DNA of 46,769 bases. It comes from Stentor roeselii (lineage: Eukaryota; Ciliophora; Heterotrichea; Heterotrichida; Stentoridae). A model generated the notes under the pieces. That model saw nothing but the letters and a program-made list of their open reading frames with translations. It was not told where the DNA came from and did no database searches. This document shows positions 1 through 46,769 of the stretch, in pieces. A program made the position numbers and the translations under genes. How positions within the stretch are numbered: position 1 is the stretch's first letter; the number at the start of each line of letters is the position of its first letter. Where the stretch lies: positions 1 to 46,769 of the forward strand of contig RSEH01000324.1 in NCBI GenBank assembly GCA_006503475.1, written 5' to 3'.

Positions 1-710
1 CTATTTTTTATACTATAAATTACTTTAATTTGATTGCAACTTATTTTTTTTCATTAAGTTTTCGAATATATTGATTTTACTGGTTATCATTATCGTTAAA
101 TCTTATTAAGAAATATAAATTTAACTAGTACTGTTCAATCTTAAAAAAAAATTTTTTCGTTATCTCCATTTCTTTCCCTTAATCACTTTCATACAAAAAA
201 GCATAATCTATCTCAACCCTATAATGTAATGAAGACTAAATTGAAATTTCTAAATCTTTATCTGATGATTTTTTATAAATCATGAGTTTAAAATTAATAA
301 TCTTAAGTGTCCAGTTTAAAAATCATTTAGAATAATTTAGCAGGATAGACCAAATCTTATATTAACTAATTGGTCACAAGTGAAAGATAAATTGATAGAT
401 TACGCCTGGATTATGAATTGATACGATTTACTCTTAAAGATATTATTTTTATTGTTAAATTTTATAAAAAGTTTCATAAGTACTTTATACTTTTAGGTAT
501 ATTATTTATGTTTATAATTTTAGATATGTTACTTATGTGAATAATATTAGATTATTACTTATGTTAATTAGAAGCTTGGAATATTGCTCCTTGCACCGAA
601 TGATTACATCTTTATCTTTTTTAATACTACGTTTTATAATATTTCCTTGAGTTTCAAAGCTTTTATGAATTCTGAGCACTTCAAGAATTCCTCAAAATTA
701 GCATAATTAG
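1..710. other. AT-rich non-coding flank
   Basis: No open frame of useful length, RNA gene or repeat array was found. The sequence is extremely A/T rich with short homopolymer runs. It leads into the tandem duplication that begins near 711. It resembles the other long gaps of the window, not the short spacers between the dense genes. Confidence 0.6.
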
Positions 711-1402
711 GAAAATTGTCATATTTCTGATCGTGATAACAAATATCACTTCAATAACCCTTCAGAAATAGATTATCTTAAAAATTTAATATATCTGATC
801 AGGGTAGCAATTGATTACTTTACAATACTTAATAAATTATAAAGTACAAGATATTCTAAGATTTTGTATTAGAAAAGATAATGCATGATTTTATTCTATA
901 AAATAAATATATAAAACAAGTGTCTACTTTTCAAGTTATGAAAATTGTAAATATGGTCAAAATGATTATAAATACCTTTCGAAAATTTCAAGAGATTTCA
1001 ATATCACTTTTCGTCTTATTTAGAAAATTTGGGTACCCTTTCACTTTGAAAGAGAGAAAATTTTCATATTTCTGATCCTGATAACAAATATCACTTCAAT
1101 AATCCTTCATAAATAGATTATTTGGAAAATTTTAATATTTCTGATCGGGGTAACAATTGATTATTTTACCTAACTTAATATATTATAAAGTACAAGATAT
1201 TTAAGCTTTTGATTAAGAAAAGATAATACATAATTATATTCTATTAGTATATATATTTAAACAAGTGTCTACATTTCAAATTACTAAAATTTTAAATATG
1301 GTCCTAAATGATTATAAATGTCTTTCGAAGAAAATTTCAAAAGATCTCAATATCACTTTTTGTCTTACTTAGAAAATTTGGGTAACCCTTTTACCTTAGA
1401 AG
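711..1402. repeat. 346-bp tandem direct duplication
   Basis: Two adjacent copies, about 711-1056 and 1057-1402, align along their full length by eye with roughly 15% mismatches and a few small indels. The period is fixed by the start codon of the downstream GTPase gene at 1318, which corresponds to ATA at 972. Each copy holds the presumed promoter, the leader and about the first 25 codons. The unit itself contains a weaker internal repeat of the ATATTTCTGATC type. Only the second copy is attached to a full gene, so this is a duplication of the gene head, left over from a local tandem event or a deleted paralogue. Confidence 0.85.
972..1049 (+). pseudogene. Truncated copy of GTPase gene 5' end
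   Basis: The first copy of the tandem duplication still reads in the gene frame: start mutated from ATG to ATA, then PFENFKRFQYHF and SSYLENLG, against SFEENFKRSQYHF and LSYLENLG in the intact gene. One Glu codon is missing. After the LG the frame shifts and stops at TGA 1047-1049. The reading frame is kept over about 20 codons although the start is lost, which suggests it was once a functional 5' end. It cannot encode a product now. Confidence 0.7.
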
Positions 1403-3903
1403 AGATAAAATCTACACTGAAAAATATAAATCAAAATGATGTAGTGACTGGATTCAAATCTAAATTTGAGACTGTAATTATTTCTAAAGAACTAAATAAA
1501 ATATTGGAAGAATTTTCAGATTCATCACAGAAGTATTTTGAATCATCTCAAAATAAAGAAGAAGCACTTGATATAATCATTGAAGAATTAAAACATATAG
1601 GGAACAAAATTTTCAATTCAATAGAACTTTGGGAAGATTTGATCACTTTTTTCAAACTTCCAGGCATTAAACAGCTTAAAAATGATGATCTTAATACAAT
1701 TATCATGATTATCAAAAAAGAAGAGGTAGATGAGCTAAGAGACACCTTGAAACAAGTAATACCAAAAAAAGAAATATCAAAAATTGATCAAGAACTTGAA
1801 TCAAGTGAATCTGATTTGGATTCATTAGCAGCCGATATAATAAATAAAATGCCTAAGTCTGATGAAAATTTTAATGAATATTTTAAAAAGTCAACAGACT
1901 ATTTCATCAATAAAATAATTACATATGATCTTAATGAGAATGAATCATATAATGGACTGATAATTAAATGCGAAAAAGAATCAAATACGTTAATATTTCA
2001 TACCAATAATCAATTTAGAATTAGTATAAACAAAACACAGTTTGAAGTTAAGTTAACGAGATTAGTCAAAAGAAATTTTTTATCTTCATTGCAAGAGTTA
2101 AAAATTAATGAAGAATTCAAAATTGAATTCTCTCAACCAAATATGCCTGATTTTAATAAGATTTTTATGAGTGGTAATTATAAGGTCATTTCTAAACATC
2201 AAAAGGAAAATTTTAAATTCGAATTCTGGACAACTCCTGGTAAAATAAACATAATTTCACTGAAATTTAGAGATAAAACATACAAAATAAGTTTTCATGA
2301 AAATCCTGATGTTAAAATTGCTAAAGTTGTATTAATTGTTCGTAATAAAAATATTAAACACAAAATAGAAAAAGAAATTTTAAATAAACGTTTTTTTATA
2401 TTAAAATTTTTGGATTTTAAAAAATCATTTGATGATGCAAAGGAATTGGAAAAGTTTCTAAAAATAAACGAAAGTTTTGATGAACGTGGTATAAGTTTTG
2501 TTCATGCAAAACTAATACAAGAAAAAATTGATCAGATAAGAAACGATCTGATCACCGAAGAAAATAAAATAGTACTAGATCTGTTTACTAATAATCTAAT
2601 ATCAAATAGACTAGAGTCTATAGATCTTGCTCTTTTTAAACAAAACAAGAAAATATATGACAATATAATTGAGATTTGTGAAGAATCAAAGACATACTTA
2701 GCTAAAGTAATAAACCCAATTGATTTACTTAAAAATTTAGTTATTAATTGTAACTATGCTGTAGTTGTTACAAAAGAACAATCTATAGAAATTGGGAAAA
2801 CTATGGATCTTCTCAAAGATGCCTATGTGCATCTTGATAAATTAGAAAATAAAAAGTTTATCATGTTCATAGGAAATACAGGCTCAGGAAAAAGTGCAGC
2901 TGTTTCTTATCTTCTTGGAGCTAAACTAAATTCTTATATCAATAAAATAGGAGAAAAAGTATTTGAAATAAATGAAAATAATGATACTCAGATAGAGTAT
3001 CCTCGTATTGGCCAATCTTTAGGCGAATCAGAAACAGTATACACTCAAGGATATCCTATAAGAGGTTTTGAAGATTTTTATTTTGTAGACTGTCCTGGAT
3101 TTAATGATACCAGAGGTTGCCACTATGAACTGTGCACTAATATCAGCATTGATCAAGCAATAAAAAGATCAGATTCAATTCATGCATTAGTGCTTGTTAT
3201 ACCAATTCAGATTTTTCTCATAGATCGTGGAAATCTTGTTTATGATTTAGCAATAAGTTTAAGAGAGAGATTTTCAAACTTATTTACAGAAGATCCATCA
3301 TCTAATAGCTCTTTTTTTATTATAATTACAAAAGCAAATCAAGTAAATTTTCAGGTTGTAAAAAGCATAAAGGATGGCAGTAGGTTTGATGAACTTTATA
3401 ATGAATGCCAAAGAAAGATTAATAATATAAAAAACCAGGAAAATCCTGATCATTTAACGATAGAATCTATCAATAAAAGATTGATGATTTGGAAAACATT
3501 CAGAAAACTTCATTCTATCAAGCATATCGATGTAATAGATCTTCTCTATAAAAGAGGGCCACAAGATTATTTGAAAAAGTACATACAGTGTAGTAAAACT
3601 TTAGATAAAAAATATTATATGCCATTGATGAATGATCCAGATATGAACCTTAAATTTGGAAAGCTTATAGAAATGTCAGTTCATACATGGAGAAGACTAT
3701 TGATTGAAGAATATTCGAAAGTAATTCCGACAAAACTAATTGAAAAAAAAATATTTTTAGAAGAAATTCAAAGTATAATATCAAAAAAGGAAAATGAAAA
3801 AATTGAAAGATATGAAAAAATTAAAAGGTTAGAGCAAGCAATTCACACTTTAAATAACACAATGTATAATTTAGGGACCGCTCTAGAAAATCCGGATAAT
3901 TAA
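1318..3903 (+). CDS. Large P-loop GTPase (G-domain protein)
   Basis: 861 residues. The first 500 or so are a helical and mixed region I do not recognise. A G domain follows: P-loop GNTGSGKS at 519-526, G3 DCPGFND starting at 591, and TKAN at 671-674 in the place of the usual (N/T)KxD. The PGFNDTRG signature resembles AIG1/GIMAP and the translation-factor-like GTPases that are expanded in ciliates and some fungi. The C-terminus (about 800-861) is Lys/Glu-rich and probably coiled coil. ATG 1318 follows a duplicated leader; no in-frame upstream ATG was seen. The stop TAA overlaps the ATG of the next frame by one base, so the two are probably one gene. Codons are strongly A/T-ending compared with the dense genes downstream. 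Function unknown; GTP binding is well supported. Confidence 0.85.
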   Translation: MSFEENFKRSQYHFLSYLENLGNPFTLEEIKSTLKNINQNDVVTGFKSKFETVIISKELNKILEEFSDSSQKYFESSQNKEEALDIIIEELKHIGNKIFNSIELWEDLITFFKLPGIKQLKNDDLNTIIMIIKKEEVDELRDTLKQVIPKKEISKIDQELESSESDLDSLAADIINKMPKSDENFNEYFKKSTDYFINKIITYDLNENESYNGLIIKCEKESNTLIFHTNNQFRISINKTQFEVKLTRLVKRNFLSSLQELKINEEFKIEFSQPNMPDFNKIFMSGNYKVISKHQKENFKFEFWTTPGKINIISLKFRDKTYKISFHENPDVKIAKVVLIVRNKNIKHKIEKEILNKRFFILKFLDFKKSFDDAKELEKFLKINESFDERGISFVHAKLIQEKIDQIRNDLITEENKIVLDLFTNNLISNRLESIDLALFKQNKKIYDNIIEICEESKTYLAKVINPIDLLKNLVINCNYAVVVTKEQSIEIGKTMDLLKDAYVHLDKLENKKFIMFIGNTGSGKSAAVSYLLGAKLNSYINKIGEKVFEINENNDTQIEYPRIGQSLGESETVYTQGYPIRGFEDFYFVDCPGFNDTRGCHYELCTNISIDQAIKRSDSIHALVLVIPIQIFLIDRGNLVYDLAISLRERFSNLFTEDPSSNSSFFIIITKANQVNFQVVKSIKDGSRFDELYNECQRKINNIKNQENPDHLTIESINKRLMIWKTFRKLHSIKHIDVIDLLYKRGPQDYLKKYIQCSKTLDKKYYMPLMNDPDMNLKFGKLIEMSVHTWRRLLIEEYSKVIPTKLIEKKIFLEEIQSIISKKENEKIERYEKIKRLEQAIHTLNNTMYNLGTALENPDN

Positions 3904-5144
3904 TGGATGAGCAAAAAAGGATATTGGTCAATGAGCAGATTTCTAATGTAGAAAATAGTGAGTTAGTTTCTTTAATCTATGAAATTGAACTTATTGAGAC
4001 AAATATAAATCATAATCAAATAAAATATAATGATTACCAAAAAAAATTAGAGATTTTGCAGGGAAATTCGAAGTTATTAAGTGATTTTGCCGAATGTTTA
4101 AAGAATGAAATAGAAAACCTAAAAATTGGTGATACTTATGAAATACTTGCTGAAAATAATCCTGATCCTGATGATGAAGTAACTGTTCAGATTATCAAGG
4201 AAGGAGTATCATTCGAGAGAGTATTTCAAGAATTTAGAAATTTTACCAAAGATGAAATTAAATCGGTACAAAAAAAAAAATATAGAGATTTGACAGGTAA
4301 GCTTCTTGAATATATAACAATTGAAAGAAAGTATTCCCTTGTTCCGAAAGATAAAAGATTGAGAGATGCATTTAAAAATAATCGCAAATTAGATGTAGAA
4401 GGTTTTCAAGCAATACTCGAAACAGAAAATTATGAACCAGACCCTGAAATGATCACAAGTCATGAGGGAAAAAAAATAAGATATTCTTTATATGGAAATT
4501 ATGATTCAAGGCCACTTCCTAGATATAAAATTACTTATAAAATTCCTAACTCATCATTTAATGAAGCAGAGATAATTAATAAAACACATGAAATTTACCA
4601 ACTCAAAGAAGAAATTTACGAAATACAAAAGAAGATAAATTGGAAAAAGGGTGTGATAGAAAGTATTGAAAATAATTTAGCTCAATTAGACAAGGAAAAA
4701 TCAGATAAAGAAAAGAAAAAACAACAATTATTAAATGAAAAAAAACATAATGATACTATTATTATGCAGAAGATCATAAAAAATCAAATTAATGATTTTC
4801 ATGAGAAAATTTTAAGACATAAGGAAGAGATAAGAGATTTGACAGAAAGTAAAGATATTGATAAATCTATAGAAATCGAAAATTCAAAACTTCAGGAAGT
4901 TCAAAAATCTATAAATGAATTGAATAATAAATACAAACAAATATCCCTTATATTTATTACTCAATCAGATACAGCGAAAATGCTACAAAGGTTTTCATTA
5001 TTGATATTTAGAGATAATAAAAAAGATATAAAATCTCAAAAAGATAATTCAGTTAATTTGGAATGCAAACTATTTGTTGAAGCATATGATGAAAATATTG
5101 AAAATATATTGAATCTAAGTAAGAGAAATTTAAACTTAATTTAA
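3903..5144 (+). CDS. Coiled-coil protein, probable C-terminal half of the GTPase
   Basis: 413 residues. Long heptad-like Lys/Glu/Ile-rich segments lie at about 1-75 and 225-350, with a mixed globular part at about 85-220. Its ATG overlaps the stop of the GTPase frame (TAATG), and the helical character runs from the end of one frame into the start of the other. In related large G-domain proteins a long coiled coil follows the GTPase, so I think this is the same protein separated by a one-base shift (one extra T near 3900 would join them). No GT-AG intron of 14-16 nt spans the junction. If translated separately it would need reinitiation. No catalytic motif seen. Confidence 0.65.
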   Translation: MDEQKRILVNEQISNVENSELVSLIYEIELIETNINHNQIKYNDYQKKLEILQGNSKLLSDFAECLKNEIENLKIGDTYEILAENNPDPDDEVTVQIIKEGVSFERVFQEFRNFTKDEIKSVQKKKYRDLTGKLLEYITIERKYSLVPKDKRLRDAFKNNRKLDVEGFQAILETENYEPDPEMITSHEGKKIRYSLYGNYDSRPLPRYKITYKIPNSSFNEAEIINKTHEIYQLKEEIYEIQKKINWKKGVIESIENNLAQLDKEKSDKEKKKQQLLNEKKHNDTIIMQKIIKNQINDFHEKILRHKEEIRDLTESKDIDKSIEIENSKLQEVQKSINELNNKYKQISLIFITQSDTAKMLQRFSLLIFRDNKKDIKSQKDNSVNLECKLFVEAYDENIENILNLSKRNLNLI

Positions 5145-8100
5145 TATAACTCTTTAATCGAATTTTTACATTAATTAATATATAATCATTTATTGGTCAT
5201 TGTCACAAACTGAATTCAATATCATAAATAATTCTACAGGACTTAGCATTTTCTAATTTTTTGTAATTAAAACCAAGACCTCATAATTGCTAAGTAAATC
5301 AATGATATAGTTTAGTCTATATATAGAAATTTAATATATTATTATAGTATAGGTTGAATTTAAAATATTTACTAAAGTCTATGATTTCCACTTCAATAAA
5401 GTGTAAGGTAACTATAAAAATTTATCCATTTATAATCAAGAAATATCCTAAAATATTGAAGTCGACCTAATATCTAATTACTATTATTTCCAAATAATTT
5501 CTTAAGAGATTAAATTTATTTTATTATATGATTAATAAAAAGATAGATAATTATATTCTAGAAGCTCAATCCAAACATAGATCTATCCTAAATTCTGTAC
5601 AACCTTTATTTTAAATTTATAGAATTATAATTGAATTTTTTTAACTTTGATAACTTAGAATATTATAGAAAATAACTATTTAAGATAATGTTGTTTGATC
5701 AAGTTCAAAGGAAGTTGAAAATACTCTATTTCTCAATACGCAATAGTCTTTACATTTTATGAATAAAAGTGCTTTAATACGTATATTCAATTAGGTATTC
5801 ATAAAAGAAATCGAAAAATAAATAGTTTGATAAGCAAAAAGCAAAGGTTAATTTATGTAGAATTTAATTTCTGAATAAAAATTTTATTTCAAATTCAATC
5901 TTTAGATTCATAAAAAATTGTTGAAGAGTTGATAAAGAACTTATTTTCCCAAAATGGTTGCATCATCTTCAAAAGTTGATGAGATAGTCTGATTATGATT
6001 AGTAGTTAAACTGAATAGACAAAGAATTTATTATCTTTGGGATAGAGAAGACAATGATTAAGTTTCCAGTATATCTATAGTATATGCAATTAATTACATA
6101 ATTTATTATTAATTTAAATTGCAATCCAAATCTACTATAAATATAATATCTTTATTATAATCATTTTTAGTTATAGAATCATTTGAATCTTCAAGATTTG
6201 ACTACTTCTTGATTTAAACTCCTATATCTTCTTTATTTTCAGATTTTTTAATTCGATAAAATTCAATTCATAAGAATTATAAAAGAAAATTTTTTATTTG
6301 GCTTAGTAATTAATGGAACTGACATAATCTCTGACCATAGCTGCAATTTGTTGATTAAATGAATGAAGATACTTTTGATTGAAAGATATCAAAATTTTTT
6401 TAGTTTTTTCGAATCTTCTATTTTAATTTAAAGAATTGATATCAAAGTAAATAGTTATGATTCGATTTATTTTTATAGGTAATTTTTCTAATGCAATTGA
6501 TGAGAATACCAATAATATATTTTTTCTGTGGCACTAAAATGCTTGAAATTTTGATAAACTTTATAAACTTGAATGGTAGAAGAAATAAAATAATTAAGTT
6601 TGTTTATGATTTAGGAAATTCTACTTGGATAAAACAGACTGTTGTTAAGATAATTTTACTTAAATATTTGTTCGAATTCCAATCAAAATCAACGCTTTCT
6701 TATTTTTAAAGCTCTTGAAAAATTCAGTTTGCTATCACAGCTAATATTAAGTCTTCGCAAAGATTTTTAATTGTAGTGCAGATTTATTGATTCTGACCAA
6801 GTGTTGTATGGTTGTTGAATCATTAATGATTTAGTTGGCTCTTCCTAACTACAAATTTCGTCAAAGTAATCTTATGAGTCTCATTGAGTTGTTGAAAATA
6901 TTTATAAACATTTTAAACTAAACATCTCGGACATCTCGAAATATCTTGATCAATTTTTTTATTTTGAAGTTAATTTGAATTCTTATTACTTGTATAAACT
7001 TCTCTGCTGCAACCCGATAATATTTAATTTGAAATATAACCGCATGCAATTATTGTCTAGCACCTGCTATATTTAAACGGTTAAACTAGGTAACTAGATC
7101 TAGAAAACATGAATTTGAATAATTTAAAGTTTTTACGATTTTAGTTCAGATGATTGTTGTACAATAAAATTTTGAAAGTGAATAAAGAAAAAAGTAGTTA
7201 CTCAGAAATAAATATTTCTCAATAAAAATGATATAAATTTTGATTATTTCTTAATAATTAAAAGTAGCTGATGATGCAAATTTTAGATATTTTTAAACCA
7301 AATAATAGACCAATTATGTTATGCAGTGGAATTTTTACAAATCTTCAATAATAAACTGAAACTTAAAAAGGTCTAAAAATATCGCATTAAGACTCAAATC
7401 CCTTCAAATAAACCATATCAATCATTTCATTATTATCTGAAAATTTTCAATAAAAAACAGAAACAATAATTAATTCGAATATATAAAAAACTCATTGGGA
7501 TTTCAAATTATCTTGCTGGGAGAACTACAATCTTATGGCTCATATGAAATTATAAGCTTTAATAGAGTAAAATTATCGCATATTATCTCTTCTCATTAAA
7601 ATTCCAAGAGAACATAGAGATACTTTATTTTCAACTATCTGTCCATAGTTGATTTAATAAATTCAACTTAACTTTATTAAACAAACTAAAGGTTAATATA
7701 GAAAAAATTAGAAATAGAATTGTTTTATAAGACAAGCTTTATCGTCTATCGAACAAAAGATTTAAATAAAATATTTGAAATTAATAATAAGTGTTTCATC
7801 CTTGATTTAATTATTTTAAGTAATGAAATTTTTTTGTAAATTAAACATGATTCTCATATTATTTGATCAAAGCACCTTCTCGAAATTTACTTAGATAATC
7901 TCAATTCTAACACTATTTTAGGATATATTGAATTCATCCAATTTAAAGATTATTCATTTTCGAATAAAACTTAAAAAATACTCTAAAATGCAGAGAAAGC
8001 CCTCACTATTGAAACCTAATAAAAGGTTGAGAGATTAAGCGATACTTAAAACAGTTAAATTAAAATTTATTAAGACAACTAATTGATTTATCAATCATTC

Positions 8101-8586
8101 AAAAAAATGATTCATAATTAGGAAAAATGAATAAGTTTTATAGCCCTCTCTTCAATCATTTTTAGAACAGAAGGTTGGTTTCATAGAAGAATAAATTAGC
8201 AGCCAATATAAATGCAAAGTAAATTATATATCTCCTGCATTGATTTAAAGATTTAATAATATAAATAATTTAGTATTTTGTAATCACTAAAAAATAAATA
8301 TATCCAATAATTCAATCTCCTGAATTCAAATCTATTCAATCCTATAAAATTGAATAAAATCTCTCCACCTCCACAATCTCAAACAATTCTTCTAATAATA
8401 TCCTTAACCCTCTAACAATCCAAACCAAAATAATAAAACAATCTTAAATAATTTAAATTCCAAACCTCAATACTCCAACTTGAATCAAAACCAAAAATAC
8501 AACCCAATAAATAATAAATCACTAAAAATATATTAATAAACAATAAGACTTCAACATAACAGTTTAAAATAGAACTCCCTCCAGTA
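5145..8586. other. 3.4-kb AT-rich gene-free stretch
   Basis: No convincing gene on either strand. Stops occur at about chance frequency in all frames I read, and the longest frame (6491-6709, 72 residues) has no recognisable feature. From about 8330 the composition becomes A/C rich with few G, leading to the HECT gene at 8587. One small hairpin, AACCT-AATAA-AAGGTT, lies near 8013-8028. No tRNA, rRNA, transposase relic or long repeat was recognised. Confidence 0.55.
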
Positions 8587-11500
8587 ATGGCTCATTCAAT
8601 TCATTCAGGACTTGATATAAATTCTTATAATATGGACAGACCCCCTCCACAAAAAAGAAGCCACTCGTCCTCTTCATCCGACAGTGAAAGTGTTCCTTTT
8701 ATCAATCAAGGGTCACACCGATCAATTCCTTTTATTCCATCGCTTAAAAGCCTGGTGCCAGATTTTTTTATCGAGCAAAAAGGACTCAAAAGAAAGAAGT
8801 TCTCAGAGTCAATGACTTTTAGCTCAATTTTTCCAGGCCAGCATTCTTCCTTGGCTGCATCAGTCAAGAATTTCTTGAAAAGCTTGGAAAGTGGAGAAGT
8901 TCTTCCAGCGCTTTCAGTCCTGGCCACCGAAATCTCAATTGCTCAAGAGCCAGTTCTCCTTAGCATTCCGATGGGAAAAGTGTTAGAAGGTCTGAAAGTT
9001 TGCCTTGAGCACCCAGTTTCAGAAGTGGTTCTAATGTCAATGAACTGCATTCTAACAATAGTGGAAGTAGCCCAGAACTGTTCCTCAACAATAATAGGTC
9101 TAGGAGCATTACCAACACTAATAGAAAAGGTAGGCAACCCTTTATACATCGACGTAGCCGAGAAGTCAATAAAGATCATAGAAAAGCTTTCAAAAAGTGA
9201 AGGAATCGAAATCTTAAACCAAGACCTTTTTTCCCTAGCAATGGAAAAAATCGACTTCTACGAGAACGAGACCCAGAAAAGCATAATAAACATAGGTATC
9301 AACATCCTCAAGTGCTTCACCACGTCTAACCAGTTCCGTGTGCTTAACAATCAGGGATTCATCAACGTTTTTAACTACCTCCAGTCACCAATAAGCCTGA
9401 AAGTCCTGGAGTTCATCGAGATCTACCTGGAAAAGGTAGAAAGTCAAGAGGCTCATATTTACCAGATACTTGACCAGAAGTTCTTTGATAGTCTTTTTGA
9501 GATTTTTTACTCTGGAAGTTCAAATAAAAGCAAAGTCCTGTCAATTTTTAAGTCTTTAGTGAAAAATAGCCCGAAGTTCATTTCTTTCATATTCAGTGCG
9601 ACTTTTCTGGAACATCTTAAAGAAACTATAGAAAAAGGCTCGGGACAAGAAATCACTGAAGTCTTTCTTGTACTTATTAGTCTTCTTGATACGCCTTCGA
9701 AGGAAAGTAAGGCATTTGAAGAGGTTTATGAAGCGATTGCGAAGCAGTTGTTTGAATATGCTTCTGTTGTTTTTTATAAACTTGTGGAAATTAATGAACA
9801 TCCCCTGGTTTTACAGATGTTTGAAAAGTTGGTCAAGGTGCTAAAGGCTGAAGTACTTGAAAATTTTGTTGGTGACCCCAAGTTTGGAGGGTTTCTTGCT
9901 GAAGCTCTTGGCAAAAAAGACTTTTTAACTGTCAGTCACTCGATTTCGATTGTAAATGAATTACTTGCTGCTGTTCCTGCGGTTTGTGCTGTTATGATGA
10001 TTAATGAAGGAGTTTTTTCAAGGCTTAAAACTTTTAAACTTATTGGTGAGGTTAACAAACTGGAAAAGCCAGTGATCAAAAAGCTTCTCCCAACAGACCC
10101 CTACTCTTTCTCAATCTTCACAGCAGTCCGTCCAGAAAAATTAACAGAAAACACAAAAGTCCACAACGAAAACGTAAGAAAACTCGTAAAAATCGTAAAA
10201 GAAATCCTAACCACTTCCAAAAAATTCGAAAAAACCGCCGCACAAAAGTCAGCAAAAATTCAAGAAATCATTCAAAAAATGAGCGAAAACAGCGAAAGTG
10301 ATTTTTTCCGGCTTCTCGATTTAATCCACGGTTTTCCATGCGAAGACAAGAAAACCATCTTTAAAATAAGTCGATACGAGTTCACCAACAACGACTGCGG
10401 GTCAAAAATCTGGTCATTTTTATCAACTCACAGTAATCCAGAGCAAGTCTTATTAAAAATGATGACAACTCCAGAAGGAACTTCTTACATAGAGACTTTA
10501 TTCAAGATCTCACTTGACAGTTTCCAGTTCCTTCAAAACCTGATCAACAACTCATCTAAAGCGAAAAAGGCGAGTCACACAGTTCAACTTGAGTACTTCC
10601 AAAGAGACGAAAACGCCTTTCGTCATCCAGTCTTCAGTCATTGTGGGTCTTTTACTTTAAACCTAAGTCAATTCGTCACAATTGAAAACCTGAAAAATTC
10701 TCTTCTTAGTCTCAACTCAGAACACGACCTGACCTTTTTCATTGAAAGTTGCAAAATCGCGAGTCGTATAAGTTTCGTTGAAGGAATCCATGAAATGATA
10801 GAAGAAGGTGGAATGAAGCTTTCAAATAAAAGAAGTGACTTAGAAGCGCGACTTTTTATCAATAATTGCCTTTTGGAGCCTTGGATGACTATTCAGGACC
10901 TGGCTTCTGTCAACTCACAGACGAAACTTTTAATTCAGTTTGAGTTGACGCCGAAGCCGAAGACCGCGACGAGTTCTGAGCTTTTAACGAACATGGGAGA
11001 AGCCTGCAGATATGTGATGAAAGCGTGTCAAGAAAATGGAATCAGTCAATTTCACAAGTTATTTCCTTATTCTTGCATTTTACAACTTTGCTATCTGAGC
11101 TTCACCAATTTTAAAGAATTTCTTCCCGCAACAAGTAATTCTTTTTCTTTTGTTTGTGAAAAACTTTCAGCAATGCTTCATGCTCCAAGTCCTGAAAGGT
11201 TCCTCAGGTCTTTCGCGGTACGTTCTTCTTTTTTGTTTTCGTTTAAGTCAAGACTGAAATTCTTCTTATCTTTCAATTATATGACGAGAAGACATCAAGC
11301 CTTTAAAACGACTGTGAATCGAAAGGAAATCATTAAAAGTGCGCAAAGTATTTTTAATGATGCTGGAAATGATCATATTGAAATTGACTTTTTAGGAGAA
11401 CCAGGAATTGGACAAGGCCCGACTCTTGAATTTTTTAATTTGCTTAGTCAGGAGATTCAGACTTTAAATGTTTGGATTCGGACTGGCTCTGGACTTTTTC

Positions 11501-12312
11501 CTCATCCGGAAGTTGAAGACTTTCGATGGTTTTTGTTTGCTGGGCAGTTTGTTGGAAAAGTGGTCTTGGATAAGAGAATCGCTGATTTACCGATTTCTCC
11601 GGTTTTTATCAAACAGGTCTTTGGACAACCTGTTACTTTGAAGGATTTGGAAGAGGTTGATAGGGAATTGTTTCAGTCTTTGCAGTGTATTGCCAAGTTA
11701 CCACCTGAGAGTATTAACTCACTTGAATTGAGCTTTGTATTGCCTGGGTTTCAGAAAGAGTTAGTGCCTCAAGGTGCTAGCATTTCGGTTACTGCGGATA
11801 ATTTTTTTAGTTATTACTCAAGGGTTATTAGGATGTACCTCCTTAATCCAAACGCTGCAGACGCTTTCAGACAAGGCCTAGAGCAATTCATTCCTGTAAA
11901 AGACCTTTCAATGTTCGACCCCGAGGAGTTCCAAGTTCTTCTCTGCGGTGAGAACTCAGCTCCATGGCCAGTCGAGATGTTATCCCAAGCACTGCTGCCG
12001 ACGCACGGTTTCACACAAGATTCAAAAACCTTCAAAAACCTTCTTCAAGTCCTAAGCGAGTTCCGTAAATCCGAGCAAGAAAAATTCGTAAAATTCGTGA
12101 CAGGAAGTCCAAAGTTGCCTTCAGGAGGACTTCTTGGACTCAGCCCGAAGATGACAGTAGTCAGGAAAGAAGATTCAGGAGACGCGCACTTGCCTTCAGT
12201 CATGACCTGCGTGAACTACCTGAAGATACCAGATTACTCAAGTTGTGAAATTTTGAAGAAAAACCTTATTTATGCAATGGAAGAGTGTCCATGCACGTTT
12301 TATCTTTCTTAA
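8587..12312 (+). CDS. HECT-type E3 ubiquitin ligase (TRIP12/UPL3-like)
   Basis: 1241 residues. A Ser-rich disordered N-terminus with a run of serines (about 20-40) is followed by an armadillo-like helical region (about 90-300), a long helical middle, and a C-terminal HECT domain (about 880-1241). The HECT core is shown by EIDFLGEPGIGQGPTLEFF, the end motif LPSVMTCVNYLKIPDYS with catalytic Cys1208, and the terminal CTFYLS resembling the usual (G)xFxLS tail. HECT ligases take ubiquitin from an E2 onto this cysteine and pass it to substrate; armadillo-HECT architecture points to the TRIP12/UPL3 group. The ATG at 8587 is the first in frame. Wobble-base composition switches abruptly inside the gene near 10080 and 11835. 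The next gene lies 319 nt downstream behind a repeat array. Confidence 0.93.
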   Translation: MAHSIHSGLDINSYNMDRPPPQKRSHSSSSSDSESVPFINQGSHRSIPFIPSLKSLVPDFFIEQKGLKRKKFSESMTFSSIFPGQHSSLAASVKNFLKSLESGEVLPALSVLATEISIAQEPVLLSIPMGKVLEGLKVCLEHPVSEVVLMSMNCILTIVEVAQNCSSTIIGLGALPTLIEKVGNPLYIDVAEKSIKIIEKLSKSEGIEILNQDLFSLAMEKIDFYENETQKSIINIGINILKCFTTSNQFRVLNNQGFINVFNYLQSPISLKVLEFIEIYLEKVESQEAHIYQILDQKFFDSLFEIFYSGSSNKSKVLSIFKSLVKNSPKFISFIFSATFLEHLKETIEKGSGQEITEVFLVLISLLDTPSKESKAFEEVYEAIAKQLFEYASVVFYKLVEINEHPLVLQMFEKLVKVLKAEVLENFVGDPKFGGFLAEALGKKDFLTVSHSISIVNELLAAVPAVCAVMMINEGVFSRLKTFKLIGEVNKLEKPVIKKLLPTDPYSFSIFTAVRPEKLTENTKVHNENVRKLVKIVKEILTTSKKFEKTAAQKSAKIQEIIQKMSENSESDFFRLLDLIHGFPCEDKKTIFKISRYEFTNNDCGSKIWSFLSTHSNPEQVLLKMMTTPEGTSYIETLFKISLDSFQFLQNLINNSSKAKKASHTVQLEYFQRDENAFRHPVFSHCGSFTLNLSQFVTIENLKNSLLSLNSEHDLTFFIESCKIASRISFVEGIHEMIEEGGMKLSNKRSDLEARLFINNCLLEPWMTIQDLASVNSQTKLLIQFELTPKPKTATSSELLTNMGEACRYVMKACQENGISQFHKLFPYSCILQLCYLSFTNFKEFLPATSNSFSFVCEKLSAMLHAPSPERFLRSFAVRSSFLFSFKSRLKFFLSFNYMTRRHQAFKTTVNRKEIIKSAQSIFNDAGNDHIEIDFLGEPGIGQGPTLEFFNLLSQEIQTLNVWIRTGSGLFPHPEVEDFRWFLFAGQFVGKVVLDKRIADLPISPVFIKQVFGQPVTLKDLEEVDRELFQSLQCIAKLPPESINSLELSFVLPGFQKELVPQGASISVTADNFFSYYSRVIRMYLLNPNAADAFRQGLEQFIPVKDLSMFDPEEFQVLLCGENSAPWPVEMLSQALLPTHGFTQDSKTFKNLLQVLSEFRKSEQEKFVKFVTGSPKLPSGGLLGLSPKMTVVRKEDSGDAHLPSVMTCVNYLKIPDYSSCEILKKNLIYAMEECPCTFYLS

Positions 12313-12359
12313 GGTTATAGTTTGGATTGTATTAGAATTTAGTGATTTCTTGAAAGGGT

Positions 12360-12663
12360 TAGAAATTTTTAAATGTTTTTTTGGGGATGATGGGAAAGGT
12401 TGGAAGTGGCTTGAAGGTTTGGATTTAGTGATTTTTGGAAGGATTAGAATTTTTTTAGATGTTTTTATGGGAATAAATGGGAAAGGTTGGAAGTGGCTTG
12501 AAGGTTTAAAGGGTTAGAATTTTTTAGATGTTTTAATGGGAATAAATGGGAAAGGTTGGAAGTTGCTTGGAGGTTTGAATTTAGTGATTTTCGAAAGGGT
12601 TAGAATTTTTTAGATGTTTTAATGGTGATAAATGGGAAAAGCTGGGATTGGCTTTAAGCTTTC
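12360..12663 (+). repeat. Tandem array of about 86 bp including the MFS start codon
   Basis: Four units begin with TTAGAATTTTT-like sequence at 12360, 12444, 12514 and 12600. Equivalent ATGs lie at 12390, 12477, 12546 and 12632, spaced 87, 69 and 86 bp; the second unit lacks about 18 bp. Each ATG opens a frame starting MGK. The first three close after 10-12 residues (MGKVGSGLKVWI, MGKVGSGLKV, MGKVGSCLEV). The last is the true start of the transporter (MGKAGIGFKL). The strand is strongly G/T rich. If transcribed, the three upstream copies would act as short upstream ORFs. Confidence 0.85.
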
Positions 12664-13983
12664 GATCATGGCTGTGATGATGTGTGATACAATGTCTGTT
12701 TATGTGATTATGCCTATTCTTCCTTTTATGGTTAGTTTTTATTTGGGGAAGGATGAAAAATTAGTGAATTCTGAAAGAATTTCTGAGTTTTCAGGATATC
12801 TTGAAGCGAGTTATAGATTAGCTCAAATACTTGGAATTTTATTTTGGTATTTGTAAATAGGTCGAAGTTGTCAACGAGGTACAGTTGTAAGTACTTGATT
12901 ATGATTGGGTTTATTGGCCTTTCGTTGAGTTCTTTAGGGATTTCTTTGAGTGATTCTTATAATTTCACATTGTTCTGCAGGGCCTTCATCGGATTTTTCT
13001 GCTTTAACTCTCCTTTGTTAAAAGGACTGATTCGAGAGACCTGCAGTGATTCAGAGTTCTTTGAGACCTATTCTTATTTCACGTTAGGAGTTTCTATTTC
13101 AAATACCCTAGGACCTCTCATTGCGATTACTTCAAATCTGAGCACAAACCTTTCTTTTGTAAATGAAAATCCTTACTTTTTACCTTTTTTTATCATGTGA
13201 TAATCATTTAGGTCTGCTTTAGGACTCTTGACTTTTGTTATGGTTTACATTTTTCTTCCAGTAGTTCCCGTCAAAAACATTCCAAATGACCAAAAAAGTG
13301 GAATTTTGACGAAAAAAGAATTTTTGGTTGTTGTTTTTCTTTATATTTCTTTTGGATTCATTCATAATGGATCGAAATTCTTGTTTTCTGTCATTTGTAG
13401 CACTAGTGAACAGGTAGGAGGACTGGGGATTCAATCTGAGCAACAAGCATCTATTATTCAAACTATTGCTGGGGTTTTTGTGGTGATTATTCCTTGTTTG
13501 TTGCAGGATAATCTGGTGAAGAAACTGGGATTACTCAATGCTTTTTATTTACTTCTTGCGGTTTATATACCGGTTTCTACTTTGTATCAGTTTTTTTTTC
13601 AGTTTGAACCTGCTATTAAGATTGCTGCTGTTACAGTTGTTTATGGGCTGATACTTTCGGTTTCTTTGATGATTTTCTCGTATTTCTCTTACTGCATCTC
13701 AAATTCAGTTTTTAGTGATCAATCGACAGTAGCTCACGGTTACTCAAACGCAGCCGTAGGTTTCACCCGATTTCTCTCAAACGCATTTTACGGGCTATTC
13801 TTCTCCTGGACAATAAGCACAGGCAATTTAAACCACGGTCTAAACGCTCACACATCTCTCTACCTAACTCTTCTCCTTCTTCTCCTTCTCTTCCTCTTCT
13901 CATTCAAGCTACTAACAAAATCCTACGAGTCCAAAAAATCGCGTCCATCAGAAATAAATCTTCCATTATTAAAACCTAGTTAA
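12632..13983 (+). CDS. Major facilitator superfamily transporter, two tiny introns
   Basis: Joined exons 12632-12846, 12861-13196 and 13212-13983 give about 440 residues with around twelve hydrophobic segments. After helix 2 the joined sequence reads FWSKLSTRYSCKYLIMIG, matching the MFS loop 2-3 signature WGxLSDRxGRK, with S-K-L-S-T-R in register only if exactly 14 nt are removed. Exon 3 joins as FFIMSALGLLTF. The start is the last of four repeated MGK starts. A hydrophilic linker near VVPVKNIPNDQKSG is the likely central cytoplasmic loop. The stop TAA is one base from the stop of the convergent NVL gene. Substrate cannot be told; single-gene MFS families of this type include drug and small-solute carriers. 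Confidence 0.85.
12847..12860 (+). other. 14-nt intron (GTATTTGTAAATAG)
   Basis: GT...TAG segment in the MFS gene. It contains an in-frame TAA at 12854-12856, and its removal changes frame so that the conserved loop 2-3 motif is restored. Its length of 2 modulo 3 is required by the flanking frames. The nearest alternative AG ends do not keep the motif. Confidence 0.7.
13197..13211 (+). other. 15-nt intron (GTGATAATCATTTAG)
   Basis: GT...TAG segment in the MFS gene. Retaining it gives TGA and TAA stops in frame; removing 15 nt keeps the frame and joins two hydrophobic stretches. This length is the typical heterotrich intron size. Confidence 0.85.
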
Positions 13984-13984
13984 T

Positions 13985-15805
13985 CTACCTTCCCCTCTTT
14001 CCTTTCATATCTATATACACCTGATTCTGCAACTTACTAACCGAAGGTCTAATTTTTTCCAGTGCTTTCCAAAAATGCCTGAAATAAACACAACTCTCTT
14101 CACAATTTTCCCTAAGCACCTGAGCAGCGGCTTCCCTAACAACCATAGCCAAGTCAGCTCCACTGAACCCTTCCGTCTCCTCAGCGAGTTTTCCAACATC
14201 AACACCCTGACTGGGTACTTTTTTCATCAAAGCCTTTAAAATCGCTTCTCGTTGTCGAGTATCCGGCAACAAGACAAACAAGACCTGGTCAAGTCTTCCA
14301 GGTCTTAAAATAGCAGGATCAATAATATCAGGTCGATTTGTAGCAGCAATGACGAAAACTTGTTTTCTATCTTGAAGTCCGTTCAGTTCAGTTAACAGTT
14401 GATTGACTACTCGTTCAGTTGCCTGGTTGTCCCCACCTCGTGCAGCGCATAGAGAATCGATTTCATCGAAGAAAATAACGCAAGGGGCAGAATCACGTGC
14501 ACGTTGAAAAAGCTGTCGAACGGCTTTTTCACTTTCGCCGACGTATTTGTTTAGTAACTCTGGACCGTTCACTGCGATGAAGTTTGCTTTGCTCTCGTTT
14601 GCGACGGCTTTCGCGAGAAGAGTCTTACCGCAACCGGGAGGACCGCATAAGAGGATACCTGCGGCGGATGTGATGCCCAGAGATGAGTATTTTTCGGGAT
14701 TTGATATCGCGTGGACTATGCTGAAGTAAAGCTCTTCTCGAAGGTCTTCTAAACCACCGATGTCTTCCCAGGTCGTGTCGGGAATTGTCGAAAAACCTTC
14801 ACGTTTTGAACTTGGTTGAACAATTTCTAAAGCTTTTGAAAAATCTTGCATTTCGATGAAGAGAGTTGAGAGGTCGAGTGATGGATTTTCCATTATTCTG
14901 GAGATTGATTGGTTTGCGGATTCTTTTATTAGAGAGTGTAAATCAGCCCCAACATATCCCGGAGTCAACTTCGCCAAATTTTCAACATTAATATCTCCCT
15001 TAACCTTAAGATCCTTGATCATAACCTTCAAAATTTCCGCCCTCTGCTGTTGACTAGGTATTCCAAAATGAATTTCCCTATCAAACCTTCCAGCTCTTCT
15101 AAGAGCAGGGTCAATACTTTCAATCCTATTAGTAGCCGCAATGACAATAACCATTTTTCCATGTTGAAGAAATCCTCCAAGTTCATCCATGCAAGTTAAA
15201 AGTTGTGAAACAATTCTTTTTTCCATTTCCCTCTGCGAATTGCTTCTTTTCGGTGTGATGGCATCGATTTCATCAATAAAAAGAAGACTTGGGGCAGATT
15301 CAACAGCTTTTTTGAATACTTCTCTTAGTTTCTGCTCTGATTCGCCAGACATGCCAGAGACGATCTCAGGGGCAGCGAGTTTGAAGTAAGGCACGCTGAG
15401 TTCTTCGCAGAGAGCGTTGGCCAAGTAAGTTTTTCCTGTTCCTGGAGACCCACAAAAAAGCACTCCTCGAGCTGGCTCGACTTTTAACTCTTGGAAGACT
15501 TCAGGGTGGCGCAAAGGGAAGACTATTAGTTGTTCTAGGTCTTTTTTTATCTTCGATATTCCGCCTATTGAGGTGAATGAGTCTCGGCTTGAAAGAGCCT
15601 CTGGCTCTGGACGCTTTTGGGGAAGAGATGGAGGGAGGGAGTCTTCGAGGAACTTTTTTATTGGAAGTCTTAAGGATGCCAGGGGAAGACGCTTCAGTTT
15701 TGGATCTTGTGATTGAAGATGACTGACTATTGATTCCACATCTGACAGGCCTCCGTTTTGAAGGTACTGCTTTGCCATATGGATCAATCTGTCGTTCTGC
15801 TTCAT
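13985..15805 (-). CDS. NVL: Nuclear VCP-like AAA ATPase (NVL/Rix7)
   Basis: 606 residues with two AAA modules. The first has Walker A GSPGTGKT at 119-126 and Walker B LLFIDEID at 174-181. The second has Walker A GPPGCGKT at 388-395, Walker B VIFFDEID at 443-450, and the arginine-finger region around [10 protein letters not shown]. The N-terminal 55 residues resemble the small helical domain of NVL. NVL/Rix7 releases factors from nucleolar pre-60S particles; the [12 protein letters not shown] and [12 protein letters not shown] entries to the modules favour it over CDC48/p97, which has a longer N domain. Slightly shorter than animal NVL because the N-terminal linker is short. TAG stop; convergent with the MFS gene with a single base between stops. 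Third-base composition changes sharply near 14940. Confidence 0.9.
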
Positions 15806-16114
15806 GATTTAGAATATTTTTTTTTGAGAATTGGGCAGATAAAAAAGATTGGGAATGGGAATTACTAAAATTTATCTTGAGGATGAGATCTAGTTCAACT
15901 CAATACCTACTTAAAACTTCTAAAATAGAGTAATAAAGATAACTTAATAAATCCTTTTTATTTTTCATTATATTCCAAAAATCAAAATCTTCACTATTCA
16001 GCTTTTATCTCAAACTGAAAACCCAAACCATCCAAACCTTCCAAAAAAAAATCCAAACTCACCATCAAACCTCCAAATCTAAATCTCAATTCAACTTAAA
16101 TAATTAAATCGACA
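15806..16114. other. Spacer upstream of NVL
   Basis: About 300 nt, AT-rich, becoming A/C rich with CCAAACC-type words at 16020-16090. It contains the NVL promoter (minus strand) and, at its far end, the 3' end of the next minus-strand gene. No further feature seen. Confidence 0.5.
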
Positions 16115-16777
16115 TCAAAAGAACTCCGAATGATGAGAAGAGCTTCTCAAAAGTTTCTGAAACTGATCCCTCATCAAGCAAGTAGTCTTCTTAATATCTT
16201 TCTTTAACTTCACATTCTGCGCTCGGGTATCTTCACAAATTCCAATAATTTTCTTAAAGTCCTGTCCAGGATTGACTGAAAAAGACTTAGAAGCTCTTGA
16301 AACATTGACATCTTTCGCTCTTTCCCTTAAAAGCAGTTTATTCTTAATAGAATCAGCAATATTTTCCGCAAGTGGCGCCGTGAATTTCTTTAAAGTCTTC
16401 GAAGGAGTGGCCATCGTAAATTTTTCAATTGCGTCAAGTCTTCCCATCTTCAAGAATTCGCGTTTCATGTTTTCTGAGAAAAAATCAGTGAAGCAAATCT
16501 TTGCTTTAGGCCCGTTTAAAGCTGCTGATAAGGTTTTCGGACGAGATTTCGTTCTTATTACGCAGTTTTTGCGGAAAATTACTGGATTTTGCTTTACTGT
16601 TGGGTGTTTTTTTATTGCAAGGTTGTTTTGACGTAATAGCTCTGGACGCTTTGAATCTTCTTCGATTGGAGAGACTTGCATCGGGTTTTTTGATGTTTTG
16701 AGCAGGAAGCAGGAAAGAGTTTTGGAAAGATTTGACTCGCAGAGTCTTGTTAATGAAAAATTAGGATTGTGCTCCAT
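16115..16777 (-). CDS. Hypothetical basic protein
   Basis: 220 residues, rich in Lys, Ser and Asn, no transmembrane segment and no domain I recognise. Mostly low-complexity and probably disordered, with a possible short helix near the C-terminus (about 175-210, DFKKIIGICEDTRAQNVKLKKDIKK). Ends in TGA, which shows that TGA is a stop here. It is co-directional with its neighbour gene starting at 18562 and lies 90 nt downstream of it. Open frame, clean ATG and coding-like base use support a real gene; function unknown. Confidence 0.7.
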   Translation of the reverse strand: MEHNPNFSLTRLCESNLSKTLSCFLLKTSKNPMQVSPIEEDSKRPELLRQNNLAIKKHPTVKQNPVIFRKNCVIRTKSRPKTLSAALNGPKAKICFTDFFSENMKREFLKMGRLDAIEKFTMATPSKTLKKFTAPLAENIADSIKNKLLLRERAKDVNVSRASKSFSVNPGQDFKKIIGICEDTRAQNVKLKKDIKKTTCLMRDQFQKLLRSSSHHSEFF

Positions 16778-16867
16778 TATTAATAATAGAGGGGATTTCA
16801 GGAAGGATTTTGAAGGTTATGAAGATTTATTTCAGGTAGAAAAGAAATAGAATAAAAAATTCGCATC

Positions 16868-18562
16868 CTAATTAAAAATATTTACAAACCTCTTATTCCC
16901 AACAGCTGAAAAGATCCTTTTGTGCTTAACACTGTTATTTCTACTCGACAGAATTTTTTCATCTACAGTATTATCCGAAGAAATCGGTGCCAAAGACTCA
17001 ATTTTTTTTCTAGACCTCTCAGGCCTGACCGTTTTATTTTCAATTTTCTCAGGAAGCGAGTTGACTTTTTTAGCAATAAGGTCAAGATGTTTAACCACCT
17101 CAGCCCTGACACGATTTTTCGCATTTTGAGGATCTGCAGAGGGCATAAGAGTTCCAACAGTATCATGTTGAAGTACAACAGTTTGCAAAAACAATTCCTT
17201 AATATGTTCTAAATGTGAAGCAAGTGCAACAATATCATCTCTATACCCAACCACATCAAAAATTCCATAAATATCAGACTTATCAGCCTTGTACTTAAGA
17301 GTCTCGTTGATACTTTTAATAGACTCCATCATTTTCGAGTAATCTTTTGTTTGAGTCTTCAAAAGAGCGCTGATTGAATGATAAGAAGTGATTCGATCAT
17401 TCACATCTTCTACAATTTTTGAAATATTTTTAAGTTTTTCCTCGATTTTCTTGAAACTTTGAGAATTTTCTTCAAAAACTTCTTCGATTTCTTGTCTTTT
17501 TGCTAAAGTTTTCATTATTTGTTGAAGGACTTTTAGGTCTTCTTTTGATGATTTTGTGAGGATTACTTCATCAAAACGAGCCATGACATCTGAGTAGTCT
17601 TTCAAGTCTTCAGTGATTTCTTGGTTCTGTTGGACTATCGCGTTGATTTTCGGTTCGTATAAGGATTTTACATCTTCCAACTGCTGAAAACTTGCTTTAT
17701 TCTTCAATTCACTGTCAAGAACCTGCAGATCATCACGCCAGGGTCTATCTTGAATCATTTCAACGATTTCATGAATCCTTTTGCTAACAATTTCATTAGT
17801 TTGCTTAATACTCTGTTTAACCCCTTCAATTTTTTCCTTGTTTTCCGAGTTATTTTCTTTAAGTTTAGAAACTTTTCTTGATAAGAAATTTTTTTCCCTG
17901 TTAAGTTCACTTCTGAGTTCAACAATAACTTTAGAAAGTCCATCTTGCACAAAATCAAGACTTGCCAGTTGATTAACTCGATTTTTTACCAATTCAACTT
18001 CTCGGTCAACTCTCAAAAGTTCTTCTTTCGAAGCCAAGTTCTGAGCCCAGTCCTGAAACTTGTAAAACGTGTGAAGTGGAGTCATGGTCGTGAGTTCTTT
18101 GGCAAAAGCTTGAAGTTCATAAAGGTCAGCTTTTTTCGCAGTGAGTTTCGCGATGTTCTCATGTTTCTCATTGATTGTCACCAGATTTGCCTTCAGTAAG
18201 TTGAAGTGTTCAGCGAATTTGCTGATCTGCATTGAAATATGGTCTGTCACTTTTTTACATTCTGAAAAACTTTCATTGGTTTTTGAGATCTGAAGAGCGG
18301 TTTGAACCTCGATGTTCCTTATTGTTGGAAGGATTTGATCTTGCGTGAATAAGGACAACTCGGATTTCAGCTTGTCTTGGGTGAAGGATAATAACTCGGA
18401 TTTCAGCTTTTCTTGCATGAGGCGCATCAAATTTGATGTGAGTAAAGAAATGAATGACTGGTCTGGACTGTCTCCGACGTATTTTTGAATTTCTTCAAGA
18501 AAACGGTTTTCGGGGTCTTTAATGGTTTTGCTTTCTTCGGTTTCTTTTGCCTCGATGCTCAT
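16868..18562 (-). CDS. Long coiled-coil protein, putative cytoskeletal or ciliary
   Basis: 564 residues, almost entirely alpha-helical with heptad-like spacing from about 25 to 480 and a basic, disordered C-terminal 60 residues. Short motifs of the type K-A/S-x-x-(D/E)-L recur (for example KKADLYEL, SKEELLRV, KSSKEDLKVL, YKADKSDIYGI), a pattern seen in microtubule-associated and flagellar filament proteins. A 12-residue tandem repeat, KLKSELLSFTQD then KLKSELSLFTQD, lies near the N-terminus and corresponds to a 36-bp DNA repeat at 18357-18415. It starts 48 nt from the divergent gene at 18611. Structural role is an inference. Confidence 0.75.
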   Translation of the reverse strand: MSIEAKETEESKTIKDPENRFLEEIQKYVGDSPDQSFISLLTSNLMRLMQEKLKSELLSFTQDKLKSELSLFTQDQILPTIRNIEVQTALQISKTNESFSECKKVTDHISMQISKFAEHFNLLKANLVTINEKHENIAKLTAKKADLYELQAFAKELTTMTPLHTFYKFQDWAQNLASKEELLRVDREVELVKNRVNQLASLDFVQDGLSKVIVELRSELNREKNFLSRKVSKLKENNSENKEKIEGVKQSIKQTNEIVSKRIHEIVEMIQDRPWRDDLQVLDSELKNKASFQQLEDVKSLYEPKINAIVQQNQEITEDLKDYSDVMARFDEVILTKSSKEDLKVLQQIMKTLAKRQEIEEVFEENSQSFKKIEEKLKNISKIVEDVNDRITSYHSISALLKTQTKDYSKMMESIKSINETLKYKADKSDIYGIFDVVGYRDDIVALASHLEHIKELFLQTVVLQHDTVGTLMPSADPQNAKNRVRAEVVKHLDLIAKKVNSLPEKIENKTVRPERSRKKIESLAPISSDNTVDEKILSSRNNSVKHKRIFSAVGNKRFVNIFN

Positions 18563-18610
18563 GAAAATTATTAAGAATTGAAAATTGAAGGATTTTGGAT
18601 TGATGTTATA
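18563..18610. promoter_or_regulatory. 48-nt bidirectional promoter region
   Basis: The start codon of the minus gene (18560-18562) and the first ATG of the plus gene (18611) are 48 nt apart, so both promoters and leaders must share or overlap this A/T-rich segment. A TTG-initiated extension of the plus frame reaches 18578 but has no ATG. Confidence 0.6.
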
Positions 18611-20746
18611 ATGGAAGAAAGTCAGATTGAAAGGAAGGAGGATGTGCTGGAATCATATCAGGTGGATAGTCTCGGGGGTAATGGCGAAGCTTCAGGACTC
18701 ATCGTGGGGGAAGTACTGGTCGCAGGGGAAAATAGGACTTTAGAACTGCACTCAGGAGAGATCCCGAAGTCTCCTGTGAAGAGAGAGCAAAGCAATTCGA
18801 AAATATCGATTCCGGTGTTGAATAGAGATACCTGCAACTCGAACACCTACGACTACAACACCCTACTCGACGTAAAGGTCCAAAAAGAAGCTCTAAGCGG
18901 CCACCGTATAAAAAACTCATCAACAGCAAAAATCCCTAAAACCCAAACAAAAATCGTCAACAACCTAAAACTTCTGGGTCCCGCAAGCTGCAAGAATCTC
19001 GCATCCGAAGTTGAAAAAAACCAAAAAATCGCTAAAATGCGAGAAGAAAAAATAAAAAATGAGTTAAAAGAATGTACTTTCGCTCCAAAAATTCTAGAAA
19101 ACCGTAAAAAACGCAGTCCAGAAGAATACTACAAAGACCAAATGAAGTTCGAAGAGAAAAAACAAGAAAAGCTGAAAAGTATTCAAAAAAATATGAGTGA
19201 AACTATTGCAAATGAACTGAATAGTTTAAGTTTCAAGCCGAACATCGCTGAAAAGTCTGCCGTCATGGCGAGCAAGCATGTTTATGAAGAAGGCACTTTT
19301 GAGCGACTATCAAAGGGTACCAAGCCGAAGGTAAAAGAAGATGAAACCCGCGAAAGCACTGAGGAAAAGTCAGTAAAAGAAGAAAAAAACGAGTTCACTT
19401 TCACCCCTTCTCTTAACATCAGGTCAAAAAACATGCTGAGAATGGCTCCAGTTGAAGAAATTTTATATGAAGACGCGAAAAGAAGACAAAAAACTAAAAA
19501 TGAAACAAAAGTCGTTTATTCTTATGAAGTCAACGTAAATTCTAACTCTGAAAAAGTACTAATTGAGAAGTTTTACAAAGATTTCCTGGAAATCTGTGAT
19601 TTTGATAACATCTGTTTTTCTGATTTAAACATGATCCTTCAAGCTCTTCACATGTCACTCGGGTCAGAAAAGAACAAAAGCAAAGAAAAAGACCTGTCAT
19701 TCAAACTATGGGAAAAAGTAACAGGCGGGGAACAGTCAGTAAGCAGTGAAAAGCTTTTAATGCATTTGATGGCGATAATGAAATACCAGACTTCAATTTA
19801 CACAGACAGCTCAGAAGCGATCTCCCCAGAAGAGACTGACACTTTGCACAATACCTACTCCTTATTCTTCGAAAACCGAAATTCAATCGTCAATCATCGC
19901 TCATCAAAAACAGAGCCGATTCCATCATTTCACCCAGAAATCAGCTTAAACAGCAAAAAAATCCTCGAAGACACTTCCTATGAAAGCATCGTCAAACGTC
20001 GAGAACTACGCAAAATGGAAGTGATTCAAGAAAACGAGGAAAGAGAACTCAATGAATGCACCTTTCAACCCATCATCTACTCTTCGACCACCCAACTTAC
20101 AATTGAAGACATCAGAGACCCACTCTTTAAAGAATACTTGCAAATCTCTTCTCAACATTTAAATCATCGAGCTGAGTTACTTTATAACTTCGCATTGATT
20201 GAAAAGGAGAAAAAAGAGGATTTTATTAAAAGTGAAAAAGAAAAACTTCAAGAAAAAGAACTCGCTGATTGCACTTTTGCTCCAAATTATCAGAAAAGAA
20301 ACTCGGAAAAACCTAAACTTGAAGATATTCGAAGATGTGTTGAAAGACTCGCTGTTTGTAAATCGGAAAAAAAAATTGAGAAAAATTCGAAATTTTTAAG
20401 GAAAAGTAATAGCAATGCGGATGAAAAGGAAAAAAAGTTTAAGGAATGGGAAGAAAGGAAACTTAAGGAAATTAAAAGGGTTAGGGTTGAAATGGAAGAG
20501 AAAAAAAAAGTTGAACGGGAGGTTGAAGAGGATAGGAAGAGGAAGGCTGAAGAGGAAAAGAAAAGGAAGTATGAAAGACTTAAAAAGACTATTGAGGAAA
20601 AAAAAATCAAGGCGAGTGTTGATAAAAAAGCTAATTCTAAGGTGAAAGTTGTCTCAGTTTTAGTATCTGAGGAAGAAGATCCTGCAGGTACCAGTATGGT
20701 CAATTCAGAATTATCTGAAATGGCGAAAGGTAATGAGATATTATAA
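18611..20746 (+). CDS. Repetitive CTFxP-motif protein, putative ciliary or basal body
   Basis: 711 residues from ATG 18611 (the frame is open back to 18578 but only via TTG). It carries recurring motifs E-L-x-x-C-T-F-x-P: KECTFAPKI near 155, SLSFKPNI near 208, EFTFTPSL near 262, NECTFQPII near 481 and ADCTFAPN near 554. Such TFxP repeats are common in ciliate and flagellate cytoskeletal proteins. A segment at about 315-390 (FYKDFLEICDFDNICFSDL and SVSSEKLLMHLMAIMKY) has the look of a degenerate EF-hand pair. The last 110 residues are a highly charged Glu/Lys/Arg coiled coil. It converges with the small gene at 20751, with four bases between stops. Function unknown; cilium-related is an inference. 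Confidence 0.78.
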   Translation: MEESQIERKEDVLESYQVDSLGGNGEASGLIVGEVLVAGENRTLELHSGEIPKSPVKREQSNSKISIPVLNRDTCNSNTYDYNTLLDVKVQKEALSGHRIKNSSTAKIPKTQTKIVNNLKLLGPASCKNLASEVEKNQKIAKMREEKIKNELKECTFAPKILENRKKRSPEEYYKDQMKFEEKKQEKLKSIQKNMSETIANELNSLSFKPNIAEKSAVMASKHVYEEGTFERLSKGTKPKVKEDETRESTEEKSVKEEKNEFTFTPSLNIRSKNMLRMAPVEEILYEDAKRRQKTKNETKVVYSYEVNVNSNSEKVLIEKFYKDFLEICDFDNICFSDLNMILQALHMSLGSEKNKSKEKDLSFKLWEKVTGGEQSVSSEKLLMHLMAIMKYQTSIYTDSSEAISPEETDTLHNTYSLFFENRNSIVNHRSSKTEPIPSFHPEISLNSKKILEDTSYESIVKRRELRKMEVIQENEERELNECTFQPIIYSSTTQLTIEDIRDPLFKEYLQISSQHLNHRAELLYNFALIEKEKKEDFIKSEKEKLQEKELADCTFAPNYQKRNSEKPKLEDIRRCVERLAVCKSEKKIEKNSKFLRKSNSNADEKEKKFKEWEERKLKEIKRVRVEMEEKKKVEREVEEDRKRKAEEEKKRKYERLKKTIEEKKIKASVDKKANSKVKVVSVLVSEEEDPAGTSMVNSELSEMAKGNEIL

Positions 20747-20750
20747 TTAA

Positions 20751-21062
20751 CTACTCCTCATCATCAAGTTCATACTTATAAGTTGGTAGAGTATCATCTA
20801 ATCGTTTCAAAGCAACTCCATGGCCATCGTAATCTTTCATTTGTTCAATCATCTCATTGTATTCCTTTTTTTGATAATAATCTCTCTCAGACACTGAAGT
20901 CCTGATTTGCGATTTGATGCTCGTGAGATCACTTTCCATGCGCATGGCAGTTAAAACAGTAATACTAAGCAAAACAAAGTAATGGATGTAATTTTTGCCT
21001 TCTTTAATCCTTTCATATGAAGCTTTGTTATTAAATATCTGAGTTTTCAAAACTTGACCCAT
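20751..21062 (-). CDS. Small single-pass membrane protein
   Basis: 103 residues with one hydrophobic segment at about 27-43 (IHYFVLLSITVLTAMRM), preceded by a basic N-terminus and followed by a charged helical region and an acidic tail (YELDDEE). The size and layout resemble small subunits or assembly factors of the mitochondrial inner membrane, but I cannot assign a family. ATG at 21062 and TAG stop. The C-terminus converges on the gene ending at 20746. Confidence 0.65.
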   Translation of the reverse strand: MGQVLKTQIFNNKASYERIKEGKNYIHYFVLLSITVLTAMRMESDLTSIKSQIRTSVSERDYYQKKEYNEMIEQMKDYDGHGVALKRLDDTLPTYKYELDDEE

Positions 21063-21623
21063 TTTTATTGAATGATGCCATCATAGAATGTTCTATAAGA
21101 TGGGTGTGAGTGAATGATAAAGAAAGTGTTTTTTTGTATGTTTAGAAGTTATTGATTTCAATCACCAGCCCTTAACCGAAATAAGATAAAACTTAGGATT
21201 TTATTATGAATTTTATTTTTTAAGTTTAATTAAGGTCATTTATTATCTGTTTAGTTCCTATCTAAAATTGATATGAAAAACCGGGAAAAGTGTTTCGATA
21301 TTATAATATGAGATTCTCAGATAGTAAACTACCATGTTTGTTAAAATGACTCAAAAACCTTCTTATCCTTAAAACATCTACAATATCCAAGTCACTAAAA
21401 CACCTAAACCAACAAATCTATAAAAAGCTAAGATCCCTAAAATAAACCTATATAAATAATAAAATCCCTATCACATATCTCTCACTTCCAATAATCCAAA
21501 TCACCAAAAATCTCTCCCATAAAACCCCATAAACCCCAAATCCAATCAACCCAAAAAACCTTCTTAAAATCCTTTTCAATCCCTTTCAATCCCCATTCCC
21601 AAACCTTTTCCTTCAAATAAAAA
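21063..21623. other. Spacer between divergent genes, C-rich second half
   Basis: 560 nt. The first half is ordinary AT-rich sequence. From about 21350 to 21620 the plus strand is nearly G-free and rich in A and C, with recurring CCCAAA, AAACCT and AATCC words up to the ATG of the BTB gene. It resembles in composition the complement of the G-rich array at 12360-12663 but is not a clear tandem repeat. No RNA gene seen. Confidence 0.5.
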
Positions 21624-22574
21624 ATGCTAAGTCGATCAAACGTTCCCCAAGCCCAAGACATAATATTCGAGGCAGGAGAGGACCTATTCAGCAACTCCTC
21701 CTTAGTGATGACATCAGGAGCTCACAAGCGAATCCCTCTGACACGTTCTCGTAACGCCCAAAGTTACATCTACGAGTTCTGTGGCATGGTCGGAGCCTCT
21801 CCGAGCACATTGAGATTTACGCTTGAAAGTCGTCCTCTCGACGTGAGTTTAACAATAATTTCTCCGTCATTGATTAAGGTCTATCACTGCACAAGTATTC
21901 TTCACAGTTCAAACAACTCTCTTCAACCAGCGCTTTTAGACCTTCTTGAGTCAGGGATTCAATCAGACGTCTCAGTAAGGGTCAAGGGGAAGGTTTTCAA
22001 GGTGCATAAATGCATTTTAATGTGCAGGTCTCCCAAGTTTCAAGCCATGTTCGCCAGCGAGATGATCGAAAAGAACCAGGGTGTTATTTTCTTAGAAGAA
22101 ACTGATGAGGTGTTATTTGAGAAACTTTTGCAATGGATTTACAGTGGAAATGTCGTCATGCCTGAAAAAATCGAAGATGTTTGTGAACTGATGATCATCG
22201 CTGATGAGTACTTTTTAAATGACTTGAAAATGCGATGTGAAGAGGATATTATTTCGAAGTTAAGTGCGGAAAACCTTATTGATATCATGGTCGAGTCTTC
22301 TAGACTGCCTTTGACAGGCGAGACTTTGATCACTGAATGTCTGGAGATGTTCGTGAAAGACTACCCGAAAGTAAAGGAAACTGCTGACTTAGAACAAAAG
22401 ATTTCAAGTGTTCCTGGCCTTATGTTGAAGCTATTCAACCGTTTTCACTCCATATCCAAAAAGGCGCGAAAACGACGAGTCACCTTCCGAATCAACGAAG
22501 ACGTAGTTAACACCCTAGACGACGTTTCTCTCATCAACTCAGGGTATTCCTCAACTGCGAGTAGTTACACTTAA
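21624..22574 (+). CDS. BTB/POZ domain protein
   Basis: 316 residues. A BTB domain at about 115-225 is shown by SDVSVRVKGKVFKVHKCILM, the MCRSPKFQAMF and LLQWIYSGNV motifs and the following helices; a BACK-like helical stretch follows to about 260. The N-terminal 110 residues do not match a domain I know. BTB proteins act as dimers and as CUL3 ubiquitin ligase adaptors; the substrate-binding part here would be the N-terminal half, unlike the usual BTB-BACK-Kelch order. The C-terminus is basic (KKARKRR). The next gene starts 12 nt after its stop. Confidence 0.85.
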   Translation: MLSRSNVPQAQDIIFEAGEDLFSNSSLVMTSGAHKRIPLTRSRNAQSYIYEFCGMVGASPSTLRFTLESRPLDVSLTIISPSLIKVYHCTSILHSSNNSLQPALLDLLESGIQSDVSVRVKGKVFKVHKCILMCRSPKFQAMFASEMIEKNQGVIFLEETDEVLFEKLLQWIYSGNVVMPEKIEDVCELMIIADEYFLNDLKMRCEEDIISKLSAENLIDIMVESSRLPLTGETLITECLEMFVKDYPKVKETADLEQKISSVPGLMLKLFNRFHSISKKARKRRVTFRINEDVVNTLDDVSLINSGYSSTASSYT

Positions 22575-22586
22575 TGTCCTTATAAT

Positions 22587-23924
22587 ATGGTCGAAGTCTC
22601 AGCGTCGACTTTGTTACTCGCTTGTTGCTTGTTATTCTGTTTTTACCTGCTGAAGACCCAGAAACCTTCACCACAAAAACAAGAAATTCCCTTAAAAGCC
22701 AAGCGAATCACGAAAAACTCTTCAATGTCTTCAATCATGTCTCTTCCAAAAGTCTCAAGTGTGCCTTACAAGGCGAAAAAAGTGATAAAAATCTGCATCA
22801 CTGGCGGCCCTGGCTCAGGAAGAGTGACTGCAATGGCCCGTCTCGCTTTCCGCCTTCCTGAAATGGGATATCGGGTCATTTCAGTCCCTGACGCCGCAGT
22901 TCTACTTAAAGAAGGAGGAGTCAACATCGATATTTATTCCATGAATCAAACTCAAGTCATTGAAGTCCAACTTCGCATCATTCGGCTTCGAATGGCCTTA
23001 GAGGAGATTTTTTCTGAAATCGCGGAAAGATGTGGAGAAAAAGTTATAATGATTTGTAATTCAGGAGTTATCAATGGCGCTGCTTATGTCGGCAAAGATG
23101 CTTGGCAGGCTGTGCTGGATGAACTTGGAGTTACTGGAGTTCATTTAAGGGACTTTCGGTATGATGCTGTTTTGCATCTGGTCACTGCTGCTTGTAATGC
23201 GGAGAAGTATTATTCTAGGAATAAAACTGGAGTTTCTGTTGAAGAGGCTAGAAAGATTGATAAGAATTTACAGGATGCTTATACTGGACATCCTAAGTTT
23301 TTTATTATTGGGAATGATTGTGCGACTTTTGAGGAAAAGATGCAGAAGGTCACTGATGTTGTGTTTAAAACTTTGAATATCCAGTCTGTTAAACAGCTTT
23401 CGTATAAGTTGCTTGTTCATGTTAAGGAACTTGACTCTGAACTTATTCCTATTGTTCCTGAACATATTAAGTCCCAGAAGATCTTTGTTGAAGAAACTTT
23501 TATTCAGAGTGAGGAAGGGGTTATCACGAGGGTTCAGAAGAGAGGACATTCTGATAGTTATAATTATTTGCTTACCAGTGAAAAATTAAGAGATGATGGT
23601 ACAACTGAGACCAATAGCCAGATAATTTCCCCAAGAGCTTACATGAATTACCTAGAAAAGCGAGACATTACAAGAAATACAGTCAAACGTGTCTTAATCT
23701 GCTTTATATACGATGAAAATTACATGATTCTCGACACATTCTTCAACAGCAAGTTCAAAGGTAGTCTTTTAAGAATCGAGTCAAATAAACAACTTGACGA
23801 AATCTTAATTCCAGACTTCTTGAAAACAATTAGAAGTGTTCAAAACGACCCAGGTTACTCAACTCATAAGCTAGCAAAGAAAGACTGGTACGAGAGTCCA
23901 GGGCCTAAATCATTAAGTAGTTAG
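22587..23924 (+). CDS. TTD14-like P-loop plus CYTH-like protein, degenerate Walker A
   Basis: 445 residues. A hydrophobic N-terminal anchor (about 6-22) is followed by a linker and an AAA_28/TTD14-type nucleotide-binding fold starting KICITGGPGSGRV (P-loop 73-80), then ICNSG and DAVLHLVTAACNAEKYYS. The C-terminal part from about 270 resembles the CYTH-like domain of TTD14 (TRPL translocation defect 14), with alternating acidic and basic residues. Family P-loops read GGPxxGKTT; here the lysine is Arg and the next residue Val, so nucleotide hydrolysis is doubtful. In flies TTD14 binds GTP and phosphoinositide in vesicle traffic. Sits 12 nt after the BTB gene and 22 nt before the next. Confidence 0.75.
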   Translation: MVEVSASTLLLACCLLFCFYLLKTQKPSPQKQEIPLKAKRITKNSSMSSIMSLPKVSSVPYKAKKVIKICITGGPGSGRVTAMARLAFRLPEMGYRVISVPDAAVLLKEGGVNIDIYSMNQTQVIEVQLRIIRLRMALEEIFSEIAERCGEKVIMICNSGVINGAAYVGKDAWQAVLDELGVTGVHLRDFRYDAVLHLVTAACNAEKYYSRNKTGVSVEEARKIDKNLQDAYTGHPKFFIIGNDCATFEEKMQKVTDVVFKTLNIQSVKQLSYKLLVHVKELDSELIPIVPEHIKSQKIFVEETFIQSEEGVITRVQKRGHSDSYNYLLTSEKLRDDGTTETNSQIISPRAYMNYLEKRDITRNTVKRVLICFIYDENYMILDTFFNSKFKGSLLRIESNKQLDEILIPDFLKTIRSVQNDPGYSTHKLAKKDWYESPGPKSLSS

Positions 23925-23946
23925 TCTGTACTAAAGGACTAAATAA

Positions 23947-24876
23947 ATGGAAGATGACATTAAAGATGAGTTCAATCTCGCCTCTCTTCTTAATCCCAGG
24001 TTTTCCACATCTTCAGAGGGTGTTGCTTTTGAATGGACATGCTCTCATTGTACGAAAGGGCATTTCATTGTAATCATTATTGCTATGATTTTGACTTATG
24101 TGGTTCAGCTGCTCTCTTTTGTCATATGTCTGGCTTATTTGAAGCCTGATCTTATACAGTATCATCAATCTGCTGCCTTGACTCAGCCATATTTTGAATG
24201 TTTTCAATTGTTCGTACTTTCTTTTATAGTTCACTTCCAGTTTCATGCATTTTATCTAGAACCTTTTAAGATTTTGAATTTGATATCGAAGCATCTTCAT
24301 TATACTAATATCACTGCCACTATTTTGACCAGTTCAATTCTAATCTCAATCGACTACGAGTCAAATCATTTCAACCAGATCTACCAAATGAACACCCTGA
24401 TACTATTATTAATTCTAATAACCTATTCCTACACAGCTCTTTCCACCTACATCCAAACTACCAAAAATTCCAGATTCCGTCAAATTCTCGGTTTCAACAT
24501 CTTATATTCACTAACCCTTCCCTTAATAATCATCGAGTTAGGCGAGTCAATTTTCCGAGTATCAAGTTTCTACAACAAATTATTCTTATCCGAGTCCTCA
24601 AGAGTGATTCTTTTCACAACTCTTTACTTCTCACTAGGATCCTCATCCTTATTCCTAACAAGCGACGTTTACCTCGGTTTAAGTTTCGCTTTAAACCTTC
24701 TCGGCACCTGTGCAGTCCAATCATACAACATCTGCAAAGACTTCGAAAACTACTGCAGCACAACAGCGAGTGCCTTGTCAGGAACATTCAGCATGTTGAC
24801 AATATTCGAGTGTCTGTTCATTTTTTACAGATTTCCTCGAGTTTATTGTTTTGACTATTCAGTCCGCAGGTTTTAA
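23947..24876 (+). CDS. Multi-pass membrane protein, unknown family
   Basis: 309 residues with about seven hydrophobic segments (roughly 40-65, 84-102, 120-135, 147-165, 183-200, 220-240 and 242-290). The N-terminus has a cytosolic-looking acidic stretch and a Cys pair (CSHC) just before helix 1. I do not recognise the family; the layout is reminiscent of ciliate seven-helix proteins. The second half is C/A-rich at third positions while the first 370 nt are T/G-rich. The exosome gene begins 19 nt after its stop. Confidence 0.7.
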   Translation: MEDDIKDEFNLASLLNPRFSTSSEGVAFEWTCSHCTKGHFIVIIIAMILTYVVQLLSFVICLAYLKPDLIQYHQSAALTQPYFECFQLFVLSFIVHFQFHAFYLEPFKILNLISKHLHYTNITATILTSSILISIDYESNHFNQIYQMNTLILLLILITYSYTALSTYIQTTKNSRFRQILGFNILYSLTLPLIIIELGESIFRVSSFYNKLFLSESSRVILFTTLYFSLGSSSLFLTSDVYLGLSFALNLLGTCAVQSYNICKDFENYCSTTASALSGTFSMLTIFECLFIFYRFPRVYCFDYSVRRF

Positions 24877-24895
24877 TAAATTTCTTAGAATAGCG

Positions 24896-25420
24896 ATGAA
24901 GCCCAGCAAACTCGTAGAAACTGGATGGTCTTGCATGAGTTTTCACAGAGCTTCCTACGGGAATACTGAGGTCCTCGCCGTTGTTTACGCGCCTTTTGAA
25001 TCTCGCATGACAGCCAAGAGCAATTTCTCGAAAGGGCTTGTTGAAGTCGTGCTTTCTGATGTGAACGTCGCGGATGATCACTCTGAAAAGGAAAGAATCA
25101 TCAGCGACTTGTTTTCGTCAGTGATCCAACTTCAGAAGTACCCTTATTTGACAGTCATGATTTGCATTCAGATATTTGTGAAAGACTTTAATTTTTTTTC
25201 TGCTTGCATCAACTCAGCTTTTCAAGCTGTTAAAAAAGCGAATCTCGCTTTGAACTGCTCTGTTGTCGCGAAAGACTTTTTGGTTGGACAGGGTGTTACG
25301 AGTCTTGCAATTGTTCCGAAGACTGATGAGATTTTGATGAGTTTTAGTGAAAATGTTTTGAGTTTTGAAGAGTTTGAAAGAATTTTGAATCACTTGGCTA
25401 GTGAAGAAGAGGCTTATTAA
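24896..25420 (+). CDS. Exosome RNase PH-like subunit (RRP46/EXOSC5-like)
   Basis: 174 residues from ATG 24896 (an in-frame TTG extension to 24851 overlaps the previous gene and is not used). The order of motifs fits one RNase PH domain: FHRASYGNTEVLAVVYAP, KGLVEVVLSD, the SEKERIISDLF helix, LTVMICIQIF, and ACINSAFQAVKKANLAL. In eukaryotes this subunit is part of the catalytically inactive six-member ring of the RNA exosome. Short length and lack of an extended N-terminus favour RRP46 over RRP41 or MTR3; I cannot separate them fully. Very compact context, 19 nt from the upstream gene. Confidence 0.78.
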   Translation: MKPSKLVETGWSCMSFHRASYGNTEVLAVVYAPFESRMTAKSNFSKGLVEVVLSDVNVADDHSEKERIISDLFSSVIQLQKYPYLTVMICIQIFVKDFNFFSACINSAFQAVKKANLALNCSVVAKDFLVGQGVTSLAIVPKTDEILMSFSENVLSFEEFERILNHLASEEEAY

Positions 25421-25472
25421 GTTTTAGTTTAAATATTTGGAATCAAGCCTCGATGCTTATGAAAAATAATTT

Positions 25473-26368
25473 TTATAGTCGAGGAGTCAGGGCAAAGCCC
25501 AGGCCAGTCAGTCCAACAATAATCCCTGAATGATAAGCGTAAAAAAGAAGTGAAAATTGAGGATTTTCACAGTGTAAAAGTGCCAACTCGTATAACTTTC
25601 CAAAGAAACAATGAGGAAAATCAAAAGAAATTGAAATCCAGTCATTTCGCTTACATGTTCTGAGTTTTTCAGGTAGTCCCAGAACCATTTTCCTAACGAA
25701 GCCGAAAGTGATTCCCCATAGTCGCCTGTCAAGTCCCAAGTCAATCGCGATTACCTTTCCTGAGAAGTGAAGGGGGAAGACATTGATAACAAAATTGACA
25801 CTTGTCTTGGCCCTACTTAAAAATACTTCAACAGTCCATGAGTGAAGAGATGAAAGTCAGTCCAAAAGACCTGAGACACTTCTTTTGGGTTCAAAGTGAA
25901 GGACAAGTCATCGCCGAGGAACAAAAACACTGAATAGGACTTACTGTGAACTGATACAAACAACGTACGTCGACGGAAGTGCTTGTAAACGTTTTCTGAG
26001 GGTGTATGGCCCAGGTAATGAAAGTTACTGCTTCTTAGGTCTACTCCGATTTCTTCTAATGTTTCTCGAATTGCTGCTTGTTTTGATGACTCGCCTTTTT
26101 CTACTTTTCCACCTGGAAATGCGATTTGACCAGAATGAATGTCTTTTTTGTTCAAGGCACGCTTTATGAATAGAAGTTCTAACGAGTTGCTGTGAAGTTT
26201 GGAAAGATGGTAAAAAAAATCGTCCGGGGATGAAGAGGGTGAGGGTGGAAATCGATTTGAAGTGGGGGATAAACGGAATAGAGCTACTACGCTTGCACTT
26301 TTTTGAGAGGGGGATGGAATTTCTGATTGTTCGAGCTTCCTGGATAGATGAAATAGAGTTTCAGACAT
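25473..26368 (-). CDS. Nudix hydrolase (CoA diphosphatase-like), one 14-nt intron
   Basis: Exons 26368-25827 and 25812-25473 join to 293 residues. The Nudix box GGKVEKGESSKQAAIRETLEE lies at about 86-106 (GX5EX7REUXEEXGU from 87 to 109), preceded by LLFIKRALNKKDIHSGQIAFPGG, which is the CoA-pyrophosphatase (NUDT7/NUDT8) signature. Without splicing the protein stops at HGLLKYF after 183 residues; removing 14 nt continues as LLKAKTSVNFVINVFPLHF and then DLGLDRRLWGITFGFV, the usual C-terminal strand and helix of this family. Expected reaction: hydrolysis of CoA or a related nucleotide diphosphate. Two hydrophobic segments near the C-terminus are unusual. Confidence 0.8.
25813..25826 (-). other. 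14-nt intron (GTATTTTTAAGTAG)
   Basis: Read on the minus strand it begins GTA and ends TAG, holds the in-frame TAA that ends the unspliced frame, and its length of 2 modulo 3 is required to join the two Nudix frames. An 11-nt alternative (ending at the earlier AAG) would also keep frame but is less likely. Confidence 0.65.
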
Positions 26369-28261
26369 TTATCAGGATTTTTGAAAGAAGGGGAATTGAT
26401 TATTGATTGAAGGTTTTGGTGAATTGATATTTAAGTGGAGCTTAGGTTTTTATATGTTTATTGTACAGGCGAATTTTCTGAATAAACCTTAAATTAGAAC
26501 GTTAAAAATATGAAAAAACCCTTAACAGTCTATGTGATCTTGAGAAGTTAATTAATCGCTCAGTGATTTTAAATGAAACAAGACTCATGAATCATTATTT
26601 TTAACATCACAGGAAAACAAAATCCAATAAACAACAAAAAATTAATCTTTGACCAGAACACCTTAATTTCAATAGTTCATCCTATATTCAAATCCAAGAA
26701 TTTCATGAGTAGAACATTATTTACAGATTCTTGCTAATAAACTATCAGGAAGTAAGTAACTCTAAAATATAAGTATTATATCAAACTCTTGAAGTTCTCA
26801 GAGTACGAAAAATGAAAATTTACCTATTCAATATAAGATCTATGAAAAAGCTGCAAATTCAATTATATTTAGAATATTCAACAAATTAATATTTCTGAGA
26901 AACTATTTATTGAATATGATTATTATATAATTTTAAAATGTAATATTAACGTTAGAATCAATATGCTTGGTTTATTACTTGAAAGTTATAATCAAAATAA
27001 AAAATAGCTTTATCTTCTTTGTTCAGAATTTATTATTAAGTTCATGCAAAAATAATTGATCTAAGCAATTAACTTCTTTCATGGCGAATGCAGAGAGAGC
27101 TGACTATTTTAACAGCAGCTCAAACTCAAAGTAGGCTATTAAAGAGTCTGAAATGTTTAGGGTTTTCATTTCATCTAAGAAGGCCCATACCGTTAATTTT
27201 TAAATTTTTTATTGATAAGAGTATAATTTTTAAATATTTGAGTTTTGATTTGTAAAAAAAGAACCTAGAACTCTAATTTATTTCTATTCATTTAGAATTA
27301 AAATTTAAAACTTAGAAAAATTTTAAACATATCTTTTCTCTATTATGAGTTTTAGCTAACTAATCTTTGTCAAAGATCATTTTTAATACAATAGTTTGCC
27401 TTTGCTGATTTGATGATTCTTGATATCTCAGTGAAAATATTGTTAAAAAATTAAAAAATACTGCATAATGTAAAGTGATTGGAAAGCTTTACTGTTTTAA
27501 TTTAAAGTATTTTAAACTGTTTAGTACATTTTTGTAGGTTTTTTAAGAACTATTAATTAACAAGTGATAACATTCTTAGTTCAGAAATACAAGATAAATA
27601 GGTATTTTCGAATTTTAATTAAACTTATATATTTTTTATAAAATTATTCTAATCCTTTAGAAATTTATTTGATAAGATAGAAGATTTTATACTTTTATAC
27701 TGGTGTTCATAAATTGGAAATAAAGTGAAAAAATATAGGAACCATTTATAACTGGAAATTATAATATTTATGAATAAGATAAGCCACTATTTTATCAATA
27801 TAAGCACATTTTACATACAATTAAATAAATTGAAAATAATAAGAAAAAGTTAATAATTATAAATATCAAATTTATCTATATTGAAATCAATTTTCGTTTT
27901 AGATATTTTACAATAATCCTGTACATCATTAATTTTTTCCCTTTCTCGTTGGATATATTTTAAGAAGATACCAATTTCTTTTATTCATAATTTTCCTTCA
28001 GTTTGTAATTATACTTCTTCAATGACCTTAATTTTTCATCAACTTAAAGTTCTACATCAACTTCAAAGAAGCTCGACACTCAAATGACCAGTTTCTAAAA
28101 TAAACCAATTGAAACAAATTTCTTAAATAAAAACCCAAGTACTGGGCATTCATCCCATTCTTTTACAGCACTATAAAATAATAATAAATCTAAGTTTTTA
28201 GATTTTTACCCTTTTCTGATACCTTTGCCTTTTTAAGATCGTTTTGATACTTTTTTAATAA
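26369..28261. other. 1.9-kb AT-rich gap
   Basis: Very A/T-rich sequence between the divergent Nudix and HExxH genes. No full gene found. The only striking part is a GC-richer island at 27081-27203, listed separately. The last 100 nt before 28262 are T-rich. No RNA gene, repeat array or transposon end recognised. Confidence 0.55.
27081..27203 (+). pseudogene. Coding-like GC-richer island, broken short ORF
   Basis: From ATG 27081 the frame reads MANAERADYFNSSSNSK, TAG (27132-27134), then AIKESEMFRVFISSKKAHTVNF and TAA at 27201. The base use stands out from the AT-rich surroundings. The TAG could lie in a tiny intron (GT at 27131; a 16-nt GT-AG option gives another open frame of similar length ending farther on). 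A 6-bp stem GAGCTG/CAGCTC at about 27097-27120 offers a structured-RNA alternative. I do not recognise the peptide. Gene relic, spliced micro-gene or RNA cannot be told apart here. Confidence 0.3.
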
Positions 28262-30001
28262 ATGTATTCTGAGCTCGAACAAATGCAAGAAGTTCTGATT
28301 AAAGGAGCCACTGAAAGTGATATACAAGAGATCAAGATGATCTTATCAAGTAATCCAAAGTTTATTCTTAAGAAACTTAAAGATTCTAATTTTAGACTTC
28401 GGTCTGATCTTTCTATCAGTGTACTCATTTCTAAAATGTTTGAAGAACTGAGAATTGATCATATAGAAATTAAATTCAGATGTGTCAGAAACCTAGAAAG
28501 CCTGACCATTTTAGAATTATTCGAGACGGAATTCAGAGATGCACTCGATAAATTTGAAGATGTAATATTTGATAGAAATTCGGAAGAACTAAAGGAAATT
28601 TTACTAGTTTACTCAGGTTTTTTATCAATATGTCGTATTCCAACTCTAAGAAAAAATCGATCTGACTACAGAAATAGGATTGATAAATTATCTGATCTTA
28701 TAGAAAGCAAAGATACTATAATAAAAATGATTGAAAACAATAAGGAAAAGCAAGAAATTATTCAAGAAATTTTAATACTATTCCAAAAAAATGAGAAGAT
28801 ACTTGAAAGATTCGCGTTATCTTTGCGTAATTTAGGCCACCATGAAATTTCAGCAGAAATTTCTGCCTTTATTGACAGAGTTAATAGTGAAAATACCAAA
28901 AAAATATTAGAAAAAGGATTAAGGATAAATAGTTTCGATGATACTATATCACTAAAAGTTGTATCCAAACTCGATGATATTATCCTAAATCTTATCTTTA
29001 GTTCAGAAGGTTTCATTAAGAATTTTATATCCATTCGAGGTAAATCCATTCCAATTCCTAAATACGATTCAAACACGTTTCGATTCCAAGAGTTCGAGTC
29101 AAATTTCACTTTTTGTCAAGAAAGTTTTTATTCATTTCAAACCCATTCCTTTTTTGATTTCGAACAGTGTTTTTGCGTGTTTTTGAGCATATTTTTGATT
29201 AATTTGAGCTCATATGAGTTTTTCGGAAAGTGCTATTTTGAATTTTTAGAAAGAAAGAGAAATTTTTTCAAAAAATTATATAAAACTTTGAAAAACCAAC
29301 ACAGAATTTTGACTCAAACAATCCTTCAAAAAATTCTAACATTAAAAAATCCTGACGATGAGGCTCCTTTTCTGCACTTCCTAAACAGAGCCTCAAAGAT
29401 AAATTGCTCGAAATTAGATTCAGAATCCTTTTCAATTTTTAGAAGACTCCTAAATGAGCCGATTCTTCAGAGTGTTCTCAGTTTTTTTAACACTTCCTCT
29501 GTGAATTTAGATAATGAACTTGATTTGGCCTTGAGAACAGTTTATTTAATGGACCTTCCAGAAGGAGTGACTGGAATAACTCTTTGGACACTTCAAATAG
29601 TGATAAAACCTTTTATTTCTACTAATTTTAACCACTCTCGAGGTGCGATATTTTTTGTTTTACTTCACGAACTCGCTCATTATCTGCAAAGAGCTTCTTG
29701 TTCCATCGTCGGCCAGTCAAAAGAACCTTTCAGTCCGAACCTCTTGAATGATGGAACCTCAACTGAAAGGGGATTTCTACTTGAGAAAAAACTCTTCGGA
29801 GATATTCACAAAGTATTGACATTGAAACAGGCAGAATTTTTATTAGCAGGAAGATTTTCGACTAAAATTGAGATTTTTCAGGAAGATTTCAATAAATTGG
29901 GAATATCATCGGAAGATAACCCAACTTTAAAATTAGAGAGGGGAAGCGGTAGTCTATATTTGGAATCTTGCGGAAGTCGATTTATTAGTGGTCGCTTTTA
30001 A
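28262..30001 (+). CDS. Putative HExxH metalloprotease-like protein
   Basis: 579 residues. Mostly helical, with no signal peptide; the first 350 residues match nothing I know. HELAHYLQR at 469-477 gives an HExxH motif inside a hydrophobic helix (FFVLLHELAH). About 30 residues on, TERGFLLEKKLFG (501-513) supplies Glu502 and Glu508, one of which could be the third zinc ligand of a gluzincin. This spacing and the ExGxxxExxLFG look like the metallopeptidase-type modules found in ciliate multigene families. Catalysis is inferred only from the motif. Embedded in the second AT-rich island, with A/T-ending codons. No introns seen. Confidence 0.7.
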   Translation: MYSELEQMQEVLIKGATESDIQEIKMILSSNPKFILKKLKDSNFRLRSDLSISVLISKMFEELRIDHIEIKFRCVRNLESLTILELFETEFRDALDKFEDVIFDRNSEELKEILLVYSGFLSICRIPTLRKNRSDYRNRIDKLSDLIESKDTIIKMIENNKEKQEIIQEILILFQKNEKILERFALSLRNLGHHEISAEISAFIDRVNSENTKKILEKGLRINSFDDTISLKVVSKLDDIILNLIFSSEGFIKNFISIRGKSIPIPKYDSNTFRFQEFESNFTFCQESFYSFQTHSFFDFEQCFCVFLSIFLINLSSYEFFGKCYFEFLERKRNFFKKLYKTLKNQHRILTQTILQKILTLKNPDDEAPFLHFLNRASKINCSKLDSESFSIFRRLLNEPILQSVLSFFNTSSVNLDNELDLALRTVYLMDLPEGVTGITLWTLQIVIKPFISTNFNHSRGAIFFVLLHELAHYLQRASCSIVGQSKEPFSPNLLNDGTSTERGFLLEKKLFGDIHKVLTLKQAEFLLAGRFSTKIEIFQEDFNKLGISSEDNPTLKLERGSGSLYLESCGSRFISGRF

Positions 30002-30204
30002 TAATATTGAATTAGGATTTATAGATTTATTGGTTTTATGTTTTCAATAACTAAATGTAAAGGCTTATAAATAATTTGCTTTTTTCTGTATAATTTGCAG
30101 GATATTAATTTAGGATCAACTTGTTGACTTTCTGCTTCTGATTTTGTCCAGATTGATTATAGTGAATTTTTTTTTTCAGTATAGAAGGTAATGGCTTTGT
30201 ATCT

Positions 30205-32190
30205 ATGGGTAGTATAAGATTTATTATCAATATAATGAAAAAATATTATGAGTACAAGTGCATTTGTCAAAAGAACAGTATTGCAGCTTCAGAGCTAAAA
30301 AATCATATTCATAAGCTTTGTCCTCATAAAATAACTAAAATCTCTAAGAAAACCTTAGAAAATAAAAGCAAGATCAATCATAGAATACATATAATAAAGT
30401 CATCTCTTACCTATTTCAATTTAGATTCTCTGGATATCATATCTAAAACCCCAAGTTATCACATTAATATCATTTCAAAAAACTCGAAAATTAAACTTTT
30501 CAAAAAAACTCCTTGTCCAGGAAGTAAAAATCCCTCTAAAGCTCTTCTCATATACAATTTGAATAAGCACTTCAATATTCCTAAAGTAAAGCTATTAACG
30601 ATCTTTAATAATGAGAAAAGATTTATAAAATCGAATTTTAATTACTTTCTCAAATATCACTCTACCGTTTTACATTCTCTAGTCCTTTCTAAAAACAATC
30701 AGATCCTGATGACCGGAGGAGATGATGGAAGGGTAAGACTTTGGAGTCCAGAAACCTTATGCCAAACATCTTGTCTATTCTACCATCGCTGCCAAATAAA
30801 AGCATTAGACATCGACAGATCATCAATTTTTGGCATCTCAGGTGGAGATGATGGTTCAATCTGCCTTTGGAACCTGAAAAAGAAAAGGTTAGTATCAGTC
30901 TTCAATGGTCATAAGAATCAAATTTTTACTTTAAATTTTTTCAGAGAAAATTCTTTTTTTATCTCTGGTTCTTGTGACGAAACAGTGAAAATCTGGGACA
31001 TTAAAAAGAAAGCAATAGTCTTATCAATGAAAAATGACTCAAGTGTTAGGTACGCGTCATTTAAAAAGAATTACTTTGGTTTTCTCTTAGTCACTACCGA
31101 TGGAGATATCAAAAAAATTCAGTTTAACAACATTATTCATCATAAAAAAACTAGAAAAGATGTTTGGTGTTGCAGAATTACTGAAAATATTTTAATGACT
31201 GGACATGAAGACGGTTTTATTCAGTTTGTGGACTTTCAGACATTAGCTATTTTGAAGACCTGCAAAGCTCATCATGATTTAGTCAATTCAATTGACTTTT
31301 GCAAATATAATAAATATTTCGTTTCTGCAGGAATTAATGATTTTATCAAGCTATGGAGTATGTTCACTTTCGAGAATATTAGAATTTTCAAAACGAAATC
31401 AGAATTAAATTTCATTCAAGTTTCTAGAAATAAAATATTTTTAACTGGTACAACTCCTCGAGTTAGGTTGTTTGATATTGATACAAAAATTGAAAAATTT
31501 GCGAATGGGTCAAAAGGATTTGTTGAGACAAGCATTGCAGTGTCTATCAAATTGAAATTAATTGTTTATGGTTATGATCGAGTTTATTTATTTTGTTTAA
31601 AGTCGATGAGGGAAATAAGAAACAAATTTTTGAAATACAAAATTTCTAGTCTAGCGTTTATAAGATCGAGTATATTATGTGGAACATTTTCCGGGTTTAT
31701 ATACTTGCTTGGTATCGATAATCTTCAAGTTAAGCGTTCATTTCATTTTGAATTTGCAGAAATAATGTTTCTTAGGACAAATTGGAATATTTTTGTTTTA
31801 TCAACACTAAAAAAATCAATTTTCATTGATATGAAACAGAATAAAAGATTAGTCACTCATGAGATGAGGATATCAGATGGATTCTTCAATTTGAATTGTT
31901 TTATTTTTGTGGATTATCAATTGAATGTTTATATTTTTAATGAAAAATTAACCATGATTGAGAGAATAGGTTCCTATCGTATATTTAAATTTAAGAATAG
32001 TGATTATTTACTATTGAAAGAGTTTGCATCAAGCTTTTTTTCATTTATAGATTTGAAAAACACTAAAAAGATTCTACGGGTAAAGAAATTAAAAGAATTG
32101 AAACAGTTTACGAAAGGAAGAAATATGCTGATGAGGAAAGACCTTTTGATTTTATCATCACTTCATTACGATTATCACATAAATAGCTAG
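30205..32190 (+). CDS. WD40-repeat protein
   Basis: 661 residues. A basic Cys/His-containing N-terminus (about 1-150) precedes WD40 units from about 150: HSLVLSKNNQILMTGGDDGRVRLWS, SIFGISGGDDGSICLWN, SFFISGSCDETVKIWD, and later KYFVSAGINDFIKLWS. The distal half continues with weaker beta-propeller blades, so probably two propellers. GH and WD dipeptides are present in several repeats. A protein-interaction scaffold is the likely role; partner unknown. AT-rich codon use like its upstream neighbour. TAG stop. The 200-nt spacer to the previous gene holds nothing recognised. Confidence 0.85.
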   Translation: MGSIRFIINIMKKYYEYKCICQKNSIAASELKNHIHKLCPHKITKISKKTLENKSKINHRIHIIKSSLTYFNLDSLDIISKTPSYHINIISKNSKIKLFKKTPCPGSKNPSKALLIYNLNKHFNIPKVKLLTIFNNEKRFIKSNFNYFLKYHSTVLHSLVLSKNNQILMTGGDDGRVRLWSPETLCQTSCLFYHRCQIKALDIDRSSIFGISGGDDGSICLWNLKKKRLVSVFNGHKNQIFTLNFFRENSFFISGSCDETVKIWDIKKKAIVLSMKNDSSVRYASFKKNYFGFLLVTTDGDIKKIQFNNIIHHKKTRKDVWCCRITENILMTGHEDGFIQFVDFQTLAILKTCKAHHDLVNSIDFCKYNKYFVSAGINDFIKLWSMFTFENIRIFKTKSELNFIQVSRNKIFLTGTTPRVRLFDIDTKIEKFANGSKGFVETSIAVSIKLKLIVYGYDRVYLFCLKSMREIRNKFLKYKISSLAFIRSSILCGTFSGFIYLLGIDNLQVKRSFHFEFAEIMFLRTNWNIFVLSTLKKSIFIDMKQNKRLVTHEMRISDGFFNLNCFIFVDYQLNVYIFNEKLTMIERIGSYRIFKFKNSDYLLLKEFASSFFSFIDLKNTKKILRVKKLKELKQFTKGRNMLMRKDLLILSSLHYDYHINS

Positions 32191-32405
32191 AATTAATAAC
32201 AAACATTTTCATATAATTCTGGTAGTTATAACTGTATTTAAGATTAGTTGAAGAATTGTTTCCTTTTTCAATAAATATCTATATTACTTGGATTTGTTAG
32301 CGATTTTTTTCTCAATAATACTAGACACTACTTCTAGTGTATAATTAATTTCTTTTAGTGAAATAGTCTACAAATATTAAATCCAATCTTAACCAAATCT
32401 AATAT

Positions 32406-33101
32406 CTAAGAATTAAAGTATAGCATGGTGCTTGGAGAAATATCATGCGTGTTCGGACTTTTATGTGAATTTGAATATCCCCTAAATCTTTCTGAAAAGC
32501 TAGAAAAAGCGATTTCTCCAAAAGGACTCATAGGAAAGTAGCTACTAGTTGGTAAAACATTACTAGGTTCAGGGAACTTACCTTCCTTTTTACTTTTCAG
32601 GTACTCAGCTAATGGATTCATTGAATTTCTAAAAATTTTTTTTGCTTGATTCAAGAGACACTTCCACCGATTCTTTACCGCGTTTTCAGTCCTTCCTCTT
32701 AAGTTTCTTGAGATTTCGCTCCACTTATTGCCCAAGCTCATCTGATTTTCAATGATCTGCACATCTTCAGAGTCGCTCCACTTAGACTTGACCAGGTCAG
32801 GGTCAACATGATTGATCCATCGTTCTCTGCATTGTTTCGAGTTACGGACTTTGATTCCTTTATAAACAGTTTGATTAAGTTCCTGAGAAATTCTTTTCCA
32901 CTTTTTTTCAAATTTCTCCACTAATGACTTAAGCATGGTATCTTCTTGGAAACTCCAAGTGTTTCGCAGCTGTGCATTGAACTTGAGTGCATAGTTAAAA
33001 GGCTTGAAAAGAGGAATGAAACAGTCAGGGTCTTTTTTCAAGAAGCAAGGGACAAGCCATATGTTTTCATGAATGCAAGTTGGGTTCGGAATGTTACTCA
33101 T
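32406..33101 (-). CDS. MYB transcription factor, two repeats (R2R3-like)
   Basis: 231 residues from ATG 33101; an extra two residues upstream would need TTG. Two MYB repeats: the first (about 47-100) with Trp49, Trp68 and Trp95, the second (about 106-150) with Trp108, Trp127 and Trp146. Recognition helices read NSKQCRERWINHVDP and RTENAVKNRWKCLL. The first repeat has a longer insertion (NQTVYKGIKVRNSKQ) than animal MYB. The tail is Ser/Pro rich. Sequence-specific DNA binding in the nucleus is expected; target genes cannot be told. It lies alone between AT-rich spacers. Confidence 0.92.
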   Translation of the reverse strand: MSNIPNPTCIHENIWLVPCFLKKDPDCFIPLFKPFNYALKFNAQLRNTWSFQEDTMLKSLVEKFEKKWKRISQELNQTVYKGIKVRNSKQCRERWINHVDPDLVKSKWSDSEDVQIIENQMSLGNKWSEISRNLRGRTENAVKNRWKCLLNQAKKIFRNSMNPLAEYLKSKKEGKFPEPSNVLPTSSYFPMSPFGEIAFSSFSERFRGYSNSHKSPNTHDISPSTMLYFNS

Positions 33102-33701
33102 TTTCAATTATAATAAACAGAAAGGAATTTTAATGCTTGGTGATGTAAATAGAAGAAGTTTTAAGATATCATTTTGTAGGATTATGATTTTATTATAGAT
33201 GATTAGTATAGGGATTAATTTACTTAAGAAATAATTATTTTTATTTTACTTGAATAAATATTTCATCGTTGTTTCGATTATCAGCACTTTTATTGGGTTT
33301 ATCTTCTTAATATCTAAATTTTTCTTGTTATGATGAAAAGACTTTGGAGTTTTTTCAGTGCCAATAGGTTTAGGTTATTAATTGTGATTTGATATTATCT
33401 TAACTAATAATCTTTAATTTTTTTAGAGAAGTTTCTGTTTTCACTTTAATTTCATGTTCTTTTCGAAACAATAATGATGCTTTTATCTATTCAAATATAT
33501 GTAAAGGCAGATAACTCAGGCTTATTAATTAATTTATAGTTTCTGATTTCTTATATTGAGTGCTTAATTTAGTCCTACTTTTCAAGAATTTTCTAAGAAA
33601 TATCGCTAAGGTTTGGACAACATCAAGATTTCTCCACCTTCTTCTCCCAACCCTTACCCCTCCTCATCCAAATCAACCCAATCTAAAGAATAAAATTTAA
33701 C
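33102..33701. other. AT-rich spacer
   Basis: About 600 nt of A/T-rich sequence between two minus-strand genes, containing the MYB promoter and the 3' region of the HSBP1 gene. A short C-rich stretch with TTCTCCCAACCC at about 33640 precedes the HSBP1 stop. No other feature seen. Confidence 0.5.
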
Positions 33702-33917
33702 TTACTGTTTTCGTCCTCCCTGTCCTTCATCAGTAGCAGCATCTTCCATAAGTTCACTAATACTCTGTTCAAGTTCATCAATGCGACTTCCCATTTCATC
33801 GATCCTTCCTAGAATGGCGTCTGACATCTGCTGAAATCTGCTCTGCATCTGATTCAATAAGTTCTGCACAAAGACTGTAAGGTCTTCAGCTTGTTGACCA
33901 GGGTTCTCATCAGCCAT
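33702..33917 (-). CDS. HSBP1: Heat shock factor binding protein 1 homologue
   Basis: 71 residues. The core DLTVFVQNLLNQMQSRFQQMSDAILGRIDEMGSRIDELEQSI is nearly the same as HSBP1 from animals and plants, a small coiled coil that trimerises and binds the trimerisation domain of heat shock factor to dampen the stress response, and is also used as a WASH-complex assembly chaperone. Size fits the family (about 70-80). ATG at 33917. It sits 59 nt downstream of the coiled-coil gene read in the same direction. I am sure of the family; the ciliate role is inferred. Confidence 0.93.
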   Translation of the reverse strand: MADENPGQQAEDLTVFVQNLLNQMQSRFQQMSDAILGRIDEMGSRIDELEQSISELMEDAATDEGQGGRKQ

Positions 33918-33976
33918 TTTAAATTATAAGCGAATCCCAGCCGCGGGTTGCAGAAGAAGGCAAAAAAAGTCTTAAA

Positions 33977-35209
33977 TTAAATATTCGGAGAAAATTCACT
34001 TGTGTTGAAGTCTTCCTTCTCAGTCGGACTCGGGACTTCAAGGTTGGGACTTTCCATCTCAGGAAAGTCAGGCTTTAAAGGGGAAAAGCGAGAAGGGTCC
34101 ATTTTGTACTGCTTTGCATAGCCTGAAGAACTTTGAAAGGCCATCAATTGGGACTTTCTGATGTTTGGCTTTGGGGAGATGATACTTGTTCCTTCTTTTC
34201 TGTAGTCTTCAAGTTCGAGGTTGAGAAAAGTCACTGTCGAGTTCAGGTCTTTTTGGATTCCTTTTAAATGTGAAATTTGAATGTTTTGCTTTTCTATTAA
34301 TTTCTCTAGTTGTTGGTTTCTTTTTAAGAGCGGGTCAAGTTTTTCAGCGAGATATTCAAGTTTTCGTTCACTTTCACTTAGTTTTGCTTCGTATTCTAGA
34401 GAAATACTTTCGTTTGGGTCGAGTTTTCTTTGAAATTTTAAAGAATTTTCAAGAGATTTTAGTTTTTTTGTTAGTTCTTCGTTTTTTTTTTCTTCTTCTT
34501 TGAGTTTTGAGTCGTTTAAAGATTTGCTGTTTCGAATTGAGGAGATTCTTTCGTTTTTTGAAGCTAGTTCTTTTTCGAGTTTTTCGTAGTTGTTGAGGAG
34601 GTCTTGGTACTTTTTAGTGAGTGTTGAGTGCTTCTTGACGACTGACATGTACTCGTCTTGCTGGTTTTTTCTGGATTCTTCTCTTTTCACGTGGTCGAAA
34701 ATCACTTTTTCTGCTTCTTTTGTGACTTTTTCCATTGTTTCTTTAAGTTCTTTGTTTTTGTTTCTAAGGATGTTGTTTTCGTCTGTCAGTCTTTTTTTCT
34801 TGTCGTCGAGGGAAAGGTTGGTTTGGGTTAGTTTTTCGACTTGATCTGATAAGGAAAGGTTTTGAGATTCGATTTGGTTTATGTAAGACTCTTGAGAGGC
34901 AAGGGTCGCCAAGTTCTTTTCGTAAAGATTTGCTAGACTTGAAAGTTTTTCATTTAGCTCTGTGGTTTGGCAAGAGTCTTTTAAGATTGAGTTTGAATTG
35001 CGGAGGTCTTTGTTTTCTTGGGTGAGGTAGTCGATGTCTTCTTTTGAGTCTTTTAAATCTTGCTCGTGTTGAAGAACGTGCTCTCTGTACCTGGTTTCCA
35101 AGTCTCTAAATTTAACTTCCAGCTCCTGTTTCGAAACAGTGGCTGATGTGTACAAAACTTGGAGAGCTGCACACTTTTCCTTAAGTGATTTTAAATCTTC
35201 TTCTTCCAT
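33977..35209 (-). CDS. Long coiled-coil protein
   Basis: 410 residues, helical with heptads from about 5 to 330 (rich in Lys, Glu, Leu, Ser and Asn) and a disordered, Pro/Ser-rich C-terminal 70 residues. No catalytic motif. Resembles centrosomal or ciliary rod proteins in character only. Starts with MEEEDLKSLKEKCAALQ. The C-terminal part has a stretch KPDFPEMESPNLEVPSPTEK that could be phosphorylated. Function unknown. Confidence 0.72.
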   Translation of the reverse strand: MEEEDLKSLKEKCAALQVLYTSATVSKQELEVKFRDLETRYREHVLQHEQDLKDSKEDIDYLTQENKDLRNSNSILKDSCQTTELNEKLSSLANLYEKNLATLASQESYINQIESQNLSLSDQVEKLTQTNLSLDDKKKRLTDENNILRNKNKELKETMEKVTKEAEKVIFDHVKREESRKNQQDEYMSVVKKHSTLTKKYQDLLNNYEKLEKELASKNERISSIRNSKSLNDSKLKEEEKKNEELTKKLKSLENSLKFQRKLDPNESISLEYEAKLSESERKLEYLAEKLDPLLKRNQQLEKLIEKQNIQISHLKGIQKDLNSTVTFLNLELEDYRKEGTSIISPKPNIRKSQLMAFQSSSGYAKQYKMDPSRFSPLKPDFPEMESPNLEVPSPTEKEDFNTSEFSPNI

Positions 35210-35478
35210 TTTAGTTATAGAAGAAGTTGTCTAGACCCTTTTTCAAATGTATTCCGCTTTTTTCAAAGAAGAAAATCTGTCCCTTAAAGAAAATGAAAAA
35301 ATCTAGTATTAAAATGCAAAATGGTTTGAATACCATCGCAGGGTTTAGTTCAATACGTTTTAATCTTTCGCCTTTTACTAAAGATTACCGTGAACTGGAT
35401 CTAAGTTGCGATTGACTCATTTTTTGCAGCGGCTTTGCCGCCTTCACTAATTAACAGAAATATTTGGAAATTCCTACA
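35210..35478. other. Spacer with a GC-rich hairpin
   Basis: Between the starts of one minus gene and the end of the next. A perfect 5-bp stem GCGGC-TTT-GCCGC lies at 35429-35441, standing out in A/T-rich sequence. A short plus-strand frame at 35293-35415 (40 residues, MKKSSIKMQNGLNTIAGFSS onward) is open with coding-like bases but matches nothing, so I do not call it a gene. Confidence 0.4.
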
Positions 35479-36348
35479 TTACTCATCTAATTTTTTTATA
35501 AATATCTGGATCCTTTCCCTTCTTTCATCGGAAAATCCATCTAAATGAATTAATTTCAGTTCTTGAAAAACTTTCGAAAGTCTAACTTTTGCTTCACTCT
35601 GTTTTAGAAGATCATCAGGAAGGTCTGAGATCATTTCTTCTAAGATCTTGATAACTAAAAGAGTCATTTTTCGAGATTTTTTCCCTTTTTTCTCGAAGAT
35701 TTCAAACAAATCGTCAAGTCCGTAAGTCCAAAATGCTTGTTTTCCTTCATGTCTGCCATGAATTCCATTGAAAAACACTTGAAGCATAATCTTTCCAAGA
35801 CCTTCAACCCGATTTTTCAGAACATTATGCAAAACTTCAAACATTCCAAATCGAATCAACTTATCAATTGCTTCATCGTTGGCGATTTTCAAGAAGAGTT
35901 TGGTTAAAATCAGTGATTTTTCTAAAAATTCTTCGGGACATTTATTCATTATCCTAAAAACATCGAAAATGGCTTTTTCTACGACTTCCAATACAAGTTT
36001 GCTTTCCTTTTGAAGTTCTAGGTACAAATAAACAACAACTAAACTCGAAATCGTCTGCGGTGGATTAACCCCCTGAATAAACTCAAAACTTTCCTGAAGT
36101 TCCGTAAAATCTCCAATAAACTCCACAATTTCATTCCACTTTCTCAAAGACTTGCACCATTCAATATAAAGCCTCAAAGATCCAGAATTATTATGAAGAT
36201 CAAGTTGTTTAGAAAGAGGAGATCTATCAGGAACAACAAGTAAATCCTGATTCTGCATCTGTGAAAAACTAAGAGTTTTCAGCGCTTTTCTCTTATCTTT
36301 CTTTCCTTCTCTTTTCGCATCCTCGTCTCGATTTTCGCAGCAGCCCAT
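35479..36348 (-). CDS. Armadillo-like helical protein with lipid-anchor-like N-terminus
   Basis: 289 residues. The N-terminus MGCCENRD has Gly2 and two cysteines, which fits N-myristoylation plus palmitoylation, so membrane attachment is likely although the residue-6 preference is not met. A basic segment (KKDKRKALK) follows. From about 50 to the end it is helical with repeated hydrophobic pairs like an armadillo or HEAT fold (LEVVEKAIFDVFRIM, LEKSLILTKLFLKIA, GKIMLQVFFNGI). No known family recognised. Its ATG is 15 nt from the divergent threonine aldolase start. Confidence 0.65.
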   Translation of the reverse strand: MGCCENRDEDAKREGKKDKRKALKTLSFSQMQNQDLLVVPDRSPLSKQLDLHNNSGSLRLYIEWCKSLRKWNEIVEFIGDFTELQESFEFIQGVNPPQTISSLVVVYLYLELQKESKLVLEVVEKAIFDVFRIMNKCPEEFLEKSLILTKLFLKIANDEAIDKLIRFGMFEVLHNVLKNRVEGLGKIMLQVFFNGIHGRHEGKQAFWTYGLDDLFEIFEKKGKKSRKMTLLVIKILEEMISDLPDDLLKQSEAKVRLSKVFQELKLIHLDGFSDERRERIQIFIKKLDE

Positions 36349-36363
36349 TAACTTTTATTAAAC
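36349..36363. promoter_or_regulatory. 15-nt spacer between divergent start codons
   Basis: The minus gene starts at 36348 and the plus gene at 36364. Only TAACTTTTATTAAAC separates the two ATGs. Either the leaders are almost absent or the transcripts start inside the opposite coding region. Confidence 0.6.
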
Positions 36364-37404
36364 ATGAAAAAAATTCTTGACCTTCGAAGCGACACTGTAA
36401 GTAAAATGAGCCGAAGCATGATAGAAGCTTTTTCAAGAGCCGAAGTAGGAGACGACGTTTATTCTGATGATCCTACTTTAAACCACTTGCAAGACCACGT
36501 TGCCCGAATGTTTAAAAAGGAAAAAGGTCTGCTGACCTTATCAGGAACGATGAGTAACTTGTTAAGTATTTTAGTCCATTGCAATCGAGGAGAATCCGCA
36601 ATTCTTCAGTTGCATGGACATATAAACTGCTATGAACAAGGCAATATTTCATCAATAGCTGGAGTTTTTCCAGTCCCAATCGAAGAAACTTCTGAAGGCA
36701 CTGTGAATTTCGAGGAAGTAAGAAGTAAAATGCTTCCAAACAACGAGCACTTCACGAAATCAACTCTTTTATGCATGGAAAACACTTTTAACTTCCTTTC
36801 AGGCAAAGCACTTCCACTGTCCTTCAACTCAGAACTCGTAACTTTCAAGTCTCAAGTTCCAATCAAAGCTCACTTAGACGGCTCTCGTCTTTTAAACGCT
36901 TTTTACTTCCACAAAGCTTCTTGCCCTGCCCTTGAAGAGCATCAACTCACAGAAGGCTTCGACTCAGTCTGCATCTGTCTCAGCAAAGCCCTCAGATGTC
37001 CTCTCGGCTCAGTCCTCGTCGGCTCAGCCGAGTTCATCGAAAAAGCCCGAAGATGGAGAAAAGCCTTAGGAGGAGGCTTTAGACAAGCCGGGTATCTTGC
37101 CGCTGCTGCTTTGACTTCATTGCAAGAAGCAGAAAAAACTATCGTAAAAGACCATCAAAATGCGAAACGACTTGCAAGTTTATTTACTGAAAAAGGAGTT
37201 TCTGTTGAAAAAAGTGATACGAACTTCGTGGTTTTTCAACCACATCTTCCTGGGACTCAGGGGGAGTATTTGAAAAGACTTAAAAATGTTGGAATCTTGG
37301 CAGGTCCACGACTTGATGGAAGAATTCGACTGGTGCTTCATGAAAATATCACTGAAGATGATGTGGATCAGGTCGTTTCGAGGATTTTTAGTAAAGAGTT
37401 TTAA
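36364..37404 (+). CDS. L-threonine aldolase (PLP-dependent)
   Basis: 346 residues. Motifs of the family in order: LDLRSDTVSKMSRSM at the N-terminus, GDDVYSDDPTLNHLQ (30-43), LHGHINCYEQG near 83-93, ENTFN near 139, HLDGSRL at 170-176 (PLP-binding Asp), and ICLSKALRCPLGS with the Schiff-base Lys208. Cleaves L-threonine or L-allo-threonine to glycine and acetaldehyde in amino acid metabolism. Length is normal for the family (about 340). The C-terminal half contains EKGVSVEKSDTNFVVFQP, as in other members. Start ATG lies 15 nt from the divergent gene; the next gene begins 16 nt after the stop. Substrate stereochemistry cannot be told. Confidence 0.94.
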   Translation: MKKILDLRSDTVSKMSRSMIEAFSRAEVGDDVYSDDPTLNHLQDHVARMFKKEKGLLTLSGTMSNLLSILVHCNRGESAILQLHGHINCYEQGNISSIAGVFPVPIEETSEGTVNFEEVRSKMLPNNEHFTKSTLLCMENTFNFLSGKALPLSFNSELVTFKSQVPIKAHLDGSRLLNAFYFHKASCPALEEHQLTEGFDSVCICLSKALRCPLGSVLVGSAEFIEKARRWRKALGGGFRQAGYLAAAALTSLQEAEKTIVKDHQNAKRLASLFTEKGVSVEKSDTNFVVFQPHLPGTQGEYLKRLKNVGILAGPRLDGRIRLVLHENITEDDVDQVVSRIFSKEF

Positions 37405-37420
37405 TATTTGAATAATTCGA

Positions 37421-38215
37421 ATGGATACTGAATACATTTTGTTTATTCAAGACCACCTCGGCACCCCCGAATTCTTGAAAGCTCTGACGAGCCAGAAGAT
37501 AAGATTTCAGTATTATTCTTCGAAAAATCATCATCCTCATGCTATGTTGATGCATCGAAGTCAGATTACGAAACGAGTTGTCTCTAGTTCTTTTCCTGGT
37601 AATCAAAAATCTTTAATTCTCTATTTTCCTTCATTCTCTTCTATTGACTTTCAAGAGACTACGAAATTTCTGGAAAGATATAAAAATAATCAAGTTAAAA
37701 CTATTGTTATTATTCAAGGAATTGAAGAGTTTTTTGAAAATTCGAAGTACCTGGAAAGTAATGAAAAGGATGGAAGGTCTAGGGAAAATTTTGAATTTCT
37801 TTTGGTTGAATGGATGATGAATGGAACTGATTGTATTTTAACCGAGTCTTATAGGGAATCTGCTGGGTTTATTGATAAAATCATTGAAATTCTTACGAAA
37901 AATCCTTACCGCGCGGATCCTTCGAAATTCAGGATTCAAGGAAAAAAATTGAAACCTAATACTGCTGTACCTGTAAAACAAAGGAACTGGGCTTTACAGC
38001 TTGTCAACATTCAGGGAATCAGCGAGTCAAAAGCTCTTAAAATTATGGAAAAGTTTCCTGATCTCCCCAGTTTGATTGAGTTTTACCAGGACTCACTGGT
38101 TTCGAATAAGGATAAAGAGCAAGCGCTTACTTTTATTTCTGAGAGAAAAGAAAAAAGATTATCGAAGCGCGTTTTTTCAGTCTTTTCATCTGTTAAAGGC
38201 GATTTAGCAGTTTAA
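37421..38215 (+). CDS. ERCC4-type/HhH protein, EME1-like
   Basis: 264 residues. A divergent nuclease-like fold occupies about 1-150 (including TKRVVSSSFPGN and KTIVIIQGIEEF, where the first matches the beta-strand region of XPF/EME1 proteins). A helix-hairpin-helix tail at about 188-225 reads WALQLVNIQGISESKALKIMEKFPDLPSLIEFY, which closely resembles the EME1/MMS4 C-terminal HhH. The catalytic GDxnERKxxxD motif of MUS81 and XPF is missing, so this is a non-catalytic partner. EME1 binds MUS81 to cleave branched DNA. Only the last half is clear; the family call is by motif. Stop TAA is 7 nt before the next start. Confidence 0.6.
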   Translation: MDTEYILFIQDHLGTPEFLKALTSQKIRFQYYSSKNHHPHAMLMHRSQITKRVVSSSFPGNQKSLILYFPSFSSIDFQETTKFLERYKNNQVKTIVIIQGIEEFFENSKYLESNEKDGRSRENFEFLLVEWMMNGTDCILTESYRESAGFIDKIIEILTKNPYRADPSKFRIQGKKLKPNTAVPVKQRNWALQLVNIQGISESKALKIMEKFPDLPSLIEFYQDSLVSNKDKEQALTFISERKEKRLSKRVFSVFSSVKGDLAV

Positions 38216-38222
38216 TTAAAAT

Positions 38223-39056
38223 ATGTTTATATTTTGTGTTTTCTGCCTGGTCTTGAGTACGAATTATAACATTCCGGAGTACTACGGATCGTATTATAAA
38301 GACTTCAATGCTAATTCTTCACTCGCTATAACTTTTTACTGGAGTAGTTGTTTTCATATTAGCCCGACACTGGACCTGTGGGTAAGCAACCCAGTGGATC
38401 ACACAATAATGCAAGTACTAAGCAATTCCTACAAAAAGCCAAAAGGAACATTAATCCGAATAGCAGGTACCCAAGGTTCAGGTAATTTCCGTGACGGTGA
38501 CTTATCAACTTCTCTTCTAAACAGTCCAAAGTCCTTATCTTTCTACAACAACAAAGTATACATCGCAGACACAAACAACCACTGCATCCGAGTAATAGAC
38601 TTAGAAGTAAAAAGCATAAAACAGTTCTCCGGCCGTTGCACAGAATCCGGTTTTAAAGACGGTCCGAGTCAATACAACCGTTTAAACAAGCCAGACCTTG
38701 TAGGAACAGCGAACGGGACGTTGTTTATTAATGATAAAGGGAATAATTATGTGAGAGTCGTCGACTTGGACACTGGATACATGAAGACCCTTTGGGGAGG
38801 CGCCTGTCGAGACGCCATTCAAATTGAAGGAAGTCGTCCAGAGGCAGAGTACCAGGTGAACACTTCCAAGTTCTACGTCGACAACGGAAGTATTCACGTC
38901 ATGGTCTGTGACTTGGCCCTTGTGAAGGAGACTGGAAAACCTGATGAGCACATTTTTAACATTGAGGACTACCAAGAGCCTTGCACCATGCACGTCACGC
39001 TCTGTGATAATAGGACAAGTCCTTTTGTGATTAGGAATTATTCTAGTCTTAGATAA
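38223..39056 (+). CDS. NHL-repeat beta-propeller protein with signal peptide
   Basis: 277 residues. Hydrophobic N-terminus MFIFCVFCLVLSTNYN with a plausible cleavage near residue 13-14, so probably secreted or luminal. NHL blades: KVYIADTNNHCIRVIDL (a canonical NHL motif), GTLFINDKGNNYVRVVDL, preceded by SPTLDLWVSNPVDHTIMQV. The repeats end at about 190; the last part contains Cys residues (CRDA, CDLAL, CTMHVTLCDN). Extracellular binding is the likely role; ligand unknown. The protein is short for a full six-bladed propeller, so it could be partial. Starts 7 nt after the EME1-like stop. Confidence 0.75.
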   Translation: MFIFCVFCLVLSTNYNIPEYYGSYYKDFNANSSLAITFYWSSCFHISPTLDLWVSNPVDHTIMQVLSNSYKKPKGTLIRIAGTQGSGNFRDGDLSTSLLNSPKSLSFYNNKVYIADTNNHCIRVIDLEVKSIKQFSGRCTESGFKDGPSQYNRLNKPDLVGTANGTLFINDKGNNYVRVVDLDTGYMKTLWGGACRDAIQIEGSRPEAEYQVNTSKFYVDNGSIHVMVCDLALVKETGKPDEHIFNIEDYQEPCTMHVTLCDNRTSPFVIRNYSSLR

Positions 39057-39143
39057 TGTTCTACCGCCGACTGTCCTTCTACTAAAGAGTGAAGGATTAA
39101 TGCAGTAAAAATTTATGCATCTGGGCATGCCTGCCATTTATTA

Positions 39144-39983
39144 TTAATACCTTTCAAATGACTGGAAAAGAAGGGAAATATGAGGCTTGAACATCAGGTT
39201 GTAAAAACCTTGAAGCTTGGAAAGAGCTGTTAGGTAAGAACTTAAGTCATTTTGGTGATCTTTTAAGGACTTTGCTTGTAATGAAAGGTCTTTACTTAGA
39301 ATCTTGATGTGATGAATAAGTAAATCATTCTCTGATCTCAGTAAAGCTAGTTGAATTTCAAGATTTTCGATTTCTTTGTCATCTGTCTTCTGCATCGCTT
39401 CTATTTCTTCTATTGTTTTTCTACGGGTTTCTACAATTTCCTCGTATTTTCCTTCAGATTTCACGATTTTCGCGAGGATCTTGGTTGAGATACTTTTTTC
39501 TATTCTCAATTTATTCTTAAGGCCTTCAACTTCTTTCGCTTTTTCTTCAATTCCTTTCTCCTGGTTCAATATTTTATTTTCCAAGAACTTGCAAACAGCA
39601 GAAGTTTTTTTCAACTCAATCATCGCTTCTCGTTTATCACTGAACTTGTCTTCTTTTCCTTCATTTTTCACTTCTTCTGAATCAGCAGGTTCAAGAATTT
39701 GAAGACTTTTGACAGGTTTTCTATAAATCAAGAGTTGAAAAGAAGGACTTTTCAGTAAAAAGTTGAATTTTCTGCAGGTTTCCATTAAAACTGGCACATC
39801 TTCAAGGAAATCTAGGAAAGAGAAGATTTTTAATTGAAGTTTTGACGGCAGGGCTAAAAGACCGAAGCCTTTTGGAAGGTCTTCTGAGGTTTGAACTTGT
39901 TGGTCTTGCTTCAACAGTTTCTGTGAGTAGAGGTTTGAAAGACGTGAAAGAGACTCGATGAGGTTTTGTATTGTTTCAGTCAT
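39144..39983 (-). CDS. F-box protein with coiled coil
   Basis: 279 residues from ATG 39983 (longer reading from 40046 would invade the next gene). An F-box at about 43-82 reads LPSKLQLKIFSFLDFLEDVPVLMETCRKF, with the expected Leu-Pro start, Leu/Phe pattern and a Cys-Arg-Lys near the end. The rest is coiled coil (about 115-260). F-box proteins bind SKP1 in SCF ubiquitin ligases. No substrate domain (WD40, LRR) is present, so the coiled coil probably binds the target. Stop TAA at 39144. Head to head with the OB-fold gene with 4 nt between starts. Confidence 0.75.
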   Translation of the reverse strand: MTETIQNLIESLSRLSNLYSQKLLKQDQQVQTSEDLPKGFGLLALPSKLQLKIFSFLDFLEDVPVLMETCRKFNFLLKSPSFQLLIYRKPVKSLQILEPADSEEVKNEGKEDKFSDKREAMIELKKTSAVCKFLENKILNQEKGIEEKAKEVEGLKNKLRIEKSISTKILAKIVKSEGKYEEIVETRRKTIEEIEAMQKTDDKEIENLEIQLALLRSENDLLIHHIKILSKDLSLQAKSLKDHQNDLSSYLTALSKLQGFYNLMFKPHISLLFQSFERY

Positions 39984-39987
39984 TAAT
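39984..39987. promoter_or_regulatory. 4-nt gap between divergent start codons
   Basis: CAT-TAAT-ATG: the start codon of the F-box gene (minus, 39981-39983) and that of the OB-fold gene (plus, 39988-39990) are separated by TAAT only. Both genes keep clear domain content from these ATGs, so promoters and leaders must lie inside the neighbouring coding region or the transcripts are nearly leaderless. Confidence 0.6.
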
Positions 39988-41301
39988 ATGGAAGAGTCTC
40001 TACCGAAGTACCTGCTTATTGATAATAAAAATCTTGCGCAGGTCATTCGTGGACAGGTTCAGATGAAATCAAAGGCAAAGAGGTTTAATGTTGTTGGAAA
40101 CTTGATGCAAGAAACAGGGTCTAATGTCTTTGAATTTTGTTTATCAAGCACTGATGGCCTAGTCCTTCCAGTTTTCTTCAAATCAGGAAGACCTGACTTT
40201 TCTTTTTTCCAGTCAAAAATCGTTAAAATCACTGACTTGAAACTAAAAAATTCAGAAGTTTTTGTTTTAAACAGCTCAAAAAAAACCCAGGTTCAAAACG
40301 TTGAACTTTCAGAGAGCTCAAATTTTTTACCGAAGAGAAACCATGAGTTAAAAGACCAGCTCTCACAAGTCCTGGTGATTTGCTTGAAAAAATACGCGAT
40401 TTCAACAGAGACAGGTGTGAAATTCGAGATGAAAACTTTGCTGGAGATATCAGAAAAGGTGATTTTTCAAGGAATACTCTTAAGTTCAGAAGTTTCTTCT
40501 TCTCATTCCGGCCTTGGACAGACTTTGGTATTTCGAGACTCTTTAACAAACGACAAGATAAGAGTGTACATCACTTATCAAAAATCAGAAAACAGTAAAA
40601 CTTTCATGAATTCTCTTCAAAAGTTCAGTACTTTCGAGGTCCATGCAAATCGAATGATTTCGAAAAATCTTGAAATTTACTCAAGACTTGTCCTTAACAA
40701 TGACCACTCAAATTTAAAACTACTTAAAACTCACGAGTCTCCCTGTTGCCAACTTGAATGTCCTTGCAAAATCGCTAAAGGCAGGTTCAGTCCAAACTAC
40801 TCAGAATTCACTTTCATTCAACAAATCAAACCTTTTTTACTTGTTCGAAATATTTTAAAGTTATTCTTAAGACCCTTGTTTCTCAATTTTGTACTTTGCA
40901 GGGAAATCTGTGGAGCTTGTCAAGAAAGATTTAGAAATGAAAGAAAATGTTGTGAATTTTCATCAAGTGTTTTTACTTTAAACGCTTCTTTTATCGCTGA
41001 GGATTCAAGCGGACTTGCTGAGTGTTTTGTAAGTAAATTAGAAGACTTGCAAGCTTTTTTCGGGTTTAACGATGAGACTCTTCAGGATTTTCAAGAAATT
41101 CTTGCAGGTCAAAGTGAGCGGGTTGTTAGGTATTCTGACTTCACAGAAAGAATTAAGCGGAATTTGAAGAATCTTTCTCCAAGACTTAAATACTGCATCG
41201 GGAAAGTGAAAGTAAAGGCGAAGGACACGCCATTAGTCAGTCTAAACTCGGACTACCCAGGGAACGACATAAACTTCAAAATATTAAAAGTCCTTGAATA
41301 G
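39988..41301 (+). CDS. OB-fold protein with zinc-cluster-like Cys motif (possible CTC1/RPA-type)
   Basis: 437 residues. The N-terminal 250 residues are beta-rich with several OB-like strand patterns. A Cys-rich insert occurs at about 250-320: CCQLECPC near 252, LCREICGACQ near 307 and RKCCEF near 323, followed by FTLNASFIAEDSSGLAECFV. The insert plus a strand ending in ED(S/G)SGLAE matches the C-terminal zinc-ribbon OB of RPA1 and of CTC1 (CST telomere complex). Ciliates rely heavily on telomere maintenance, so a CST subunit is attractive, but this is an inference. It starts 4 nt from the divergent F-box gene. Confidence 0.55.
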   Translation: MEESLPKYLLIDNKNLAQVIRGQVQMKSKAKRFNVVGNLMQETGSNVFEFCLSSTDGLVLPVFFKSGRPDFSFFQSKIVKITDLKLKNSEVFVLNSSKKTQVQNVELSESSNFLPKRNHELKDQLSQVLVICLKKYAISTETGVKFEMKTLLEISEKVIFQGILLSSEVSSSHSGLGQTLVFRDSLTNDKIRVYITYQKSENSKTFMNSLQKFSTFEVHANRMISKNLEIYSRLVLNNDHSNLKLLKTHESPCCQLECPCKIAKGRFSPNYSEFTFIQQIKPFLLVRNILKLFLRPLFLNFVLCREICGACQERFRNERKCCEFSSSVFTLNASFIAEDSSGLAECFVSKLEDLQAFFGFNDETLQDFQEILAGQSERVVRYSDFTERIKRNLKNLSPRLKYCIGKVKVKAKDTPLVSLNSDYPGNDINFKILKVLE

Positions 41302-41572
41302 TTTCCATTATTCTAACTAAACTTGAACCAAATCCATTACTGATCAAATATTATTATTATCAACACATTCCAAGCATTCTTATGTAAAACTATTCAACCA
41401 GACCAGTTATTTGAAAGAAAACTTTCGCATAATTCAACCAGCTTAATCATCACTAACGTTAGTCCATTAGTTGAATAACAACTCTTCAAACTGAGAATCA
41501 AAAAAACCTTGTTTTCAGGATTTCCTTAAAAGGAGGGAAAAAAAAAGACAAGGTAAAAAAGCGCGAAAATTA
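41302..41572. other. Spacer with a nested inverted repeat
   Basis: Mostly AT-rich. ACCTTGT at 41506-41512 pairs with ACAAGGT at 41548-41554, and inside it TCCTT-AA-AAGGA at 41523-41534 forms a second hairpin. This arrangement is just before the short ORF at 41573. It could be a structured RNA or a terminator of the upstream gene; nothing else recognised. Confidence 0.4.
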
Positions 41573-41740
41573 ATGGCAGAAAAATGGCTGACTTCCAATA
41601 TGTCAAACTTCCTACTGCCCGGACTGAGGAATCTTTTCGTTGTGAAAATTAAGAGAATGACGTGGAAAGTGAAGAATTCTGGTTTTTTTGATGATATTGA
41701 AAAAAATTTAGAAAGGCTCTTTGAGGGTGTTGAGATTTGA
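41573..41740 (+). CDS. Hypothetical short protein
   Basis: 55 residues: MAEKWLTSNMSNFLLPGLRN then LFVVKIKRMTWKVKNSGFF and an acidic helical end (DDIEKNLERLFEGVEI). ATG at 41573, TGA stop. Base composition is higher in G/C and coding-like compared with the AT-rich flank. No family recognised. The stretch 41741-42050 after it is strongly G/T rich with no frame of note and forms the leader of the next gene. Confidence 0.4.
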   Translation: MAEKWLTSNMSNFLLPGLRNLFVVKIKRMTWKVKNSGFFDDIEKNLERLFEGVEI

Positions 41741-42050
41741 ATGGTGAAAAGTTTGGAAGAAATTTCGGTTTTTCGATTAGGACTCTGGATTTGATTGTTT
41801 TTGGAAAAATTTGGGTGTTGGGGGATTGAGGGGAGTGAAAATGTTTGGGTTATTTAAAGTTTGGTGAAATTGAAGAGGTTTTAAGTTTTTGCGAGATTGA
41901 GGGATGAAGAGGAGGTGGACTGGTGATGGGATTTAAGATGGTTTAGATTGAGATTTAGGATTTGGAAGGGAATTATGAGGTGATTTAGAGGCTTTTCCTG
42001 GAGACTTCCCATATTTGATATGGTAATTTTAGAGTTAAACGTTTATCAGT

Positions 42051-42989
42051 ATGGGGCAAAAACAAGCTTATCCTGTTTTATTTGAAGACCAGCCAATCGA
42101 TCCCATCGAAAGCACAGATGAAAATTTAGACTACATAAAATGTCCAGACTACACCTTACAAAACATCAAAGACTTATCAGATGAAATGCAAAAGTCAATC
42201 ACCTGGCTGCTGATTCAATTCAAAGAAAAGCAAAAGCCACTAACAGAAGAAATAGATGGGTACCTGCCAGTGTTTAAAAAGAACAGATACGGATGCAGAC
42301 AGAAGAGGTGGATGCTTATCACAACAGAAGCGATATACATAGTAAAACCTTACGATTTTTCTCAATGTTTTCTCAGAGTCCAACTAAAAGACATTCAAAA
42401 CTTAGGCTTTTCCTTGACTGGCCAGTCATTTGGACTGAGAACTTCAGACAATTTTCATGTTTTTTACTCAGATTTCGCAGTTTCTGCCTTAAACAGTATT
42501 AAAATAATGCAGTATTTTCAATCTGAAGACTTTCTCACTGTTGTTCTTTCAAAGGAAAATGAAGAACTTTATAGTATTATTGCGAAAAATGCTGAAGTTG
42601 ATGAACCTGACTTACAAGGTTTTCAGTTTTTAAAGGAAAATTATGGAAATCCTGGAGAATATTTGATTACTTCTGTTCAAGCTTTTAAGATGAAACCTTT
42701 TGTTGAGAAGGGAAAACTTTTTATTAGTTCTGTTGCGATTTACTTTCAAGATGATAGGAAAAGAAAGGTTTTGAAGTTGATGATGGAGCAGGTTAGCAGG
42801 TTGATTTTAGTTGATAATCATATAGAAGTTATCATAAGGACTACTCAAGAAGATTTATGGCTTGCTTATAGTCAGTCTTTTGCACTATTAAAAGAAATAT
42901 CCGAGATAGTGCAGACTGAATTCAAGAAAAAAATATATATTAAGTATTTGAGTGAGAAATTTGCGATAAGTTCATTAAAATCTAGCTAA
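42051..42989 (+). CDS. TH1/PH-like domain protein
   Basis: 312 residues. N-terminus MGQKQAYPV; Gly2 could be myristoylated but there is no Ser6. Residues about 80-150 resemble the myosin-I tail homology 1 (TH1) start: FKKNRYGCRQKRWMLITTEAIYIVKPYDF, and a second related segment follows at about 205-290 (PFVEKGKLFISSVAIYFQDDRKRKVLKLMM). PH-like TH1 domains bind membrane phosphoinositides. No motor or other domain is present, so it may act alone as a membrane-binding protein. The composition switches from G/T-rich leader to A/C-rich coding right at the start codon. Family call by motif only. Confidence 0.6.
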   Translation: MGQKQAYPVLFEDQPIDPIESTDENLDYIKCPDYTLQNIKDLSDEMQKSITWLLIQFKEKQKPLTEEIDGYLPVFKKNRYGCRQKRWMLITTEAIYIVKPYDFSQCFLRVQLKDIQNLGFSLTGQSFGLRTSDNFHVFYSDFAVSALNSIKIMQYFQSEDFLTVVLSKENEELYSIIAKNAEVDEPDLQGFQFLKENYGNPGEYLITSVQAFKMKPFVEKGKLFISSVAIYFQDDRKRKVLKLMMEQVSRLILVDNHIEVIIRTTQEDLWLAYSQSFALLKEISEIVQTEFKKKIYIKYLSEKFAISSLKSS

Positions 42990-43486
42990 GGCCTTATGTT
43001 AATACTATAAATTAACAATTGAAGCAGAATAGGCTAAAGATTCCATAATAATTTAACTGATATCTAATAATAAGTAAGTTTAGATTATAATAAATTCTTA
43101 TGCAATTAAACTTAGCTATTCATAATCCCTTCAAAATATTACCTGCACTTGAATTTCCCTCGAATAAATTCAATAATTTATTAAAATATCATAAAAACCC
43201 ATTTTTACTTCATAATTTAAAGTTATTCACTTAAATCAATAAATATAATAACCTTCAACCTAAACCATCTTCCTTATCTTATATCTTCCAATTCCATTCC
43301 TCCAAAATAAATCCTTTAAAAACCATTAAAACCTCAAACTCCTCCCTCAAATTTCCCAAACATCCTCAAATCATCGATCCTTAATCGCAAAACTCGTTAA
43401 AATGAAGCCATTTTAATAATCCACAATTGAACCCTTAACACTCCAATCCTTCATTTTCACTCCACAAATCATTTTATTAATTTTGA
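42990..43486. other. Spacer, A/C-rich second half
   Basis: About 500 nt. First half A/T-rich, second half (43240-43460) is poor in G with CCTTCAA, AAACCTC and CTCCTCC words, before the ATG at 43487. It holds the promoter of the zinc-finger gene. No RNA gene or repeat recognised. Confidence 0.5.
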
Positions 43487-44215
43487 ATGATCATCAAATT
43501 AAACCCATTCTCTAAACTTGCAGACAAGGCGACAATTCAGTCCGAGTTCTTCCAGTTCGGGTCCTGTTCAGTCCACTTCAGCGTACTTTTTAAGCAGGAC
43601 AGTCAGACAAGGGTGAAGTTTTCCCAAGTTTCAAATTGTTTAAAAGCTTTTGAGAGTTTGAAAGACTCTCAATTATGCGGAGTCACTCTTGAAATGAGTC
43701 TTGAATCAGAGGAATTCTTTGAAAACGAAGAAAAAGTGAATCAAAATTGCAAAAAGATTGAAGGGAAGGATATTGGAATCATTATTCCTGTCAAACATCA
43801 ATTGTTTGATCCTGTTGGGATTATGGATTTAACTCCTGGGTCTTATCATTCTCCGTGCTTTCCTGAAGTCAATCAAAGTCCTCTTGATTCTCCTATTGAA
43901 TCTGCTAAATCTGGGGATTTGCAAGCTGCTGAATCACCTTTGTCTGTCATTCGACTACCTCTAGGGCAAAGTGCCTGGAAAGGCATAAAACTTCCGATTA
44001 GAACTGAAATAAGGCCTCAAGATTCTTTTCAATTCATCCAAAAACCAGACCCAAAATCCGAAAAGCCTACAAAACCAGCTAAAATCAAAGAAAAGCTATC
44101 AAAGCCATCAGATTTCTTCATGTGTTCAGTGTGTGGTAAGAGCATAAAGAAAAAGTCCATTAAATCTCACAATACCTCTAAAGTCCACCTAATGAACCTA
44201 AAGATGGGTAACTAA
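43487..44215 (+). CDS. RRM-like plus C2H2/U1-type zinc-finger protein
   Basis: 242 residues. The N-terminal 75 residues (MIIKLNPFSKLADKATIQSEF, then a beta-strand HFSVLFKQDSQTRVKFSQVSNCLKAFE) have the order of an RNA recognition motif, though the RNP motifs are weak. The middle is disordered and Pro/Ser rich. The C-terminus holds one zinc finger, MCSVCGKSIKKKSIKSHNTSKVH, with Cys-x2-Cys and His-x5-His as in U1C/matrin-type fingers that bind RNA or double-stranded RNA. RNA metabolism is likely. Convergent with the GAF gene, 24 nt between stops. Confidence 0.6.
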   Translation: MIIKLNPFSKLADKATIQSEFFQFGSCSVHFSVLFKQDSQTRVKFSQVSNCLKAFESLKDSQLCGVTLEMSLESEEFFENEEKVNQNCKKIEGKDIGIIIPVKHQLFDPVGIMDLTPGSYHSPCFPEVNQSPLDSPIESAKSGDLQAAESPLSVIRLPLGQSAWKGIKLPIRTEIRPQDSFQFIQKPDPKSEKPTKPAKIKEKLSKPSDFFMCSVCGKSIKKKSIKSHNTSKVHLMNLKMGN

Positions 44216-44239
44216 TTTTCCAAAATTACTTAAAACTAG

Positions 44240-45526
44240 TTAATCCAAGCCTTTGCCCTCCTCTTCTTCAACAGATTCGCGAATAGCCCCTTCAGGTAAA
44301 TCTTCCCTGGACTTGTTCCTGATCCTTCCAAAGCCACTGGAAAAGTTGACAACAGTTTCATTTTTAACATTTTCGCCTCCAACACAACTATTAAACAATT
44401 TTTCCAGTCTTTTCGCTAAAATCTCAGCAAAAGTTGATAAAAGTTCGCTGTCATCAAGTTCAAATTTAGAGTAAATCCTCAGATCTCCAAACATTGAATC
44501 GCTTAATTTGTTAGTGACGAGAATTATTCCGATTACTTTTGTATTGACTTTAATAGGGACTATGAGCATGGTTTCGGTTTTAATTCTGAACTTTTCATCG
44601 AATTCTGCGGAAAAGCGAGGGTCGTTGTTGTCAAGATTTATTAACTGACCGGTTTTTACACTTTCAGCCCACGGCCCTGAATTGAGACTAAGCGAAAACT
44701 TAAGTGTCGAGTCAGAAGCGATAGGAATAAGAGCTTCATGCTGATAATCCGACATAAAGATATGGCAAGTCTCAGCTTGCAATAAATCCTTAGCCTTATC
44801 AACCAGTTCAACAGCCAAGCTTTGCCCAGGTTTATCCCTAAGTATTTGCCTAAGAAACATAAGCATAGCTTTGACTTTCTTTTCATTATTCAAAGACTTC
44901 GAGTAAAAAATCGAGTTTTGTATAAGAATCCCTGACAACTGTGCAAGTTGTTCACTAATTTTCTCATCTTTCATCGAAAAGTTGCCAGTCTGTTTATTAA
45001 GTGCAAGCAATACCCCAATTGTATTTCCCTTCAAATCTTTAATCGGAGTTCCCAGCATATTTTTAGTCTTAAATCCCGTTGTCAAGTCAATACTTGCATC
45101 AAACTCACTATCCGAATAAGCATCTTGAATCAAACTAGTCCTACAACTTAAAAAGACCTTCCAAGTAAATCCCGACCCAGCAGGCAACACAAGTCCTTTA
45201 GCAGCTTTTCCAACAACCATTTGAAGGTTATTATGAAAAGGATTATACAAAAACAACGAAGCCCTTTCACAATGAAGCAAGCTACAAACCGAGTCAATCG
45301 TGCGAAGCGAGGCTTCATAAGGTGACTGCGCTGCTGATACCAATTTAAAAGCTTCTAAGATATGTGAAAGGTCATCAAAGTTAAGAACTGTTCGATGTGC
45401 AAGTAAATTTGCCAGATACGCCCGCGGGTCACTGGGTTGGTCGAGGACGAGACTTTCCATCATGGTTTCAAAGAGTTTTTCCACATCTTTTTGAACTAAG
45501 TACTCAGCAGCTCTGGGGTCAGCCAT
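44240..45526 (-). CDS. Double GAF-domain protein
   Basis: 428 residues. GAF-A spans about 65-200 (SVCSLLHCERASLFLYNPFHN to TGFKTKNMLGTPIKDLKGNTIGVLLALNK) and GAF-B about 235-390 (LLQAETCHIFMSDYQHEAL to VPIKVNTKVIGIILVTNKL). Both keep the NK(x)nF and DE features of cyclic-nucleotide-binding GAF domains of phosphodiesterases. No PDE catalytic domain, kinase or cyclase follows; the N-terminal 60 and C-terminal 50 residues are short and acidic. Possibly a cGMP or cAMP sensor or a regulatory partner of ciliary enzymes. The 43-nt region to the next start (45527-45569) is a divergent promoter with an upstream ATG at 45556. Confidence 0.82.
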   Translation of the reverse strand: MADPRAAEYLVQKDVEKLFETMMESLVLDQPSDPRAYLANLLAHRTVLNFDDLSHILEAFKLVSAAQSPYEASLRTIDSVCSLLHCERASLFLYNPFHNNLQMVVGKAAKGLVLPAGSGFTWKVFLSCRTSLIQDAYSDSEFDASIDLTTGFKTKNMLGTPIKDLKGNTIGVLLALNKQTGNFSMKDEKISEQLAQLSGILIQNSIFYSKSLNNEKKVKAMLMFLRQILRDKPGQSLAVELVDKAKDLLQAETCHIFMSDYQHEALIPIASDSTLKFSLSLNSGPWAESVKTGQLINLDNNDPRFSAEFDEKFRIKTETMLIVPIKVNTKVIGIILVTNKLSDSMFGDLRIYSKFELDDSELLSTFAEILAKRLEKLFNSCVGGENVKNETVVNFSSGFGRIRNKSREDLPEGAIRESVEEEEGKGLD

Positions 45527-45569
45527 TAATTATACGAGTCTCAGTCGATTAAAACATGGACATAAAAAT
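45527..45569. promoter_or_regulatory. 43-nt bidirectional promoter region with a short uORF
   Basis: Separates the GAF start (minus, ending at 45526) from the REEP start at 45570. An ATG at 45556 opens a five-codon frame (MDIKI, TGA) overlapping the REEP start, which may reduce its translation. Confidence 0.5.
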
Positions 45570-45908
45570 ATGATCCTCGAGCTTAGTCTTTTTCTCGTTG
45601 AAGTCTTTGGCACTCTCGCTTACCCGGCACTGATGACTTTAAAGGCTCTTTCAAGTGGAGACCACAAAGGACATGGCTTCCAGTCTTGGACTTTTTATTG
45701 GATCGCATTTGTTCTTGTCAATGGGGCCTGCTGGACTCTTGACTTCTTTCCATTTCCTTATTTGAGGCCTTTGGCTTTACTTGCTTTGGCTTTGCCGCAG
45801 CTTGGACTTAGTTGGAAGGCAAGTCAGTTCGTAATGGGACCTTTGCAGGATATTATCCTTGAAAATTTGAATAAAGGCAAAGATTTAGTGAAAGCTAAAT
45901 TAGGTTAA
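45570..45908 (+). CDS. REEP/TB2-DP1/HVA22 family ER-shaping protein
   Basis: 112 residues. Two hydrophobic hairpins: TLAYPALMTLKALSSGDHKG precedes FYWIAFVLVNGACWTLDFFPF and then LALLALALPQLGLSW, ending in an amphipathic LQDIILENLNKGKDLVKAKLG. The order YPA..SLKAL..D..Q.WTFYW is the classic TB2/DP1/HVA22 signature, found in REEP and Yop1, which bend endoplasmic reticulum membranes. Length is at the lower end of the family. A further gene follows 12 nt after the stop. Confidence 0.82.
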   Translation: MILELSLFLVEVFGTLAYPALMTLKALSSGDHKGHGFQSWTFYWIAFVLVNGACWTLDFFPFPYLRPLALLALALPQLGLSWKASQFVMGPLQDIILENLNKGKDLVKAKLG

Positions 45909-45920
45909 TAGTTTAATTGA

Positions 45921-46769
45921 ATGGTTGATCATTTTTATCCTAGGACTGAGGCCTTAAGAGATTTGTATCAATTCTTCATTGATAATGTTTTGAAAACGAG
46001 AAAGTATTTGATGAAAATTACTGATGATGTCTTATTTCATATTCGGAATGAGGAAAAGACTCTTGAAAACTTTGAGACTAGAAAAAGTGTTTTTTATAAA
46101 AATAATCAGGTTTTTGAAAATATCAAAAAAGTTTTGGATGATTCTTTATCTTTTGAAGCCCTGAAAAAACTTATTAAGGATGAGGAAGGTGAAAATAGTT
46201 ATTTTGTTGAATTTCCTTCTAGGGTTGTTGAGATTGTTGTGAATGATTCACATTTATTTATGTTAGGAGATTCAGAAATTATCTACATTTATTTAAGGGA
46301 AGGGTTTATTTTGGTTAAAACTTTTGACTTTTATAATAAAAAGATTTCTTGTATTAGAGTGAACAATTATTTTTTAGTGGTTTTATTTGAGGATGGAGAA
46401 ATTTACTTTTATTTTAATATTGAATGGAAGTTTCTGAGCATTATTCAAACGGAAACTTGGGCAAAAGATGCGAAAATAATAGATGATAAAATGATTACTG
46501 TTAACCACAACTTCAAATCGTATTTGATTAATTTGAAAAATCGTAATATTATTATGGAGCATCAAGTTAATTTTATTCCAATCAAAGATTGTGGTCGTGG
46601 GGTATTCGAAGTGAATCATGTTGAAGTTTCTAGTGATCGAAATTTAGTGGGATATGGATCGACTTTGTTACAGCAAATTGTTATATACAGGGTTTTTAAA
46701 TTTGAATTTGTTGAGCATATCAATACTTTTAACCCATTGCGATCGTTTTGTTTTACCTCGGATAATCGT
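45921..46769 (+). CDS. Beta-propeller-like protein, partial (runs off the window)
   Basis: An open frame from ATG 45921 with no stop to the last base (283 codons), so the 3' end is missing. N-terminal 80 residues are helical (TEALRDLYQFFIDNVLKTRK, LENFETRKSVFYKNN). After that come strands with short turns (VVEIVVNDSHLFMLGDSEI, IRVNNYFLVVLFEDGEIYFYF, KDAKIIDDKMITVNHNFKSYL, VEVSSDRNLVGYGS), typical of WD40-like propeller blades without clear WD dipeptides. Codons are T/G rich. Starts 12 nt after the REEP stop. Function unknown. Confidence 0.7.
   Translation, partial: MVDHFYPRTEALRDLYQFFIDNVLKTRKYLMKITDDVLFHIRNEEKTLENFETRKSVFYKNNQVFENIKKVLDDSLSFEALKKLIKDEEGENSYFVEFPSRVVEIVVNDSHLFMLGDSEIIYIYLREGFILVKTFDFYNKKISCIRVNNYFLVVLFEDGEIYFYFNIEWKFLSIIQTETWAKDAKIIDDKMITVNHNFKSYLINLKNRNIIMEHQVNFIPIKDCGRGVFEVNHVEVSSDRNLVGYGSTLLQQIVIYRVFKFEFVEHINTFNPLRSFCFTSDNR

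Follow-up and report, generated by a model that had tools for sequence, protein, structure and literature searches.

A probable minority class of 14-nt introns beside the 15-nt introns of Stentor roeselii

The window analyzed here is a 46,769-nt stretch that makes up a whole contig of the Stentor roeselii assembly (RSEH01000324.1, C258 in our numbering), and two of its genes are each interrupted by a segment of 14 nt. The first is a Nudix gene on the minus strand (25473..26368). Its exon 1 (25827..26368, minus) is an open frame that starts from the ATG at 26368 and includes the Nudix box FPGGKVEKGESSKQAAIRETLEEIGV, and this upstream frame of 183 codons terminates within the segment GTATTTTTAAGTAG (25813..25826, minus), which lies in phase 2, has A at positions 9 and 10 and contains an in-frame stop. 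Exon 2 (25473..25812, minus) is an open frame that encodes the C-terminal part with LWGITFGF and ends in the stop codon. The original prediction had placed a frame-breaking 14-nt segment here and had claimed that its removal lengthens the protein from 183 to 293 residues; the position proved exact, with the stop inside, and recomputing the frame without the 14 nt gave a single frame of 293 codons with its end at 25473. The coding margin of the segment was 8.7 on the left and 2.1 on the right, and it passed the flank criterion (coding sequence required on either side of the junction in the spliced frame, under a phase-specific model trained on 247 kb) at 2.1. Three further copies of GTATTTTTAAGTAG in the genome (L001–L003) showed no intron behavior in the flank test.

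The joined Nudix protein was compared with domain, family and structure collections. The Pfam NUDIX match (PF00293, E 8.6e-17) ends at residue 175, and the junction lies at residues 180/181. NCBIfam matches end at or before residue 172, apart from one weak match reaching 183 (E 0.0077), and PDB decapping-enzyme chains match up to 185, so that coverage past the junction in the PDB and NCBIfam searches was a few residues at most. The best solved-structure match was the CoA pyrophosphatase 1nqy, covering the Nudix-box part only, and the NF007980 CoA pyrophosphatase model scored 35.3 bits, under its cut-off of 134. A paralogue on contig C31 (61835-62509), with which exon 2 was aligned, crosses the junction: it is a single open frame, intronless at the site of the 14-nt segment, with 44% identity over query residues 36-252. 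In this alignment LFTHGLLK/AKTS... (slash at the junction) stands opposite LFTHYLQKHIKPK..., LWGIT further on stands opposite LWGAT, and RRLWGITFGFVRKM in the exon 2 product has HLWGATLRIMRNL at the equivalent place in the paralogue. The same paralogue is the sole match behind the LWG motif, which may correspond to the C-terminal part of the CoA diphosphatase-like Nudix family. It sets the frame but does not decide the exact intron length: with 13, 3 and 2 additional residues in this region, it gives close alignment scores (325 with 14 nt removed, 327 with 11, 323 with 17 and 321 with 20). For this gene, the length of 14 nt is suggested by the GTA...TAG borders together with the genome-wide class described below.

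The second gene, on the plus strand, encodes an MFS transporter (12632..13983). It consists of exon 1 (12632..12846), a 14-nt intron GTATTTGTAAATAG in phase 2 (12847..12860), exon 2 (12861..13196), a 15-nt intron GTGATAATCATTTAG with A at position 10 and a coding margin of 6.3 (13197..13211), and exon 3 with the stop codon (13212..13983). The 15-nt intron begins with GTG, the usual start being GTA. At the 14-nt intron the coding margin was -1.6, which fails the flank criterion, whereas homology supports the junction: the joined protein matches Pfam MFS_1 over residues 13-372 (E 1.1e-22), and the domain spans the 14-nt junction. The intron interrupts the codon of a W that is common to four paralogues lacking an intron at this site (L150–L153), and the distance from this W to an SSLG/SSIG motif is 22 residues both in these paralogues and in the window protein with 14 nt removed, while removing 11 or 17 nt displaces the spacing by one residue. 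Because of this agreement the intron length can be set at 14 nt, and the earlier claim of two 14-nt cases in one window is confirmed, with paralogues fixing the length of this second one. Two further MFS paralogues on contig C71, L148 (GTAAGTTTTATGAAG) and L149 (GTAAGTTCTATGAAG), carry a 15-nt intron that agrees in codon and phase with the 14-nt intron of the window; the placement was computed for L149 and read from the sequence for L148.

Elsewhere in the window, positions 1-8000 have a GC content of 23-27%, compared with 31-42% in most of the remainder, apart from two 2-kb stretches at 26% and 28%. This low-GC part contains long frames at 1318-3903, with a weak GTPase match, and at 3900-5144, without a match, and may have been inserted from a different source. 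Contamination was considered for the contig as a whole and rejected, as its codon usage differs from that of five other contigs by a JSD of 0.0035-0.0127, and those contigs differ among themselves by 0.0018-0.0211.

To place the two segments in their genomic background, we searched the whole assembly (44,391,514 bases in 522 contigs) and scanned a 247-kb sample, consisting of the window and 20 stretches of 10 kb, ab initio for segments that, once taken out, leave two coding frames joined. A first coding model, which gave nothing at its threshold, and a codon score, which separated frames too weakly, were replaced. Frames of at least 300 codons in the 247 kb (n = 73) end at TAA in 43 cases, TAG in 24 and TGA in 6, showing that all three standard stops are used. 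With GT-AG borders, the scan returned 13 segments of 15 nt at threshold 2, compared with 0 to 6 for eight control motifs, and no excess at 14 nt (6 at threshold 2 versus 3 to 8 in the control motifs). With the narrower GTA...TAG borders, the numbers at 13, 14, 15, 16 and 17 nt were 0, 3, 11, 1 and 1 in the 247 kb. For six other border pairs the ranges were 0-2 (14 nt) and 0-5 (15 nt); the control value of 5 and one of the values of 2 came from GTA...CAG and GTA...AAG, which are plausible introns themselves. The single 16-nt candidate was weak (margin 0.4). The three 14-nt results were the Nudix intron, L011, which is doubtful, and L016 (GTAAAGTTAAATAG), which was found by borders and coding frames alone and interrupts a gene judged by eye to be ankyrin- and SAM-like, with strong coding scores. 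An A at position 10 was present in 17 of 19 15-nt introns, a set made up of 18 15-nt scan candidates and the GTG intron of the window, with one GTT-starting candidate omitted. The standard intron here is one of 15 nt, resembling that of Stentor coeruleus, and a small 14-nt class appears to exist alongside it.

Subsequently, intron length was tested over the whole genome by searching single motifs at varied lengths and applying the flank criterion to about 600 bases around each site (3 kb for L001–L003). The motifs were derived from the two 14-nt introns of the window and impose A9, and A10 too. At 14 nt, the 44.4 Mb contain 28 matches of GTATTTNTAANTAG, two of them in the 46.8-kb window contig, and 9 of the 26 sites outside the window passed. 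At 15 nt, GTATTTNNTAANTAG occurs 62 times and 10 of 20 passed, while at 13 nt none of 20 sites of GTATTNTAANTAG passed (40 in the genome); both samples were the first 20 in list order. None of the 11 sites at 16 nt or the 18 sites at 17 nt passed, these being all occurrences of the GTATTT motif at those lengths. A 14-nt motif with a different 5' end, GTAAGNNTAANTAG, occurs 31 times, and 11 of 28 sites passed, with C253:47239, C284:3257 and C456:43 left out. Pooled outside the window, 20 of 54 sites passed at 14 nt versus 0 of 49 at 13, 16 and 17 nt (Fisher P 3.4e-7), and this motif-based version of the genome-wide count by intron length that had been suggested as a check supports a 14-nt class. 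Failures made up 34 of the 54 (17 of 26 in the GTATTT set and 17 of 28 in the GTAAG set), and some positives passed narrowly, such as L137 (margin 0.5) and L107 (margin 0.9). On C284 the 14-mer GTAAGATTAATTAG stands both at 3133-3146 and at 3257-3270, a spacing of 124 bases that may reflect a tandem repeat, and the first of these copies (L140) is not intron-like.

In the whole genome the pattern GTAAG-N(k)-TAANTAG occurs 11, 31, 242 and 17 times at lengths of 13, 14, 15 and 16 nt; at 13, 15 and 16 nt these sites were counted only, without the flank test. Compared with reversed-pattern controls, raw counts gave no 14-nt excess (GTATTTNTAANTAG 28 versus 34; GTAAG 14-nt motif 31 versus 82), and since the control is larger for both motifs, the class is not apparent from this comparison. 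It is the counts against neighboring lengths, taken with the flank test, that point to a class of 14 nt. No 13-nt introns were seen (0 of 20 tested, with the 11 further GTAAG sites counted), and no 16-nt introns were detected (0 of 11 sites of the GTATTT motif; the 17 GTAAG sites were counted only). Across 23 14-nt introns, 11 are in phase 0, 3 in phase 1 and 9 in phase 2.

Homology searches were run for 12 of the 20 passing sites from the rest of the genome (L034, L038, L044, L107, L123, L125, L127 and L137 were left out), and 9 of these 12 had a match that crosses the junction. A DEAH helicase (L144, with GTAAGTTTAAATAG removed) aligns gap-free over RSVRLGEE/VGYSIRFED with PRP16 and DHX15 (PDB), an aldehyde dehydrogenase family (ALDH) gene (L031) aligns gap-free over YFQE/NKEE with a putative succinate-semialdehyde dehydrogenase (PDB), and a kinesin (L138) aligns gap-free over SSRSHS/IFR with kinesin-5 (PDB), a gap of two residues opening three positions further on. 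In six others Pfam domains cross the junction, namely TruD (L046), ankyrin (L129 and L145), MFS (L121), Mem_trans (L122) and kinesin (L147). The match of L043 lies only downstream of the junction, and the searches with L041 and L146 gave no match.

The two kinesins form a tandem on contig C239 (L138, 12153-12766; L147, 14226-14839) and exchange intron lengths. At one site the L138 gene has 15 nt (GTACTCTTCACATAG) and the L147 gene 14 nt (GTAAGTTTAAGTAG), and at the other site the L138 gene has 14 nt (GTAAGTTTAAGTAG) and the L147 gene 15 nt (GTAAGGATTAGGAAG); read from the sequences, the 14- and 15-nt partners match in codon and phase. Both 14-nt introns of this pair are identical in sequence, at different sites. 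Together with the MFS site, there are three homologous sites where paralogues differ, one carrying a 14-nt and the other a 15-nt intron, the two kinesin sites being reciprocal.

We consider it very probable that the Nudix segment is a 14-nt spliceosomal GT-AG intron, and that it is one of a less common class beside the 15-nt standard of this genome. The observed 14-nt length could also result from an assembly error that dropped a single base from a 15-nt intron, such as a T in a T run, so that the intron measures 14 nt in the assembly only. In line with this, 17 of the 62 sites that fit the 15-nt pattern are GTATTTTTTAAGTAG, which has six T, and the Nudix intron would represent a version of it with five; in this one intron, taken singly, it is possible that five T were miscounted from six. 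As an account of the class, assembly error is improbable. Several 14-nt positives lack a long T run (GTAAGCGTAAATAG, GTAAGGGTAAATAG, GTAAGGATAAGTAG, GTAAGCATAAATAG). Rough estimates put 14-nt introns at ~5% of 15-nt ones by the GTAAG motif (if most of the 242 sites are introns) and at about a third by the GTATTT motif; errors that frequent in every 15 bases should disrupt exons throughout, yet the window has frames open for up to 1250 codons. The errors would have to hit introns often and spare exons, and no 13-nt introns were seen.

A retained internal eliminated sequence, that is, DNA normally excised in macronuclear development, is a still less likely source of these segments. Such DNA does interrupt ciliate genes, as described in the part of PMC9942856 that bears on it, and the Nudix segment has TA near both of its ends. 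However, a cut from TA to TA takes 10 (or 6) nt with one TA left behind, which gives a wrong or unchanged frame and leaves the frames unjoined; the borders are moreover GT/AG, and where a paralogue has 15 nt at an equivalent position, that segment resembles other 15-nt introns. Programmed ribosomal frameshifting or read-through, with the 14 nt retained in the mRNA, could join the two frames as well, as these overlap around the site, but it is the least credible of the alternatives, given that the breaks have common GTA...TAG borders and length and occur in all three phases, that helicase, kinesin and dehydrogenase relatives are gap-free at the junction without the 14 nt, and that paralogues carry a 15-nt intron at the same place.

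The above analyses thus favor a 14-nt spliceosomal intron. The frames, borders, length class and homologous positions are read directly from the sequence, and from them we infer that the ordinary major spliceosome would excise these segments from RNA. The suggestion that the spliceosome here accepts 14-nt introns accordingly finds support in the length test, in homology across junctions and in the exchanges between 14 and 15 nt. The branch-point A would be kept 5 nt from the 3' end, at A10 in 15-nt and A9 in 14-nt introns; A9 is independent of the search motif solely in the window pair and L016, where A10 is present as well. The missing nucleotide would then be one of those separating the 5' splice site from the branch point, reducing the lariat loop from ~10 to 9 nt, and introns may switch between 15 and 14 nt over time at fixed gene positions. 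As 14 is not a multiple of three, a retained segment shifts or stops the frame, and unspliced RNA would carry a frameshift or a stop. We regard it as likely, with less assurance than for the intron itself, that this is a working 14-nt class in which the 5' splice site lies 1 nt closer to the branch point and the distance from branch to 3' end is kept, and which serves as the minor class here where Stentor coeruleus has one of 16 nt.

The minimum intron that a spliceosome can bind and cut is an open question, the reason being that the 5' splice site, the branch point and the 3' splice site are held simultaneously by several proteins and RNAs. The 14/15-nt paralogue pairs offer natural material for testing which distance can shrink. 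They also carry a warning for annotation, in that gene finders restricted to 15-16 nt would label such genes broken. No report of 14-nt introns was found in the literature searched, and a 14-nt class would be shorter than any intron class we found reported. The "14 nt" in the relevant passage of PMC10449743 is a distance from telomeres, and a 2025 paper, where it compares intron sizes, names 15-nt Stentor introns and an 18-nt intron as the only ones comparable to its 23-nt intron (PMC12316389).

Known ciliate introns provide the closest comparison. In Loxodes magnus, introns have a mode of 17 bp with a negligible number below 16 bp according to the intron section of PMC11441545; they are very short as those described here are, but longer. 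The same section describes heterotrichs as the sister group of karyorelicts, with ~95% of introns of 15 bp and the remainder of 16 bp. Introns of Blepharisma stoltei are given as predominantly 15 and 16 bp, a wording that allows other lengths, and share the size range of those in the window; that species reads UGA as Trp, whereas TGA ends 6 of 73 long frames here (PMC9942806, in its passages on introns and code). For Stentor coeruleus, the intron passage of PMC9505925 gives 15 nt for 92.81% and 16 nt for 7.19% of introns. Features in common are GT-AG borders, A+T-rich sequence and, in 17 of 19 of the 15-nt introns here, an A placed 5 nt upstream of the 3' end, and standard stops are used here; together, the stop codons and the 15-nt introns with A10 would suggest a heterotrich close to Stentor. 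The differences are a 14-nt class in S. roeselii that this passage does not list and a 16-nt class that was undetected in our searches. The two 14-nt introns of the window share the GT...AG borders, mostly GTA...TAG, of the heterotrich tiny introns and, at the MFS and the two kinesin sites, 14-nt introns share the positions of their relatives' introns, but 14 nt falls outside the 15-16 nt of that type. As their length is 14 nt instead of 15 or 16, we therefore regard them as a variant of the heterotrich type of tiny intron, not a plain member.
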